The notes beneath the pieces are model-generated. The model worked only from the letters and a program-made list of their open reading frames with translations, searched no databases and had not been told where the DNA came from. This document shows positions 1-64,000 of a DNA stretch of 64,000 nt, piece after piece. Every line of letters begins with the position of its first letter. Position 1 is the first letter of the stretch. The position numbers were made by a program, and so were the translations under genes. The DNA is from Pseudomonas fulva (GTDB lineage Bacteria; Pseudomonadota; Gammaproteobacteria; Pseudomonadales; Pseudomonadaceae): positions 2,604,001 to 2,668,000 of the forward strand of contig NZ_CP082928.1 of NCBI RefSeq assembly GCF_023517795.1, read 5' to 3'.

Positions 1-5
1 AATCT

Positions 6-24
6 GCTGTGCTAAATTCACAGC
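6..24. other. Inverted repeat at the left window edge
   Basis: GCTGTG and CACAGC arms (6 bp) flank a 7-base AT-rich centre. It could be an operator in the porin leader region or part of an upstream terminator, but the window edge prevents a decision. The rest of 25-276 holds no gene I can support and presumably carries the porin promoter and 5' leader. Confidence 0.3.
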
Positions 25-276
25 AACGGCCTTGGGCCGACAATAATAATGCCGAGAATCTGACGATGCCCTTTGCCTGTCGCTGCAGCAGCCAGACCAA
101 CCTGTTTCATCTTTACCCTTGAGTTTTCGTAGTGCCGTGCCCGTAGCTGTGGCGCCTTCCGGCTGCCTGCTGCCCCACGGCGCTACCCGAATTCGGCTGG
201 CTGCACGCCTAGAACGCGGCACCTTCCAGACCGATGTGCACCACCAATAAAAGAACAGAACACTGGAGAGATCACG

Positions 277-1656
277 ATGAAAAAAGCTTCCCTGGCGCTG
301 GCCGTAGCCGCCGGCACTCTGGGTCTGACCCTGGGCAACGTTGCCAACGCTGCCTTTATCGAAGACAGCACGGCCAAGCTGGATCTGCGTAACTTCTATT
401 TCGACAACGACAACCGTGAAAGCCAGGGTGATGTGGGTGTTGCCAACGCTCACAATGGCCAGGTGCGTGAGTGGGGCCAGGCGTTCCAGCTGAACCTGCA
501 GTCGGGCTTTACCGAAGGCACCGTGGGCGTGGGCGTCGATGCCCTCGGCCTGCTGGGCGTGCGTCTGGACGGTGGCGGCCGCGCGGGCAAAGTCGGGCAA
601 GATCGTAATCCGAGTGCTCTGTTCCCCCTGGAAAGCGATGGCAGCGCTCGTGACGAGTTCAGCAGCCTGGGCCTGACCGGCAAGATCCGTTTCTCCAAGA
701 CCGTTGCCCATGTTGGTACCCTGCAGCCGAAACTGCCGGTGGTGACCTTCAACGATGGTCGTCTGATCCCGCAGACCTTCGAAGGCGCGCAGATCACCTC
801 CAACGAGATCGACAACCTGACCCTGATTGCCGGTCAGCTGGAGCACGCCAAGGGCCGTACCTCCAGTAACGCCGACTCGCTGGCTATCGCTGGCGCCGGT
901 GCAGGTGCCGACAGCAACAAGTTCTACTACGGCGGCGCTGACTACAAGATCAACAAGGATCTGCTGGTTCAGTACTACTACGGCAACCTGGATGACTTCT
1001 ACAAGCAGCACTTCCTGGGTCTGACCCATACCCTGGCGCTGGGCGCTGGCTCGCTGAAATCCGACCTGCGCTATTTCGACACCAACTCCGACGGCAAGAA
1101 TGGCAGTGCCGCTGGTCGTGCTGAGGGCTACCTGGGTTCGGGTTACTACGGCCGCAATGCCGCTGGTACCGGCATCACTACCGGTGAAGTCGACAACCGT
1201 ACCTGGAGCGCGTTCTTCACCTACAGCCTGGAAGGTCACGCGCTGAGCGCCGGTTACCAGCAGGTTTCCGGTGACAGCAACTTCATCCAGCTGAACCAGG
1301 GCTCGATCCCAGGCCAGGGTGGCTCTACCACCTACCTGATCACCGACCGTCAGATCAGCAACTTCGGCCGTGCCGGCGAGCGTACCTGGATCACCCAGTA
1401 CGGCTACGACTTCGGCAAGATCGGCGTGCCGGGCCTGACCGCCAACGTGTTGTACATGAAAGGTGACAACATCAAGTCGGCAAGGGGCGATCTGAAAGAG
1501 TGGGAACGCGACCTGACCATCAGCTACGTGGTACAGGAAGGCGCTGCCAAGGGGCTGGGCTTCGCTTGGCGTAACGCTTCGCTGCGTTCGGAAGTTGCCA
1601 ACGCCGACGCCGACCAGAACCGCCTGATCGTCAGCTACAGCATCCCCCTGCTCTAA
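277..1656 (+). CDS. oprE: OprD-family outer-membrane porin (OprE-like)
   Basis: This is a 459-residue outer-membrane channel for diffusion of small solutes, possibly basic amino acids or amines. Residues 1-25 are a signal peptide (Lys-Lys, hydrophobic stretch, cleavage near ANA-AF). The mature part has the alternating, Gly/Asn/Tyr-rich pattern of an 18-strand OprD barrel and ends YSIPLL. Length fits the family (about 420-460). A GGAGAG ribosome site sits 6 bases before the ATG. It lies downstream of no visible gene and is followed by its own terminator. In PAO1 oprE is likewise next to aguA, which is the basis of the symbol. The substrate is not shown by the sequence. Confidence 0.85.
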   Translation: MKKASLALAVAAGTLGLTLGNVANAAFIEDSTAKLDLRNFYFDNDNRESQGDVGVANAHNGQVREWGQAFQLNLQSGFTEGTVGVGVDALGLLGVRLDGGGRAGKVGQDRNPSALFPLESDGSARDEFSSLGLTGKIRFSKTVAHVGTLQPKLPVVTFNDGRLIPQTFEGAQITSNEIDNLTLIAGQLEHAKGRTSSNADSLAIAGAGAGADSNKFYYGGADYKINKDLLVQYYYGNLDDFYKQHFLGLTHTLALGAGSLKSDLRYFDTNSDGKNGSAAGRAEGYLGSGYYGRNAAGTGITTGEVDNRTWSAFFTYSLEGHALSAGYQQVSGDSNFIQLNQGSIPGQGGSTTYLITDRQISNFGRAGERTWITQYGYDFGKIGVPGLTANVLYMKGDNIKSARGDLKEWERDLTISYVVQEGAAKGLGFAWRNASLRSEVANADADQNRLIVSYSIPLL

Positions 1657-1699
1657 GCTGTCCTGATGGGCCGCGCCACGCGGCGGCCCGTTCAAATGC

Positions 1700-1732
1700 A
1701 AAAGCCCGGACTGGTTCCGGGCTTTTGTTTTT
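1700..1732. terminator. Rho-independent terminator after the porin gene
   Basis: An 11-bp stem (AAAAGCCCGGA / TCCGGGCTTTT) with a 5-base loop is followed by GTTTTT. It starts 44 bases after the porin stop. It lies between convergent oprE-like and aguA and can also serve aguA, since the opposite strand has a weaker T-rich side. Confidence 0.85.
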
Positions 1733-1756
1733 CTGCAGGTCTGCAGGGCGCTGCGG

Positions 1757-2863
1757 TCAGCGGGCGGTGGCCACCGGCTGCTGCTGGGTGATGCAGTGAA
1801 TATTGCCGCCGCCGAGCAGGATTTCCCGGCCCGGCACCATCACCACGCGATGCTCCGGGAACAGGCGATCGAGAATGGCCTTGGCCTCCTGGTCCTTGGG
1901 ATCGTCGAAGCTGGGCGCGACGATGCCGCCGTTGACGATCAGGAAGTTCACGTAGGAGCCGGCCAGCCGTACCTGCGGGCTACGCTCCTGGCTGCCGAGC
2001 ACGCGGTCGACACCGGCGCATTCTTCCTCGGTGGCATGCAGCGGGCCCGGAATCGGCATCTTGTGTACGGTCAGCTTGCGGCCCTTGGCGTCGCGGGCTT
2101 TTTCCAGTACGCCCATGGCGTCCTGGCATCGGCTGTAGTTGGGGTCTTGCGGATCGTCGGTCCAGGCCAGCAGCACTTCACCCGGGCGCACGTAGCAGCA
2201 GAAGTTGTCGACGTGGCCGTCGGTCTCGTCGTTGTACAGGCCATGGGGCAGCCAGATCACGGTGTCGATGGCCAGGTGATCGGCCAGCACGGCTTCGATC
2301 TGCTCGCGGCTCAGGTGCGGGTTGCGGTTGTGATTGAGCAGGCACTCTTCGGTGGTGATCAGGGTGCCTTCGCCGTCGACGTGGATCGAGCCGCCCTCGA
2401 GCACGAAACCCTCGGTGCGATAACGGTCGCAGCTTTCGATGTTGAGGATCTTGCTGGCCACCTGATCGTCGCGCAGCCACGGGAAGTACAGGCCACCTTC
2501 GAAACCGCCCCAGGCGTTGAAGCCCCAGTCCACGCCGCGCAGTTCGCCCTGGGCATTGGTCACGAAGGTCGGGCCGGTGTCGCGCACCCAGGCATCGTCG
2601 GTGGTCATTTCGACGACCCGGATGCGCTCGTGCTGCAGGTGCGCACAGGCATTCTCGTACTGGGCGGCCGAGGCGCAGACGGTCACGGTTTCGAACTCGG
2701 CGATCGCCCTGGCAACCGCCGTGAAGGCGTGCTGCGCAGGCTTGCCGCCCAGGCGCCAGTTGTCCGGGCGCTCCGGCCATACCATCCAGGTCTGGCTGTG
2801 GGGCTCCCATTCGGCCGGCATGCGAAAGCCGTCGGCGCGAGGGGTCGAGGTCAGCGTGGTCAT
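1757..2863 (-). CDS. aguA: Agmatine deiminase
   Basis: Converts agmatine to N-carbamoylputrescine plus ammonia, the first step of the agmatine-to-putrescine route. The protein has 368 residues, the normal family length. The guanidine-modifying-enzyme residues are present: RDTGPTFV near the middle of the N-terminal half, the GHVDN motif, and the nucleophile Cys357 in [10 protein letters not shown] close to the C-terminus. It is the second gene of aguB-aguA, 24 bases after aguB. Nothing in this enzyme looks damaged, in contrast to its partner aguB. Confidence 0.95.
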
Positions 2864-2887
2864 GGCGTGCTCCGTTGGTCTGTGGGT

Positions 2888-3766
2888 TCAGGAGGCAGGT
2901 GTGCCATCCAGGGTTGTCAGTGGCGTATACAGGTCGGGGCGGCGATCCCGGAATGTGCCCCAGGCGCTGCGCACCTGCTCCAGCTTGGCGAGATCGAAAC
3001 TGTGCACCCGTACGCCGGCCTCGCTCTCGCCGAGTTCTTCGACCTTCTCGCCGAACTGGTTGGCGATGAAGGATGAGCCATGGAAGCTGATGGCGTAGCC
3101 GTCCTGCTGTTCCACGCCGATGCGGTTGCTGGCAACCAGCGGTACCAGGTTGGCGCCCGCGTGGCCCTGTTGCACCCGTTGCCAATGGTCGCGCGCAAGG
3201 ATGCTGGCGTCATCGAGCTCGCTGCCGATGGCGGTCGGGTAGAGCAGCACCTCGGCACCCTGCAGGACCATGGTACGGGCACATTCGGGAAACCACTGAT
3301 CCCAGCAGATACCGACACCGATTCGGGCGTAGCGGGTATCCCATACCTTGAAGCCGGTATCGCCCGGTTCGAAGCAGTACCGCTCGTGGTAGCCGGGGCC
3401 ATCAGGAGTATGGCTCTGGCGATAGCTGCCAAGGTTGCTGCCGTCGGCATCGATCACCGCCACGCTGTTGAAGCGCGCCGGCCCGGCCAGTTCGTAGAAG
3501 CTGATCGGCAGAACCACCTGCAGTTCCCTGGCCAGTGCCTGGAAATGCCTGATGGCTGGGTTGTCAGCCACCCGCGTGGCCAGTTGCAGGGAGTCCGGGT
3601 TGGGTTTCTGACAGAAATACGGCGTCTCGAACAATGCTTGCAGCAGGATGATCTGCGCACCCATGGCGGCCGCTTCGCGCACGTGCTTTTCGGCATTGGC
3701 GATGTTCGTTGCGGTATCCGTGACGCAAGCCATTTGCGTGGCCGCCACGGTGACGGTACGAGACAT
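2888..3766 (-). CDS. aguB: N-carbamoylputrescine amidase homologue with altered catalytic triad
   Basis: A 292-residue nitrilase-superfamily protein that should hydrolyse N-carbamoylputrescine to putrescine, CO2 and ammonia. Family-typical blocks are intact: ATQMAC at the N-terminus, the FETPYFCQ block, PDGPGY, and GICWDQWFPE with the nucleophile Cys154. However, the catalytic Glu of the usual LQELFE motif is Ala44 (codon GCA, 3635-3637). The catalytic Lys of the usual YRKSHIPDG motif is Gln117 (codon CAG, 3416-3418). Each differs from the expected codon by one base. The reading frame is full length with no frameshift, so it is either a recently inactivated enzyme, a pseudoenzyme, or carries sequencing errors at both sites. 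It is the first gene of aguBA, behind an AT-rich palindromic promoter region. Confidence 0.9.
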   Translation of the reverse strand: MSRTVTVAATQMACVTDTATNIANAEKHVREAAAMGAQIILLQALFETPYFCQKPNPDSLQLATRVADNPAIRHFQALARELQVVLPISFYELAGPARFNSVAVIDADGSNLGSYRQSHTPDGPGYHERYCFEPGDTGFKVWDTRYARIGVGICWDQWFPECARTMVLQGAEVLLYPTAIGSELDDASILARDHWQRVQQGHAGANLVPLVASNRIGVEQQDGYAISFHGSSFIANQFGEKVEELGESEAGVRVHSFDLAKLEQVRSAWGTFRDRRPDLYTPLTTLDGTPAS

Positions 3767-3864
3767 GAGCAGCCTCCAGGCAATGGATCAGAGCGCCAAT
3801 ATCGGCAGCGCTATCGATTCAAGCGGGCGAGGACAAGAATGTCCACTTCAGGGTGATCTTATAG

Positions 3865-3891
3865 TCGATATATATCGATTTTAAAATCGAT
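3865..3891. promoter_or_regulatory. Two overlapping palindromes before aguBA, probable AguR operator
   Basis: TCGATATATATCGA (14 bp, 3865-3878) and ATCGATTTTAAAATCGAT (18 bp, 3874-3891) are both perfect palindromes sharing 5 bases. They lie about 100 bases upstream of aguB in the AT-rich gap between aguR and aguB. TetR-family repressors bind such dyads, and in P. aeruginosa AguR is known to repress aguBA. The assignment to AguR is inference. Confidence 0.6.
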
Positions 3892-4001
3892 TTGATCGTC
3901 GTAAGACCCGTTAAATAGCGAAATTTACCGATAAATATTTGTAATAGATGGATCTTTTCGGCGTGATGACTCCAATAGCCGTGTCACCGCTACGACGCCC
4001 G

Positions 4002-4625
4002 TCATGGTGCCGCGCGTTTGCGCAGGAAGGGTGGCAGGTACAGTCCCAGATAGGCTTCGAACACCCGCAAGCCTTCCTCGGCGTAGCGTGGCGTGATTTC
4101 ACCGTGCTGCTGAATCGAGCGGGCGTAGACGCGGTCACCCAGCTCCATGGCCAGGGCAAATACATCGATGTCGTCCGGCAGGGCCGGCAGCTCGAAATAG
4201 TGGTCGAACAGCGCGCGGTTCTGCTGGCTGAGTTCGATATCGTGCTGGCGGTCGGCCTGGGCCACCTCGGCGAGGCCATGCTGGGCGAGGATCAATTGCC
4301 GGGCTGCGGCATCACCGGCATAGATGCTCAGCATGCGCTGTTCGATGAGGCGGGCAAGGTCGCGCCAGCTGTGCAGCCCCTCGGCATCGATGGGCTCCTG
4401 CAGGCAGGCGCGAAAGGCGCGGTGTACATCGGCGGTAAGCGCCTGCAGCAGCGCGGGCACGCTGGAAAAGAAGTGGTAGATCGACGAGGGTGCGATAGCT
4501 GCGCGTTCGGCCACGGTGTAGATCGACAGTGCCGCCACGCCCTGCTCGGCGAGGAGGGTGCGGGCTGCACCGAGAATCTGTTCGATACGGGCCTGGCTGC
4601 TGGCCCGGGGTTTTCGGTTGGTCAA
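4002..4625 (-). CDS. aguR: TetR-family repressor of agmatine catabolism
   Basis: A 207-residue TetR protein. The N-terminal helix-turn-helix runs from about residue 12 to 55 (ILGAARTLLAEQGVAALSIYTVAERAAIAPSS is its core, ending SSIYHFF). The C-terminal part is a helical ligand domain. It starts with TTG placed directly after the TGA of the upstream binding-protein gene (TGATTG), with GAGGG 7 bases before, so the two are translationally coupled. In P. aeruginosa AguR represses aguBA and is relieved by agmatine or N-carbamoylputrescine. The same role is likely here given its position. Confidence 0.85.
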   Translation of the reverse strand: MTNRKPRASSQARIEQILGAARTLLAEQGVAALSIYTVAERAAIAPSSIYHFFSSVPALLQALTADVHRAFRACLQEPIDAEGLHSWRDLARLIEQRMLSIYAGDAAARQLILAQHGLAEVAQADRQHDIELSQQNRALFDHYFELPALPDDIDVFALAMELGDRVYARSIQQHGEITPRYAEEGLRVFEAYLGLYLPPFLRKRAAP

Positions 4626-5687
4626 TCAGGCGCCCTCACGAAAGCGCTGCCAGGCCGCTTCGCGAACCTCGGCCTGTTTGGCGGGCAGGGTTTCCAGCAT
4701 ATGCAGGCGGCGTTTCAGTTCGGCGTCGGGATAGAGGGCGGGTTCGCTGCTCAGGCTGTCGTCGAGAAACTGTCTGGCGTCGGCATTGCCACTGGGGTAC
4801 AGCGTCTCGCTGGTGATCTGGGCCGCCACCTCGGGTTGCATCAGGTAGTCGATGAAGCGATGGGCCAGGTCCGCGCGGGCTGCGCTGCTGGGAATCACCA
4901 GGTTGTCGATGAACAGCGCCGAGCCCTCGTCGGGGATCACGAACGCCACCGGCTGGCCCTTTCTGGCGGCGCTCAGGGCGTCACCCACCCAGGCGAGCGC
5001 CATGCACAGGCGGCCATTGTCGAGGTCGTCGATATAGCGCTCGCTGTCCACATAGCGCAGGTTCGGTCGCACCTGCAACAGCAACTCGCCCGCGCGCTTG
5101 ATCCGCGCCGGGGCGGCGCGTGCCAGGCTGCGCCCCTGGTAGTTGAACAGCACCGACAGCACCTCCGCCGGCGCATCCAGGGAGCTGATGCCGCAACTCG
5201 CCAGGCGTGCGCTCTGGGCCGGGTCGAAGAACAGGCTCCAGCTGTGCGGCAGTGGCCCGCCGTAGGCCGCTTCCGCCTTGGGCCGGTTGATCGCCAGACC
5301 GACCGCACCCCACAGGTACGGAATGGCGTGACGGTTACCGGCATCGACGGCGGCGAGCTTTTTCAGCAGGTCCTGATCCAGGTGCGCGCGATTGCTCAGT
5401 TGCGGCAAGTTTAGGGGTTGCAGTTTGCCGTCGCTGATCAGCTGCGGCAGCGTATTGTGCGAGACCACCGCGATGTCGATGGGCTCGCCGGTAGCCATCA
5501 CCGCGTCGAGCTCTTCGGCCGTGCTGAAGGTGTGGTAGTCGACCCTGATCCCGGTTTTCTTCTGGAAGCGCTCCAGCACCTCGGGGGCGATGTAGTCATT
5601 CCAGTTGTAGACCCGGATGCTGTCGCTGGCTGCAGTCATTGCAGATGCCGGGGCGAGGGCTAGCAGAAGGGCGAGACGTCGGATCAT
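4626..5687 (-). CDS. Periplasmic polyamine-binding protein, PotF/SpuD family (orphan)
   Basis: A 353-residue solute-binding protein with a signal peptide (MIRRLALLLALAPASA). The polyamine-binding pattern YNWNDYIAP follows at the mature N-terminus. Compared with SpuD and SpuE in this window, the usual YNWSDYI serine is Asn and the VFDSNE block is TFSTAEE, so affinity or ligand may differ. The later pocket residues Glu (DAPAE), Trp (AWVGD) and Asp are kept. The ATG at 5687 has CAGGA 8 bases upstream; an ATG three codons earlier has no good ribosome site. No permease or ATPase adjoins it. It could feed SpuFGH or act as a sensor, and it is coupled to aguR. Confidence 0.8.
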   Translation of the reverse strand: MIRRLALLLALAPASAMTAASDSIRVYNWNDYIAPEVLERFQKKTGIRVDYHTFSTAEELDAVMATGEPIDIAVVSHNTLPQLISDGKLQPLNLPQLSNRAHLDQDLLKKLAAVDAGNRHAIPYLWGAVGLAINRPKAEAAYGGPLPHSWSLFFDPAQSARLASCGISSLDAPAEVLSVLFNYQGRSLARAAPARIKRAGELLLQVRPNLRYVDSERYIDDLDNGRLCMALAWVGDALSAARKGQPVAFVIPDEGSALFIDNLVIPSSAARADLAHRFIDYLMQPEVAAQITSETLYPSGNADARQFLDDSLSSEPALYPDAELKRRLHMLETLPAKQAEVREAAWQRFREGA

Positions 5688-5765
5688 GGCGGTCATCCTG
5701 ATAGCAATGGTGACGATGGGGGCACGCCAGGCACAGCGTGCCGGGTCAGGCAGCCTCGCCTGTGA

Positions 5766-5789
5766 AAACGCCGGCTGGTGCCGGCGTTT
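5766..5789. terminator. Intrinsic terminator between spuI and the binding-protein gene
   Basis: A perfect 10-bp stem AAACGCCGGC / GCCGGCGTTT with a 4-base loop starts just after the spuI stop in the minus-strand direction and is followed by T residues. It should limit read-through from spuI into the binding protein-aguR unit. Confidence 0.75.
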
Positions 5790-5796
5790 CAGGGGG

Positions 5797-7176
5797 TTAC
5801 ACGGTGTGCAGGTACCAGTTGTACTCGAGGTCGGAGATGGTCGTCTCGAACTCCTGCAGTTCGGCTTCCTTGCAGGCGACGAAGATGTCGATGTAGTCCG
5901 GGCTGATGTACTTGTTGAGTACCTCGCTGTCGTCCAGCTCGCGCAGGGCATCGCGCAGGTTGTTCGGCAGGCTCTGCTCGAGCTGCTCGTAGGAGTTGCC
6001 CTCGATTGGCTCGCCCGGATCCAGCTTGTTGGTCAGGCCGTGGTGAATGCCGGCGAGGATAGCCGCCATCATCAGGTACGGGTTGGCATCGGCACCGGCC
6101 ACCCGGTGCTCGATGCGGATCGCGTCGCTGCTGCCGGTCGGCACGCGTACCGCCACGGTGCGGTTGTCCAGGCCCCAGCTCGGCGCGTTCGGCACGTAGA
6201 ACTGCGCCCCGAAACGCCGGTAGGAGTTGACGTTGGGGCACAGGAAGGCCATCGACGCCGGCATGGTGTCGAGGATCCCGGCGATGGCATGGCGCAGCGG
6301 TGCGTGCTGCTCCGGATCGTCGGTGGCGAAGATGTTCTGCCCGGTCTTCTTGTCGAGCAGCGAGATGTGCACGTGCAGACCGTTGCCCGCCTGGCCCGGA
6401 TAGGGCTTGGCCATGAAGGTGGAATCCATCTCGTGGTCGTAGGCGATGTTCTTGATCAGGCGCTTGAGCAGCAGCGCGTGGTCGCAGGCCTTGAGCGCAT
6501 CCTTGGTGTGGTGCAGGTTGACCTCGAACTGCGCCGGCGCACTTTCCTTGACGATGGCGTCGGCCGGCAGCGCCTGTTCCTTGGCGGCTTCGAGCATGTC
6601 CTGCAGGCAGTCGACGTACTCGTCGAGGTCGTCGATCAGGTAGACCTGGGTGGAGTGCGGGCGCTTGCCGGAAATCGGCGAGCGCGGCGGTTGCGGACGG
6701 CCATTCACGTTCTCCTGGTCGATCAGGTAGAACTCCAGTTCGAAAGCCGCACAGATGGTCAGGCCGAGTTCGTCGAACTTCTGTACCACCTGACGCAATA
6801 CCTCTCGTGGGTCGGCAAAGAAGGGGCTGCCGTCCAGTTCGTGCATGGTCATCAGCAATTGCGCGGTGGGGCGCTTCTGCCAGGGTTCCTTGCACAGGGT
6901 ATCGGGGATGGGGAAGCAGATACGGTCGGCGTCGCCGATGTCCAGGCCCAGGCCTGTGCTCTCGACGGTGGCGCCATTGATGTCCAGGGCGAATAGCGAA
7001 GCCGGCAGGTTGATGCCTTTTTCGTACACCTTGTGGAGGCTGGCACGTTCGATGCGCTTGCCGCGCACGACGCCATTCATATCTGCAATCAGAAGGTCGA
7101 CGAACTGAACCTCAGGATGTTCCTTGAGGAACGCGTTCGCTTCATTGAGCTGAACGGCACGCGGGGGTACCGACAT
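5797..7176 (-). CDS. spuI: Gamma-glutamylpolyamine synthetase, glutamine synthetase family
   Basis: A 459-residue glutamine-synthetase-fold ligase that joins glutamate to putrescine or other mono/diamines using ATP, the first step of the gamma-glutamylation route. Visible family blocks are the N-terminal beta-grasp region (LLIADMNGVVRGKRI), the FELEFYL metal site, NGLHVHISLLD, and [24 protein letters not shown]. Length is normal. It is divergent from spuB across an 822-base gap, as spuI/spuAB in P. aeruginosa, but spuA is absent. Substrate preference between SpuI and SpuB cannot be read from sequence. Confidence 0.88.
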   Translation of the reverse strand: MSVPPRAVQLNEANAFLKEHPEVQFVDLLIADMNGVVRGKRIERASLHKVYEKGINLPASLFALDINGATVESTGLGLDIGDADRICFPIPDTLCKEPWQKRPTAQLLMTMHELDGSPFFADPREVLRQVVQKFDELGLTICAAFELEFYLIDQENVNGRPQPPRSPISGKRPHSTQVYLIDDLDEYVDCLQDMLEAAKEQALPADAIVKESAPAQFEVNLHHTKDALKACDHALLLKRLIKNIAYDHEMDSTFMAKPYPGQAGNGLHVHISLLDKKTGQNIFATDDPEQHAPLRHAIAGILDTMPASMAFLCPNVNSYRRFGAQFYVPNAPSWGLDNRTVAVRVPTGSSDAIRIEHRVAGADANPYLMMAAILAGIHHGLTNKLDPGEPIEGNSYEQLEQSLPNNLRDALRELDDSEVLNKYISPDYIDIFVACKEAELQEFETTISDLEYNWYLHTV

Positions 7177-7998
7177 GATGCAACACCTATGTTGTTAAAA
7201 ATATCAATCAATTGCTGACACACCGCGAGTCAATCCCAAACGCCAGATGCTGTCAAGGCAGCCTGATGCTGCCCCAAACGGGGGCGTGATGGCCATTTTT
7301 AGGGCGTTTCAGGGCATTTCTGCGAAAAAGCGCTGCACCGTTTTAGGCTTCTATTGCCAGCTTTCGTGAGTCGACATGAACCGGTTGTGTAAAAAAACGA
7401 ACAAGATTAAGCTCGGTGAAACCCCAGATAATCCAACAATACGGGTGTTGCATGAGCTGCGTGTCGCTGTCCGGCGTCATTGCCAGTCCCACAGGGTTCG
7501 CGGCGTTGCCGGCTATGGCGGAGGCCGGACCCGCTTTGCGCGCGGTGACCCCGCATCGCTTCCCTCGGCGTTTCGTCGCTGCCACGCCAGTGGGCCGATT
7601 CGCTCGAAAATCTGCACACTCCGTCAGTATCCTCCTGTCCTGCGTGTCTATGCTGTGCTGTCGAGCGGGGCGGCTTCGTGTATCTGTTCCCTACCCGCGT
7701 GCCGACGCGATTGACCGCGGTTGGCGATGCCCGGCAGGGACGGCGCGCGCTTTGCAATGGCATCTGCCGCTGTCGAGCGCAACAAAGGTCGGTTACAGTC
7801 GTGGGCGATGTGGTGAGACGCCGCTTCGTGCGGGCAGGCGCCGGCTCTTGCGCCTGGAGGAACGGTCAGACGGCTGTCCGCCATGACGTCAACACCCTGG
7901 ATTATCCCGTGCGCTGGCGGCTGCATCCAGGCCCGCCGCCAGATTCGGGGCATGTCGAGCCGGCCGAGGATGCCGGTTTCAAAAAACCTGAGGTCTCT
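7177..7998. other. 822-base divergent intergenic region spuI/spuB with no supported gene
   Basis: The spuI side (about 7177-7440) is AT-richer and probably holds the divergent promoters. The remaining GC-rich part has open frames only without ribosome sites or recognisable protein. In P. aeruginosa the hydrolase gene spuA occupies this place; I found no remnant of a class I amidotransferase in either strand. No sigma-54 -24/-12 pair with correct spacing was seen. Confidence 0.6.
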
Positions 7999-9357
7999 AT
8001 GAGCACCAAACTGGACCAGCTCTCCAGCTGGTTGAAAGAACGCAAGATCACCGAAGTCGAATGTCTGGTCAGCGACCTGACGGGGATTGCCCGGGGCAAG
8101 ATCTCGCCGACCAACAAATTCCTCGACGAAAAGGGTATGCGCCTGCCCGAGAGCGTATTGCTGCAGACCGTCACCGGCGACTACGTCGAAGACGATGTGT
8201 ATTACGACCTGCTCGACCCGGCCGATATCGACATGTTCTGCCGGCCGGACGAGAACGCCGTGTTCATCGTGCCCTGGGCCATCGAGCCGACCGCCCAGGT
8301 GATCCACGACACCTACGACAAGCAGGGCAATCCCATCGAGCTGTCGCCGCGCAACATCCTCAAGAAAGTGCTGCGCCTCTATACCGACAAGGGTTGGCAG
8401 CCGATCGTGGCGCCGGAGATGGAGTTCTACCTGACTAAGCGCAACAGCGACCCTGACTTCCCGCTGGTGGCGCCGATGGGCCGCTCGGGGCGCCCGGAAA
8501 CCGGCCGGCAGAGCTTCTCGATCGACGCGGCCAACGAATTCGATCCGTTGTTCGAAGACATGTACGACTGGTGCGAGCTGCAGGGCCTGGATCTGGACAC
8601 CCTGATCCACGAGGAAGGCCCGGCGCAGATGGAGATCAACTTCCGGCACGGCGAGGCCCTGCACCTGGCCGACCAGATCCTGGTGTTCAAGCGCACCATG
8701 CGCGAAGCGGCGCTCAAGCACGACGTGGCGGCGACCTTCATGGCCAAGCCGATCACCGATGAGCCGGGCAGCGCCATGCACCTGCACCAGAGCATCATCG
8801 ACCTGAAGACCGGCAAGAACATCTTCTCCAACGAAGACGGTTCGATGAGCCAGCTGTTCATGCACCACATCGGCGGCCTGCAGAAATACATCCCCGAAGT
8901 GCTGCCGCTGTTCGCCCCCAACGTCAACTCGTTCCGCCGCTTCCTGCCCGATACCTCGGCGCCGGTGAACGTCGAATGGGGCGAGGAGAACCGTACCGTC
9001 GGCCTGCGCGTGCCGGATGCCACGCCGCAGAACCGTCGGGTGGAAAACCGCCTGGCCGGCGCCGACGCCAACCCCTACCTGGCCCTGGCGGCCAGCCTGC
9101 TGTGCGGCTACATCGGCATGGTCGAAGGAATCGAGCCGAGCGCACCGGTGGTGGGCCGTGGCTACGAGCGCCGCAACCTGCGCCTGCCGCTGACCCTGGA
9201 GGCGGCGCTGGAGCGCATGGAAACCTGCCAGGTCGTCGAACAGTACCTGGGCCACAAGTTCGTCAGCGGCTATGTGGCGGTCAAACGTGCCGAGCACGAG
9301 AACTTCAAGCGGGTGATCAGTTCCTGGGAACGCGAGTTCCTGCTGCTCTCGGTCTGA
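7999..9357 (+). CDS. spuB: Gamma-glutamylpolyamine synthetase, glutamine synthetase family
   Basis: A 452-residue paralogue of SpuI that ligates glutamate to polyamines. Motifs: [23 protein letters not shown] (metal ligand Glu), [32 protein letters not shown] and [14 protein letters not shown]. The ATG at 7999 has GAGG five bases before it; the open frame continues upstream but without family sequence. It heads the spuBCDEFGH block and is 55 bases from spuC. The pathway then needs an oxidase and a gamma-Glu-GABA hydrolase, neither of which is in this window. Confidence 0.88.
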
Positions 9358-9412
9358 TCCAGCCGGGGCTGGCGCGCGATCCGCACGGCCCTGCATTCAT
9401 AAAGAGGTGAAC

Positions 9413-10780
9413 ATGACGGCAAACAATGCGAAGACCCAGCAGTGGCAGGCCATGAGCCGTGATCACCACCTGGCGCCCTTCAGTGACTTCAAGCAACTGG
9501 CCGAAAAAGGCCCGCGCATCATCACCCGCGGTGAGGGTGTGCACCTGTGGGACAGCGAAGGCAACAAGATTCTCGATGGCATGGCCGGGCTCTGGTGCCT
9601 GGCCGTAGGCTACGGTCGTGAGGAACTGGTCGAGGCGGCCAGCAAGCAGATGCGCGAGCTGCCCTTCTACAACACCTTCTTCCAGACCGCGCACCCGCCG
9701 GTGCTGGAGCTGGCCAAGGCGCTCGCCGAGGTGACGCCGGCCGGTATGAACCACGTGTTCTTCACCGGCTCGGGCTCGGAAGGCAACGACACCATGCTGC
9801 GCATGGTCCGCCACTACTGGGCGCTCAAGGGCAAACCGGCGAAGAAGGTGGTGATCGCCCGCGAGAACGGCTATCACGGCTCCACCGTCGCTGGCGCCAG
9901 CCTGGGCGGCATGAAGGGCATGCACGAGCAGGGCGACCTGCCGATTCCGGGCATCGTGCACATCGCCCAGCCGTACTGGTTCGGCGAGGGCGGCGACATG
10001 AGCCCGGAAGCCTTCGGTATCTGGGCCGCCGACGAGCTGGAGAAGAAGATTCTCGAGGTCGGCGAAGACAACGTCGCGGCCTTCCTGGCCGAGCCCATCC
10101 AGGGCGCCGGTGGGGTGATCATCCCTCCGGACAGCTATTGGCCGCGGGTGCGCGAGATTCTCGCCAAGTACGACATCCTCTTCGTCGCCGACGAGGTGAT
10201 CTGCGGTTTCGGCCGTACCGGTGAGTGGTTTGGCAGCGATTACTACGGCAACACGCCGGACATGATGACCATCGCCAAGGGCCTGACCTCCGGCTACGTG
10301 CCGATGGGTGGCCTGGTGGTGCGTGACGAGATCGTCCAGGTGCTCAACGAGGGTGGCGATTTCAACCACGGCTTCACCTATTCCGGGCATCCGGTGGCGG
10401 CGGCGGTGGCGCTGGAGAACATTCGAATTCTGCGCGAAGAAAAGATCATCGAGCGGGTCAGAGAAGAAACGGCACCGTATTTGCAGAAGCGACTGCGCGA
10501 GCTGGCCGATCATCCATTGGTCGGCGAGGTGCGCGGCGTGGGCATGCTGGGCGCCATCGAACTGGTGAAGGACAAGGCGACCCGCGGGCGTTATCCGAGC
10601 GACAAGGCGGTGGGCATGATCTGCCGCGGGCACTGTTTCGAGAACGGTCTGATCATGCGCGCCGTGGGCGACACCATGATCATTTCGCCGCCGCTGGTGA
10701 TCAGCAAGAGCGAGATCGACGAGCTGGTGGAAAAGGCCCGTAAATGCCTGGATCTCACCGCCCGTGCTTTACTGGCCTGA
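9413..10780 (+). CDS. spuC: Polyamine:pyruvate aminotransferase
   Basis: A 455-residue class III PLP transaminase that moves the amino group of putrescine, spermidine or cadaverine to pyruvate, giving the aminoaldehyde and alanine. The expected blocks are [31 protein letters not shown], the [14 protein letters not shown] loop and the PLP lysine K289 in [10 protein letters not shown]. The ATG at 9413 has GAGGTGA 3-9 bases upstream; a GTG two codons earlier lies inside that ribosome site and is rejected. It offers a second route of polyamine breakdown beside gamma-glutamylation. Confidence 0.93.
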
Positions 10781-10946
10781 CGGCCGTCGTGCGCTTTCGC
10801 ACGCAGCGACAGTCGGGTGTAATCAATTGCCTGTGAGGGCTTGAGCGATGGGGCTGTTATCGCCAGACTTGCCGGCCAAAAAAACGGGCCCAGCCGCGAA
10901 GAACGGCGGCCCGGTTAATCGACATCACATAAGGGAGCTGAACCGC

Positions 10947-12047
10947 ATGATCAAGACTTTCGGCAAGACTCTGCTGGCGGTGACGCTGGCCGGCGCCGTG
11001 GCCGGTATGGCGCAGGCAGATGGCAAGGTATTGAACGTCTACAACTGGTCGGACTACATCGCCGCGGATACCGTGGCCAAGTTCACCAAGGAGACCGGTA
11101 TCAAGGTCACCTACGACGTCTTCGACTCCAACGAAACCCTGGAAGCCAAGTTGTTCGCTGGCAAGTCCGGCTACGACATCGTGGTGCCGTCCAACAACTT
11201 CCTGGCCAAGCATATCAAGGCCAAGGTCTATCAGCCGCTGGACAAGTCCAAGCTGCCGAACTGGGAGAACCTGGACAAGAACCTGCTGAAAACCGTCGAG
11301 GTCAGCGACCCGGGCAACCAGTACGCCTTCCCGTACATGTGGGGCTCGATCGGCATCGGCTTCAACCCGGAGAAGGTCAAGGCCGCGCTTGGCGACAACG
11401 CGCCGGTGGATTCCTGGGACCTGCTGTTCAAGCCCGAGAACATCGAGAAGCTGAAGGCCTGTGGCGTGTCGTTCCTCGACTCGCCGACCGAGATCCTGCC
11501 GATCGCCCTGCAGTATCTGGGTTACGACCCAACCAGCACCGATCCGAAGCAGCTCAAGGAAGCCGAGGCGCTGTTCCTGAAGATCCGCCCGTCGGTCACC
11601 TACTTCCACTCGTCCAAGTACATCTCCGATCTGGCCAACGGCAACCTCTGCGTGGCCGTGGGTTACTCGGGTGACGTCTACCAGGCCAAGGCCCGTGCCG
11701 AAGAGGCCGGTGGCAAGGTCAAGGTGTCCTACAACATTCCGAAGGAAGGCGCCGGTACCTTCTTCGACATGGTGGCCATCCCCGCCGATGCGGAAAACGT
11801 CGAGTCGGCCTATGCCTTCATGAACTTCCTGATGAAGCCGGAAATCATGGCCGAGATCACCAACGAAGTGCACTTCCCCAACGGCAACGCGAAAGCCACG
11901 CCGCTGGTCGACGAAGCCATTCGCAACGACCCGGGCGTGTACCCGACCCAGGAAACCATGGGCAAGCTGTACGCCTTCCCGGATCTGCCGCCGGCCGCCC
12001 AGCGCGCCATGACCCGCAGCTGGACGAAGATCAAGTCCGGCCGCTGA
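10947..12047 (+). CDS. spuD: Putrescine-preferring periplasmic binding protein
   Basis: A 366-residue solute-binding protein with signal peptide ending near GMAQA-DG. Polyamine-pocket motifs are [35 protein letters not shown] and FFDM. The ATG has AAGGGAG ten bases before. It is a close paralogue of SpuE, 149 bases downstream; both end in [11 protein letters not shown]. In P. aeruginosa SpuD prefers putrescine and SpuE spermidine; the assignment here rests on gene order and similarity. Confidence 0.9.
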
Positions 12048-12055
12048 TGCCGATA

Positions 12056-12111
12056 ACCGCGGTGCCTGGCGCCGCGGTCTGCGCTCATGGGCAAGGGGCG
12101 GATCGCCGCCC
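12056..12111. other. GC-rich hairpins between spuD and spuE
   Basis: ACCGCGG/CCGCGGT (12056-12078) and GGGCGG/CCGCCC (12096-12111) can form two stem-loops after the spuD stop. Neither has a T tract, so they look more like mRNA 3'-end protection or processing elements than terminators. Confidence 0.4.
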
Positions 12112-12175
12112 GTCGAGTGCCGCGCCGCTGTCGTGGCGCTCCCCCGAATCGCGATACGTCACCTGCGGGTGATGA

Positions 12176-13291
<1,116 letters not shown>

Positions 13292-13302
13292 TGAACCCTT
13301 TA

Positions 13303-13331
13303 GCGCCCGGCCCTCGCCGGGCGCCATTTTT
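13303..13331 (+). terminator. Terminator-like hairpin between spuE and spuF
   Basis: A perfect 9-bp GC stem (GCGCCCGGC / GCCGGGCGC) with a CCTC loop is followed by CATTTTTAC. It ends about 18 bases before the spuF start. It probably lets the binding proteins be made in excess over the importer by partial termination. Confidence 0.7.
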
Positions 13332-13348
13332 ACTGCGGGAGTTTGGTA

Positions 13349-14503
13349 ATGGCAGTTGCTTCCAGTACCTATAAGAAGGTCATCGAGGGCAGCCAGCAAC
13401 CCAAAGAGGTGCTGGTCAAGATCGAGCGCGTAACCAAGAAGTTCGACGAAACCGTCGCGGTCGACGATGTCTCGCTGACCATCAACAAGGGCGAGATCTT
13501 CGCCCTGCTCGGGGGCTCCGGCTCGGGCAAGTCGACCCTGCTGCGCATGCTCGCCGGGTTCGAACGACCCACCGAGGGGCGTATCTACCTCGACGGCCAG
13601 GACATTACCGAACTGCCGCCCTACGATCGACCGATCAACATGATGTTCCAGTCCTACGCGCTGTTCCCGCACATGAGCGTGGCGGACAATATCGCCTTCG
13701 GCCTCAAGCAGGACAGGATGTCCAAGGCCGAGATCGACGAGCGCGTGGCCGAGATGCTCAAGCTGGTGCACATGACCCAGTACGCCAAGCGCAAGCCGCA
13801 CCAGCTCTCCGGCGGCCAGCGCCAGCGCGTGGCCCTGGCCCGCTCCCTGGCCAAGCGGCCCAAGCTGCTGCTGCTCGACGAACCCATGGGCGCCCTGGAC
13901 AAGAAGCTGCGTTCGCAGATGCAGCTCGAATTGGTGGAGATCATCGAGCGCGTGGGCGTGACCTGCGTGATGGTCACCCACGACCAGGAAGAGGCCATGA
14001 CCATGGCCCAGCGCATCGCCATCATGCACCTGGGCTGGATCGCCCAGATCGGCAGCCCGATCGACGTCTACGAGACGCCGGCTAGCCGCCTGGTCTGCGA
14101 GTTCATCGGCAACGTCAACCTGTTCGACGGGCAGATCGTCCACGACGATACCGACCACGCGGTGATCGACTGCCCGCAGCTGGACAAGCCCATCTACATC
14201 GGTCACGGCATCAGCACCCGCGCCCAGGAGACCCAGGTCACCTACGCCCTGCGCCCGGAAAAGCTGTTGATGGCCACCCAGTTGCCGGCCGATCACGAGC
14301 ACCCGGACTACAACTGGAGCCACGGCATCGTGCACGACATCGCCTACCTGGGCGGCCACTCGGTGTACTACGTCAAGCTGACTTCCGGGCAGATCGTCCA
14401 GTGTTTCATCGCCAACGCCGAGCGTCGTGGCAAGCGGCCGACCTGGGATGAGCCCGTGGTGGTGTTCTGGGAAGACGACAGCGGCGTGGTATTGCAATCA
14501 TGA
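13349..14503 (+). CDS. spuF: Polyamine ABC importer ATPase
   Basis: A 384-residue PotA-type ATPase powering polyamine import. Walker A GGSGSGKST, Q loop MMFQSYALFPHM, signature LSGGQRQRV, Walker B LLLLDEPMGALD and the H-loop MVTHDQ are all present. A TOBE regulatory domain fills the last 120 or so residues. ATG at 13349 follows GGAG by 8 bases; TTG two codons upstream is less likely. It overlaps spuG by 4 bases (ATGA), so expression is coupled. Confidence 0.93.
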   Translation: MAVASSTYKKVIEGSQQPKEVLVKIERVTKKFDETVAVDDVSLTINKGEIFALLGGSGSGKSTLLRMLAGFERPTEGRIYLDGQDITELPPYDRPINMMFQSYALFPHMSVADNIAFGLKQDRMSKAEIDERVAEMLKLVHMTQYAKRKPHQLSGGQRQRVALARSLAKRPKLLLLDEPMGALDKKLRSQMQLELVEIIERVGVTCVMVTHDQEEAMTMAQRIAIMHLGWIAQIGSPIDVYETPASRLVCEFIGNVNLFDGQIVHDDTDHAVIDCPQLDKPIYIGHGISTRAQETQVTYALRPEKLLMATQLPADHEHPDYNWSHGIVHDIAYLGGHSVYYVKLTSGQIVQCFIANAERRGKRPTWDEPVVVFWEDDSGVVLQS

Positions 14504-15408
14504 AGATGAGCAGCCTGACCAAGCGTATGCCTAACGGCCGACACCTGGTGATCGGCATTCCGTTCATCTGGCTGTTCCTGTTCTTCCTGCTGCCCTTCGT
14601 GATCGTGCTGAAGATCAGCTTCGCCGAAGCCGACGTGGCTATCCCGCCGTACACGCAAATCTACACCTGGGTGGACAATACCCTGCAGGTGGTACTGAAC
14701 CTGGGCAACTACATCTTCCTTACCGAAGACGAGTTGTACCTGGCTGCCTACCTGGGTTCGCTGAAGATCGCCTTTTTCAGCACCCTGGCCTGTCTGCTGA
14801 TCGGCTACCCGATGGCCTATGCCATCGCCCGGGCCAGGAAGGAAACCCAGACGGTCCTGCTGCTGCTGGTGATGATGCCGACCTGGACCGCGATCCTGAT
14901 CCGCGTCTACGCCTGGATGGGCATTCTCAGCAACAACGGCCTGCTCAACGGCTTCCTGCAGAGCATCGGCCTGATCGACGCACCGCTGCAGATCCTCAAC
15001 ACCAACACCGCGGTGTACATCGGTATCGTCTACTCGTACCTGCCCTTCATGATCCTGCCGCTGTTCGCCAACCTGGTGAAGCACGACCAGAGCCTGCTCG
15101 AAGCGGCCTCGGACCTGGGATCGAGCAACTTCAACAGCTTCTGGAAGATCACCGTGCCGCTGTCCAGGAACGGCATCATCGCCGGCTGCATGCTGGTGTT
15201 CATCCCGGTGGTCGGCGAGTTCGTGATCCCCGAGCTGCTCGGCGGACCGGAAACCCTGATGATCGGCAAGGTGCTGTGGCAGGAGTTCTTCAACAACCGC
15301 GACTGGCCGGTGGCTTCCGCGCTGGCGGTGGTGATGCTGGCGATCCTGTTGGTGCCGATCATTCTGTTCAACCGTAACCAAGCTAAAGAGCTGGAGGGAC
15401 GCGTATGA
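14500..15408 (+). CDS. spuG: Polyamine ABC importer permease
   Basis: A 302-residue inner-membrane permease of the PotB/PotH family with about six membrane helices and the EAA loop (EAASDLGSSNFNSFWKITVPLS). The C-terminus ...QAKELEGRV is repeated in the mini-ORF that follows. Starts in a 4-base overlap with spuF. With SpuH it forms the transmembrane channel served by SpuD/SpuE. Confidence 0.92.
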   Translation: MKMSSLTKRMPNGRHLVIGIPFIWLFLFFLLPFVIVLKISFAEADVAIPPYTQIYTWVDNTLQVVLNLGNYIFLTEDELYLAAYLGSLKIAFFSTLACLLIGYPMAYAIARARKETQTVLLLLVMMPTWTAILIRVYAWMGILSNNGLLNGFLQSIGLIDAPLQILNTNTAVYIGIVYSYLPFMILPLFANLVKHDQSLLEAASDLGSSNFNSFWKITVPLSRNGIIAGCMLVFIPVVGEFVIPELLGGPETLMIGKVLWQEFFNNRDWPVASALAVVMLAILLVPIILFNRNQAKELEGRV

Positions 15409-15484
15409 CTCTGCATAGCACGCGTCAAGGATCATTCTGTTCAACCGGCTCTTCACCCACAGGCCGGGCCAAAGAGCTGGAGGG
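15357..15484 (+). repeat. Imperfect tandem duplication of the spuG 3' end
   Basis: GATCATTCTGTTCAACCG occurs at 15357-15374 and 15430-15447, and AAAGAGCTGGAGGG at 15385-15398 and 15471-15484, in the same order. The spacer is 10 bases in copy one and 23 in copy two. Each copy ends with the same ribosome-binding sequence followed by ATGA. It looks like a local duplication that pushed spuH away from spuG. Confidence 0.85.
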
Positions 15485-15494
15485 CCGGGTATGA
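15405..15494 (+). CDS. 29-residue mini-ORF bridging spuG and spuH
   Basis: ATG at 15405 overlaps the spuG stop (ATGA), and the TGA at 15492-15494 overlaps the spuH start (ATGA). A GGAGGG ribosome site precedes the ATG by 6 bases. The product would start MTLHSTRQGSF and end RAKELEGRV, the same tail as SpuG. It was born from the duplicated spuG end and probably serves only to carry ribosomes from spuG to spuH. A function for the peptide itself is not indicated. Confidence 0.55.
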   Translation: MTLHSTRQGSFCSTGSSPTGRAKELEGRV

Positions 15495-16366
15495 AGCATT
15501 TCCGTTTCTCCACGCTGATGCTGTGGGTCGGCCTGTTGTTCATCTACCTGCCGATGGTCATTCTGGTGATCTACTCGTTCAACGAGTCGCGCCTGGTAAC
15601 GGTGTGGGGCGGCTGGTCGACCAAGTGGTACTGGAGCCTGCTCGACGACCGCCAGTTGATGGGCGCCGTATGGCGCTCTCTGGAGATTGCCCTCTATACG
15701 GCGATTGCCGCGGTGGCGCTGGGTACGCTGGCGGCCTTCGTGCTGACCCGCATCAGCCGCTTCAAGGGCCGCACCCTGTTCGGCGGCCTGGTCACTGCGC
15801 CGCTGGTGATGCCGGAGGTGATCACCGGTCTGTCGCTGCTGCTGCTGTTCGTAGCCATGGCGCAACTGATTGGCTGGCCGGCAGAGCGTGGCATGATGAC
15901 CATCTGGATCGCCCACACCACCTTCTGTTCGGCCTATGTGGCCGTGGTGGTGTCGGCACGCCTGCGCGAGCTGGATCTGTCCATCGAGGAAGCCGCCATG
16001 GACCTCGGCGCGCGGCCGTGGAAGGTGTTCTTCCTGATCACCATCCCGATGATCGCGCCCTCGTTGATGGCGGGCGGCATGATGTCCTTCGCGCTGTCGC
16101 TCGATGACCTGGTGCTGGCCAGTTTCGTGTCCGGCCCTGGCGCCACCACGCTGCCCATGGAGGTGTTCTCCAAGGTGCGCCTGGGCGTGACGCCGGCAAT
16201 CAACGCCATCGCCAGCCTGATCCTGCTGGCGGTGTCGCTGGCCACCTTCCTGGTGTGGTTCTTCACCCACCGCGCCGAGGAACGCCGTCGCAAGGCGATC
16301 CAGCAGGTCATGGAAGAAAGCCAGAACGCCATCGGTAGCCGCCCGGAGGCCAAGCCGGCGCACTGA
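15491..16366 (+). CDS. spuH: Polyamine ABC importer permease
   Basis: A 291-residue PotC/PotI-type inner-membrane permease with about six helices and the EAA loop (EEAAMDLGARPWKVFFLITIP). The ribosome site GGAGGG lies 6 bases before the ATG inside the duplicated spuG tail. The gene closes the spu block and is followed by a terminator at 16387. Partner of SpuG in the importer. Confidence 0.92.
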   Translation: MKHFRFSTLMLWVGLLFIYLPMVILVIYSFNESRLVTVWGGWSTKWYWSLLDDRQLMGAVWRSLEIALYTAIAAVALGTLAAFVLTRISRFKGRTLFGGLVTAPLVMPEVITGLSLLLLFVAMAQLIGWPAERGMMTIWIAHTTFCSAYVAVVVSARLRELDLSIEEAAMDLGARPWKVFFLITIPMIAPSLMAGGMMSFALSLDDLVLASFVSGPGATTLPMEVFSKVRLGVTPAINAIASLILLAVSLATFLVWFFTHRAEERRRKAIQQVMEESQNAIGSRPEAKPAH

Positions 16367-16386
16367 ATCAGCTGAGCTGCAAGACG

Positions 16387-16422
16387 ATGCCCGCCACTGC
16401 GCAAGCAGGGCGGGCATTTTCA
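16387..16422 (+). terminator. Terminator after spuH
   Basis: A perfect 9-bp stem ATGCCCGCC / GGCGGGCAT with a 13-base loop is followed by TTTTCATTT. It lies 20 bases after the spuH stop and ends the spu transcript. Confidence 0.75.
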
Positions 16423-16791
16423 TTTCCGGCAGTGGCTGGCGATGATTGCACCATCCGCCAGAGTCTGTTCACCAGCGTTTTGGGCGACATTAGAAAGACT
16501 GCAACAAGGCAAGAGCAGCCGTTCGCTGGTCCATTGTGGGAGCGGGCCATGCGCGCGAAAAATCGCGGGCATGGACTGGGCGTCCCCGCCCGCTCCCACA
16601 GCTACTGCGCCGATGACTACTTCCGTCTTTTTGCAGGCACAACGCTGAAAGTCGGGCCGAAAGGTCATGAGCAGGCCATCAGGGAGGCTGGTGACGCGGG
16701 CTGGAAGCGCTTGCCACGCAGTCATCAAGCTGCACCCGGCAATCAGTCAGCGCGGGTTGCCCTGCCGAGGCAAGGAGAAGGTAGAAATGAA
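16423..16791. other. Intergenic stretch between spuH and betT
   Basis: No gene is supported here. Apart from the REP-like element at 16535-16600, I see nothing recognisable. Both flanking genes converge on it and each has its own terminator. Confidence 0.6.
16535..16600. repeat. REP-like inverted pair
   Basis: TGTGGGAGCGGG (16535-16546) and its exact complement CCCGCTCCCACA (16589-16600) flank 42 bases. TGTGGGAGCGGGC is the typical core of Pseudomonas repetitive extragenic palindromes, usually mobilised by RAYT transposases. A single pair lies in a convergent intergenic region, as usual for these elements. Confidence 0.75.
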
Positions 16792-16820
16792 AACGCCCGG
16801 GCTATCACGGCCCGGGCGTT
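16792..16820 (-). terminator. Terminator after the BCCT transporter gene
   Basis: A 10-bp perfect stem AACGCCCGGG / CCCGGGCGTT with a 9-base loop; on the minus strand it is followed by a TTTTCATTT tract. Starts about 18 bases past the transporter stop. Confidence 0.75.
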
Positions 16821-16837
16821 CTGGTTACTGCAGAGGC

Positions 16838-18811
16838 TTAGCGCGTCAGGTGCAGGAAGTGCATATGGCGCTCGTACTGGTCGAGGATGTCGCCGATCAC
16901 CTCCTCACGGTTCCAGCCCATCACGTCGTAATCCTGGCCGCCTTCGTTGAGGTGCACCTCGGCGCGGAAGTACTTGCGCTCCTCGTTGGAGTCATCGCGG
17001 GTGTCACGCAGGGCGAAGCTTGGCTGGATCAGGGCGCGGGGGCGTACCTGATACTGGAAGTCCGCTTCGGCGCCATGGCTGACCGACAGCGTGACACGAC
17101 CGTCGTCGCCGCTTTCGACCTGGGCTTCACGGCCCTGCTTGCGCATTTCCTCGGCCACCTGCTGGCAGGCAGGCAGCACCGTTTCGGCGATGAAGCGGTT
17201 GACGTGGGAGCGGCGCGGCAGCATCACCATGCTGCGCAGGCGGCGTTGCCAGCCGCCAGGGCTCGAGGCGCCACGGGGGCTGAGGGCAACCTGATCGCGC
17301 AGGTTGCGTTTGGCCGCATCGATCTGCAGGGCGCGCAGCAGGCCCCACATCGAGGCCATCAGGGCGATCACGAAGGGCAGGGCGCTGGCGATGGTGGCCG
17401 TCTGCAGCGCCTTGAGGCCGTCGGCCAGCAGCAGCGAAGCGGCCACCACGGCCATCAGCGCGGCCCAGAAGATACGCTGCCACACCGGTGTCTGGTCGTG
17501 GCCGCCGGAGGCCAGCATGTCCACCACCATGGCCCCGGAGTCCGCCGAGGTGACGAAGAACACCACGATCATCAGCACCGCGATCTGCGAGAGGATCATC
17601 GACAGTGGGAAGTGTTCGAGGAACGCGAACAGCGCCAGGGAGCTGTCCTGGTTCACCGCTTCGGCCAGGTCGGTAATCCCGTCGACGAGAATCATGTGAA
17701 TCGCGGTGTCGCCGAACACCGTCATCCACAGCAGGGTGAAGCCGGCCGGCACCACCAGCACGCCGCTGATGAACTGGCGGATGGTGCGGCCACGGGAAAT
17801 CCGTGCGATGAACAGGCCCACGAACGGCGACCAGGACAGCCACCAGCCCCAGTAGAACAGGGTCCAGCCACCGATCCAGTCAGTCGGCTCGTAGGCATAC
17901 AGGTTGAAGGTCTTGCTGACGATCTCCGACAGGTAGCCGCCGGTGTTCTGCACGAAGGTCTGCATGATGAACACGGTCGGGCCGAGTACCAGCACGATCA
18001 GCAGCAGGCCCACGGCGAGCAGCATGTTCAGCTCGGACAGGCGGCGGATGCCCTTGTCCAGGCCGCTGACCACGGAGATGGTCGCCAGCAGCATGGTGAA
18101 GATCAGCAGGCCGATCTGCACCGTGGTGGTGGTGGGCAGGCCGTACAGATGGTTCAGGCCGGTGTTGATCTGCAGCACGCCGTAGCCCAGCGAGGTGGCC
18201 ACGCCGAGCACGGTGCCGATGACCGCGAAGATGTCCACCGCATGGCCGATGGGGCCGTAGATGCGGTCGCCGATCAGCGGGTACAGCGCCGAGCGCAGGG
18301 TCAGCGGCAGGTTATGCCGGAACGCGAAATAGGCGAGGATCAAGGCGACGATGGCGTAGATCGCCCAGGCGTGCAGGCCCCAGTGGAAGAAGGTCAGCTT
18401 CATCGCTTCCTTCGCCGCGGTGACGGTCTGCGGGTCGCCCACTGGCGGGTCGATGAAGTGCATGACCGGCTCGGCCACGCCAAAGAACATCAGGCCGATG
18501 CCCATGCCTGCGCAGAACAGCATGGAGAACCAGGTGGTGTTGTTGTATTCGGGCTCGCTGTGATCCGGGCCGAGCTTGATGTCGCCGAAGCGGCTCATGG
18601 CCAGGAACACCACGAACAGCAGGATCAATGCGACGGCAAGGATATAGACCCAGCTGGCATTTTCGATGATCCAGGCCTGGGTGGCGCCGAACACGCTCTG
18701 GGCGTTGTCCTTGAATGCCGTGCTGTAGATCACCAGGCAGGCGATCAGGAAGGTCGAGCCGAAGAAAACCGGCGGGTTGAGGGTGGAGCGGGAAGACAGA
18801 TTTGCCCCCAT
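16838..18811 (-). CDS. betT: BCCT-family choline/betaine transporter
   Basis: A 657-residue secondary transporter for quaternary amines (choline, betaine or carnitine). It has about twelve membrane helices, the BCCT signature GMGIGLMFFGVAEP, and the Trp-rich segment FYWGWWLSWSPFVG that lines the substrate path. A long cytoplasmic C-terminal tail (about residues 510-657), as in BetT, is linked to osmotic control in that group. AAGGAG stands 8 bases before the ATG. The position next to yifB matches betT3 of P. aeruginosa. The exact substrate is not decided by sequence. Confidence 0.85.
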   Translation of the reverse strand: MGANLSSRSTLNPPVFFGSTFLIACLVIYSTAFKDNAQSVFGATQAWIIENASWVYILAVALILLFVVFLAMSRFGDIKLGPDHSEPEYNNTTWFSMLFCAGMGIGLMFFGVAEPVMHFIDPPVGDPQTVTAAKEAMKLTFFHWGLHAWAIYAIVALILAYFAFRHNLPLTLRSALYPLIGDRIYGPIGHAVDIFAVIGTVLGVATSLGYGVLQINTGLNHLYGLPTTTTVQIGLLIFTMLLATISVVSGLDKGIRRLSELNMLLAVGLLLIVLVLGPTVFIMQTFVQNTGGYLSEIVSKTFNLYAYEPTDWIGGWTLFYWGWWLSWSPFVGLFIARISRGRTIRQFISGVLVVPAGFTLLWMTVFGDTAIHMILVDGITDLAEAVNQDSSLALFAFLEHFPLSMILSQIAVLMIVVFFVTSADSGAMVVDMLASGGHDQTPVWQRIFWAALMAVVAASLLLADGLKALQTATIASALPFVIALMASMWGLLRALQIDAAKRNLRDQVALSPRGASSPGGWQRRLRSMVMLPRRSHVNRFIAETVLPACQQVAEEMRKQGREAQVESGDDGRVTLSVSHGAEADFQYQVRPRALIQPSFALRDTRDDSNEERKYFRAEVHLNEGGQDYDVMGWNREEVIGDILDQYERHMHFLHLTR

Positions 18812-19032
18812 TGAGCTAGCTCTCCTTGGTCGGAGTCAGTCCATGACGTGCGCATCCTCCACCTCAGCTTAGGCTGGATCGGATGGATGGCAGGATGGAG
18901 AAACGACTCGGGTTTTCGGATGGCCGCCAAAAGCGGAAGGCCCGCGATTGTAGCATTACCGATAGTCGGATTCTTGGCCACGCCTGCTATCGATAGGCCA
19001 TTAGCCGTTTCGTTCAGCTTATTTGCGCAGGC

Positions 19033-20523
19033 TTACAGGCTGGTGCGGTACTGCAGCGCTTCGGCCAGATGCTGGCGACTGATGCGCTCCTCGGCCTGCA
19101 GGTCGGCCAGGGTTCGCGCCACCTTCAGCACGCGGTGCGCCGAGCGCAGTGACAGGGTGAGGCGCTCGCAGGCGTGCTCCAGCCACTGGCGATCGGCGTC
19201 GGCCAGGTGACAGTGGGTCCGCAGCCCGGGCAGGTCGAGAAAGGCATTGGCAATGCCCTGGCGCTGCAGCTGGATGTCCCGTGCGGCGGCGACGCGGCTG
19301 GCGGCGGCCGCGCTGGTCTCGCCGTTGTCTGGCGGCGCATCGAGCTGGGTGCTCTCGCGGGCCACGGTGATGTGCAGGTCGATGCGGTCGAGCAACGGCC
19401 CGGACAGCTTGCCGCGATAGCGCTGGATCTGCTCCGGGCTGCAGCGACAGCGGCCGCTGGGATCGCCGAGAAACCCGCAAGGGCAGGGGTTCATGGCCGC
19501 CACCAGCTGGAAGCGGGCAGGGAAGGCGACCTTGTCACGGGCGCGGGCGATCACGATATGGCCACTTTCCAGGGGCTCGCGAAGCACCTCGAGCACGCGG
19601 CGGTCGAACTCGGGTAATTCGTCCAGAAACAGGACGCCGTGGTGGGCCAGGGTGATTTCTCCCGGCTGCGGGCGGCTGCCACCGCCCACCAGGGCCGGGC
19701 CGGATGCGCTGTGGTGCGGGTGCCTGAAAGGGCGCTGTGGCCAACTCTGCAGCGGCGTGTGGCTGGCCACCGAGCGTATCGCGGCGACCTGCAGGGCCTC
19801 CTCTTCGGTGAGCGGCGGCAGCAGGCCGGGCAGGCGGCTGGCCAGGAGCGTCTTGCCGGTTCCCGGCGGCCCGCTCAGCAACAGATTGTGGCCGCCGGCA
19901 GCGGCCACCAGCAGGGCACGCTTGGCGGCGATCTGGCCCTGCACTTCGGCAAGGTCCGGGTAGGGCTGGGTATGGCGCAACAGGCCCTCGGCCTGGTAGG
20001 GCGCCAGCGGCGTCTGGCCGTTGAGGTGCGCGACCAACTCCAGCAGGTGATCGACCGCCAGAACGCTGAGACCGGTAGCCAGGCTGGCCTCCTCGGCGTT
20101 TTCCCTGGGTACCACCAGGGTGCGACCGGCTTGCCGGGCAGCCAGTGCGGCGGGCAGTACGCCCTGAACCGGGCGAATCGCACCGGACAGGGCGAGCTCG
20201 CCGAGGCATTCGAGGCTGGTCAGGGATTCGCCGGGTAGCTGGCCGCTGGCGGCAAGGATGCCCAGGGCGATGGCCAGGTCGAAGCGACCGCCGTCCTTGG
20301 GCAGATCCGCTGGGGCGAGATTCAGGGTGATACGGCGCGGTGGGAAATCCAGGGCACAGTTGAGGATGGCGCTGCGTACGCGGTCCTTGGATTCCTTGAC
20401 CGCGGTTTCCGGCAGCCCGACCAGGGCCAGGGAGGGCAGGCCGTTGGCCAGGTGCGCCTCGACGGTCACTGCGGGTGCATCGACGCCGACCTGGGCGCGG
20501 CTATGGACGATGGCCAATGACAT
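19033..20523 (-). CDS. comM: YifB/ComM AAA+ ATPase, Mg-chelatase-like
   Basis: A 496-residue protein of the ComM family, a hexameric helicase that promotes branch migration during natural transformation. Domains: an N-terminal Lon-protease-like fold (about 1-170), the AAA+ core with Walker A GPPGTGKT and Walker B VLFLDELPEF, a zinc-like CPCGFLGD...CRCS segment, and a C-terminal helical domain. It follows ubiK by 33 bases and is probably co-transcribed with it. Whether this strain is competent is not shown. Confidence 0.88.
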   Translation of the reverse strand: MSLAIVHSRAQVGVDAPAVTVEAHLANGLPSLALVGLPETAVKESKDRVRSAILNCALDFPPRRITLNLAPADLPKDGGRFDLAIALGILAASGQLPGESLTSLECLGELALSGAIRPVQGVLPAALAARQAGRTLVVPRENAEEASLATGLSVLAVDHLLELVAHLNGQTPLAPYQAEGLLRHTQPYPDLAEVQGQIAAKRALLVAAAGGHNLLLSGPPGTGKTLLASRLPGLLPPLTEEEALQVAAIRSVASHTPLQSWPQRPFRHPHHSASGPALVGGGSRPQPGEITLAHHGVLFLDELPEFDRRVLEVLREPLESGHIVIARARDKVAFPARFQLVAAMNPCPCGFLGDPSGRCRCSPEQIQRYRGKLSGPLLDRIDLHITVARESTQLDAPPDNGETSAAAASRVAAARDIQLQRQGIANAFLDLPGLRTHCHLADADRQWLEHACERLTLSLRSAHRVLKVARTLADLQAEERISRQHLAEALQYRTSL

Positions 20524-20556
20524 TGATCACTCCTTGATCGCGTGCCGGCCGAGCCG

Positions 20557-20829
20557 TTACTCGGCCGGTGCGTGCGGCGTCGTTGCGGTGCGTGCTTCGA
20601 GCTCGGCGACCTTGGCTTCCAGGGCTTCGAGGCGCGCGCGGGTGCGGGCCAGTACGACCATCTGGCTGTCGAATTCCTCGCGACTCACCAGATCCAGCTT
20701 GCTGAAGCTGCTCTGCAGCAGGGCCTTGAGCTGGCTTTCGATTTCACTGCGGGGCAGCGGGTTGTCACCGCTGAGCAGGCGACTGGCCTGGCTGCTGAGG
20801 GCATCGAGCAACGCTTTGGGTGGCAGCAT
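20557..20829 (-). CDS. ubiK: Ubiquinone biosynthesis accessory factor (BMFP family)
   Basis: A 90-residue protein with an amphipathic N-terminal helix (ALLDALSSQASRLL) and a C-terminal coiled coil (about 55-82, LARTRARLEALEAKVAELEAR), the BMFP layout. UbiK assists the aerobic Ubi complex and binds UbiJ. GGAAGG stands before the ATG at 20829; the longer upstream frame has no homology pattern. It heads the ubiK-comM pair and is divergent from glnK. Confidence 0.82.
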   Translation of the reverse strand: MLPPKALLDALSSQASRLLSGDNPLPRSEIESQLKALLQSSFSKLDLVSREEFDSQMVVLARTRARLEALEAKVAELEARTATTPHAPAE

Positions 20830-20895
20830 GGGAACCTTCCAGAATGAGTTGGCGGCAGTGTAGCACGGTGGTTTTTCGCCGCCGCTGCGCCGGTG

Positions 20896-20947
20896 GCGCA
20901 CCAATGGTGTGCATGGTGTGGTGCGGTTTGGCGCACTTCTGGTGCGA
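20896..20947 (+). promoter_or_regulatory. Two NtrC-like enhancer sites upstream of glnK
   Basis: GCGCACCAATGGTGTGC (20896-20912) and GCGCACTTCTGGTGCGA (20931-20947) each fit GCGC-N7-GTGY, one base from the NtrC half-site pattern GCAC-N7-GTGC. Their centres are about 35 bp apart. Measured from the predicted start they fall near -142 and -108, the layout known for E. coli glnA. Assignment is by pattern and position only. Confidence 0.55.
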
Positions 20948-21020
20948 AGGCTTGGGCGTGACACCGATCACAATTGCCTACAGCCCTGTAAGTTCATGAA
21001 AAGCGGCGCTTTGCCGGTAT

Positions 21021-21036
21021 TGGCAAGAATTCTGCT
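21021..21036 (+). promoter_or_regulatory. Sigma-54 promoter of glnK-amtB
   Basis: TGGCAAGAATTCTGCT matches TGGCACG-N4-TTGCW at 12 of the fixed/flexible positions, with the GG and GC dinucleotides exactly 12 bases apart. Predicted start is near 21046, about 170 bases before glnK. It fits nitrogen-limitation control. Confidence 0.8.
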
Positions 21037-21162
21037 TAGAGGCTCATGACCCATGCACTGATGCGGTTCGGTTGTCACGAACGGGCGGGAGGGGTTCGCC
21101 GCGAGCAGTTGGTCAGCCCGTCTTGGCAGCCGATGCATACAAAAGCCGGACACTGAGCTTAG

Positions 21163-21558
<396 letters not shown>

Positions 21559-21598
21559 AGCTCCGCCCCCACCCCCAAATCGTCCCAGGAGTTAAATC

Positions 21599-22915
21599 AT
21601 GACTCTGCGAAAAATCGCAGGGCTTGGAGCCCTTTCGTCCCTGTTTTTCCCAAGCCTGGTCATGGCTCAGGAAAAAACGCTGAATTCCGGTGATACGGCC
21701 TGGATGCTGACCGCCACCGCCCTGGTGCTGTTCATGACCATTCCAGGCCTGGCGCTGTTCTACGCCGGCATGGTGCGTTCCAAGAACGTCCTGTCGGTGA
21801 TGATGCAGTGCTTCGCCATCACCGCGCTGATGAGCCTGCTGTGGTTCGCCTACGGTTACAGCCTGGCGTTCGACACCACCGGGATGGAAGCCGGTGTCAC
21901 CAACTTCAGCTCCTTCGTGGGCGGCCTGGGCAACATGTTCCTCGGCAACCTGACCAAGGAATCGCTCACCGCGGCCTTCCCGGAAAGCGTATTCATCACC
22001 TTCCAGATGACCTTCGCCATCATCACTCCGGCGCTGATCGTCGGTGCCTTCGCCGAGCGCATGAAGTTCTCTGCGATGCTGGTGTTCATGACCGTCTGGT
22101 TCACCCTTGTCTACGCGCCGATCGCGCACATGGTCTGGGGCGGCGACGGTGCCCTGATGTGGGACTGGGGCGTGCTCGACTTCGCTGGCGGCACCGTGGT
22201 GCACATCAACGCCGGTATCGCTGGCCTGGTGGCGTGCATCGTGCTCGGCAAGCGCAAGGGTTACCCGAGCGTGGCCATGGCGCCGCACAACCTGGGCTAC
22301 ACCCTGATCGGCGCAGCGATGCTGTGGGTCGGCTGGTTCGGCTTCAACGCCGGCTCCGCTGCCGCCGCCGACCAGACCGCTGGCATGGCCATGCTGGTCA
22401 CCCAGATCGCCACCGCCGCCGCTGCGCTGGGCTGGATGTTCGCCGAGTGGATCACCCACGGCAAACCCAGCGCACTGGGCATCGCCTCGGGCGTGGTCGC
22501 CGGCCTGATCGGCATCACCCCGGCGGCCGGTACCGTCGGCCCGATGGGCGCGATGATCATCGGCCTGTCGGCCGGCGTGATCTGCTTCTTCTGCGCCACC
22601 AGCCTCAAGCGCAAGCTGGGCTACGACGACTCCCTGGACGTGTTCGGCGTGCACGGCGTGGGCGGCATCGTCGGCGCGCTGCTGACCGGTATCTTCGCTG
22701 CACCGGCCCTGGGCGGCTTCGGTGAGGTCGAGAACATCGGCCTGCAACTGTGGATCCAGTTCAAGGGCGTGGCCGTCACCGTGATCTACACCGGTATCGT
22801 CACCTTCGTGATCCTCAAGGTCATCGATGCCGTGATGGGCCTGCGGGTCAGCGACGAGGACGAGTCGGTCGGCCTCGACCTGGCTCAGCACAACGAGCGC
22901 GGCTACATCCTGTAA
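21599..22915 (+). CDS. amtB: Ammonium transporter
   Basis: A 438-residue Amt/Rh channel with an N-terminal signal peptide (cleavage near SLVMA-QE) and eleven helices. The pore twin histidines are in GTVVHINAG and FGVHGVGG, and the SGAxAER-type block reads VGAFAERMKFS. The C-terminal tail GLRVSDEDESVGLDLAQH carries the conserved regulatory motif. It forms the classical glnK-amtB pair. Confidence 0.95.
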   Translation: MTLRKIAGLGALSSLFFPSLVMAQEKTLNSGDTAWMLTATALVLFMTIPGLALFYAGMVRSKNVLSVMMQCFAITALMSLLWFAYGYSLAFDTTGMEAGVTNFSSFVGGLGNMFLGNLTKESLTAAFPESVFITFQMTFAIITPALIVGAFAERMKFSAMLVFMTVWFTLVYAPIAHMVWGGDGALMWDWGVLDFAGGTVVHINAGIAGLVACIVLGKRKGYPSVAMAPHNLGYTLIGAAMLWVGWFGFNAGSAAAADQTAGMAMLVTQIATAAAALGWMFAEWITHGKPSALGIASGVVAGLIGITPAAGTVGPMGAMIIGLSAGVICFFCATSLKRKLGYDDSLDVFGVHGVGGIVGALLTGIFAAPALGGFGEVENIGLQLWIQFKGVAVTVIYTGIVTFVILKVIDAVMGLRVSDEDESVGLDLAQHNERGYIL

Positions 22916-22922
22916 GTACCAG

Positions 22923-22983
22923 CGGCCCGCTTTCTGTGGCGGGCCGACAGCACACGGAGTGCGCCCGGAGCCAACCCGGGCGC
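22923..22983 (+). other. Two consecutive strong hairpins between the amt genes
   Basis: CGGCCCGC/GCGGGCCG (22923-22946) and GCGCCCGG/CCGGGCGC (22961-22983) are perfect 8-bp stems. Neither is followed by T residues. They may cause partial termination, pausing or mRNA processing between amtB and the second amt. Confidence 0.5.
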
Positions 22984-23032
22984 CTCGACCGCACAGCGCA
23001 CGCCCGTGCGCAACGGCCAGAGGTGATAAAAA

Positions 23033-24286
23033 ATGGACAACACAGCACTGACTGCTCTGCAGTATGGTTTCGATACCTTCTACTTCCTGATCTGTGGCGC
23101 CCTCGTCATGTGGATGGCCGCCGGCTTCGCCATGCTCGAAGCAGGCCTGGTACGAGCCAAGAACACCACCGAGATCCTCACCAAGAACGTAGCGCTGTTC
23201 GCCATCGCCTGCATCATGTACCTGCTGATCGGCTACTACATCATGTACTCCAGCCCCGAGGGCGGCATCCTGCCGAGCTTCGGTTTTCTGATCGGTGACG
23301 AGAACAGCGTCGAGTCGGTACTGGCCGGTGGCGAAGATGCCCCGTACTACGCCGCCCGCTCGGACTTCTTCTTCCAGATCGTGTTCGCCGCCACCTGCAT
23401 GTCGATCGTTTCCGGCGCGGTGGCCGAGCGCATGAAACTCTGGTCGTTCATCGCCTTCGCGGTGGTGATGACCGCGGTGATCTACCCGGTGCAGGGCTTC
23501 TGGAAATGGGGCGGCGGTTTCCTCGACGCTGCCGGTTTCCTCGATTTCGCCGGCTCCAGTGTGGTGCACATGGCTGGCGCCGCTGCAGCCTTGGCCGGGG
23601 TGATCCTGCTCGGTGCGCGCAAGGGCAAGTACGGCGCCAATGGCCAGGTGAACGCCATTCCGGGCGCCAACCTGCCGCTGGCGACCCTGGGCATGTTCAT
23701 CCTGTGGATGGGCTGGTTCGGCTTCAACGGTGGCTCGCAGCTGAAGATGAGCACCATCGAAGACGCCAACGCCGTGGCCCAGGTGTTCGTCAACACCAAC
23801 ATGGCCGCCGCTGGCGGTCTGATCGCCGCGCTGATCGTCGCGCGCATCCTGTTCGGCAAGGCCGACCTGACCATGGCCATCAACGGTGCGCTGGCGGGTC
23901 TGGTGTCGATCACCGCCGAGCCGCTGACCCCGACCGCGCTGCAGGCCACCCTGATCGGCGGCGTGGGCGGCGTGCTGGTGGTGTTCGCCATCCTCGGCTT
24001 CGACAAGATCAAGGTCGACGACCCGGTGGGTGCCATCTCCGTGCATGGTGCGGCGGGCATCTGGGGCACCCTGGCGGTCTGCCTGACCAACCCGGAATCC
24101 AGCCTGGGCGCTCAGCTGCTGGGCATCGCCTGCATCTTCGCCTGGGTGTTCATCGCCAGCTTGATCGTCTGGAGCATCATCAAGGCGGTCGTCGGCCTGC
24201 GGGTGTCCGAGGAAGAAGAGTACGACGGCGTCGACCTGGTCGAGTGCGGGATGGAAGCCTACCCCGAGTTCACCGGCAAGAAATGA
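23033..24286 (+). CDS. amt: Second ammonium transporter, divergent subfamily
   Basis: A 417-residue Amt protein without a cleaved signal peptide, opening MDNTALTALQYGFDTFYFLI. Pore histidines are in SSVVHMAGA and ISVHGAAG; the block SGAVAERMKLWSF and the tail GLRVSEEEEYDGVDL are typical. It carries an extra periplasmic loop (about residues 75-110, ENSVESVLAGGEDAPYYAA) absent from the first AmtB. Only modest overall similarity separates the two into different subgroups. It lies 117 bases downstream of amtB and may share its promoter. Confidence 0.92.
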   Translation: MDNTALTALQYGFDTFYFLICGALVMWMAAGFAMLEAGLVRAKNTTEILTKNVALFAIACIMYLLIGYYIMYSSPEGGILPSFGFLIGDENSVESVLAGGEDAPYYAARSDFFFQIVFAATCMSIVSGAVAERMKLWSFIAFAVVMTAVIYPVQGFWKWGGGFLDAAGFLDFAGSSVVHMAGAAAALAGVILLGARKGKYGANGQVNAIPGANLPLATLGMFILWMGWFGFNGGSQLKMSTIEDANAVAQVFVNTNMAAAGGLIAALIVARILFGKADLTMAINGALAGLVSITAEPLTPTALQATLIGGVGGVLVVFAILGFDKIKVDDPVGAISVHGAAGIWGTLAVCLTNPESSLGAQLLGIACIFAWVFIASLIVWSIIKAVVGLRVSEEEEYDGVDLVECGMEAYPEFTGKK

Positions 24287-24306
24287 TGGGTGAGGCGCAT
24301 GGCGCC

Positions 24307-24372
24307 GACCATCATCAGTAAAAATGATGGTCCACACCGGCAAAAGGGCGCTCAGGCGCCCTTTGCTTTTTT
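24307..24372 (+). terminator. Terminator after the second amt gene
   Basis: A first dyad GACCATCAT/ATGATGGTC (24307-24332) is followed by a 9-bp stem AAAGGGCGC/GCGCCCTTT (24343-24364) and GCTTTTTT. The second element is a classical intrinsic terminator. Confidence 0.85.
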
Positions 24373-24417
24373 GTCGGGCACGCTAGAATGCGCGCGTTGA
24401 AAAACGAGGCGACGAGC

Positions 24418-24843
24418 ATGTGGCAGCAACGGCTGATCACCTTGCGCCCACGGGCGCGAGGCTTTCATCTGGTGACCGATGAATTGCTGGATGCATTACC
24501 GGAACTGCCGAGCTACAGGGTGGGTCTGTTACACCTGTGGCTGCAGCACACATCGGCGTCGCTGACCGTCAACGAGAATGCCGACCCTGCGGTGCGCCGC
24601 GACTTCGAGCGCTTCTTCCGCCGTCTCGTCCCCGAGGACGCGACCGGCTACGAGCACTGCGACGAAGGCCCGGACGATCTGCCGGCGCACTTCAAGGCGA
24701 GCCTGCTCGGTGTCCAGCTGCAGTTGCCCGTGAGTAACGGACGCCTGGCGCTGGGTACCTGGCAAGGGATTTACCTGGGCGAACACCGCGAACACGGTGG
24801 CCCCCGACGTGTGCTTGCAACCTTGCAAGGTACGGCAAATTGA
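24418..24843 (+). CDS. yjbQ: YjbQ/UPF0047 family protein
   Basis: A 141-residue protein of the YjbQ (UPF0047) family, which has weak thiamine-phosphate synthase activity in some members; the physiological role is unclear. Signature [16 protein letters not shown] at about 41-56, then [15 protein letters not shown] and the [12 protein letters not shown] block with a metal-binding His pattern. The ATG at 24418 has GAGG 8 bases before it; an upstream in-frame ATG at 24388 lies closer to the terminator and lacks a ribosome site. Confidence 0.8.
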
Positions 24844-24919
24844 ATTTTTTCCAGCCGTTCGGCAACGTTGGACGACTGGGCTATAACTAACCTGCTTTTC
24901 GCAAGTCATGAGGCTGAAC

Positions 24920-25240
24920 ATGAGCGACGAAGAACTGGAACAAGACGAGCTGGAAGGCGCAGACGAGGACGACGGCGAGGAGCTGGCGGCCGCTGATGGT
25001 GATGTCGCCGATGATGACAGCGAGTCCGATAGCGCGGCGCCTGCCAAGGGCAAAGCCAAGAAGGCCGTTGAAGTCGAGGAGCTGCCGAGCGTAGAAGCCA
25101 AGCAGAAGGAACGCGATGCGCTGGCGCGCGCCATGGAGGAATTCCTCTCCCGCGGTGGCAAGGTTCAGGAAGTGGAGCCCAACGTCGTCTCCGACCCGCC
25201 CAAGAAGCCCGACAGCAAGTACGGCAGTCGCCCCATCTGA
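24920..25240 (+). CDS. sutA: RNA-polymerase-binding regulator SutA
   Basis: A 106-residue protein with a strongly acidic N-terminal third (Asp/Glu-rich through about residue 42), a basic Lys patch (KGKAKKA), a central helix (about 60-85) and a disordered C-terminus ending KYGSRPI. This fits SutA of P. aeruginosa, which binds RNA polymerase and supports ribosomal and other transcription in slow growth. ATG at 24920 follows GAGG; an ATG at 24908 would add only four residues. Confidence 0.8.
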   Translation: MSDEELEQDELEGADEDDGEELAAADGDVADDDSESDSAAPAKGKAKKAVEVEELPSVEAKQKERDALARAMEEFLSRGGKVQEVEPNVVSDPPKKPDSKYGSRPI

Positions 25241-25260
25241 CGCGAACGCTGGATTTGAAT

Positions 25261-25291
25261 GCAAAAGCCCGCCGTTATGGCGGGCTTTTGC
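25261..25291. terminator. Bidirectional terminator between sutA and the HAD gene
   Basis: A perfect 13-bp stem GCAAAAGCCCGCC / GGCGGGCTTTTGC with a GTTAT loop. A/T runs inside the arms give U tracts in both directions, fitting convergent sutA and HAD genes. Confidence 0.85.
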
Positions 25292-25318
25292 ATGTTGGCT
25301 CTGTGGTAGAAATTTGAT

Positions 25319-25377
25319 TTGGTGGGCTGAAGCCACCCTACGACCAATCACCTGTAGGGTGGGCTTCAGCCCACCAA
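25319..25377. repeat. Near-perfect 23/24-bp inverted repeat, intergenic palindrome
   Basis: The left arm TTGGTGGGCTGAAGCCACC plus CTAC and right arm GTAG plus GGTGGGCTTCAGCCCACC plus AA are complementary but for one missing C, with a 12-base centre. The phrase GGTGGGCTTCAGCCCACC is a recurring extragenic element in pseudomonads by memory. It lies beside the terminator in a convergent gap. Confidence 0.7.
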
Positions 25378-25379
25378 CG

Positions 25380-26075
25380 CTATGCCCAACGCTGCAGCAG
25401 CGCCGGCAGCTCGCCCAGGCTACGGATCTGCGCGTCGGCTTCTTGCTCTCCGGCCCAGGCCTTGCCCTCGGGATTGAACCACACCGCGCGCCAGCCGGCG
25501 GCCTGTGCGCCGGCGATATCGTCGCCGGGGTGGTCGCCGATATGCACCGCCTGCCCGGCCTGCATCCCGGAGCGAGCGAGGGCTTCCTCGAATGGCCTGC
25601 GGTCAGGTTTGCCAACGCCCAGCTCCTCGGCGCAGAGAATGAAACTGAAGTAGTCCGCCAGGCCGAGGCGGCGCACGTCGGCGTTGCCGTTGGTGATCAC
25701 GCCCAGGCTGTACTGATTGGCCAATAGCTCCAGCGTGGTGACGGTGTCGCTGAAGAAGGTGATGGCGTGGCGCGCCTCGAGCATCGCCTGGAAGGCGCCT
25801 TCGGCCAGTTCCGCAGCTTCCTCGGGGCCGTGGCCGACGCCTTGCAGCGCGTGGCGCAGGGTGCGTCGGCGCAGCTCGCTGAGGCGGTATTTCAGGCCGG
25901 GCTCGGCCTCCAGCAGGCGGCCACGAACCTGGCCCAGGTGATCTACCGGCTGGCTGGCCAGGCGTGGTGCATGCTGGCTGATCCAGTCGCGCATGGCGGT
26001 TTCTGCACCGAGGATCACCGGGCGGTTGTCCCACAGGGTGTCGTCGAGGTCGAAGGTGATCAGGCGAATGCTCAT
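25380..26075 (-). CDS. HAD-superfamily hydrolase (phosphatase)
   Basis: A 231-residue HAD hydrolase with motif [10 protein letters not shown] (nucleophile Asp), motif II VITNGN, motif III with Lys in GVGKPD, and motif [12 protein letters not shown]. The cap is of the small helical type, as in YjjG/Gph-like phosphatases. The start overlaps the xerC stop by 4 bases (ATGA), so the pair is coupled as in other pseudomonads. The substrate is unknown. Much longer upstream open frames are shadows of xerC. Confidence 0.87.
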
Positions 26076-26977
26076 GAATCCTGTCTCTTGCGGCGTTTGG
26101 CCCGTGGATGGGCGCTGTCGTAGACCTTGCTCAGGTGCTGGAAATCCAGGTGGGTGTACACCTGGGTGGTGGCGATGTCGGCATGGCCGAGCAGCTCCTG
26201 CACGGCGCGCAGATCCTGGGATGACTCGAGCATATGGCTGGCGAAGGAATGGCGCAGCATATGGGGATGGATGTGCTGGCCGAGTTCGCTGACGCCGGCC
26301 TGACGTACCCGCAGCTGCACGGCGCGGGCGCCGATGCGACGGCCCTGGCGGCTGACGAATACCGCGCCATCGACCGGGTTGGCCAGCGCTCGCAGTGGCA
26401 GCCACTCTTGCAGTGCTTCGCGTGCCTTGCTGCCTACCGGCAGCTCGCGCACCTTGCTGCCCTTGCCGGTGACGCGCACCAGGCCGGCCGGCAGATCGAG
26501 CCAGTCGAGGTTCAGGGCGACCAGCTCCGACAGGCGCAGGCCGGACGAATAGAACAGCTCGAGCATGGCGTGATCGCGGCGGGCGATGAAGTCGTCTTCC
26601 TGGGCGCCGTCGAGTAGCTGGGTGGCACGATCCACGTCCAGCACCCGCGGCAATTTGCGCTCGCCCTTGGGCGGCGTCAGGCCGGTTGCCGGGTCGTGCC
26701 GGCAGTGGCCTTCGCGGATCAGGTAGCGGTACAGGCCGCGGGTGGCCGACAGCAGGCGTGCGAGGCTGCGCGCCGACTGGCCTTGCTTGTGCAGGCGCGC
26801 GACCTGGCGACGCAGGCGGGTGATGTCGAGTTGCGCCCAGTCCGCCAGGCCTTCCTGCTCGCAATAGGCGAGCAGCTTGGCGAGGTCGCGGCGATAGCCA
26901 TCCAGGGTATGGGCCGACACCTGCCGTTCGCTGCGCAGGTGTTCGAGGTAGGCATCCAGGTCAGCTGCAAGCTTCAA
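26072..26977 (-). CDS. xerC: Site-specific tyrosine recombinase XerC
   Basis: A 301-residue recombinase that resolves chromosome dimers at dif with XerD. The N-terminal SAM-like core-binding domain (1-90) is followed by the catalytic domain. Catalytic residues are Arg in SSGLRLSEL, Lys in [11 protein letters not shown], His/Arg in [11 protein letters not shown], His in LGHADI and the nucleophile Tyr in TTQVYTHLD. The start is TTG with GGAG 8 bases upstream. Gene order DUF484-xerC-HAD is conserved in Pseudomonas. Confidence 0.93.
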
Positions 26978-27053
26978 GCTTCGAGCTCCAAGTCAAAGGC
27001 CGCTTCTGCTTCCGCTTTTCTTGCTGCTTGAAGCTCGTGGCTTGCCGCTATGT

Positions 27054-27749
27054 TCAGCGTACCGAGCGCAGCGGCGCGGAAAAGCGCGGCAGCACCCGCG
27101 ACAGCACTTCGGCGATATAACCGAGGAACAGCGTGCCCAGCGAGCTCTTGTAGTGCTGCGCATCGGCGCTGCCGATCGCCAGCACACCGTGCAGGCCCTG
27201 ATGGTTCAGGCCGACCACGGCTGCCGAACCGACATCGCTGCCGGCTTCGCCGAACAGGAACTTCAGCTCATGTTCGCGCAGCACGCCGCAGATGGTCTTG
27301 CCACCGGCCAGCAGGCCGCCGATGGCCTGGTGCGCCTCGGCGCTGCTGACGCTACGGCCGACCGGCAGCGGCGTATCGCTGAACAGGATCAGGCCCACGA
27401 ACGGCACCTGGAATTCCCGGCGCAGGCTGTCTTCCACGCAGCTGACCACTTCCTCGAGGCTGCTGGCGTCCATCAGGTCGAGCACCAGGCGGCGGGTCTT
27501 GTCGAACAGCCGGTCGTTGTCGCGGGCCACGTCCATCAGGTGCGACAGGCGCTGGCGCATCTCGATGTTGCGCTCGCGCAGCAGTTTGACCTGACGCTCG
27601 ACCAGCGACACGGTATCGCCGCGCTGGTGCGGAATGCGCAGCTCGGGAATCAGCTCGTCGTGGTCGATGAAGAACTCGGGGTGCAGGCGCAGGTAGGCGG
27701 CGACCGTTTCCGAGTCCAGGGGCTTGGGCGAATCCTGCTGGTCAGTCAT
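27054..27749 (-). CDS. DUF484 family protein, GAF-like
   Basis: A 231-residue cytoplasmic protein. The N-terminal segment has the conserved pattern [19 protein letters not shown] followed by an [13 protein letters not shown] coiled coil. The C-terminal part resembles a GAF domain ending in [18 protein letters not shown]. Its function is unknown. It is coupled by ATGA overlap to dapF upstream and lies 76 bases before xerC. Conserved linkage with xerC suggests a cell-cycle or DNA link, but this is inference. Confidence 0.85.
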
Positions 27750-28576
27750 AGGCGAACCTGTCCTTCGTACACGCGCACGGCGGGGCCGGTCATCATAACG
27801 GGCTGGCCGGGACCTGCCCACTCGATGTGCAGCTTGCCGCCGGGCAGCTCCAGCTGTACGGGCGAGTCCATCCAGCCCTGGCGGATCGCCGCGACGGCGG
27901 CCGCGCAGGCGCCGGTGCCGCAGGCCTGGGTTTCCCCGGCGCCGCGTTCCCAGACGCGCAGACGACCACGCTGACGGTCGACGACCTGCAGGAAGCCGAC
28001 GTTGACCCGCTGTGGAAAGCGCGGATGGTGTTCCAGCTTCGCGCCCAGTTCATGTACCGGCGCGCTGTCGACATCATCGACGCGCAGTACCGCATGGGGA
28101 TTGCCCATGGATACCGCGGCCAGCTCGTGGCGTTGTCCGTCGACGTCTACGGTGTAGCTCAGCGCTTCGGCATCGGCCTGGAAGGGGATCTGCTCGGGCA
28201 CCAGCCGCGGTGCGCCCATGTCCACGGTGATCAGCCCGTCGGCACGCACGTTGAGCTCGATGATGCCGCCCTTGGTTTCCACGCGGATGTGCTTCTTCAC
28301 CGTCAGGCGCTTGTCCAGCACGAAGCGGGCGAAGCAGCGCGCGCCATTGCCGCACTGTTCCACTTCGCTGCCGTCGGCGTTGAAGATGCGGTAGCGGAAA
28401 TCCACGTCCGGGTGCTGCGGCGGCTCGACCAGCAGCAGCTGGTCGAAGCCGATGCCGGTGTGCCGGTCGCCCCACTGCTTGGCATGCTTGGGCTGGATAT
28501 GGGCATGCTGGCTGACCAGGTCGAGAACCATGAAGTCGTTGCCCAGGCCATGCATCTTGGTAAAGCGCAATAACAT
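27746..28576 (-). CDS. dapF: Diaminopimelate epimerase
   Basis: A 276-residue enzyme that epimerises LL- to meso-diaminopimelate for lysine and peptidoglycan. Both active-site Cys are present in EQCGNGARC and [10 protein letters not shown]. The start is taken as [10 protein letters not shown] at 28576, 8 bases after GGAG; an ATG two codons earlier is too close to that ribosome site. It sits 5 bases after lysA in a lptM-lysA-dapF-DUF484-xerC-HAD run. Confidence 0.95.
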
Positions 28577-28581
28577 GGGCA

Positions 28582-29829
28582 TTACTCCGGCAGGCGGCTT
28601 TCGCCCGCGAAGAGCTCGTCCAGGGTTTCGCGGCGACGTACTTCGTAGGCCTGCTCGCCGTCCACCATCACCTCGGCGGCGCGGCCGCGGGTGTTGTAGT
28701 TGGAACTCATCACGAAGCCATAGGCACCGGCCGACCGCACGGCCAGCAGGTCGCCTTCTTCGAGCACCAGTTGGCGATCCTTGGCCAGGAAATCGCCGGT
28801 CTCGCAGATCGGCCCGACCAAGTCGTAGCTGCGCGCCTCGCCGTTACGGGGCTGCACCGGCGAGACCTCCATCCAGGCCTGGTACAGGGCCGGACGGATC
28901 AGGTCGTTCATCGCCGCATCGATAATGGCGAAGTCCTTGTGTTCGGTGTGCTTGAGGTATTCCACCTGGGTCAGCAGCACGCCGCCATTGGCGACGATGA
29001 AGCGGCCCGGCTCGAACACCAGGGCCAGGTCACGACCCGCCAGGCGTTTGCGCACGGCGGCGATGTAGTCACCGGCCAGCGGTGGCTGCTCGTCGCGGTA
29101 CTGCACGCCGAGGCCGCCGCCCAGATCCAGGTGCTTGATGACGATGCCGCGCGCGGCCAGCTTGTCGATCAGCAGCAGCAGGCGATCCAGGGCATCGAGG
29201 AAGGGCTCCAGGGTGGTCAGCTGCGAACCGATATGGCAGTCGACGCCAACCACCTCGATGTTCGGCAGCTCGGCAGCGCGGGCGTAGACCGCCTCGGCCT
29301 GCTCGATGTCGATGCCGAACTTGTTTTCCTTGAGGCCGGTGGAGATGTACGGGTGGGTGCCGGCGTCCACGTCCGGGTTGACGCGCAGGGAGACGGGCGC
29401 CTTGACGTCCATCTCGGCGGCCACCTTCTGCAGGCGCTCCAGCTCCACGCCCGACTCGACGTTGAAACAGTGCACGCCGACTTCCAGGGCACGGCGCATG
29501 TCGTCGCGGCTCTTGCCGACGCCGGAGAAGACGATGCGGCTCGGCTCGCCACCGGCGGCCAGCACGCGCTCCAGTTCACCGCTGGATACGATGTCGAAGC
29601 CGGCGCCGAGGCGCGCCAGCACGTTCAGCACGCCGATATTGGAGTTGGCCTTGACCGCGAAACACACCAGGTGCGGCATACCGGCCAGGGCATCGGCGTA
29701 GGCGCGGTACTGCGCCTCGATATGGGCGCGCGAGTAGACGTAGGTGGGCGTGCCGAAGCGCTGGGCGACGGCGGACAACGCCACACCTTCCGCGAACAGC
29801 GAGCCGTCGCGGTATTCGAAGGTGTTCAT
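28582..29829 (-). CDS. lysA: Diaminopimelate decarboxylase
   Basis: A 415-residue PLP fold III decarboxylase forming L-lysine from meso-diaminopimelate. PLP lysine K60 is in CFAVKANSN; the glycine loop [10 protein letters not shown], the [11 protein letters not shown] segment and the dimer-shared active-site motif [14 protein letters not shown] follow. Length is typical. Precedes dapF by 5 bases, so the last two steps of the pathway are adjacent. Confidence 0.95.
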
Positions 29830-29838
29830 GGGCGGCCC

Positions 29839-29964
29839 TTATCTGTCTTGCGAAGAGGCGGACTGGTTATCATCCGGCAGGTACAGCGGGCCTTTCTGGC
29901 CACAGCCGCCGAGCAAGGTGGTAACGGCGACGAGCGCGATGAGGGCAGTGAACAGCCGCTTCAT
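29839..29964 (-). CDS. lptM: Small outer-membrane lipoprotein LptM (formerly YifL/LppL)
   Basis: A 41-residue lipoprotein: signal MKRLFTALIALVAVTTLL, lipobox LLGGC with Cys21, then GQKGPLYLP, the hallmark of LptM. In E. coli LptM binds the LptD-LptE translocon and promotes correct LptD disulfide formation. It is 9 bases upstream of lysA, the conserved position in proteobacteria. A putative AAGGAT ribosome site lies before the ATG (minus strand 29971-29976). Confidence 0.88.
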   Translation of the reverse strand: MKRLFTALIALVAVTTLLGGCGQKGPLYLPDDNQSASSQDR

Positions 29965-30145
29965 GGTCAAATCCTTGTAATAAAGCATAATTGCCCCCGA
30001 GTATACCGACCCCCCGGCATGTTGCCTATGCGCCGGGATTCCCGTCCGGCGGGGCTTTGCCCTGGCCTGCTGGCGCGTGCTGGCCAGGGCGTGCCCGCGT
30101 TTTGCGGCGCTGCGACGCAGCTGAATTTTTCATGAGGTAAGTGCA

Positions 30146-30478
30146 ATGAGTTTGAGCGAAGCCCGTTTCCACGATCTGGTCGACGCGCTGCAGCAGGCGC
30201 TGGAAGACATCTTCGACGACAGCGACCTGGACATCGACCTGGAGAACTCCGCGGGCGTGCTGACGGTGCGCTTCGACAATGGCTCGCAACTGATCTTCAG
30301 CCGCCAGCCGGCCCTGCGCCAGCTGTGGCTGGCGGCCCGCTCGGGAGGCTTTCACTTCGACTACGACGAGGACAACCAGCGCTGGATCTGCGACAGCAGC
30401 GACGAACTCCTCAGCGAGATGCTCGAGCGCATCGTCGCCGAGCAGGCCGGTGTCGAGCTCGAGTTCGATGAAATCTGA
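30146..30478 (+). CDS. cyaY: Frataxin-like iron-sulfur regulator CyaY
   Basis: A 110-residue frataxin homologue that tunes iron-sulfur cluster assembly on IscS. The acidic first helix (LEDIFDDSDLDIDLE) that binds iron and IscS and the sheet residues QLIFSRQPALRQLWLAARSGGFHF are typical. AGGTAAG precedes the ATG. Divergent from lptM across 181 bases. Confidence 0.9.
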   Translation: MSLSEARFHDLVDALQQALEDIFDDSDLDIDLENSAGVLTVRFDNGSQLIFSRQPALRQLWLAARSGGFHFDYDEDNQRWICDSSDELLSEMLERIVAEQAGVELEFDEI

Positions 30479-30671
30479 AGACGCCGGCGAGCCTGCGCCT
30501 GGCGATGCTCCGGTGGCATCGCCCTGTCGCCGCCGTTGTTGCCTGAACGAGGCCGAGCGCTGCCTCGGTTGCGGGCGCCTGCTGGCGGAAATCCTCGAAT
30601 GGGGCCATGCCAGCGACGCCCGCCGTCGCGTCATTCGCGCCCTGGCCGAGCAGCGGCTGGCACTTGGCTGA
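30468..30671 (+). CDS. DUF1289 family protein
   Basis: A 67-residue protein with the DUF1289 cysteine pattern SPCRRRCCLNEAERCLGCGR and the follow-on EILEW. Role unknown; the Cys set suggests a metal-binding knuckle. Its ATG lies inside cyaY, overlapping it by 11 bases, so translation is coupled to cyaY. The pair is followed by a terminator at 30724. Confidence 0.75.
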   Translation: MKSEDAGEPAPGDAPVASPCRRRCCLNEAERCLGCGRLLAEILEWGHASDARRRVIRALAEQRLALG

Positions 30672-30723
30672 CCTGGCTCTTGTTTATTTGGGTGGCTGTG
30701 GTACGGTCAATCCAACTTCTGCA

Positions 30724-30758
30724 AAAACCCCGTCGTCTCGATGGGGTTTTGCTTTTTT
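30724..30758 (+). terminator. Terminator between the DUF1289 gene and rnk
   Basis: An 8-bp stem AAAACCCC/GGGGTTTT with an 11-base loop is followed by GCTTTTTT. It closes the cyaY unit, so rnk must have its own promoter or depend on read-through. Confidence 0.75.
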
Positions 30759-30788
30759 GGCGTCCAGCAAAGGAGATATGCCCGCACC

Positions 30789-31196
30789 ATGGCCAGCACA
30801 CCGTCCATCACCATTACCCGTCTCGATCTGCAGCGCCTCGAGCAGTTGCTCGACGGCCTCGATGATTTCGGCCCGACAGCCGAGGCCCTGCAGGCCGAGC
30901 TGGATCGCGCCGAGGTGGTCGGCCACGAGCAGATTCCGGCCGGGGTGGTGACCATGAATTCACGTGTGCATTGTCGCGAGGAAGGAAGTGGCAAGGACTA
31001 CCACCTGACCCTGGTCTACCCCCAGGACGCCGGCGGTGAAGGCAAGGTCTCGATCCTTGCACCGGTGGGTGCGGCCCTGCTGGGCCTGAGCGTCGGCCAG
31101 CATATCGACTGGCCGGCACCGGGCGGCAAGCAGCTCAAACTGACCCTGCTGGAGGTCGAATACCAGCCCGAAGCGGCCGGCGAATACGATCGCTGA
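30789..31196 (+). CDS. rnk: Regulator of nucleoside diphosphate kinase
   Basis: A 135-residue GreA/GreB-like protein. N-terminal short coiled coil (about 10-45) and C-terminal FKBP-like GreA domain with VYPQDAGGEGKVSILAPVGAALLGLSVGQ. Rnk binds RNA polymerase and influences Ndk and alginate in P. aeruginosa. The AGGAG site is 13 bases before the ATG, longer than usual, but no better in-frame start exists. Confidence 0.88.
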   Translation: MASTPSITITRLDLQRLEQLLDGLDDFGPTAEALQAELDRAEVVGHEQIPAGVVTMNSRVHCREEGSGKDYHLTLVYPQDAGGEGKVSILAPVGAALLGLSVGQHIDWPAPGGKQLKLTLLEVEYQPEAAGEYDR

Positions 31197-31278
31197 GCTG
31201 TGCCCGGCGCGCGCTGATCCTGCTGCCGAGTCGCTTCTCCTTTTCCCGGGGCGCGCACGGCGCGGCCCGGCCATCCGC

Positions 31279-32970
31279 TCAAGCCGTGACCGGCGACCGT
31301 GCCACCGGGCTGCATGCCGGCCCACATTCCTGCAGATCGATGCTGCGTTCGAACAGGCGCTGCACCGCCGGCTGATGGCTGACGCCGACCAGCGTGCAGT
31401 CCGGCAGGCGTTCGCGCAGGCGCATGAAGAGTTCGCAGGCGGCCCGTTCGTCGAGCTGGTTGGTGGCCTCGTCGAGGTACAGGGTATCGGGCCGATAGAG
31501 CAGAGCACGGGCCAGGGCCAGGCGCTGCTGCTCGCCGCCCGAGAGTTCGCGGCCCCATTCGGCTTCCCGCTCCAGGTCTGCCGCCAGGTGGCCGAGGCCG
31601 ACATCCTGCAGCGCGCCGATCAATTCCAGGGTGGCCGGTACCTGCGCCGCGGGGTAGGCCAGCGCTTCGTCGAGCCGGCCGCTGGCCAGGTAGGGCTTCT
31701 GGGGCAGCAGCAGGCTGCGCCCGCCGGGTAGTTGCCAGCTGCCGCGGTGGTGCGGCCAGAGGCCCATCAGGGTGCGCAGCAGGGTGGTCTTGCCCAGGCC
31801 ACTGGCGCCGGCCAGGCGCAACCATTCACCGGGCCGCGCGTGCAGCGCCAGGCCGCACAGCAGCGCCTCGCCATTGGGCCGCAGCACATCCAGGCCGCCG
31901 GTGCTGAGGCTCTCGCCACGTTCGAGTACGACCGGCTGCAGGCGTTCCATGGCCTGCTGGAACTGACCCAGGCGCTGCACCGTGGCGCTCCATTCGGCCA
32001 GGTCGCGGTAGGAGAAGATGAACCAGCTCAGTGACTCCTGGACGGCTTTGAAGGCGCCGCGAATCTGCATCAAGCCGCCCAGGGTAATCGCCTTGGACAG
32101 GTAGAGTGGCAATGCGATGAACACCGGCACGATAAGACTGATGCGACTGTAGCCTGCGGTGAAAATGCCTAGCTTCAGCTCGCATTGCATCAGGTTTCGC
32201 CAGTTCGCGGCGATGGCAGAGAAACGCAGATCCAGACCTTTGCGTTCGGCCGCTTCTCCGCCATAAAGGGCGATCTGCTCGGCATGCTCGCGTTTGCGCA
32301 GCAGGTCGGCGCGGTAGGCGGCTTCGCTGCGCTGGCGCTCATAGTTCAGGCCGTGCAGCGGATGGCCGAGCCAATGGGTGAGGGCGGTGGCGACCAGGGT
32401 ATAGATGATTGCTGCCCAGACCAGATAGCCATCGATGGTCAGGTTGTAGCCGCCAATGTCGTAAGTTTGGGTGCCTGACAATTGCCAGAGGATGCTGAAG
32501 AAGGCACCGATCTGCAGGCTGTTGATAAACAGCGAGACGACGATGCCGACGGTCTTGTCTGCCAGCAGGTAGACATCTTCGGCGATACGTTGATCCGGAT
32601 AGTCCGTTTCACCGCTCAGGCCCAGGCGATAGTAACGGCGCTCGCCCAGCCAGCGCTCCAGCAGATGGTCGTTGAGGTGCTGGCGCCAGCGCAGCATCAG
32701 CGCCTTGTTGAACCAGTCCTTGGCGACTATTGCGGCGACCACTAGGCCGACGGCAATAGCGTACTGGCCCATCAGACCGAGCAGGGCCTTGCCGTCGAAG
32801 GTCGCCAGGGTGTCGTAGAAGGTCTTGCTCCACTCGCTGATATAGACGTTGACCTGTACCAGGCCGGCGCCCATGGCCAAAGCCAGCGCCAGCAGGGCCC
32901 AGCCCGGCCAGCCGGCGCGGCTGCCCCAGAACGGCCTGGCGAGCCTGAAGAACAGACGCAAGGTGTTCAC
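31279..32970 (-). CDS. yddA: ABC transporter permease/ATPase, YddA (SbmA/BacA-related) type
   Basis: A 563-residue fused permease-ATPase. Residues 1-330 form the SbmA/BacA-like membrane domain (EWSKTFYDTL, LNYERQRSEAAYRADLLRKREHAEQIALYGGE). The ATPase has Walker A GASGLGKTT (388-396), signature LSGGEQQRLALARAL near 477 and Walker B TLYLDEATNQLD. The start is GTG in a 4-base overlap with the protease gene. Length matches E. coli YddA (561). In related systems this component is thought to move the imported fragment or cofactor, or to export something; direction is not settled. Confidence 0.85.
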   Translation of the reverse strand: MNTLRLFFRLARPFWGSRAGWPGWALLALALAMGAGLVQVNVYISEWSKTFYDTLATFDGKALLGLMGQYAIAVGLVVAAIVAKDWFNKALMLRWRQHLNDHLLERWLGERRYYRLGLSGETDYPDQRIAEDVYLLADKTVGIVVSLFINSLQIGAFFSILWQLSGTQTYDIGGYNLTIDGYLVWAAIIYTLVATALTHWLGHPLHGLNYERQRSEAAYRADLLRKREHAEQIALYGGEAAERKGLDLRFSAIAANWRNLMQCELKLGIFTAGYSRISLIVPVFIALPLYLSKAITLGGLMQIRGAFKAVQESLSWFIFSYRDLAEWSATVQRLGQFQQAMERLQPVVLERGESLSTGGLDVLRPNGEALLCGLALHARPGEWLRLAGASGLGKTTLLRTLMGLWPHHRGSWQLPGGRSLLLPQKPYLASGRLDEALAYPAAQVPATLELIGALQDVGLGHLAADLEREAEWGRELSGGEQQRLALARALLYRPDTLYLDEATNQLDERAACELFMRLRERLPDCTLVGVSHQPAVQRLFERSIDLQECGPACSPVARSPVTA

Positions 32971-35756
32971 GAACCGGCGCCTTCTGCAGGCAGCACCTGC
33001 ATGCGCACCTCATTGGCCAGCGGGAAGATCTGCCGGGCCAGGCGCTTCATCGCCGCCGTTTCCAGCGCGGCGGGCAGCTTGTCCTGCTCGCTCAGGTAGC
33101 GCGGGTCGCCCCAGGCGCGCTCGCTGAGCATCAGCCGGTGCAACTGGGTGGCGGGGTCTTCACGGCGCTGGTTTTCCTTGCGCTGCAGCTCATTGCGCAG
33201 GGCCGCCACGCGCGGCTCGGTGACTGCCACGGGTAGCGCCGCCAGGGTTTCCTGGGCCAGTTGCCAGAGTTCGTCGGCGCGCTGCGGCGCGCTGCTGAAG
33301 TGCAGCTCGCTGTCGATGCGCTGGTGCGCGTGGCTCAGTTCGCTGTCGAAGCGCAGGCGGTAGATGCCGGTGGCATCGCCACGCAGGCGCTGCTTGAGTT
33401 CGGCGTTGGCAATTTCCCGCAGGGCGGCGATGCGCGCGGCGTCGGCCGGGTTCCAGGCGTGCGGCTGGAAGCTGCTGGCATACAAGCTGGCGCGTGGCTC
33501 CAGGGCGATGGCCAGTGTCGCCAGGCGACGACCGGGCTGGCGTGCCACGGGCGCAGCCTGCAAGGGCTCACCGCGGGGGATGGCCGCCAGGTAGCGGCTG
33601 ACCAGCGCCTGCAGCTCGGCTTCGGGCAGGTCGGCCATCAGGTAGTAGGTGACAGGGGCGGCAGCCTGGCGCAGCCAGTCGGCTTCCAGCTGGCTGCGGC
33701 TCAAGGCGTTCAGCGCCTCGGCAGTGGGCGCCTGCCAGTCGTCCTGGCCCTGCTTGAGGCGTCGCCAGGTGGCGTCCTGTTCGCTGCGCACGTGGTCGCG
33801 CTGGCGCTGCAGCTGATCGTGGAGCTGCCCGACGCTGTCGCGGTAGGCCTGTTCGTCCAGGGTAGTGCGTGTCTGCCGGGCCTGGTAGAAGGCCAGCAGG
33901 CTGGCCAGTTGCTGCGGCGCGGCGCTGCCCTGGGCTTCCAGGCGGCTGGCCTGTTGCTCGAAGGACAGCTGCACGCCTTCGAGCTTCTTCCAGGCGTTCA
34001 GCTGTTCTTCGCTCCAGCCGGTTGGCGGGGTCTGCAAGGCCAGCTGGCTGGCGATCTGCGCGCGCCACGGCAGGGCGCCCCGATACCGGAAGCCGGCGCT
34101 GGAGTCGACTCGCAGCTGTACCTTGCCGTCGGCACCGGGGCGGCGCAGCCATACCAGGCGGTCACCGTTGCTCAGTTGCCAGTGCTCGACCTGTTCGGCT
34201 GCGAAGCGGCGCCGCTCGACAATGCGCCCCGCCGGCAAGGCGCTGCTCAGCGTGGGGACCACGACCTCCGCCTGGGCAGCGGGTGGCAGCGGCGCGGCCA
34301 GCTCGGTATCGGCCAGGATCTGCCACTGCCGCAGCACGCTGGCGGCCGTGGGCAGCTCCAGTTCCATGCCCCCCGGCGCGCTGAGCTGCAGCACCCGATC
34401 CGGGCTGGCCAGCCAGCTGCGGAGGCGCTGCTGCAGATCGTCCGCGTCGATGGCGTCCAGATTGGCCAGGGTAATGCGGGCGATGGCTGCCGGTTCCTGC
34501 AGCACCCGCTCGGCAAGGGTCGCGTCGTTGAGCTGGCGTACCCAGCCATCGAAATCCCGCTGCGCCGGATCGCTCAGCATGCGTTCGGCGATCCGGCGGA
34601 TATCGTCCTTCACGGCCTGCACGTCGTCCTCGTGCAGCGGATGGCGGTCGATGCGCTGCAGCTCGCGCAGCAGGGCTTGCAGCGACTGCTCGTGATGCTG
34701 ACCCTTGACCGCGGCGGCCACGGCCAATACGCCGCTGCGCCGGCCGATCTGGGTCTTCACAGCAGTAAGGCTGCTGGTCTGGGTTTCATCCAGCGGCTGG
34801 CGGCGCAACTGACGCGACAGCACGCTGAGGGCCAAGCGGTCGATCAGCCGGTCGCGGCTGGCGGCGCGGGTCTGTTCGCGGCTGTCGAGCTGGCTGAAGC
34901 GAAACAGCAGGGCGACCTGGTTGCTGCCGCTCTGGCTGTCCTGTACGCGAAACACCTTCAGCCTGTCGTCCAGTGGCAGTTCCAGGTGCTCGCGACTCGG
35001 CACGTTGCCGCGCCGAGGCTTGGCGAACGCCTGCTCGATCTGCCCGATCAGCCGGTGCGGCTCGAAGTCGCCGACGACGTTCAGCACCATGTTGTTAGGC
35101 AGGTACCAACGCTGCTGAAAGGCCTGCAATGCGCCCAGCTGCGCCTCTTCGATGGCCTGGCGGTTGCCGATGGTGCGGTGCGCGGGGTACCGCGAGCCGG
35201 TGCGCTGGGCGGCGGTGCGCTTGGCGTTCATGCGCTGGGCCACACCCAGGCCGCCGCGCCATTCCTCGATGACGATGGGACGCTCGCGGTTCAGGTCCTC
35301 TGCGGTGAAGTCGGCGGCGAAGGCCATGTTGGCCAGGGTCTGTAGCGCCAGCGCGGCGCTCTTGACGCCATCGGGCGGGCTGAGCAGGTACTGGGTGCGG
35401 TCGTAGCTGGTCACCGCATTGAAATGCCGGCCCTGTTGCCAGCCGGCCTTTTGCAGGCGCTGGCGCACGTCGAGCGGCTCACCGCCGTGGCTGTAGAAGG
35501 CCAGGTGCTCGAGCATATGGGCGACACCGATCTGGTCGTCGGCCTCGTCCACCGAGCCGGCGTGCACCGTCAGGCGCATATCCAGACGGCCCTTTTGCTC
35601 ATCGGTGCGGATCAGGTTGTAACGCAAGCCGTTGGGCAGCTCGCCACGGGTGACGATGGGGTGCCACTGCAACTGCGCGTCGCCGGCGGGCAGGGAGGTG
35701 CAGGCACCGAGCAGCAACGCTGCCAGTGCCGTGAGGAGGGCTTTCACGGGATGCAT
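32967..35756 (-). CDS. pqqL: Periplasmic M16B zinc protease, PqqL/FusC type, predicted lipoprotein
   Basis: A 929-residue tandem M16 metallopeptidase, the size of E. coli PqqL (931). The inverted zinc motif H80-MLE-H84 and distal Glu in IVIEEW near 164 are intact. The second half is the inactive M16 repeat. Residues 1-19 are a signal with lipobox LLGAC19, so it is probably membrane-anchored, unlike a plain soluble FusC. It lies 14 bases after the TonB-dependent receptor and overlaps the ABC gene. FusC and PqqL cut imported plant-type ferredoxin or related proteins; the substrate here is unknown. Confidence 0.85.
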   Translation of the reverse strand: MHPVKALLTALAALLLGACTSLPAGDAQLQWHPIVTRGELPNGLRYNLIRTDEQKGRLDMRLTVHAGSVDEADDQIGVAHMLEHLAFYSHGGEPLDVRQRLQKAGWQQGRHFNAVTSYDRTQYLLSPPDGVKSAALALQTLANMAFAADFTAEDLNRERPIVIEEWRGGLGVAQRMNAKRTAAQRTGSRYPAHRTIGNRQAIEEAQLGALQAFQQRWYLPNNMVLNVVGDFEPHRLIGQIEQAFAKPRRGNVPSREHLELPLDDRLKVFRVQDSQSGSNQVALLFRFSQLDSREQTRAASRDRLIDRLALSVLSRQLRRQPLDETQTSSLTAVKTQIGRRSGVLAVAAAVKGQHHEQSLQALLRELQRIDRHPLHEDDVQAVKDDIRRIAERMLSDPAQRDFDGWVRQLNDATLAERVLQEPAAIARITLANLDAIDADDLQQRLRSWLASPDRVLQLSAPGGMELELPTAASVLRQWQILADTELAAPLPPAAQAEVVVPTLSSALPAGRIVERRRFAAEQVEHWQLSNGDRLVWLRRPGADGKVQLRVDSSAGFRYRGALPWRAQIASQLALQTPPTGWSEEQLNAWKKLEGVQLSFEQQASRLEAQGSAAPQQLASLLAFYQARQTRTTLDEQAYRDSVGQLHDQLQRQRDHVRSEQDATWRRLKQGQDDWQAPTAEALNALSRSQLEADWLRQAAAPVTYYLMADLPEAELQALVSRYLAAIPRGEPLQAAPVARQPGRRLATLAIALEPRASLYASSFQPHAWNPADAARIAALREIANAELKQRLRGDATGIYRLRFDSELSHAHQRIDSELHFSSAPQRADELWQLAQETLAALPVAVTEPRVAALRNELQRKENQRREDPATQLHRLMLSERAWGDPRYLSEQDKLPAALETAAMKRLARQIFPLANEVRMQVLPAEGAGS

Positions 35757-35770
35757 GGGCGCGCGCCTTC

Positions 35771-38635
35771 TTAGAATTGGTAGCCGACTTCGAGCCAGTA
35801 CTGGCGGCCCATTTCGTACTTGTAACCAGAGCTGCTGTAGATTTCGGCCACTTCATCCAGGACGTTCTTCACGTCCACGGCAACGAAGGCGGACTGGTCG
35901 CGCACCACCGGAATCTGCCATTTGGCGCGTAGATCCCAGGTAAAGGCGGCGTTGACCTCGCCGAAGTTGTAGTTGTCGTAGGTGGTTCCCCCCACCTCGA
36001 TGGTCCCGTCGGCCACGATCTGCTCATACCCGGCGCGATAGCGAAGGAAGTTGCTGAGCGTCATGTTCGCCTGGGGAACGTGGGTGATGGTGGTCACGCG
36101 CGCTGTCCACGGGCGGTTGAAGTTGGCTGCAGGCAATTGGCTGTAGCGCATGAGCTGGCCGTCGTACATCACCAGTTCGTCGTTCAGCTCGTCGCGCGAG
36201 AACGAAACGTCGTAATTGGAGTTGAATGTGCTCTGCGTGCGTGTCCAGTCGGCAGCAAACTGCACGTTGGAGCGAGTACCGAGCAGGCGAAACTCCGCGT
36301 CGGGCGTGATCGTCAGCGAAACCGCATCGGTCTCGCTGCTACCCGCGTTGGTATAAACGGTGTAAGTAGTGCTTTCGTTCAGGCCATCGCCGCTTGGCAG
36401 GCCGAGGTTCACGCCCTGAGTCCTGACCACCTGATCGCGTCCTTCACGGCGCACGTACTTGAGTTCGAAGGTCGTGTTCAACCAGCGTTGCGCAATGCCA
36501 ACCATCCATTCGTCGTTGTAGGGAATATCGATCTTGCGGAACGAGCTGCTATCGGCAACCCCTCTGGTGATCGGACCGAACTCGCTGAGTGTATTGCCTG
36601 TCGCGACCGGTCGCGACTGCCTGTATTCCAGGGATTCACGGCCATCTGCCAGGCGATACTTGAACATGGTCCGCCCGTAGTAGCGGTTGAACCCTGTCGT
36701 CAGTACCGTGCTTGAGTCGCCGAACAGGTCGTAGTCGGCGGAGAAGCGCGGAGCGATGGTTTTCTTTTCCATGTAGTCATCGCCATCGAAGCGGACGCCG
36801 GGGCGCAACTGCAAGCGGCCCCACTGCATACGATCCTGCAGGAACAGGGCGTAGCGCTTTTCGTCCATGGCTATTTCCCCGGCGTTGTAGTGCGTCAGGC
36901 TGCGAAAATACTGGCGGGTAAGAGCGCCCGATACGTTGGTGCCGATGGAGCAATACTCGCTATCGAGTTCTCCGCTCGAGTAATTGCAGGTGTTGGTGCC
37001 GGCTGGGGTCGCGGTCAAGGCGGCGGCAGTCGTTGCGCTTTCAGGGCGTTTGTAATTGGCCTGTTGATAGGCCAGCTCCAGGCCCGCCTGGAAATTGTGC
37101 TCGATCCCCAGCGCGTGAATGGGCTCCCAATCGGATTTGAAGGTGTAGGTCATGCTTTTCTGGCGTTGCTCGATATCGCCGAAGCTACCCTCGCGACTCA
37201 GGCTCGTGTTACTGAGCGGATTGCCCCAGTTCTTTTCACTCGACCATCGCCATTGCTTGCTGACGTTGCTGTCGCTGTCACGTGAGCTTTGCAGGTCGGT
37301 GTATGCAAGATTGTGGGTGTAGGTTGCGTTATCGCCGAACCAGGTGGCTTTGACAGATGCCTGTTGGCCGCCCTGAATCAGGACGAAGTCGGAGTTCTTG
37401 GCGTTCTCGCGGAAGTACTCGCTTTCCTGGGGGGCGTGGGTGAGTGACACGTCGAGTTGCAGGCGGTCGTTGACCTGCCAGTAGGTCTTGAGAAGGAAGT
37501 TGTCGATTTGCCGCGTCTGGTCTTTCTTGCTGGTGTCGCCTGAACTGTTGAAGTCATTGGCGTAGGCATTCAGCGGAATGGTGGAATGCTTACGCGAAAA
37601 ATTGAAAAGAGCGCCGAAGTTTTCGGTGAGATGACCTTCCAGGGTGCCCCTCAAGGTCCATTTCTCGAACTCGGGCTGTTCCTGGGTCGTGGTGGAATTT
37701 TCGAATCCCTCACGGTCTTCCTCGTTGATGTGATAGTTGGCCCAGGCTGAGCGGCTCATGCTGGCCGACAGCTTGCCGTGCAGCTCCTGTGTCGGGCGCC
37801 GGGTAATCGCGTTGATGACCCCGCCATTGAACCCACCGTATTCGGCCGGTACGTTGCTGTCGTAGACCCTCACTTCTTCGAGCAGGTCGGCATCCAGGGC
37901 AATGCCGTGGCTACGGCTGGGTGTACCCCTGGCATCGGCGATGGTGTTCCAGTCATGGCGGCCAGGGTCGATGTCATTGTTGATCCCCACGCCGTCGATC
38001 ATGAAGCTGTTCTGATAGAACTCGGCGCCGTTGATGCTGATATCGGCGGGATCGATTTCGCCGGGTGTGCTCGAGCTTTGCTGGGTGTTGCTGAACTGCA
38101 CGCTGGGGTGCATCTGCAGCAGTGTGGTGATATCGCCGTTGGCGCCGGGAAAGGCTTCGATGGCCCGTCGATCCACCACCGTTTCGCCCATGAAGCTCTG
38201 GCTGGCCGCAGCGAGCACCACGGTATTACCCAGCTCCAGCGCTTCCTGTTGGCTGGCCACCGGGAAGAAGGTCAGCAGCTGCTGCTGATAGTTCCAGCCG
38301 ATGTTGCTGCCTTCCAGCAAACGCGACAGCGCCTGTTCGCTGCTTATCTGCCCGGTGATCGCCTTGCTGCGCAGGTGACCGACCAGCTGTTGATCGGCGC
38401 TGACCTGCAGGCCGCTCTGCTGGGCGAAGGCGATCAGGGCGTCGGCCAGGGGTTGGGCAGGAATGTCGAAGGCATGGTGTTGCTGCAGCAGTGCGCTGGA
38501 GGCGTCCTGCGCCATGGCCGTACCGACGCTGACCGGCAGGGCGCCGCACAGGCCGAGCAGGCCCAGGCTGATGACTCTGCCCAGGGCCCTGGCAGGGATG
38601 AGGGGATTTGCGGGCAACCGCGACTGCTTGTTCAT
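35771..38635 (-). CDS. TonB-dependent receptor with N-terminal signalling domain
   Basis: A 954-residue outer-membrane receptor. Signal peptide to about 42 (AMA-QD), STN domain about 55-125 (FDIPAQPLADALIAFAQQSG), plug about 150-285 (DISINGAEF, FMIDGVG), then a 22-strand barrel ending in the aromatic tail YWLEVGYQF. The STN domain touches FecR-type proteins, so ligand binding can switch on the ECF sigma factor encoded beside it. It heads the operon with the M16 protease and ABC gene. By context it imports a small iron protein or a peptide, not a standard siderophore; the ligand is inference. Confidence 0.9.
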   Translation of the reverse strand: MNKQSRLPANPLIPARALGRVISLGLLGLCGALPVSVGTAMAQDASSALLQQHHAFDIPAQPLADALIAFAQQSGLQVSADQQLVGHLRSKAITGQISSEQALSRLLEGSNIGWNYQQQLLTFFPVASQQEALELGNTVVLAAASQSFMGETVVDRRAIEAFPGANGDITTLLQMHPSVQFSNTQQSSSTPGEIDPADISINGAEFYQNSFMIDGVGINNDIDPGRHDWNTIADARGTPSRSHGIALDADLLEEVRVYDSNVPAEYGGFNGGVINAITRRPTQELHGKLSASMSRSAWANYHINEEDREGFENSTTTQEQPEFEKWTLRGTLEGHLTENFGALFNFSRKHSTIPLNAYANDFNSSGDTSKKDQTRQIDNFLLKTYWQVNDRLQLDVSLTHAPQESEYFRENAKNSDFVLIQGGQQASVKATWFGDNATYTHNLAYTDLQSSRDSDSNVSKQWRWSSEKNWGNPLSNTSLSREGSFGDIEQRQKSMTYTFKSDWEPIHALGIEHNFQAGLELAYQQANYKRPESATTAAALTATPAGTNTCNYSSGELDSEYCSIGTNVSGALTRQYFRSLTHYNAGEIAMDEKRYALFLQDRMQWGRLQLRPGVRFDGDDYMEKKTIAPRFSADYDLFGDSSTVLTTGFNRYYGRTMFKYRLADGRESLEYRQSRPVATGNTLSEFGPITRGVADSSSFRKIDIPYNDEWMVGIAQRWLNTTFELKYVRREGRDQVVRTQGVNLGLPSGDGLNESTTYTVYTNAGSSETDAVSLTITPDAEFRLLGTRSNVQFAADWTRTQSTFNSNYDVSFSRDELNDELVMYDGQLMRYSQLPAANFNRPWTARVTTITHVPQANMTLSNFLRYRAGYEQIVADGTIEVGGTTYDNYNFGEVNAAFTWDLRAKWQIPVVRDQSAFVAVDVKNVLDEVAEIYSSSGYKYEMGRQYWLEVGYQF

Positions 38636-38676
38636 ACCTTCCCCGAACGGGCCAGCGGCCCAATTGAAAGCTAATG

Positions 38677-38694
38677 CGAATCTGTATCGATTCG
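38677..38694. promoter_or_regulatory. Dyad upstream of the TonB-dependent receptor
   Basis: CGAATC-TGTATC-GATTCG is a perfect 6-bp dyad 42 bases before the receptor start, inside the promoter region where the ECF sigma factor should act. Binding factor unknown. Confidence 0.35.
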
Positions 38695-38762
38695 TGTTCG
38701 AGGCAATGACGTGTCGGCGCTGAAAATTTTCAGAGAAAGTCGAATTATTTTTTTGAGATCAG

Positions 38763-38784
38763 AAAAAGCCGCTCGAAAGCGGCT
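38763..38784 (-). terminator. Terminator after fecR
   Basis: AGCCGCT/AGCGGCT stem with CGAA loop, followed on the minus strand by TTTTT. It overlaps the fecR stop codon, separating sigma/anti-sigma transcription from the receptor operon. Confidence 0.75.
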
Positions 38785-39770
38785 CAGGGTTCGCGGTCGA
38801 CGACTCGCAGCCAGGCTGTCCAAGTGCTGACTCGCCCCTGATAGGGTTGGATGACGGCGCGCAGGGCGGCATCCGGGTTGCGCAGGTCGTAGACGCCGGT
38901 GATGCGCCTGTCGCCCAGTTCATCGTCGCGTAACGCCAGCTTGCCCGGCAGATAGGGGCGCAATTCGTCGAGCACATCGGCAATGCGGGCGTCGCGCACC
39001 ACCAGACGGCCTTGCTGCCAAGCGGCTATCTGGCTGACCGGGAGCGTGTCGCGAGTAACCTGGTCGCTGCCGCGCCACTGCAGCCGGTCGCCTGTGCGCA
39101 GCGCTTCGGCCAAGGTCTGGTTGCCCTCGGCCACCCGCACCGAGCCATGCTGCACCGCGACGGTCAGTTGGCTGGGGCGCACGCTCACGTTGAACGCTGT
39201 GCCGGTCACGGTGATCTGCAGGTTGTGCGCATCGACCCTGAAGGGCCGGCTCTGGTCCGGGGTTACCTCGAAGAACGCCTGGCCGCTGAGCAGGCGTACC
39301 TCACGGCGGTTGCCGTCGAACTCGACGCTGATCGCCGACTGGCTGTCGAGCTGCACGCGGCTGCCGTCGTCCAGTTCGATGCTGCGCTGCTGACCCAGGC
39401 CCGTACGGTAGTCGCTCTGGTAGCGGAGATAGGCGTCAGGGGCCATCCACAGCATGAAACAGGCGGCCAGCGAACCCGCCAGCAGGGCTGGCCAGCGCCG
39501 CCTGCGTGGGCGCTGCGAGCCTGGAGCTGAAACCGCCGCTGTAGCGATGCCGGCGGCCGGTATGCGGGGGCGTTCGGTGGGAGGCGGGGCTGCCGCTGCC
39601 GCGGTCGAGCCGGTCAGTTGCCAGACCCGCTCGGCCTTGCGATAGGCCTCGACATGACGGGGGTCGATGGCCAGCCAGGCGGCCAGCTCGGTCCGCAGCG
39701 CGGCATCCTCGGGGCGCTGCTGGATGCGCAGCAGCCAGTCCAGTGCGGTGTGGGTGAGGTTGCCGGTCAT
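38784..39770 (-). CDS. fecR: FecR-type anti-sigma/signalling protein
   Basis: A 328-residue inner-membrane regulator. An N-terminal cytoplasmic DUF4880 domain binds the sigma factor (WLLRIQQRPEDAAL, PRHVEAYRKAERVW). A basic RPRRRRW stretch and one membrane helix (about 93-110) follow. The periplasmic FecR domain (SIELDDGSRVQLDSQSAI, VTGTAFNV) receives the signal from the receptor STN domain. The gene is 90 bases after the sigma factor gene. Confidence 0.9.
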   Translation of the reverse strand: MTGNLTHTALDWLLRIQQRPEDAALRTELAAWLAIDPRHVEAYRKAERVWQLTGSTAAAAAPPPTERPRIPAAGIATAAVSAPGSQRPRRRRWPALLAGSLAACFMLWMAPDAYLRYQSDYRTGLGQQRSIELDDGSRVQLDSQSAISVEFDGNRREVRLLSGQAFFEVTPDQSRPFRVDAHNLQITVTGTAFNVSVRPSQLTVAVQHGSVRVAEGNQTLAEALRTGDRLQWRGSDQVTRDTLPVSQIAAWQQGRLVVRDARIADVLDELRPYLPGKLALRDDELGDRRITGVYDLRNPDAALRAVIQPYQGRVSTWTAWLRVVDREP

Positions 39771-39860
39771 GGTCGTTGCGGATCGTCCTTAAAGGTGGGC
39801 AAGGGTCGCACACACGCGCCCCTGCGAGCAAAGGACGGCTCAGCGCCGCGGATTTTCAGC

Positions 39861-40385
39861 TCAGCCATTGGCCTGCTCCAGGCGATCGGCGCAATGACAC
39901 AGCGCCTGGTGCACCAGTTGGTGCGCCAGGCCGACGGAAATATTCAGGGTGACGGCGATCTGCTGCAGGGTATGGCCTTCCAGGCGGTGCATGGCGAAGG
40001 CGCGCTGCACGCGAGGCGGCAGTTCAGCCAGGGCCGCGTTGACGAGGCGCAGCTCGGCGCTGGTGCTGGCCTGTTGCTCGGGCCCCGGCTTGTCGTCGGA
40101 GAGGGTTTCGAGCAGCTCGTCGCCATCGGGTTGGCGGCGCTCGGTCGCGTCCCGGCGGCTCAGGTCGAATGCCAGGTTGCGGACGATTCGGTAGAGATAG
40201 CCCACTGGCTGCTCGATCACCGCGTCGACGCTGTCGCGGCTGCTGAAGCGCAGCCAGGCTTCCTGCACCACGTCTTCGGCCTGGGCGCGGCAACTGAGCA
40301 GCGAGGCGGCGTAGTCCACCAGGGCGAGGCGGTGGAGGAGGTACAGGTCGAGTTTGGGATTGGTTGCTGGGGACACGATTGGCAC
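39861..40385 (-). CDS. fecI: FecI-type ECF sigma factor
   Basis: A 174-residue ECF sigma factor. The region 2 motif (AEDVVQEAWLRF, GYLYRIVRNLAFDLSRR) and region 4 helix-turn-helix (LPPRVQRAFAMHRLEGHTLQQIA) are present. The start is GTG; a second in-frame GTG lies three codons on and neither has a strong ribosome site. A Fur-like box lies about 60 bases upstream. It should direct transcription of the receptor operon when FecR is signalled. Confidence 0.85.
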   Translation of the reverse strand: MPIVSPATNPKLDLYLLHRLALVDYAASLLSCRAQAEDVVQEAWLRFSSRDSVDAVIEQPVGYLYRIVRNLAFDLSRRDATERRQPDGDELLETLSDDKPGPEQQASTSAELRLVNAALAELPPRVQRAFAMHRLEGHTLQQIAVTLNISVGLAHQLVHQALCHCADRLEQANG

Positions 40386-40442
40386 TGCCGCAAGCCGTGC
40401 ACAGCGGGCGTGCCACAGCGAGCGAGCATGTTAGCTTATCGT

Positions 40443-40461
40443 GAGAATTGTTATCAATAAG
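40443..40461. promoter_or_regulatory. Fur-box-like sequence upstream of fecI
   Basis: GAGAATTGTTATCAATAAG matches the 19-bp Fur consensus at 12 positions. It lies 58-76 bases upstream of the fecI start and overlaps the last codons of cyaA. Position fits iron-repressed sigma factor expression; binding is predicted only. Confidence 0.5.
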
Positions 40462-43303
40462 GTCTGGGCGCGGCCAGCGCACCGTTCAGTGCCTCTTCGA
40501 GGCTGGCCTTGTAGCGCAGGTAATGCACTGCCGAGGGTTGCCTGTCGCCGAGCAACGCGGAAAGGTCCAGGTCGGTGATGTAGCAGGGGTAAGGCTGCTC
40601 CTCGCTGCGCTGGGCGAGGATATGCCGGGCCACGGTGGCGAACAGTTGCTCGCCGTGTTCGAGCTCGGAAAATTCCCGATGATTGCAGAACAGGCTGATG
40701 TAGGCGCGCGGGCCGGTGCCCGGCTCGACGATGGCCTGCACGTCATAGAACGGCAGGCTGACTTCGCTCTGCGGCGCCGGCCTGGGTTCCAGGCGTTGCG
40801 CGCGCAGCGGGGCGGCGGGCAGCAGTTGGTGGTAGAGAATTTCCAAGGGCTGTGGCGGCCCTTCCAGGGCCTGGGCGGCGTCGCGTCGATACAGCAGCGA
40901 TTGCAGGAAGCGGTGCAGCGGCGTCAGCAGGCTGGTTTCGTTATGGAACGGCGCCTGGCTGCGCCACAGCGCGCCGCATTCGTCCAGCACGCTGATCTGG
41001 GCCAGACCGTCCGCTTCGTGCAGGCGGTAGAACACCTGGATGCACCCAGGGCGCCCGGCCTCGAGGATCAGCGCCAGGTCGTCGCCTGTCAGCGCGTTGC
41101 GGTCCAGGCGCAGCGCGCTGTACTCGGCGCGGTCCTGGGCCAGGTGCTCGAGCAGCGCCGGCCGATCCTCCAGCGTGCTGTGCCGGACGTTGCCGGGTGA
41201 CAGGTCGAGCAAGTGATAGCGGCGAGCGATCTGCAGCAGGTAGCGCGGCCGCTCGCCGCTGTCGAGGCAGTCGATCAACTCGCCGAGCAGGCCCTCGACC
41301 CTCTCGACGATGGTCGCGGCACGGTTGCGGCAATAGCAGAGCACCCGCAGGTTGGCACGCTCATCGCCGGCGGGCAGGGCATTGAGTACGTCGCTCAGGC
41401 AGTCGAGCAGGGCGGTGGAACCCTCGTAACGTTCGACCAGCAGCTCGTTCCAGCTGTTGAGGGTGATCCGGTCGAGGGTCAGCACCAGGTTGTCGCGCAC
41501 GCCCGAGTAGCCCAGGGGGTCGGTGCGCTCACTGGTCATGTGCACATTCATCTGGCTGTGCTGCCTGAGCGGGTCGCGGCCGACGTTGATCAGCAACAGC
41601 TCCTCGGCCGGCCGACGCGGTCGCGCCAGGGCGGCCTCGGTCGCGGCTGGCAACGGCATGGGCAGGTTCTGGGCCAGGCAGCCGAGCAACTGGCTGAGTT
41701 CGAACTCGGTGAGGTCGCTGTCGCCCGGATGCAGTGACAGGTGGGTGCCGCTGTCGATCACGCCGTTGCGGTGACTCCAGGCGAGCAGCTCGATCAGGCT
41801 GCGGGCCTGGCGCAGGGGCGCGAAATCCTGCCATTCCTGAGCGCCCAGGCTGCCGTTGTACAGCGCCCAGCGCTCGCCCTTGGGCGTCGGGTTATGCACC
41901 AGGGTCAGGGTATCTTCGCCCAGGTCCGGGGCGATGCCCGGGTTGATGAATTCCACCTTGCCGGCGCGACGTTCGAAGGCGGCATACAGGCGGCGGCCCA
42001 GCACGGCCAGGTCGCGGCTATCGGCCGCCACGCCATCGGCGCGATGGCGGGCGAACAGCGACAGGAAGCGGTAGCTGTAGTTGAGTTCGTTGACCAGTGC
42101 CTGGCGCTCGGCGACGACCTGGCGGACCTTCCACTGGCTGCGGCTGTCGAGCAGGATCAACTGGCGCTCGCCCCAGCCCCACTCCCCCGTCAGCCGCTCG
42201 AGCAGCAGGCGTTGCCAGCTCTTTTCGCGGTGGCGCGGCGGTTTGCTGATCTTCTTGTTGACCTTCAGGTACAGGCAGCGCCTGACCAGCTCCAGGCGCT
42301 CGGTTTCGCCACGCGCCTGCAGGTATTCCTCCAGACGGCGGTAGATCAGCACATAGGGATCCAGTTCGTCGAGGTCGAGCAGGCCGTTGTAGACCGCCTG
42401 CTTGAAACGCAGCGACAGGCAACGTACCTGGGGATGCTCGCTGGCATAGACCTCGGTGAGCAGCAACTTGAGCGCCGACTTGTAGGGCGATTCGATTCCC
42501 TTGAACAGCTGCCACATGCCGGCACCGAGAAACTCACCAGCCGGCACCTGGGCCAGGTGGCCGAAATCGAGCACGTCTTCGGCGCGGACGAAGCGCTTGC
42601 TCAGCAGGGTCTCGGTCACCTGGGCGTAGCGATGCTCGTCGCCGGCCGGCACCAGCCACCACAGCGGCATGCGCCCGCCTAGCCAGATCGCCGTGCGGTA
42701 GAACTCGTCGAGGAGCAGGAAATGCTGGGTGGTGCCGCAGTCGTCCGAGGTCAGCTGCGCTTCGCGGGCGCCGCTGCGAAAGCGCTCGGGGTCGATCAGG
42801 AAGAAGTGCGCCTCGGCGCCCTGGCCGGCCGCCCAGCTCTGCAGCAGGTCGCATTTGCGGCGCAGGGCTTCGCGGCTGCCCTCGTCGAGATCGCTGGCGT
42901 GGCAGACCCACAGGTCCATGTCGCTCTGCTCGGCCTGGGCCACGGTGCCCAGGCTGCCCATCAGAAACAGGCCATGGATGGGCGTCGGCGCTTGGGCGCG
43001 AGCCGGCTTGTAGGCGAACGAGCGGGTCAGGCGCTGGGCTTCGGCCAGGAGCTCGGGCGAAGGTTCGAAGTGGGCCAGCCCGGCCGGCGTCTGCGCCGAT
43101 ACATAGCCGGGCAGCAGCGGATGATTGACGTGGAACAGCAGTGGCAGCAACGTCAGCACGCGTTGCTGGCGGGGCGACAGGGCCTGCATGGCGCGCTGCT
43201 GACGACCGTGGTTGATGCGCATGAAGCGCGCACGCAGCTGGGTCAGCACCTTGCGGTCGATGCCGTCATCGATGTCGGGGCGCAGGGGAAGGTGGCGCGT
43301 CAT
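40454..43303 (-). CDS. cyaA: Class I adenylate cyclase
   Basis: A 949-residue enterobacterial-type adenylate cyclase making cAMP for Vfr/CRP control. The nucleotidyltransferase core GSLGTVAQAEQSDMDLWV is at about 116-133, with DCGTTQHFLLLDEFYRTA and WLVPAGDE further on. The C-terminal half is the regulatory region. The ATG at 43303 (MTRHLPLRP) is chosen because the 33 upstream codons lack family sequence. Monocistronic or transcribed with the small upstream genes at a distance of about 105 bases. Confidence 0.92.
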   Translation of the reverse strand: MTRHLPLRPDIDDGIDRKVLTQLRARFMRINHGRQQRAMQALSPRQQRVLTLLPLLFHVNHPLLPGYVSAQTPAGLAHFEPSPELLAEAQRLTRSFAYKPARAQAPTPIHGLFLMGSLGTVAQAEQSDMDLWVCHASDLDEGSREALRRKCDLLQSWAAGQGAEAHFFLIDPERFRSGAREAQLTSDDCGTTQHFLLLDEFYRTAIWLGGRMPLWWLVPAGDEHRYAQVTETLLSKRFVRAEDVLDFGHLAQVPAGEFLGAGMWQLFKGIESPYKSALKLLLTEVYASEHPQVRCLSLRFKQAVYNGLLDLDELDPYVLIYRRLEEYLQARGETERLELVRRCLYLKVNKKISKPPRHREKSWQRLLLERLTGEWGWGERQLILLDSRSQWKVRQVVAERQALVNELNYSYRFLSLFARHRADGVAADSRDLAVLGRRLYAAFERRAGKVEFINPGIAPDLGEDTLTLVHNPTPKGERWALYNGSLGAQEWQDFAPLRQARSLIELLAWSHRNGVIDSGTHLSLHPGDSDLTEFELSQLLGCLAQNLPMPLPAATEAALARPRRPAEELLLINVGRDPLRQHSQMNVHMTSERTDPLGYSGVRDNLVLTLDRITLNSWNELLVERYEGSTALLDCLSDVLNALPAGDERANLRVLCYCRNRAATIVERVEGLLGELIDCLDSGERPRYLLQIARRYHLLDLSPGNVRHSTLEDRPALLEHLAQDRAEYSALRLDRNALTGDDLALILEAGRPGCIQVFYRLHEADGLAQISVLDECGALWRSQAPFHNETSLLTPLHRFLQSLLYRRDAAQALEGPPQPLEILYHQLLPAAPLRAQRLEPRPAPQSEVSLPFYDVQAIVEPGTGPRAYISLFCNHREFSELEHGEQLFATVARHILAQRSEEQPYPCYITDLDLSALLGDRQPSAVHYLRYKASLEEALNGALAAPRPY

Positions 43304-43408
43304 GCTCGGGCTCTGCCGGGTGATGAGCAAGCCTACAGGCGCGGCGTGCCTGCTCGCAATGACCGCCGGGAAGGGCCTGCCGCATCGGGCGGCAGGCAGC
43401 ATCAGGCG

Positions 43409-43654
43409 TCAGCGTGCCTGGGCAGTGGTGAGGATGGTTTTCAGGCTTTGCGCATGCTCGGCGGCTTCGTGGCCCAGGCGGGTCAGGTAGCCGCCATCAG
43501 GGAGGGTGATCAGGCCCTTGTCATGCAGGCGCCCGGCAGCGGCGACGGCCGACGAGGCGGCATCGTGGTGGATTTTCAGACCCTCCTGACCATTGTCGAG
43601 GTTGAACAGCAAAAGAATTTCCAGTTCGGCGACCAGATCGGCATTAAAGACCAT
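43409..43654 (-). CDS. TIGR02647 family small protein
   Basis: An 81-residue protein with the pattern LVAELEILLLFNLDNGQEGLKIHHDA and a C-terminal GYLTRLGHEAAEHAQSLKTIL, as in TIGR02647 proteins of pseudomonads. It looks like a small winged-helix fold. Function unknown. The start lies 11 bases inside the upstream binding-protein gene, so the two are coupled. Confidence 0.75.
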   Translation of the reverse strand: MVFNADLVAELEILLLFNLDNGQEGLKIHHDAASSAVAAAGRLHDKGLITLPDGGYLTRLGHEAAEHAQSLKTILTTAQAR

Positions 43655-44498
43655 GGTGACTCCTGCCTGTTGTTGTGGTGCACGGCACGGGCCGTGAGTC
43701 GCGGGTTTGCCCCGCAGGCAGAGTGTAGTCAAGGCGGCGGCAGTTCGCCGGGGCGTGCTGCCAGCGGTCGAGAATCTTCTGGTAGCGGCCATCCTGGCGC
43801 AGGGCGCGCATGCCTTGCTCGAAGCGCTGCAGCAGCGCCACCGCATCGGGGTTGCTGCGCGAGAAGCTCAGATAGAGCGTGGGGCTGTCGAGCGTCTCCA
43901 GGGCCACGAACTGCCCGGCCAGTTGCGGATTCTCCCTGAACAGTGCCTGGGCGGTGCCGCGATAGGCGGCCACGAAGTCCACGCGGCCGTGCTGCAGCAT
44001 GAGAAAGCCACTGAGGTCGCGGCGCACCGGGACGCGGATCACCTGGTTCGCGTTGTCCAGGCGCGCGCCGTATTCGTAGCCGATGGTTACGGCCACCCTG
44101 CGCCCGGCCAAGTCCTGCGGCGTGCCCTCGAGCGGCACCGCATCGCGGCGTGCCCAGAGCAGGATATCGTCGCTGAACAGCGGCTCGTCGGGGATCAGGT
44201 AATCGGCGTCGATGCGCGCATCCGGCGCAGTATTGAAACAGGCCGCCAGCGAGCCCTCCCGGGTCATCTGCATGCAGCGAGAATAGGGGTAGGGCACCAG
44301 TTCCACGGGCGTTTCACTGGCGGCGAAGGCCGCCTCGACGATATCCACCGACATGCCCTGAATCCTGCCGTCGCGGTAGGCGGTATAGGGGTACCAGTCG
44401 TCCTCGGCACCAATGCGCAGCACGTGCTCGGCCTGCGCCATGGCGCTGAGGGCGAGCAGCAGGAGCAGGCACGGGCTGAGGAATGTGGAAGGGCGCAT
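43644..44498 (-). CDS. Family 3 periplasmic amino-acid-type binding protein
   Basis: A 284-residue solute-binding protein with signal peptide (LLLLLALSAMAQA-EH) and the family 3 fold: IGAEDDWYPYTAYRDGRIQGMSVDI at the start, YSRCMQMTREGSLAACF, and GRRVAVTIGYEYGA. No ABC permease is near. The C-terminal 30 residues are a Thr/Arg-rich tail without fold. Such orphans in Pseudomonas may sense or bind amino-acid-like ligands; ligand unknown. Confidence 0.8.
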   Translation of the reverse strand: MRPSTFLSPCLLLLLALSAMAQAEHVLRIGAEDDWYPYTAYRDGRIQGMSVDIVEAAFAASETPVELVPYPYSRCMQMTREGSLAACFNTAPDARIDADYLIPDEPLFSDDILLWARRDAVPLEGTPQDLAGRRVAVTIGYEYGARLDNANQVIRVPVRRDLSGFLMLQHGRVDFVAAYRGTAQALFRENPQLAGQFVALETLDSPTLYLSFSRSNPDAVALLQRFEQGMRALRQDGRYQKILDRWQHAPANCRRLDYTLPAGQTRDSRPVPCTTTTGRSHHGL

Positions 44499-44576
44499 CC
44501 GAGCTGGTCCACAGGGGCTTGGGGCAACGCTAGCAGCGCCCCGGGTGGTAAAGGAGGCGGTTGGCCGTGGCGGTGC

Positions 44577-44852
44577 TCAGGCTTCGTCGGGCAGGGTCGG
44601 CAGGGCGCGCAGCAGTCGCTCGTAGTTCTCGGCATCGAAGGGGCGGTCTTCGCGCAGCATGGCATCCACTTCGTGGGCCAGCACCATGGCCATCATCTGC
44701 ACGCTTTCCTCACGCTCGTGGCCGACCAAGGTCAGTTTGTTCAGCACCGCCTGCGCGAAGGCCGGCTCGCCGGATTCCAGCTGATTCTCGATGGCCTGCA
44801 CCAGGGTGTTCTCGGTAAAGGTGTCGTCGTCGTGCTCGTCGGCGGTGCTCAT
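44577..44852 (-). CDS. Conserved hypothetical protein
   Basis: A 91-residue acidic, helical protein (about 20% Asp/Glu) with MSTADEHDDDTF at the start and FDAENYERLLRALPTLPDEA at the end. I do not recognise a family. The codon use matches its neighbours and the ATG at 44852 is the last Met before the conserved-looking sequence. It is 78 bases upstream of the binding-protein gene. Confidence 0.65.
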   Translation of the reverse strand: MSTADEHDDDTFTENTLVQAIENQLESGEPAFAQAVLNKLTLVGHEREESVQMMAMVLAHEVDAMLREDRPFDAENYERLLRALPTLPDEA

Positions 44853-45006
44853 GGGGCGCGGCTCCGTGGTGGCTGAATAGATCGCAGTGTGACAGCTGCG
44901 CCTGGAAAATGGCCATGGCAAAAATTACTCCTACAATATGGGAGCTTGTTTCGCATGTTGAGAATTGCCAGGAAGCCGATTAGAGTCCATTGCCAGGAGA
45001 GACCCC

Positions 45007-45804
45007 ATGTCCGACAAAAACACCAATCAGGCACCCACCGGTGCCCAGGCGCTGTTCCGCGGCCTGGCCGTTATCGACGCCGTTGCCCAGGGTGCCAGCA
45101 GCCTGGTGGATATCGGCGCGGCCATTGGCTGCACGCGCAGCACCACCCATCGGCTGATCGCCGCACTGGTGCAGGCCGGTTATCTGCGCGCCATCGGCGG
45201 CAGCGCGGGTGGTTATCAGCTGGGCCCCAGGCTCATCGAGCTCGGCTACAAGGCGCGTGCGCAGATGCCGCTGGCCAATGTCGCGCGGCCGCATCTGGAA
45301 GCGCTGGCACGCCTGACTCAGGACACCGTGCACCTGGGCGTGCGGGAGGACGGCGATGTGCTCTACATCGAGAAGCTGCCCAGTAGCCGTGGCCTGGAAA
45401 TGCGCTCGCGAATCGGCCTGCGCATGCCGCTGGCGCTGACCGGCATCGGTAAGTCACTGATGCTCGACCTGCCCGAGGCCCAGTGGCAGGCGCTCTACCA
45501 GCAGGGCCTGCAACGCCGAGCCGGGCAGTCGGGCCTGCGCGAGGAATTCACCCCCTGGGACGATTTTCGCGCGCTGATGAACGGCTATGCCGACGGCGGT
45601 TTCAGCTTCGACCTGGAAGAGAACGAGCTGGGCGTGCGTTGTGTCGCCGCCCCGGTGCGTGACGCCAGCGGGCAGATCGTCGCTGCACTGAGCGTCGCCA
45701 GCGCCATCCCCTACATGCCGGAGACACGCCTGCAGGAGCTGCGCCCAGAGGTGATCGCCTGCGCCGTGGCCATTTCCCGAGAACTGGGCTGGAGCGCCTC
45801 ATGA
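45007..45804 (+). CDS. IclR-family transcriptional regulator of the sugar-acid operon
   Basis: A 265-residue IclR regulator. Winged-helix DNA-binding domain in residues 15-75 (ALFRGLAVIDAV, TRSTTHRLIAALVQAGYLR) and IclR effector domain from about 90 with VHLGVREDGDVLYIEKL and APVRDASGQIVAALSVAS. AGGAGA precedes the ATG. It overlaps dgoK by 4 bases, so it is transcribed with the genes it likely controls. Effector probably a hexonate intermediate, by inference. Confidence 0.88.
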   Translation: MSDKNTNQAPTGAQALFRGLAVIDAVAQGASSLVDIGAAIGCTRSTTHRLIAALVQAGYLRAIGGSAGGYQLGPRLIELGYKARAQMPLANVARPHLEALARLTQDTVHLGVREDGDVLYIEKLPSSRGLEMRSRIGLRMPLALTGIGKSLMLDLPEAQWQALYQQGLQRRAGQSGLREEFTPWDDFRALMNGYADGGFSFDLEENELGVRCVAAPVRDASGQIVAALSVASAIPYMPETRLQELRPEVIACAVAISRELGWSAS

Positions 45805-46778
45805 CCGAACGCCCCACGCCGACGCTGATCGCCCTCGACTGGGGAACCTCATCGCTACGTGCCTACCTGCTCGGCGACGGCGGTCGGGTGCTGGCCATGC
45901 AGAGTCGGCCATGGGGCGTGCAGCACACGCCAGATGGCGACTTCGCCCGCGCTTATGCAGAGTTGGTCGGAGACTGGTACCGTCAATGGCCGGGGTTGCC
46001 GGCGCTGGCGTGCGGCATGATCGGCAGCCGCCAGGGCTGGCGCGAAGTGCCGTATGCACGCTGCCCGGCGACGGTGAACGACCTGGTCGACGGGCTGCTG
46101 GCCCTGGATACGCCCGGCGGCACGCTGCATCTGCTGCCGGGGGTGCTCGATGCCAGCGCCTTGCCCAACGTGATTCGCGGCGAGGAAACCCAGGTGTTCG
46201 GCGCCCTGCAACTGGCCCCCGAACTGTGCGAGAGCGCGCTGCTGGTGCTGCCCGGTACCCACAGCAAATGGGTCACGGTGCGCGAGGGGGCGATCAGCCA
46301 CTTCACCACCTATATGACCGGCGAGCTGTTCGCGGTCCTGCGCGATCATTCGATTCTCGGCCGCCCGGCCCGCGAGGCGGGCAGTGAACGCAGTGATGAG
46401 GCCTTTCAGCGCGGCCTCGACGTGGCCCGTAGCAGCGCTGCCGAGGGGGTGTCCGGCCGTTTGTTCAGTACCCGCAGCCTGTTGCTTACCGAGCGCCTGA
46501 CGGCCGGCGAAAGCCTGGATTATCTGTCTGGCTTGCTGATCGGCGAGGAGCTGCGCAGCGTGCTTGCCAGCCTTGAAGGTGCCGCCTGCCCGCCACTGGT
46601 GCTGATTGGCGACGCCCACCTGTGCGACCGCTATCGCCTGGCCCTGGCGCGCTTTGGCGTGGCGTCCGTACGGACACTGGAGCATGCCGGTGTCGCTGGT
46701 CTCTGGCACCTGGCCTGCGCGGCCAGGTTGATCACCGCAACGCCCATCCCCGTTCCGAGGAGTGCCCCGCATGTCTGA
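45801..46778 (+). CDS. dgoK: 2-dehydro-3-deoxygalactonokinase
   Basis: A 325-residue sugar kinase that phosphorylates 2-keto-3-deoxygalactonate at C6. Actin-fold phosphate motif ALDWGTSSLRAYL at the start, GMIGSRQGWREVPY, and LVLPGTHSKWV in the middle are typical of DgoK. Coupled to the IclR gene and overlapping dgoA by 8 bases. Confidence 0.9.
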   Translation: MTERPTPTLIALDWGTSSLRAYLLGDGGRVLAMQSRPWGVQHTPDGDFARAYAELVGDWYRQWPGLPALACGMIGSRQGWREVPYARCPATVNDLVDGLLALDTPGGTLHLLPGVLDASALPNVIRGEETQVFGALQLAPELCESALLVLPGTHSKWVTVREGAISHFTTYMTGELFAVLRDHSILGRPAREAGSERSDEAFQRGLDVARSSAAEGVSGRLFSTRSLLLTERLTAGESLDYLSGLLIGEELRSVLASLEGAACPPLVLIGDAHLCDRYRLALARFGVASVRTLEHAGVAGLWHLACAARLITATPIPVPRSAPHV

Positions 46779-47394
46779 TAGCTATCTGCAGCAATTGCCA
46801 CTGATCGCCATTCTGCGTGGCGTCACGCCCCAGGAGATCGTGCCGGTCGGCCTGGCGCTTTATGACGCCGGCTTTCGGCTTATCGAGATTCCGCTGAACT
46901 CGCCCCAGCCGTTGCAGAGCATCAGCCTGCTGGCGGCCGAGTTGGGCGACAGCGCGCTGATCGGCGCCGGCACCGTGCTGAGGACCGAGCAGGTCGAAGA
47001 GGTGGCGCAAGCCGGTGGGCGGCTGATCGTGTCGCCCAACTGCAACCCCGAGGTGATTCGTGCCACGCGTCGTGCCGGGCTGTTCAGCTCGCCGGGCGTG
47101 GCGACGCCGAGTGAGGGGTTTGCGGCGCTGGATGCCGGCGCCCAGGTGCTCAAATTGTTTCCCGCCGAGCAATTCAACCCGTCGATCGTCAAGGCGTGGC
47201 GCGCGGTGTTCTCGCGGGATATCGCCCTGCTGCCGGTGGGGGGCATCACCCCTGACGCAATGGCGGCCTATGTCGCCGCGGGCGCCAGCGGCTTTGGTCT
47301 CGGTTCGGCACTGTACAAACCGGGCATGAGTGCTGCCGAAGTGGGCGAGAACGGCAAGGCCTTCGTGGCCGCCTGGAGGGCCACGCAACACTGA
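46771..47394 (+). CDS. dgoA: 2-dehydro-3-deoxy-6-phosphogalactonate aldolase
   Basis: A 207-residue class I aldolase that splits the DgoK product into pyruvate and glyceraldehyde-3-phosphate. Schiff-base Lys128 is in QVLKLFPAEQF and the proton-relay Glu39 in LIEIPLNSP; GAGTVL and GVATPSE are conserved. ATG 46771 follows GAGGAG by 8 bases, inside dgoK. No dgoD dehydratase is present nearby. Confidence 0.92.
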   Translation: MSDSYLQQLPLIAILRGVTPQEIVPVGLALYDAGFRLIEIPLNSPQPLQSISLLAAELGDSALIGAGTVLRTEQVEEVAQAGGRLIVSPNCNPEVIRATRRAGLFSSPGVATPSEGFAALDAGAQVLKLFPAEQFNPSIVKAWRAVFSRDIALLPVGGITPDAMAAYVAAGASGFGLGSALYKPGMSAAEVGENGKAFVAAWRATQH

Positions 47395-47455
47395 GATTCG
47401 CTGCACCCGACCACCATGACAGCCGTACTCGACAATAATAAAAGGAGAGCTCGTT

Positions 47456-48463
47456 ATGCTCGTTAACCACGCACCTCGCACGTCCTTGCTTGGCAAGCTA
47501 CTGAGCCGCACCGGCTGCAAGCTGGCCGCACTGAGCCTCGCCCTGGGCCTGGCCATGCCGGCAATGGCCGCCGAATGGCCGAGCCGTCCCGTCAGCATCA
47601 TCGTCCCGGCTGGTGCGGGCGGTGGCTCGGACGGCACCGCGCGCATCCTGTCCAAGTACCTCAAGCAGGAGCTGGGGCAGCAGTTCAACGTCATCAACCT
47701 GGGGCAGGGCGGCGGCGTGGTCGGCATCCAGCGGATCATCAGCGCGAAGGCTGATGGCTACACCCTGGGCATCCTGTTCAACTACGCGCACTACAAGGAA
47801 ATGGGCCAGGCCGACTTCAAGGCCAGCGACTTCACGCCCATTGGCCAGTACAATTTCGACCTCGCCGGTTTCCAGGTCAATACCGACTCGCCCTTCACCA
47901 GCCTGCGGCAGGCGCTCGATGCGCTGAAGGCCGACCCTGGCAAATACACCATCGCCTGTGCCGGTGGTTGCGGCGGTTCCTGGCCGATGGCCGTGGCCGG
48001 CCTGCTGGATGCCTGGCAGGTCGACCTGCAGAAGGTGCGCATGATTCCCGGCCAGGGCGCCGCTGCGGCGATGCAGGACCTGGCTGCCGGTGGTGTCGAC
48101 TTCGTGCCGTGCTCGCTGCCCGAGGCCGATGCGCTGCTGCGCTCGAACAAGGTTCGCAGCCTGGCGGTATTCGGTTCCGAGCGTCAGGCCGCCTACCCGG
48201 ACGTGCCGACCCTCAAGGAGCAAACCGGTCTGGATCTGGAGCTGGGCTCGTTCCGTGCGCTGGTGGCGCCCGCCGGCCTGCCGGATGACATCAAGGTCAA
48301 GCTCGAAGCGACCCTGGAGAAGATCTACAACGACCCCGAGTGGCGCAAGGAAATGGAAGGCCGCGGCTTCCGTCCGCAATGGCGCAACGCCGAGGCCTTC
48401 GGAGAGTACCTGGAGCAGCACACCCGTGACGTCCAGGCACTGATCAGCAAGCTCAACCCGTAA
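47456..48463 (+). CDS. tctC: Tripartite tricarboxylate transporter binding protein
   Basis: A 335-residue Bug/TctC-type periplasmic binding protein with signal peptide ending PAMA-AE. Family marks: WPSRPVSIIVPAGAGGGSDGTAR and VINLGQGGGVVGIQ at the start, GVDFVPCSLPEA later. Strong AAAGGAGAG ribosome site. First gene of the tctCBA importer; substrate likely a sugar acid given dgoK-dgoA beside it. Confidence 0.88.
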   Translation: MLVNHAPRTSLLGKLLSRTGCKLAALSLALGLAMPAMAAEWPSRPVSIIVPAGAGGGSDGTARILSKYLKQELGQQFNVINLGQGGGVVGIQRIISAKADGYTLGILFNYAHYKEMGQADFKASDFTPIGQYNFDLAGFQVNTDSPFTSLRQALDALKADPGKYTIACAGGCGGSWPMAVAGLLDAWQVDLQKVRMIPGQGAAAAMQDLAAGGVDFVPCSLPEADALLRSNKVRSLAVFGSERQAAYPDVPTLKEQTGLDLELGSFRALVAPAGLPDDIKVKLEATLEKIYNDPEWRKEMEGRGFRPQWRNAEAFGEYLEQHTRDVQALISKLNP

Positions 48464-48531
48464 ATCGTTGCGGTGCCACGCCTGCCTGTCCGGCGGGTGC
48501 GGCACCCGGCTGCTCGCCAGGAGCGCACACC

Positions 48532-49023
48532 ATGAAATTCAGCGACATCGCCCTCGGGGTGCTCTTCACCCTGCTCGGGCTGGGTGTTCTGCTGCACGGC
48601 CAGCAGATGAAAACTTCGCCGTTCTTCCAATACGGTGCCGGCTTCTTTCCGTCGATCATCGGCAGCCTGCTGGCGGTTTGCGGGGTGATTCTGCTGATCA
48701 GGGGCGTGCGTCTGGCGCTGGTTCGGCAGGACGGCGGTTTCTGGCTGGTGCAGGCCGGCCCCTGGCTGCGCGATCACGAGCGGCTGATCAATATCCTGCT
48801 GGTGCCGCTGCTGGTGGTGGTGTTCATCGCCACCATCGAACGCGTCGGCTTCCTGCTTTGCTGCGTGGTGCTGGTCGGCGTGTTGGGCCAGCGCTTCAGC
48901 GGCCGGCCGTTGTTGTCCTGGATGACGGCGGTATGGGTCACCCTGTTCCTCTACCTGTTCTTCCAGCAGGTGATGAGCGTGCAACTGCCCATGGGCTTTC
49001 TCACCGATTACCTGGGGGGTTGA
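48532..49023 (+). CDS. tctB: Tripartite tricarboxylate transporter small membrane subunit
   Basis: A 163-residue protein with four predicted membrane helices (residues 5-25, 40-60, 82-115, 125-145) and the GAGFFPSIIGSLLAVCGVILL pattern of the TctB family. Sits between tctC and tctA; the stop is 2 bases before the tctA GTG. Confidence 0.88.
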   Translation: MKFSDIALGVLFTLLGLGVLLHGQQMKTSPFFQYGAGFFPSIIGSLLAVCGVILLIRGVRLALVRQDGGFWLVQAGPWLRDHERLINILLVPLLVVVFIATIERVGFLLCCVVLVGVLGQRFSGRPLLSWMTAVWVTLFLYLFFQQVMSVQLPMGFLTDYLGG

Positions 49024-49025
49024 GT

Positions 49026-50561
49026 GTGGACACGATAATCAACGCTTTCGGCATGGTGATGACCTTCGAAGTATTGGCCGTGATGGTGATCGCAGCCCTC
49101 TACGGGCTGTTCGTCGGCGCCATTCCCGGCCTCACCGCGACCATGGCGGTCGCGCTGATGGTGCCAGTGACGTTCTTCATGGACCCGGTGCCGGCCATCT
49201 CCGCAATCGTCACCATGGCCGCGATGGCGATCTTTGCCGGTGACCTGCCCGCGGTGTACATGCGCATGCCCGGTACGCCCGCTTCGGCGGCCTACACCGA
49301 ACCGTGCTATGGCCTGGCGCAACGCGGCCTGGGTGAATACGCGCTGAGCATGAGCGCGGTCAGCTCAGCCATCGGCGGCAGCATCGGCGTACTGGCGCTG
49401 ATTCTGTTCGCGCCATTCTTGGCCGAGTTCGCCCTCAACTTCAGTTCGTTCGAGTATTTCTGGCTGGCCTGCATGGGCCTGACCGCCGCCATCGCGGTCG
49501 CCGACAGCTCGCCAGTCAAGGGCGCCATTTCGCTGCTGCTCGGTTTGCTGGTGGCCAGCGTGGGGCTGGATCCGGTGTCGGGCGAGGCGCGCTTCACGTT
49601 TGGCAATGCCGACCTGCTCGGCGGTCTGGGCTTCATCCCGGTGATCATCGGCCTGTTTGCCGTGGCGGAAATTCTGCGTTTCTGCACCCGCAACAGCCGT
49701 GCCGGTAACTCCCGGCAGGCCGCGCTGGTGGCGCAGAAGCCCATGTTGCTGCAAGCGCTGCGCGACATCTTCAAGTACAAGGCGGGTGTCGGTCAGGGCT
49801 CGTTCGTCGGTGTGCTGGTCGGCATCCTGCCGGGGGCGGGCGCCGATGTGGCGGCGTACATTTCCTACGCCATGTCCAAGCGCGCCGCCGCCAGGCGCAC
49901 CACGCCGGACGAGGTCAACATGGCCAAGATCGTTCCGGCTACCGCCGCCAACAATGCGGCAGTGGGTGGCAGCTTCATCCCCGCCACGGTGTTCGGCATT
50001 CCCGGTGATTCGCTGACCGCCATCGTCATCGGCGTGCTGTTCATGAAGGGGCTGAATCCGGGGCCGACGATCTTTACCGAGAACGCCGACATGATCAATG
50101 CGGTGTTTCTAGCCTTCTTGCTCGCCAACATCCTGCTGATCCCTTTCGGCTTTCTCGCCATCAAGCTGTTCAAGCGCGTGCTGCAGGTGCCCCAGAGCAT
50201 CCTCATGCCGGTGATTCTGGCGTTCTCGATCGTCGGCGCCTTCGCGGTGGAAAACACCCTGTTCGCCATCGTCACCATTCTCGCCTTCGGCATCGTCGGC
50301 TTTGTGATGGAAGAGAACGGCTTTCCGCTGGCACCGATGATTCTCGGCATCGTCCTCGGGCCGATGCTCGAGGAAACCTTCATCACCTCGATGATGCGCG
50401 CCCAGGGTGACCTGATGGTGTTCTTCGAGCGCCCGGTTTCCCTGGCGCTGGCCATCATCACCCTGTCGCTGTGGATGCTGCCGCTGCTACTGCGTGTGCT
50501 CAAGCGCCGTGCCAGCAGCTCTGTGCCACCTCCTGCCCACCCTAAAGAGGAATGTTCCTAA
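49026..50561 (+). CDS. tctA: Tripartite tricarboxylate transporter large membrane subunit
   Basis: A 511-residue, very hydrophobic permease with the TctA blocks GLFVGAIPGLTATMAVAL, GSFVGVLVGILPGAGADVAAYISY and NNAAVGGSFIPATVFGIPGDS. Start GTG at 49026 (VDTIINAF) follows GGGGGG; the much longer upstream frame is the shadow of tctB. Ends by overlapping the next ATG by one base. Confidence 0.9.
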   Translation: MDTIINAFGMVMTFEVLAVMVIAALYGLFVGAIPGLTATMAVALMVPVTFFMDPVPAISAIVTMAAMAIFAGDLPAVYMRMPGTPASAAYTEPCYGLAQRGLGEYALSMSAVSSAIGGSIGVLALILFAPFLAEFALNFSSFEYFWLACMGLTAAIAVADSSPVKGAISLLLGLLVASVGLDPVSGEARFTFGNADLLGGLGFIPVIIGLFAVAEILRFCTRNSRAGNSRQAALVAQKPMLLQALRDIFKYKAGVGQGSFVGVLVGILPGAGADVAAYISYAMSKRAAARRTTPDEVNMAKIVPATAANNAAVGGSFIPATVFGIPGDSLTAIVIGVLFMKGLNPGPTIFTENADMINAVFLAFLLANILLIPFGFLAIKLFKRVLQVPQSILMPVILAFSIVGAFAVENTLFAIVTILAFGIVGFVMEENGFPLAPMILGIVLGPMLEETFITSMMRAQGDLMVFFERPVSLALAIITLSLWMLPLLLRVLKRRASSSVPPPAHPKEECS

Positions 50562-51340
50562 TGACCTTCAATGACCTGCGCGGCAAGCGTGTGCTGATCA
50601 CTGGCTCCACCCTGGGTATTGGCCTGGCAACTGCCCGTGCCTTCGCCAGGCTTGGTGCCAACGTCGGCATTACCGCGCGCAACACGCCGGCCAATCTCGA
50701 TGCGCTGCTCAAGGAACTGTCGGCCGATGGTGGCCAGGCGGCGTTCTTCGCCGGCGATCTCGGCAAGACCGAGGCCTGCGTGGCCACCGTCGCTGCCTTC
50801 GTCGAGCGTTTCGGCGGTATCGACGTGCTGATCAACAACGCCGGTGCGCTCCTGGAGCGCCGTGGCCTGGAGAGCATCGACGATGCCTTCTTCGACGCCA
50901 TGACCGACGTCAACCTGCGCTCGGCGCTGATGGTCACCCGGGAGGCTATTCCTCATCTGCGCGCCTCGGCCAAGGCCAGCGGGCAGAGTGCAGCGGTGAT
51001 CACCACCGGCTCGATCGCCGCACATGGTGGCGGTGGCCCAGGCGCCAGCCTGTATGCAGCGGCCAAGGCCTGGCTGCACAACATCCAGCGTAACTGGGTG
51101 CGTGAATTCACCCCGGCCAATATCCGCTTCAACATCGTCTCCCCGGGTACCGTCGACACCGCCTTTCATGCCGACAAGGACGACGCGGCGCGTGCTGCGG
51201 TCAGCACCACCATTCCCATGGGCCGTTTCGGCACGCCGGAAGAGATGGCGCCGTCGTACCTGTTTCTCGCCTCGCACGCCTGCAGTGGTTACATCACCGG
51301 CCAGGTGCTCGACGTCAACGGCGGCCAGGCAATGCCATGA
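50561..51340 (+). CDS. Short-chain dehydrogenase/reductase
   Basis: A 259-residue SDR with cofactor loop TGSTLGIG, NNAG motif, catalytic Ser in TTGSIAAHGG and YxxxK (YAAAKAW). Asp/Arg pattern (ITARNTP) suggests NADP or NAD cannot be told reliably. In this operon it probably oxidises an aldonate, uronate or keto-deoxy acid before DgoK. The ATG at 50561 is used because GAGGA is 9 bases away; an ATG at 50552 is too close. Confidence 0.85.
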   Translation: MTFNDLRGKRVLITGSTLGIGLATARAFARLGANVGITARNTPANLDALLKELSADGGQAAFFAGDLGKTEACVATVAAFVERFGGIDVLINNAGALLERRGLESIDDAFFDAMTDVNLRSALMVTREAIPHLRASAKASGQSAAVITTGSIAAHGGGGPGASLYAAAKAWLHNIQRNWVREFTPANIRFNIVSPGTVDTAFHADKDDAARAAVSTTIPMGRFGTPEEMAPSYLFLASHACSGYITGQVLDVNGGQAMP

Positions 51341-51777
51341 GTACGCCTACCCAGTTCGCGTCTGGCGTGCTGAGCTACGGTGCACCTATCGGGTTGCAGC
51401 TGGCGCGCCATATCGCCGCGGCGGCCGAGCGGGAGGCGCTGGCCCATGGCTGGCCGATGGTGATCGCCGTGGCCGACAGCGGCGGCAATCTGGTGCTGCT
51501 GCACAAGCTCGACGAGGCGGCGCTGGGCAGTGTCGAGGTGGCGATCAGGAAAGCCTGCACCGCGGCGCAGTTCAAGCGCTCCACCAAGGGGTTCGAAGAA
51601 ACCCTTGCCACCGGCGGCGCAGCATTGCGGCTGCTGTCGATGCACAACGCCATTCTGCTGGAAGGCGGCGTGCCGCTGGTGCACGACGGCAAGGTCATCG
51701 GTGCTATCGGGGTGTCGGGCATGCACCCGACGCAGGACGGACAGGTGGCGTTGGCAGGAGCCGCTGCGCTGGCGTGA
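51337..51777 (+). CDS. GlcG/HbpS-like protein
   Basis: A 146-residue protein of the GlcG/HbpS family (PF03928): LARHIAAAAEREALAHGWPMVIAVADSGGNLVLL and the final GAIGVSGMHPTQDGQVALAGAAAL. Family members bind haem or small metabolites and are often found with dehydrogenases. Coupled to the SDR gene by a 4-base overlap and the last gene of the island. Function in the pathway unknown. Confidence 0.82.
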   Translation: MSTPTQFASGVLSYGAPIGLQLARHIAAAAEREALAHGWPMVIAVADSGGNLVLLHKLDEAALGSVEVAIRKACTAAQFKRSTKGFEETLATGGAALRLLSMHNAILLEGGVPLVHDGKVIGAIGVSGMHPTQDGQVALAGAAALA

Positions 51778-51817
51778 GTGCAGCGCCCGCGCACCCAGGT
51801 GCGCGGGTACTTGCGTC

Positions 51818-52060
51818 TCAGGGGCGGTTGGCGATCTTCTGCAGGTTCTCGTGAATCTTGAACAGCACGATCATCAGCTCGCAGCCGATACGTGCGCCGA
51901 TGACGCCGCCGATCAGGGTGCCCAGGCCGCCGAGGAAACTGCCGTAGGCGCCGAACATCATCGTCAGGCTGCTCACCGCCACGCTGAGCAGCATCAGCCA
52001 GTAGACGAAGGTAATGATTTTCGGGGTGAGCATCGCGTCGAAGAAGAACAGGTTCTTCAT
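51818..52060 (-). CDS. DUF4282 membrane protein
   Basis: An 80-residue protein with FFDAMLTPKIITFVYWLMLL at its N-terminus and two predicted membrane helices (15-35 and 38-60), as in DUF4282. Role unknown. GGAGAT stands 7 bases before the ATG. Convergent with the GlcG-like gene. Confidence 0.75.
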   Translation of the reverse strand: MKNLFFFDAMLTPKIITFVYWLMLLSVAVSSLTMMFGAYGSFLGGLGTLIGGVIGARIGCELMIVLFKIHENLQKIANRP

Positions 52061-52262
52061 GGGGGGATCTCCAGTCCATGGGTTGGCGAATGCCCGGTCG
52101 TTCGCGCCTGTCAGCTGCAAGCCGAGATACCGGGCGGGGCGCAGGGTAGCAGCCGTCACGGGCGGCGGCCAGTTGTCCGAAATGCCACTGGCGGGGCCTG
52201 GCGAATGCCGCTAGCGTGTTGTCCTGACCGAGCCCGGTCTGCCTACCAGAGGAAACGTATCC

Positions 52263-52928
52263 ATGCTCAGGCTCCATGGTTTCGCTGTCAGCAACTACTA
52301 CAACATGGTCAAGCTCGCCCTCCTGGAAAAGGGCCTGCCGTTCGAGGAAGTGCAGGTCTTCGCCTCCCGTGACGCGGCCTTCCTGGCGATCAGCCCGCGC
52401 GGCAAGGTGCCGGTGCTGCAATGCGAGCACGGTTACATCAGCGAGACCTCCGCCATCCTCGAATACCTCGAGGCGCTGGACCAGGGCCCGTCGCTGCTGC
52501 CCAGGAATGCCTACGAGCAGGCGCGGGTGCGCGAGTTGGCCAAGCACATCGAGCTGTACATCGAGCTGCCCGCCCGTGCCTGCTACGCCCAGGCGTTCTT
52601 TGGCCTGCCGGTCGACCCGGCGATCCAGGCCAAGAGCCGCGAAGAACTGCTGGCCGGTATCGACGCGCTCAAGCGCCTCGCCAGGTTCTCACCCTACGTG
52701 GCGGGCGACAGCCTGAGCCTGGCCGACCTGTATTTCCTGTACAGCCTCGACCTGGCCGCGGCCGTGGCCCACAAGCTGTTCGCCATCGACCTGCTGGGCG
52801 ATTTCCCCAAGGCCCGGGCACTGCTCGAGCGCTTCGCCGAGAACCCCAACGTGCAGCGCATCGCGGCGGACAAGGACGCGCTGATGGGACCGTTCCTGGC
52901 TCACATGAAGGCGCGCTTCGGCGGCTGA
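52263..52928 (+). CDS. Glutathione S-transferase family protein
   Basis: A 221-residue GST. N-terminal thioredoxin-like domain (1-78) with SNYYNMVKLALLEKG, the cis-Pro loop GKVPVL and the glutathione-binding SETSAILEYLE; C-terminal helical domain with SLADLYFLYSLDL. No Cys is at the usual N-terminal active site (Ser10/Asn11), so a Ser- or Tyr-type class is likely. Substrate unknown. Confidence 0.82.
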   Translation: MLRLHGFAVSNYYNMVKLALLEKGLPFEEVQVFASRDAAFLAISPRGKVPVLQCEHGYISETSAILEYLEALDQGPSLLPRNAYEQARVRELAKHIELYIELPARACYAQAFFGLPVDPAIQAKSREELLAGIDALKRLARFSPYVAGDSLSLADLYFLYSLDLAAAVAHKLFAIDLLGDFPKARALLERFAENPNVQRIAADKDALMGPFLAHMKARFGG

Positions 52929-53408
52929 TCAGCCGGCGGCGAAGCTCGTCAGGGCTTCGCCGGTCAGGCGATAGCCGATCCACTCGTTCTGCGGCTTGGC
53001 ACCGATGGAGTCGTAGAACTCGATGGCCGGCGTGTTCCAGTCCAGCACCGACCATTCGAAGCGCCCGCAACCACGGGCCACCGCCAGCTTGGCCAGGTGG
53101 CGCAGCAGCGCTTTACCCGCGCCGACGCCGCGTTGCTCCGGGGTGACGTAGAGGTCTTCCAGGTACAGGCCGTGCTTGCCCAGCCAGGTCGAGTAGTTGA
53201 AGAAATACACGGCGTAGCCGATCGGCTCGCCGTTCAGTTCACAGATCAGGCCGTGGGCGGTGCTGCCCTCGCCGAACAGGCTGGTTTCGATGCCGGCGAC
53301 ATCGGTCTTCACCTCGTGCTCGGCCTTCTCGTAGATGGCCAGGTCGGTGATGAAGCGCAGGATCAGGGCGGCGTCTTCGCGTACGGCGGGGCGAATGGTG
53401 AGGGCCAT
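52929..53408 (-). CDS. GNAT acetyltransferase resembling spermidine/spermine N1-acetyltransferase (SSAT/SAT2-like)
   Basis: A 159-residue GNAT. The acetyl-CoA P-loop is in VTPEQRGVGAGKAL, and the SSAT-type features IRPAVREDAALILRFI, LAIYEKAEHEV, YFFNYSTWLGKHGLYLEDLYV and DWNTPAIEFYDSIGA align with human SAT1/SAT2. SAT2-type enzymes acetylate thialysine or short diamines. ATG at 53408 follows GAGAGA; the track-length start at 53420 lacks a ribosome site. It is not linked to the polyamine block. Confidence 0.82.
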   Translation of the reverse strand: MALTIRPAVREDAALILRFITDLAIYEKAEHEVKTDVAGIETSLFGEGSTAHGLICELNGEPIGYAVYFFNYSTWLGKHGLYLEDLYVTPEQRGVGAGKALLRHLAKLAVARGCGRFEWSVLDWNTPAIEFYDSIGAKPQNEWIGYRLTGEALTSFAAG

Positions 53409-53427
53409 GGGATCTCTCATTGAGGTT

Positions 53428-53670
53428 TCAGCTATAGGTGATGGTCAGCCAGGCCAATGGCAAACCCACGAGGCAAAAGAAGCCGAATGCGGCGACCCAG
53501 GACGTACGTGAGCCCATCGGATCGTCCACGCACAGTGGCAGGGCCGGGTAGCGGCCCAGTGTCAGCAGGCGCAGGGCTAGCCAGCCGGTGATGTACAGGA
53601 TGTAGCCGACGACGACCTCCAGTACCCACTCGGCGAGCAGTGCCAGGCCGCGCAGCAACAATTCAGGCAA
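53428..53670 (-). CDS. Small two-helix membrane protein
   Basis: An 80-residue protein with hydrophobic segments at about 8-35 and 58-78 and a short polar loop. TTG start with AGGAG 5 bases upstream. I do not recognise a family. Lies between the GNAT gene and argH, 19 bases from the former. Confidence 0.6.
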   Translation of the reverse strand: MPELLLRGLALLAEWVLEVVVGYILYITGWLALRLLTLGRYPALPLCVDDPMGSRTSWVAAFGFFCLVGLPLAWLTITYS

Positions 53671-53705
53671 GGGAACTCCTTTTCCCGTTTCTCGCCAAGG
53701 CGCGC

Positions 53706-55100
53706 TTAGCGGCTCGCCAGCAGCTCCCGGCCGCGCGCCACCGCCGCACGCACCTGAGCCGGTGCGGTGCCGCCGATATGGTTGCGGGCATTCACCGAGC
53801 CTTCCAGGGTCAGCACGGCGAACACGTCCTGCTCGATCTGGTCGCTGAACTGGCGCAGCTCGTCCAGGCTCATCTCGGCCAGGTCCTTGCCGCTGTCCAC
53901 GCCATATTTCACCGCATGGCCGACGATCTCGTGGCAGTCGCGGAACGGCAGGCCCTTGCGCACCAGGTAATCGGCCAGGTCGGTGGCGGTGGAGAAACCG
54001 CGTAGCGCCGCCTCACGCATGATGGCGTGCTTGGGCTTGATGGCCGGGATCATGTCGGCGAAGGCACGCAGCGAATCACGCAGCGTATCGGCGGCGTCGA
54101 ACAGCGGTTCCTTGTCTTCCTGGTTGTCCTTGTTGTAGGCCAGCGGCTGGCCTTTCATCAGGGTCAGCAGGCCGGTCAGGGCGCCGAACACGCGACCGGT
54201 CTTGCCGCGCACCAACTCGGGTACGTCCGGGTTCTTCTTCTGCGGCATGATCGAGCTGCCGGTGCAGAAACGATCCGGCAGGTCGATGAACTGGAACTGG
54301 GCGCTGGTCCAGAGCACCAGTTCTTCGGAGAAGCGCGACAGGTGCATCATCGCCAGGGAGGCGGCAGCGCAGAATTCGATGGCGAAGTCGCGATCCGACA
54401 CGCCGTCCAGGGAATTGCCGCCCACGGCGTCGAAGCCCAGCAGCTCGGCGGTGATCTCACGCTGGATCGGGTAGGTGGTGCCGGCCAGCGCGGCGCTGCC
54501 CAGGGGCATGCGGTTGGTGCGCTTGCGGCAGTCGACCAGGCGCTCGTGGTCGCGGCTGAGCATTTCGAACCAGGCCAGCAGGTGGTGGCCGAAGGTCACC
54601 GGCTGGGCGGTCTGCAGGTGAGTGAAGCCGGGCATGATGGTGTCCGCTTCACGCTCGGCCTGGTCCAGCAGACCCTGCTGCAGGCGGGTGATCTCGGCGA
54701 GGATCAGGTCGATCTCGTCGCGCAGCCACAGGCGGATGTCGGTGGCCACCTGGTCGTTGCGCGAGCGGCCGGTGTGCAGCTTCTTGCCGGTCACGCCGAT
54801 GCGGTCGGTTAGGCGCGCCTCGATGTTCATGTGCACGTCTTCCAGGTCGACGCGCCAGTCGAACTGGCCGGCTTCGATCTCGCCCTGGATCTGCGTGAGG
54901 CCATCGATGATCGCGTCGCGCTCGGCATCGCTGAGCACGCCGACCTTGGCCAGCATGCTGGCGTGGGCGATGGAGCCCATGATGTCGTGGCGATAAAGGC
55001 GCTTGTCGAATTCCACCGAGGCAGTGAAGCGGGCGACGAAGGCGTCGACGGGCTCGCTGAAGCGGCCGCCCCAGGACTGGTTGGTTTTCTCTTGGCTCAT
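53706..55100 (-). CDS. argH: Argininosuccinate lyase
   Basis: A 464-residue lyase making arginine and fumarate from argininosuccinate. Signature [15 protein letters not shown] with the catalytic Ser; [13 protein letters not shown] and [14 protein letters not shown] carry the other active-site residues. Length is normal. Divergent from algZ across 219 bases, as in other pseudomonads. Confidence 0.95.
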
Positions 55101-55319
55101 GAATATGACTCGGCTGTAGGCGTATTCGGACGGATCGAGGCGGCCCGTCGTGGCGGAAAAGTGTGCCGATGATAACAGACCCTGAACCCGGCGCAGCGGC
55201 CGGTACGAGTGTCGCCTGGGTCACAGTTTGATCCCTTCGCCATGGGTTTGCGTGGCTTATTTCGCTCGCCTGCGGTGGCCTCTCTTGCCCGTCGCGCAGC
55301 GCCCGCCGAAACTGCAGCG

Positions 55320-56396
55320 ATGAACGATAAACGCAAGACCTCGACCCCCCAGGCGCCGAACGATTTCTTCGTGCCCGAACTGTGCCAGCCCGAAGCGCTG
55401 CTCAGCACCGTGCTGCTCGCCGAGTTGCTGGTGCTGGTGCTGGTGCTCGCCGAGCCGATGCTGCCCGGTTTCGACTGGGTGCGCCTGGCGCTGACCTCGT
55501 TGTTCGTGCAGTGGATCGTGTTGTTGTCCTCGGCACTGCTGTGCCGCCTCAGGCCGCTGCTCGCGCGGCTGCCGGCGATGTGGGCGGGGGCGGCCTGCTG
55601 CGCCCTGGTGGTGGGGCTGACGCTGGGCTGTACGGCAGTGGCCGACTACTACGACCTGGGCGGCCCGCTGCCCCATGAGGGTGAGGTCAACCTGTACCTG
55701 CGCCATGCGCTGATCAGCCTGATCATGTCGGCGCTGCTGCTGCGTTATTTCTATCTGCAGAGCCAGTGGCGGCGTCAGGAGCAGGCCGAGCTGCGCGCAC
55801 GCATCGAATCGCTGCAGGCGCGCATCCGCCCGCACTTCCTGTTCAACAGTTTGAACAGCATCGCGAGCCTGGTTGTCACAGATTCTGCCAGGGCGGAACA
55901 GGCGGTGCTGGATCTCTCCGACCTGTTCCGGGCAAGCCTGGCCAAGCCCGGTAGCCTCGTCAGTTGGAACGAGGAACTGGAACTGGCACGGCGGTACCTG
56001 TCGATCGAGCAATACCGGCTTGGCGAACGGCTACAGTTGCAGTGGGACGTCGACGATGTACCCGCTGACCTGCCGATTCCCCAGCTGACCCTGCAGCCGT
56101 TGCTGGAGAACGCTCTGATCTACGGTATCCAGCCACGTATCGAAGGGGGACTGGTGCAGATATCAGCCACATACAACGATGGAATCTTCCATCTCAGCGT
56201 CAGCAATCCCTATGAGGAGGGCGGCGCGCCCATGGCTTCGCGCGGCACGCACCAGGCGCTGGCCAATATCGATGCGCGGCTTGCGGCACTTTTCGGTTCG
56301 CAGGCCAATCTCAGTGTGGAGCGCCGCGATGGCCTTCACTACACCCGTCTACGCTACCCATGTGCAAGACCCATGCAGGAAGCCAGATCATTATGA
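55320..56396 (+). CDS. algZ: Sensor protein of the alginate/twitching system
   Basis: A 358-residue membrane sensor (AlgZ/FimS). Membrane helices in residues 30-45, 55-75, 88-106 and 128-142, then the histidine-kinase region with His172 in IRPHFLFNSLNSI. As in P. aeruginosa it is a LytS-like kinase with a degenerate ATP-binding part (QPLLENALIYG). Overlaps algR by ATGA. A longer frame upstream lacks homology. Confidence 0.88.
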   Translation: MNDKRKTSTPQAPNDFFVPELCQPEALLSTVLLAELLVLVLVLAEPMLPGFDWVRLALTSLFVQWIVLLSSALLCRLRPLLARLPAMWAGAACCALVVGLTLGCTAVADYYDLGGPLPHEGEVNLYLRHALISLIMSALLLRYFYLQSQWRRQEQAELRARIESLQARIRPHFLFNSLNSIASLVVTDSARAEQAVLDLSDLFRASLAKPGSLVSWNEELELARRYLSIEQYRLGERLQLQWDVDDVPADLPIPQLTLQPLLENALIYGIQPRIEGGLVQISATYNDGIFHLSVSNPYEEGGAPMASRGTHQALANIDARLAALFGSQANLSVERRDGLHYTRLRYPCARPMQEARSL

Positions 56397-57139
56397 ATGT
56401 CTTGATCGTTGATGACGAACCCCTTGCCCGCGAGCGCCTGAGCCGAATGGTGGCCGCGCTGGACGGCTATCGTGTGGTCGAGCCCTCTGCGAGCAATGGC
56501 GAGGAGGCGCTGGCGCTCGTCGAGAGCCTCAAGCCCGATGTCGTGCTGCTCGACATCCGCATGCCGGGCCTCGATGGTCTGCAGGCCGCTGCCAAGCTTT
56601 GCGAACGCGAGGCACCGCCCGCGGTGATCTTCTGCACGGCCCATGATGAATTCGCGGTGGAGGCGTTCCAGGTCAGCGCGGTGGGCTATCTGGTCAAGCC
56701 CGTGCGCCCCGAGCACCTCGAGGATGCGCTGAAGAAAGCCGAGCGCCTCAATCGCGTACAACTGGCGGCGCTGACCCGCCCGGCAGCGGAAAGTGGCGTT
56801 GGCCCGCGCAGCCATATCAGCGCGCGGACTCGCAAGGGCATCGAGCTGATCCCCCTGGATGACGTCATCTATTTCATCGCCGATCACAAATACGTCACCT
56901 TGCGCCATGAGGGAGGCGAGGTGCTGCTCGACGAGCCGCTCAAGGCCCTCGAAGACGAATTCGGTGATCGCTTCGTGCGCATCCACCGCAACGCCCTGGT
57001 GGCGCGCGAGCGCATCGAGCGCCTGCAGCGCACCCCGTTGGGCCACTTCCAGCTTTACCTCAAGGGCCTCAATGGTGATGCGCTGGTGGTCAGCCGTCGC
57101 CATGTCGCGGGTGTACGCAAATTGATGAGCCAGATCTAG
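56393..57139 (+). CDS. algR: LytTR response regulator of alginate and type IV pili
   Basis: A 248-residue regulator, the same length as PAO1 AlgR. Receiver domain 1-120 with phosphoacceptor Asp54 in VLLDIRMPG; LytTR DNA-binding domain from about 145 (VIYFIADHKYVTL, FVRIHRNALVA). It controls alginate, twitching and other virulence traits in P. aeruginosa. Whether this strain makes alginate is not shown. Confidence 0.93.
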   Translation: MNVLIVDDEPLARERLSRMVAALDGYRVVEPSASNGEEALALVESLKPDVVLLDIRMPGLDGLQAAAKLCEREAPPAVIFCTAHDEFAVEAFQVSAVGYLVKPVRPEHLEDALKKAERLNRVQLAALTRPAAESGVGPRSHISARTRKGIELIPLDDVIYFIADHKYVTLRHEGGEVLLDEPLKALEDEFGDRFVRIHRNALVARERIERLQRTPLGHFQLYLKGLNGDALVVSRRHVAGVRKLMSQI

Positions 57140-57242
57140 CAGCGGCGTCGCGGGCAGTAGGGCGAAGGGTCGCAGCCGGGTTCGGGCCGGCGCCCCGTGA
57201 GCCTGTTATCATCCGCGGCAACTGGTTTTCTGGAACGTGCAA

Positions 57243-58181
57243 ATGCCCCGCGAAATTCGCATCGCCACCCGCAAGAGTGCCCTGGCCCTGTGGCAGGCCG
57301 AACACGTCAAGGCCCGTCTCGAGGCGGCCCACCCGGGTCTGCAGGTGAGCCTGGTGCCAATGGTCAGCAAGGGCGACAAGCTGCTCGATGCACCCTTGGC
57401 CAAGATCGGCGGCAAGGGTTTGTTCGTCAAGGAGCTGGAAACCGCCCTGCTGGAAGACCAGGCCGACATCGCCGTGCATTCGATGAAGGACGTGCCGATG
57501 GATTTTCCCGCAGGTCTCGGCCTGTTCTGCATCTGTGAGCGTGAAGACCCACGTGACGCCTTCGTCTCCAATACCTACGAAAGCCTCGACGCGTTGCCCG
57601 CCGGCAGCGTGGTCGGCACCTCCAGCCTGCGTCGCCAGGCCCAGCTGCTGGCCCGACGCCCGGACCTGAACATCCATTTCCTGCGTGGCAACGTCAACAC
57701 CCGCCTGGCCAAGCTGGATGCCGGTGAGTACGACGCCATCATCCTCGCTGCCGCGGGTCTGATTCGCCTGGGTTTCGAGGAGCGCATCCGCGCCTCCATC
57801 ACCGTCGAGCACAGCCTGCCGGCGGGCGGGCAGGGCGCGGTGGGCATCGAATGCCGGGTTGCCGACAGCGAGTTGCAGCAACTGCTGGCGCCGCTCAACC
57901 ACACCGAGACGGCCTTGCGCGTGACCGCCGAGCGCGCCATGAACAAGCGCCTCAACGGCGGCTGTCAGGTGCCCATCGCCTGCTATGCGATTCTCGAAGG
58001 CGAGCAACTGTGGCTGCGCGGCCTGGTCGGTGAGCCCGATGGCAGCCGCCTGCTGCGCGCCGAACAGCGCGGCTCGGCCGAAGATGCCGAGCGCCTTGGC
58101 ATCGAGGTCGCCGAAGCGCTGCTGGCCCAGGGCGCCGGCGAGATCCTCAACGCCATCTACGGCGAGGCGGCTGCCGAGTGA
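57243..58181 (+). CDS. hemC: Porphobilinogen deaminase
   Basis: A 312-residue haem enzyme joining four porphobilinogens. Asp in VHSMKDVP, Arg pair in GTSSLRRQ, and the dipyrromethane-cofactor Cys in [11 protein letters not shown] are present. GTG two codons earlier is possible, but the ATG at 57243 fits the family. Overlaps hemD by 4 bases (GTGA). Confidence 0.94.
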
Positions 58182-58951
58182 GCCCCTGGCGCCTGCTGCT
58201 GACGCGCCCCGAGCAGGAGTGCCAGGCGCTGGCCCGATCGCTCGCCGGCGAAGGCATCCATGGCGCCTGCCTGCCCCTGCTGGGCATCGAGCCACTGCCG
58301 GAAACGCCCCAGCAAAGCGCCACCATCTGCGACCTGCACCGCTACACGGCGGTGATCGTGGTGAGCAAGCCGGCCGCCCGCTTCGGGCTCGAGCTGCTGG
58401 ATCGCTACTGGCCGCAGCCGCTTGCCGATCAGCCCTGGTTCAGCGTCGGTGCCGGCACCGGGCAGATCCTTGTCGACTATGGCCTGACGGTGTTCTGGCC
58501 CAAACACGGCGACGACAGCGAAGCCCTGCTGGACCTGCCCGAGTTGCAGGCGGCGCTCGAGGAGGCGATGTTTCCCCGGGTGCTGATCATCCGCGGCGAG
58601 GATGGCCGCACCCTGCTGGCCGAGCGCTTGCAGGCGCAAGGCGTCGAGGTGGACTATCTGCCGGTCTACCGCCGTGTGCTGCCAGCCTACCCCGCCGGTA
58701 CCCTGCAGCAGCTGATACAGGTGGAACGCTTGAATGCCCTGGTGGTCAGCAGTGGGCAGGGCCTGATGCATCTGAGGCAACTGGCGGCGGATGACTGGCC
58801 CACGCTGGCGCAGCTACCCTTGTTCGTGCCCAGCCCGCGCGTTGCCGAAATGGCGCGTGCGCTCGGTGCGGTTGATGTTGTGGATTGCCGCGGTGCCGAC
58901 ACCGCGGCGTTGTTGGCGGCCTTGCGTGCGCAGGCTTCGCCCGACTCTTGA
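58178..58951 (+). CDS. hemD: Uroporphyrinogen-III synthase
   Basis: A 257-residue two-domain cyclase of the preuroporphyrinogen ring. Weakly conserved family, recognised by LLTRPEQEC at the start, VSVGAGT-like [23 protein letters not shown] and the end pattern [15 protein letters not shown]. Start is GTG in the hemC stop. Operon position between hemC and hemX is decisive. Confidence 0.9.
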
Positions 58952-58967
58952 AGCAAAGGATGGATAC

Positions 58968-60104
58968 GTGAGCGAAGCGACTCCCCCCAACGAGCAGGAT
59001 CAGCCTGTGCAGACCGCCCCCGAATCGTCCCCAGCCGCTGCCGAGGCCAAGCCGGCGGCGCGCGGCTCGGCGATGGCCGCCGCGGCCCTGTTGGTCGGTG
59101 CCATCGGTGTCGGCGTCGGCGGCTGGAGTGCCTGGCAATTGCACAGCCTGCAAGGCGAGGCACGGCAACAGGCCGGCCAGCTCGAGCAGGCCCGCAGCCA
59201 GACCCAGGCATTGGCGCAGCGCACCGAGGGCCTCAGTGGCCGCTTCGAGCAGTTGCCCAGTGTCGAGGAGCTCGAGGAGCGTCGCCAACTGGTGGCGCAG
59301 CTGCAGGGTGACCAGCAATTGCTCAATCGCCGCCTGGAGACCGTGCTGGGTGCCAGCCGCCAGGACTGGCGCCTGGCCGAGGCCGAGCACCTGCTGCGCC
59401 TGGCCAGCCTGCGCCTGTCGGCGTTGCAGGACATCAACAGCGCCACGGCGCTGGTCCAGGCGGCCGACGAGATCCTCCGCGACCAGGATGACCCGGCGGC
59501 CTTCGCTGCCCGCGAGCAACTGGCCAAGAGCCTGGAGGCCTTGCGCGCCACCGCCAACCCTGATCGCACCGGGCTGTTCCTGCAGCTCGGCGCACTGCGC
59601 GAGCAGGCGTCGCAACTCAACTCGCTGAATCCCAAATTCGTCGCTGACGGTGGCGTGCTCGGCGAACTGGCGGCCGAAAGCGAGCCCGGCACCTGGTGGG
59701 GCCAGGGTCTGCACAAGCTCTCGCAGTATTTCCGCCTCGATTTCAATGCCGATCAGAACGTGCGCCCGCTGCTGGCCGGGCAGAGCCTGACGCAGGTCCG
59801 TCTGGCCCTGAGCCTGGCGCTCGAGCAGGCCCAGTGGGCTGCGCTGCATGGCCAGACCCAGGTCTATCGGCAGGCCCTGCAGCAGGCCGCCGAGGTGCTG
59901 GACGCCAACTTCAACCGTGACAACCCGGACAGCCGCGCCCTGCGCGCCCGCGTTGGCGAGCTGGTCGACCAGCCCATCGAGGTCAAGGCGCCCGAACTCA
60001 GCGAATCGCTCAACGCCGTGCAGGCTTATATCGAGCACAAGCAGTCGGCGCGTGAGCGCCTCAAGGATGCCCCCGGCGAGGATGGCGGGGAGGAGCGCCC
60101 ATGA
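58968..60104 (+). CDS. hemX: HemX-like membrane protein
   Basis: A 378-residue protein with one N-terminal membrane helix (about 37-57), a Gln-rich coiled coil (60-120) and a helical periplasmic domain. It carries no methyltransferase domain despite the family name. Role in haem or polymer assembly is unsure. GTG start with AAGGAT before it. 16 bases after hemD. Confidence 0.85.
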   Translation: MSEATPPNEQDQPVQTAPESSPAAAEAKPAARGSAMAAAALLVGAIGVGVGGWSAWQLHSLQGEARQQAGQLEQARSQTQALAQRTEGLSGRFEQLPSVEELEERRQLVAQLQGDQQLLNRRLETVLGASRQDWRLAEAEHLLRLASLRLSALQDINSATALVQAADEILRDQDDPAAFAAREQLAKSLEALRATANPDRTGLFLQLGALREQASQLNSLNPKFVADGGVLGELAAESEPGTWWGQGLHKLSQYFRLDFNADQNVRPLLAGQSLTQVRLALSLALEQAQWAALHGQTQVYRQALQQAAEVLDANFNRDNPDSRALRARVGELVDQPIEVKAPELSESLNAVQAYIEHKQSARERLKDAPGEDGGEERP

Positions 60105-61378
60105 AGCGCGTGTACCTGCTGTTGCTCAGCGTGTTGGTGATCGGCGGGCTGGCGCTGCTGGGCCTGGCCATCTCCGAACATCAGGGCTACGTGCTGTTCG
60201 CCTACAAGGGGTTCCGCTACGAATCGACCCTGTGGGCCTTCGTGCTGCTGATCGTCGCGGTCGTCCTGGCGCTGTGGCTGCTGCGGGTTTTGCTTCGAGC
60301 AGTGCTGGTGTCGGTCGGGCTGATCAACCCCTGGTCGCGACTGCACCGCGAGCGCCGGGTGCGCAGCGCGTCCGAGCACGGTTTTCAGGAGTTGATCGAA
60401 GGCCGCTGGAGCAAGGCGCAGACGCACCTGAGCCGCATCGCGCGCAACGAGCCGCGACCTCTGATCCACTACCTGGGCGCTGCCCGGGCCGCCCACAACC
60501 TCGAGCACTACGAACAAAGCGACGCCCTGCTCGAGGAGGCACTGCAGCGCCAGCCCAACGCCGAGCTGGCGATCGCCCTGACCCACGCCGAGCTGCAACT
60601 GGCGCGTGGTGACGTCGACAATGCCCAGGAAACCCTGCAGGTGATGCACGAGCGCCATCCGCACAACCCGCAGGTGCTGCGCCAGCTGCAGCAGCTCTAC
60701 ACGACGCGGGGCGACTGGCAGGCCGTGCTCAAGCTGCTGCCGGTATTGCGCAAGGAAAAGGCCATGGCGCCTGCCGAGCTGATGGCGCTGGAGCGCCGCG
60801 CCTGGCGTGAATACCTGCTCGGCCTGGATTTCAACGAGGCGGGCGACGGCGCGCTGCCGTCATTGGCCCAGGCCTGGGAACGCCTGTCGCCCAGCTTGCG
60901 TGGCGATCCCGAATTGCTGGCGGTGTACGCCGATCGCCTGCGTGCCCTCGGCGCCGAGCCGGGTGCCGAGGAGCTGCTCAACAAGGCCTTGAACCGCGAG
61001 TACGACAGCCGCCTGGCACGCCTATACGGATTGCTGCGTGGCCGTGATTCGGCCAGGCAACTGCAGGCTGCCGAAGGCTGGCTCAAACAGCATCCCGATG
61101 ATGCCGGCTTGCTGCTCACCCTGGGTCGGCTGAGCCTGCATAACCAGCTGTGGGGCAAGGCCCGTGATTACTTCGAGGCCAGCCTGACGCTCGAGCGGCA
61201 CCCCGAGACCTGTGCCGAACTGGCGCGCCTGCTGGCGCAACTGGGCGAAGTGGAACGCAGTAACCGTTTGTTTCAGGAAGGCCTGGGGCTGCTCGACCGC
61301 CGCCTGAGTGGTCAGGCCGTGAGCGTGGCGCCCGTATCCAGCGTCGCCCAGGCCCAGGGTACGCCGCTTCAGGGCTGA
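60101..61378 (+). CDS. hemY: HemY, TPR protein of haem synthesis
   Basis: A 425-residue protein with two N-terminal membrane helices (5-25, 42-65) and TPR repeats (about 100-400; e.g. HYLGAARAAHNLEHYEQSDALLEEAL). The membrane-TPR arrangement fits the gammaproteobacterial HemY, which is not protoporphyrinogen oxidase. Overlaps hemX by 4 bases; last gene of hemCDXY. Confidence 0.88.
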   Translation: MKRVYLLLLSVLVIGGLALLGLAISEHQGYVLFAYKGFRYESTLWAFVLLIVAVVLALWLLRVLLRAVLVSVGLINPWSRLHRERRVRSASEHGFQELIEGRWSKAQTHLSRIARNEPRPLIHYLGAARAAHNLEHYEQSDALLEEALQRQPNAELAIALTHAELQLARGDVDNAQETLQVMHERHPHNPQVLRQLQQLYTTRGDWQAVLKLLPVLRKEKAMAPAELMALERRAWREYLLGLDFNEAGDGALPSLAQAWERLSPSLRGDPELLAVYADRLRALGAEPGAEELLNKALNREYDSRLARLYGLLRGRDSARQLQAAEGWLKQHPDDAGLLLTLGRLSLHNQLWGKARDYFEASLTLERHPETCAELARLLAQLGEVERSNRLFQEGLGLLDRRLSGQAVSVAPVSSVAQAQGTPLQG

Positions 61379-61690
61379 CCCAGGTCCGTGCGCGTCGGCC
61401 GGGCCGGCGCCGCTTCAATCGCCCTTGAAGGGCGATTGAAGCGGGCATAACCTGAGACGAAATGAGAGGTCGGACTACGCCCAGAATCATGCTAGTGTCC
61501 GGACTCGGCTGCACGTTCAAGGATCGACTCGTGGTGCGTTGCCGTCGCTGCCTGCCATGGCCCGCAGTGACTTTCGGCCAGTGGGATGCTGCCAGGTGAC
61601 CAGCCAACTTCCGATTCGTGGCGAAGACAGGTCGAACGACGGTCTGCGCCGCGATGCCTACAGGACTTACTCATAAGGGAGCGGATCACC
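61379..61690. other. 312-base region hemY/algQ with a long perfect palindrome
   Basis: Only the palindrome at 61411-61443 and an algQ promoter/leader are evident. No open frame here has a ribosome site or recognisable product. Confidence 0.6.
61411..61443. other. Perfect 16-bp inverted repeat
   Basis: CGCTTCAATCGCCCTT and its exact complement AAGGGCGATTGAAGCG are separated by a single G. No T tract follows, so it is not a standard terminator; it may be a factor-binding site or an RNA processing hairpin at the end of hemY. Confidence 0.7.
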
Positions 61691-62152
61691 ATGCTCGAAA
61701 GTTGCCAGAATGCGCAGGAGCGATGGGGCGGCGTACACCTGATGATCGATCGCTGGCTGCAGGAACGTGCCGAACTGATCAAGGCCTACGTGGCCATCGA
61801 CGACGTCAGCGACAAGGCGGTGATGCAGCGATTCTGCGAATACCTCGTCGACTACGTTTCCGCCGGCCATTTCGAGATCTACCAGCAGCTCACCGAAGAA
61901 GCCCGGGCGTTTGGTGATCAGCGCGGCCTGGAGCTGGCCAAGCAGATCTACCCGCGTATCGAGGTGATCACCGAAGCGGCGTTGGCCTTCAACGACCGCT
62001 GCGATGAAGGCGATTGTGGCGATGTCGACTCGGTGAGCGGTGAGCTCAAGCGCCTGGGCAACATGCTCCACGAGCGCTTCGAGCTCGAGGACTGCCTGAT
62101 CGAAGTCCTGCACACCGCCCACAAGCAGCAGGCCACCGCCGCCGCCGTATGA
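61691..62152 (+). CDS. algQ: Anti-sigma-70 factor Rsd/AlgQ
   Basis: A 153-residue Rsd/AlgQ protein that binds sigma-70 region 4 and adjusts sigma use in stationary phase. [31 protein letters not shown] and [14 protein letters not shown] are typical. GGGAG stands 9 bases before the ATG. In P. aeruginosa it is linked to alginate and siderophore expression. Confidence 0.92.
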
Positions 62153-62291
62153 GCCACGACGCCGCGATCATCCGCGGCGTCGTCGTTTCAGGCCCTCGCG
62201 AAGCATTCGCCGGTGCTTGCAAAGCGCCTCTGGCGGGCGCAAATTTCACCCACCCATGTATGGCTTTATCCCATCCGCCTGGAGGCGCGTC

Positions 62292-63407
62292 ATGCCGGCC
62301 ACAAAGAACGTGAAGAAGAAATCGGTCACCACCCCTTTGCATCTGCTGCAGCAGCTTTCCGGAAGCTTGCTCGAGCACCTCGAGAACGCCTGCTCGCAAG
62401 CGCTGGTAGATGCCGAGAAGATTCTCGCCAAACTGGAAAAGCAGCGCGGTAGCGCCCAGGAAAAACTGCACAAGGCGCGCGGCAAACTGCAGTCGGCGGT
62501 GGCCGACGGCAAGGCCAAGGCACAGTCCAAGGCCAAGGCTGCGGTGGATGAGCTGGAAGGCGTGCTCGATGCGCTGCAGGCTCGCCAGACCGAAACCCGC
62601 CTGTACATCGTGCAGCTCAAGCGCGACGCCCAGGAAAGCCTGAAACTGGCCCAGGGTGTTGGCAAGGTGCGTGAGGCGGCCGGCAAGGCCCTCATCAGCC
62701 GCGATAAGGCCGAGGCCAAGCCGGCCGCCGCCAAGGCGGCAGTCAAGCCTGCGGCTGCCAAACCAGTTGCCAGGGCGGCTGCAAAACCTGCCGCGAGCAA
62801 ACCTGCGGTTAAAGCTGCGGTGAAACCAGCGGCTCGAGCAGCTGCCAAGCCGGCGGCCAAGGCTGCAGCCAACCCCGCTGCCAAGCCGGCTACCAAGGCA
62901 GCCGCGAAGCCTGCTGCCAAACCAACCGCTCAAGCCGCCGCGAAATCGGCTAGCGCCAAGCCAGCCGCCAAACCTGCCACTGCCAAAGCCACGGCCAAGC
63001 CAGCTGCCAAAGCGACTGCGAAAGCCGCCACCGCCAAGCCAGCAGCCAAGGCTGCGGTGAAGCCCGCTGCCCAGCCGGCCGCTCAGGCAACTGCCAAACC
63101 GGCCAGCGCCAAACCCGCGGTCAAGCCCGCAGCTAAACCGGCCGCCAAGCCAGCCGCCAAAGCTGCCGCGAAGCCTGCCACTCAGGCTGCGGTGAAACCG
63201 GCTGCCGCCAAGCCGGCGACCAAGGCTGCCGCCAAGCCTGCTGCTGGCAAACCCGCGGCCAAGCCTGCTGGCAAAGCCACTGCTGCAAAGCCGGTGGCCA
63301 AGCCTGAGGCCAGCAAGCCTGCCGTTGCACCGGCGAGCGAGTCGGCTGCTGCGCCCGCGCCTGCCGCCAATGCTGCCAACGGCGCAACGCCGCCAGCCAG
63401 CAACTGA
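62292..63407 (+). CDS. algP: AlgP, histone-H1-like repeat protein
   Basis: A 371-residue DNA-binding-type protein. Residues 1-130 are an amphipathic coiled-coil domain (HLLQQLSGSLLEHLENA, LVDAEKILAKLEKQRG). From about 135 to 350 it is an Ala/Lys/Pro repeat of KPAA-type units, then an Ala/Ser/Pro tail. AlgP of P. aeruginosa activates algD and its repeat length varies. GGAGG lies 6 bases before the ATG. Confidence 0.93.
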   Translation: MPATKNVKKKSVTTPLHLLQQLSGSLLEHLENACSQALVDAEKILAKLEKQRGSAQEKLHKARGKLQSAVADGKAKAQSKAKAAVDELEGVLDALQARQTETRLYIVQLKRDAQESLKLAQGVGKVREAAGKALISRDKAEAKPAAAKAAVKPAAAKPVARAAAKPAASKPAVKAAVKPAARAAAKPAAKAAANPAAKPATKAAAKPAAKPTAQAAAKSASAKPAAKPATAKATAKPAAKATAKAATAKPAAKAAVKPAAQPAAQATAKPASAKPAVKPAAKPAAKPAAKAAAKPATQAAVKPAAAKPATKAAAKPAAGKPAAKPAGKATAAKPVAKPEASKPAVAPASESAAAPAPAANAANGATPPASN

Positions 63408-63416
63408 TCGGCATCT

Positions 63417-63445
63417 GAGCCTGCGAGCCTTGTGCTCGCAGGCTC
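63417..63445. other. Hairpin after algP
   Basis: GAGCCTGCGAG/CTCGCAGGCTC is a perfect 11-bp stem with a 7-base loop just after the algP stop. It has no T tract, so it is a likely stabilising 3' hairpin or factor-dependent terminator. Confidence 0.5.
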
Positions 63446-63582
63446 AGCCCGCCTCCTCGATCATCGGCATGCACTCGCGCGATCCCCGCGCCAATTAGTA
63501 TGCGTTTTCTAGTTTTGCCCTTTACGGTGCCTGGTAAGCCTGTGTCCTGCAGGCCATCTCCCAAGCTACCGTGAGGTGCCCC

Positions 63583-64000
63583 ATGTCGCGCGTTACCATC
63601 AGCAAGAAGCCGTTTGTCCCTGCCCGCCGCCCTGTCGCTGGCGATCGACCGTCGCGGGTCAGGAAATTGTGGCTCGCCGGTCTGGGTGCTTATGCCAGGG
63701 TTGGCCAGGAGGGCCTGGAGTATTTCCAGACGCTGGTGCACCTGGGGGAGCAAGCGGAACAGCGCGGCAGGAAACAGGTCAATGAACAAGTCGAGGCGGC
63801 CAATGGCCAGCTCGACGAAGCCAGAAGCAGAGTGTCCGTTGTGAAGAACCAGGTCGCCGCGCGCATCGAAAAGATCGAGCAGGCCTTCGATTCACGCGTG
63901 GCTGGCGCACTGAACCGCCTTGGCATCCCCGCCCGACAGGATATCCAAGCCCTGTCTGCTAAGCTGGATGAGCTGAGCGCGTTGCTCGAGCGTGTCGCGC
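63583..64000 (+). CDS. Phasin family protein (PhaI/PhaF-like), cut by window end
   Basis: The first 139 codons of a phasin, running off the window. RKLWLAGLGAYARVGQEGLEYFQ at about 27-50, then a long charged coiled coil (QVNEQVEAANGQLDEA) and LNRLGIPARQDIQALS, match the PhaI/N-terminal PhaF domain of pseudomonads. PhaF would add an AlgP-like repeat tail, which lies outside. Coats polyhydroxyalkanoate granules. GTGAGGTG precedes the ATG. Confidence 0.8.
   Translation, partial: MSRVTISKKPFVPARRPVAGDRPSRVRKLWLAGLGAYARVGQEGLEYFQTLVHLGEQAEQRGRKQVNEQVEAANGQLDEARSRVSVVKNQVAARIEKIEQAFDSRVAGALNRLGIPARQDIQALSAKLDELSALLERVA

Follow-up and report, generated by a model that had tools for sequence, protein, structure and literature searches.

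To our knowledge, only a few bacteria have been proven to import proteins for nutrition, and for most such systems no substrate is known. In the Fus system (fusBACD) of Pectobacterium, intact ferredoxin is imported by FusA in a process driven by FusB and is cut by FusC (PMC6793856, PMC6071955 and PMC7593965, in the portions available). Grinter et al., 2019 describe clusters of FusA with FusC, one of them in Pseudomonas, as well as FusA homologues whose genes neighbour those of cytochrome c peroxidases (PMC6793856, accessible text). A receptor, a protease and an ABC protein, the same three functional parts as in the locus reported here, also make up YddA-YddB-PqqL of E. coli. The FecI-FecR-FecA system and the Pseudomonas FpvA, FoxA, PupB and IutA systems have in common with this locus a sigma factor, a FecR Gly-Thr bond and a receptor signalling domain; a Fur-like site and a conserved receptor promoter pattern are also shared. 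The locus differs from them in that its receptor has a FusA-type body and that the genes placed under control include a protease. In HasI-HasS-HasR-HasA, a surface protein acts on a receptor with FecI/FecR-type regulators (PMC9249621, available part). With HasA-HasR-HasI/HasS there is thus already a precedent for surface signalling linked to a protein. In that system the cell produces HasA, haem alone is passed on, and no protease takes part.

The window analysed here is a stretch of 64,000 nucleotides from Pseudomonas fulva. A block spanning 31279-40385 on the minus strand contains five intact ORFs and is flanked by rnk and cyaA:

30741-31196, plus strand: flanking Rnk gene, 151 aa from the first ATG (by eye, an internal ATG is the likelier start); Pfam Rnk_N and GreA_GreB
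31279-32970, minus strand: YddA/FusD-like ABC protein gene, 563 aa; Pfam ABC_membrane_2 and ABC_tran above cut-off, also SbmA_BacA
32967-35756, minus strand: FusC-like M16 metalloprotease gene, 929 aa; Pfam Peptidase_M16 and M16_C above cut-off
35771-38635, minus strand: FusA/YddB-like TonB-dependent receptor gene, 954 aa; Pfam Plug above cut-off
38261-38500, minus strand: receptor signalling (STN) domain, residues 46-125
38784-39770, minus strand: FecR-type sigma regulator gene, 328 aa; Pfam DUF4880 and FecR above cut-off
39861-40385, minus strand: FecI-family ECF sigma gene, 174 aa from GTG; Pfam Sigma70_r2 and r4_2 above cut-off
40454-43402, minus strand: flanking class-I adenylate cyclase gene cyaA; Pfam Adenylate_cycl and Adenyl_cycl_N

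The place and the kinds of the five genes agree with the first-pass annotation, an annotation made from the sequence alone. Four bases are shared by the protease ORF and the ABC ORF, and the receptor stop and the protease start are 14 bases apart. Compared with Fus, the block contains a FusA-like receptor, a FusC-like protease with the same active-site numbers and a FusD-like ABC protein, and these shared parts are in identical order (order of fusBACD from the accessible text of PMC6963963). It adds FecI, FecR, the receptor signalling domain and a lipobox-like signal on the protease, and no FusB-like gene was found.

Comparison of the receptor with PDB sequences gave FusA (4zgv, E=5.6e-94) as the best match and YddB (6ofr, 7.8e-76) as the second; HasR (8.4e-11), FpvA (3.9e-10) and the remaining matches were far weaker and lay chiefly across the signalling domain and plug. 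Foldseek comparison of the AlphaFold2 receptor model (mean pLDDT 73) with known folds likewise put FusA first (1.2e-62) and YddB second (2.3e-55), followed by FpvA (4.5e-28). The structural comparison with FusA proposed in the first-pass annotation thus came out on the side of FusA, and grouping with siderophore receptors, which the annotation had named as evidence against its reading, was not found by sequence or fold. The candidate identity of an ordinary siderophore receptor was rejected on both grounds. Judged by sequence and modelled fold, the receptor is of the FusA family, as in protease-associated import systems in the sense of Grinter et al., 2019. The STN domain claimed for it scored 23.4 bits in Pfam, under the cut-off of 28.4; however, this stretch matched isolated signalling domains in PDB (HasR 2m5j, 8.2e-10; pseudobactin-358 receptor 2a02, 8.7e-5) and was modelled as paired beta-alpha-beta units, in agreement with the claim.

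The protease matched FusC (6b03, E=4.7e-199) much better than PqqL (6ofs, 1.8e-42), which sets the block apart from YddA-YddB-PqqL. A processing or other M16 peptidase was rejected, FusC being the best PDB match, and the grouping with processing peptidases that would have counted against the annotation was not seen. The predicted active-site residues are H80, H84 and E165, which is the numbering of FusC itself (PMC6071955 and PMC12731061, available parts). The ABC protein, annotated earlier as YddA-type, carries its membrane and ATPase domains within one chain (ABC_membrane_2 and ABC_tran) and also matches SbmA_BacA; its likeness to FusD was judged by Pfam domains.

Homologous loci with FecI/FecR beside a FusC-type gene, the search suggested by the annotation, were found. 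A named genome contig scan (80 of 121 relatives kept) yielded 73 loci, and pooling with genus and phylum sets gave 116 scanned loci. FusC-type loci were defined by an M16 score of at least 900 bits; 88 of the 116 passed, leaving 68 distinct loci after removal of 20 duplicates. The 28 loci under 900 bits (PqqL-type L064-L068, relic L063, distant L126-L142 and L146-L150) were left out. In 53 of the 68, sigma and FecR genes adjoin the receptor gene. Eight further loci have the signalling domain and the receptor promoter without an adjacent pair; a sigma orthologue is present elsewhere in the genome in 8/8, and a FecR orthologue was found in the three of these genomes that were searched. The remaining seven, used as comparators, have neither signalling domain nor promoter and come from Dickeya, Klebsiella, Tatumella and Erwinia (four Enterobacterales) and three further genomes. 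By a local profile the signalling domain was detected in 53/53 adjacent-pair loci, 8/8 held-out loci and 0/7 comparators, and Pfam at E<=0.1 found no STN in the five comparator receptors examined. The gene before the comparator receptor encodes a TonB_C protein in six cases and a TbpB-like protein in one. The ABC gene has a homologue in 65/68 loci, and the HxxEH...E motif is present in all 68 protease homologues. A lipobox-like signal, scored by a loose regular expression, occurs in 60/68 proteases, that is in 60/61 from signalling-type loci and 0/7 from comparators; this distribution suggests membrane anchoring of the protease, in line with its earlier prediction as a lipoprotein. In a protease tree, built quickly and with long-branch warnings (L038 and PqqL-type L066 excluded), the 61 signalling-type rows (the window, 52 and 8 loci) are set apart by a branch whose support is 100. 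Since the loci are related, these locus counts are not independent.

The eight loci without an adjacent pair belong to the P. cichorii/viridiflava clade. The sigma/FecR pair lies ∼9 kb from the Fus-like receptor in G018 and G370 and ∼27 kb away in G149. By Pfam, the intervening block of both G018 and G370 carries a further receptor together with genes for TonB and a phytase, with ExbB and ExbD seen in G370. True loss of FecI/FecR in this clade was rejected, as the genomes of all eight loci contain the sigma orthologue. In the P. cichorii-type locus L196 (4039-10602), a tonB-exbD-exbB-phytase-receptor block, assigned by Pfam, separates fecR and the Fus-like receptor.

We also surveyed 398 Pseudomonas-genus genomes for protease matches (E<=1e-30) and the sigma orthologue (E<=1e-36). 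Protease matches were obtained in 36, comprising 30 full FusC-type proteases, one fragment and five PqqL-type proteases. The sigma orthologue was present in 44 of the 398, namely in 30/30 genomes with a full FusC-type protease versus 14/368 others, kinship being ignored, which places the FecI/FecR linkage beyond chance. Chance adjacency of FecI/FecR was rejected on the neighbourhood counts, the promoter pattern and this co-occurrence in the genus.

Several single loci deserve a record. The five genes occur in the Pseudomonas putida isolate W15Oct28 (L085). The block is present in Pseudothauera nasutitermitis (Zoogloeaceae), where the receptor ORF is just 305 aa (L220, 7135-8052). L063 in G025 is a relic with sigma and M16 fragments and an apparently intact ABC gene. 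In L145 (5034-6272), from a genome of the same class, a TbpB-like gene (Pfam barely above cut-off) adjoins a FusA-like receptor and an M16 protease.

Putative regulatory sites lie on the minus strand at four positions:

40443-40461, minus strand: Fur-box-like site that precedes the sigma gene and overlaps the stop codon of cyaA, 13/19 bases of the consensus
38766-38785, minus strand: terminator-like hairpin 3' of fecR
38708-38732, minus strand: FecI-type promoter-like element ahead of the receptor gene, TGAAAA ... CGTC
38670-38688, minus strand: weaker Fur-box-like site between the promoter and the receptor start, 13/19

The pattern TGAA[AG]A-N13-20-CGTC occurs between fecR and the receptor gene in 54/54 regions (the window and 53 others), against 0.24 expected from dinucleotide shuffles; it was derived from these same 54 sequences, and the only held-out set is the eight STN loci without adjacent FecR, which have it in 8/8. 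It was found in 0/7 comparator loci without the signalling domain. On this conserved pattern, the receptor promoter is a candidate for sigma dependence. The first-pass annotation had described one import operon with adjacent regulators; the adjacency stands, and the operon is refined to two likely transcription units, sigma-fecR and receptor-M16-ABC, which are suggested by the hairpin 3' of fecR and the FecI-type promoter pattern before the receptor gene. The hairpin is weak on its own because five such sites were found versus 7.2 in shuffles. The Fur-box scores are sequence matches out of 19 to a Fur-box consensus, on which scale the score of 13 of the window's sigma site was reached by 0/300 mononucleotide shuffles. 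Scores of at least 12 were seen in 50/54 sigma upstream regions and at least 13 in 43/54, and in 48/54 the score was reached by at most 5% of 300 mononucleotide shuffles. The sigma gene is a candidate for Fur control, given the Fur-like site in the window and in most homologues. By eye, the relatives' versions of the 38670-38688 site are more palindromic. Sigma homologue ORFs are 166-184 aa long in 50/53. FecR comprises an N-terminal DUF4880, a hydrophobic segment (by eye) and a predicted periplasmic FecR domain; its self-cleavage motif contains the Gly190-Thr191 bond, and the Gly-Thr motif is present in 53/53 FecR homologues. Cleavage at the Gly-Thr bond is known for FecR and FoxR (PMC9249621, available part).

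The suspicion that the block is an insertion was supported by the chromosomal junction. Of 18 further genus genomes that were inspected, 17 have this junction without the block, with 13-986 bp separating rnk from cyaA; no rnk was seen within 1.5 kb in the remaining one. Insertion is supported because the two genes adjoin in these 17, which include G009 and G018, genomes that have the block at another site. The rnk-cyaA site is used by 12 of the 68 loci (both flanks seen in 11, rnk alone in one), and a rough tblastx grouping sorted 67 downstream flanks into eight groups with at least two members each, plus 13 singletons. Comparison of DNA identity along the block with L070 and L076 pointed to an exchanged segment within the receptor gene:

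35853-38253 (approximate), minus strand: exchanged plug-barrel cassette

Against L070, the DNA of the window is 80-93% identical in the sigma and FecR genes and over the greater part of the signalling domain, and 86-90% next to the cassette; the value is 50-73% within the plug-barrel and ∼90% again in the protease gene. Identity to L076 is a steady 77-88% across the cassette, and the barrel is 89% identical to that of L076 at the protein level, though the FecR of L076 is just 70% identical. Among the 12 rnk-cyaA loci, pairwise distances of the signalling domain correlated with those of sigma (r 0.93) and FecR (r 0.91), values equalled by 0/5000 permutations for either, versus r of -0.06 for the plug, 0.03 for the barrel and 0.40 for M16. 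The contrast is weak across 49 loci. In the near relatives L036 and L077, sigma, FecR and the signalling domain are 39-51% identical to those of the window, and the protease and ABC protein 74-79%. As read from these alignments, the signalling domain at rnk-cyaA is inherited together with sigma and FecR, and plug and barrel are exchanged.

Sensor-coupled relatives with other gene content were also observed. The genus set includes 14 genomes that have the sigma orthologue but lack a full M16 protease. In 13 of them the same arrangement of sigma, FecR and signalling-domain receptor of the FusA-like kind is present, and a di-haem cytochrome c peroxidase gene comes next in place of M16 and ABC; the peroxidase was called by Pfam in three of the 13, and the other ten are 57-91% identical to one of these. 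The fourteenth, G037, has the sigma orthologue beside another receptor. The receptor promoter differs from that of the block, reading by eye TGGAAAT or TGGAAGT in place of TGAAAAT in the peroxidase-type loci (L206-L214, L216-L219). G356 carries two tandem sigma-FecR-receptor modules (L219, 4364-16001), one with a di-haem peroxidase gene and one with M16.

A PqqL-type lineage (L064-L068, five genus genomes) encodes a receptor with a signalling domain (5/5), an ABC protein and an M16 protease, with FecR and sigma genes downstream in convergent orientation (5/5). For both L065 and L067, YddB was the best PDB match of the receptor; the unnamed M16 peptidase 9ldy was the best match of the protease and PqqL the second. 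By eye, conserved TTGTCCCTTT and GATAATGATT elements precede the receptor gene in these loci and good Fur-like sites precede sigma. Since this YddB/PqqL-like lineage has its own FecR-sigma pair, FecI/FecR coupling of such import systems, as judged from gene content and sequence likeness, is found in two lineages.

The first-pass annotation had held that this coupling was not known to be described, and among the literature matches listed there was no paper on FecI/FecR together with FusC or PqqL. The main text of Grinter et al., 2019 (PMC6793856, apart from Fig. 2 and Table S1) contains no mention of FecI, FecR, STN, signalling domain or anti-sigma, and the word sigma occurs there just as part of the name of a supplier. 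FecR, PqqL and FusC occur together in a single listed paper, PMC6963963, whose accessible text handles them as separate Pectobacterium loci, and no link between FecI/FecR and import was seen in the available parts of the reviews PMC11658791 and PMC12731061. A gene of Pseudomonas plecoglossicida named fusA is reported to be induced by an iron chelator and to be required for growth in low iron (PMC8981516, available part).

We consider it likely that the locus encodes a Fur-gated, ligand-induced system that imports a small iron protein and cleaves it, a system of the FusA/FusC kind placed under cell-surface signalling. We infer the following course of events. At low iron, Fur would leave the sigma promoter, and the FecI-type sigma and FecR would be made. 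A ligand, most likely a small iron protein, would bind the outer face of the receptor, upon which the signalling domain would engage periplasmic FecR; processing of FecR would activate sigma, and the receptor, protease and ABC genes would be transcribed from the FecI-type promoter. A general TonB of the cell would draw the protein in, the M16 protease, which is probably anchored in a membrane, would cut it, and the ABC protein would take up iron or peptides. Because parts that serve other bacteria in the import and cleavage of an iron protein, such as plant ferredoxin, are joined with a surface sensor circuit, the cell probably assembles the machinery only under iron shortage and in the presence of the external protein. 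We know of no substrate for any signalling-coupled member of this import family.

The locus also departs from Fus in its TonB component. FusB is needed for ferredoxin import in Pectobacterium and binds the substrate directly (PMC7593965, available part). The genome of the window encodes four TonB_C proteins, all outside the window, and none of the four is close to the TonB_C proteins in the FusB position of two comparator loci. No FusB-like gene was found in the locus; therefore a general TonB may suffice or the cargo may differ. The lack of a FusB-like gene also fits a receptor that imports a small iron chelate or other small molecule with ordinary siderophore signalling, the M16 protease doing a side job, and FecI/FecR with a signalling-domain receptor is indeed the usual siderophore-receptor arrangement (PMC9249621, available part). 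We regard this as unlikely: the receptor is FusA/YddB-like in sequence and fold and far from siderophore receptors, and receptor and protease, with the ABC gene in 65/68, are kept together at several chromosomal sites.

Use of the imported protein or peptide for something else than iron supply, such as a nitrogen or cofactor source, would agree with the match of the ABC protein to the SbmA/BacA family. In the accessible text of PMC6793856, ferredoxin is deemed unlikely as a universal substrate, and PqqL and YddB gave no growth support under iron limitation in LB. The FecI-family sigma and the Fur-like site that precedes the sigma gene of most loci speak against such a purpose, and we hold it to be quite improbable. 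We think it very unlikely that FecI/FecR and the signalling domain are vestigial or respond to another signal, with the import genes simply under Fur control. Separation of the pair from the receptor gene in one clade, by ∼9 kb in two genomes and ∼27 kb in one, could be taken in this sense, but the clade keeps the sigma orthologue, the signalling domain and the promoter pattern in 8/8 each, and in L036 and L077 sigma, FecR and the signalling domain have been replaced together.

Uptake and cleavage of a small iron protein, with induction by this ligand, remain our preferred explanation. The locus links iron piracy from proteins with FecI/FecR signalling, each a well-studied field. With sensor-coupled import, the receptor promoter is a potential reporter to screen for the imported protein, and the mosaic receptors are natural allele pairs for mapping the cargo-recognising versus the signalling part. 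More tentatively, and with slightly less than even confidence, we propose that a Pseudomonas receptor family may sense an intact foreign iron protein and induce its dismantling; swapped plug-barrel cassettes would change the protein recognised, and two disposal routes, M16 and di-haem peroxidase, would lie behind the same kind of sensor.
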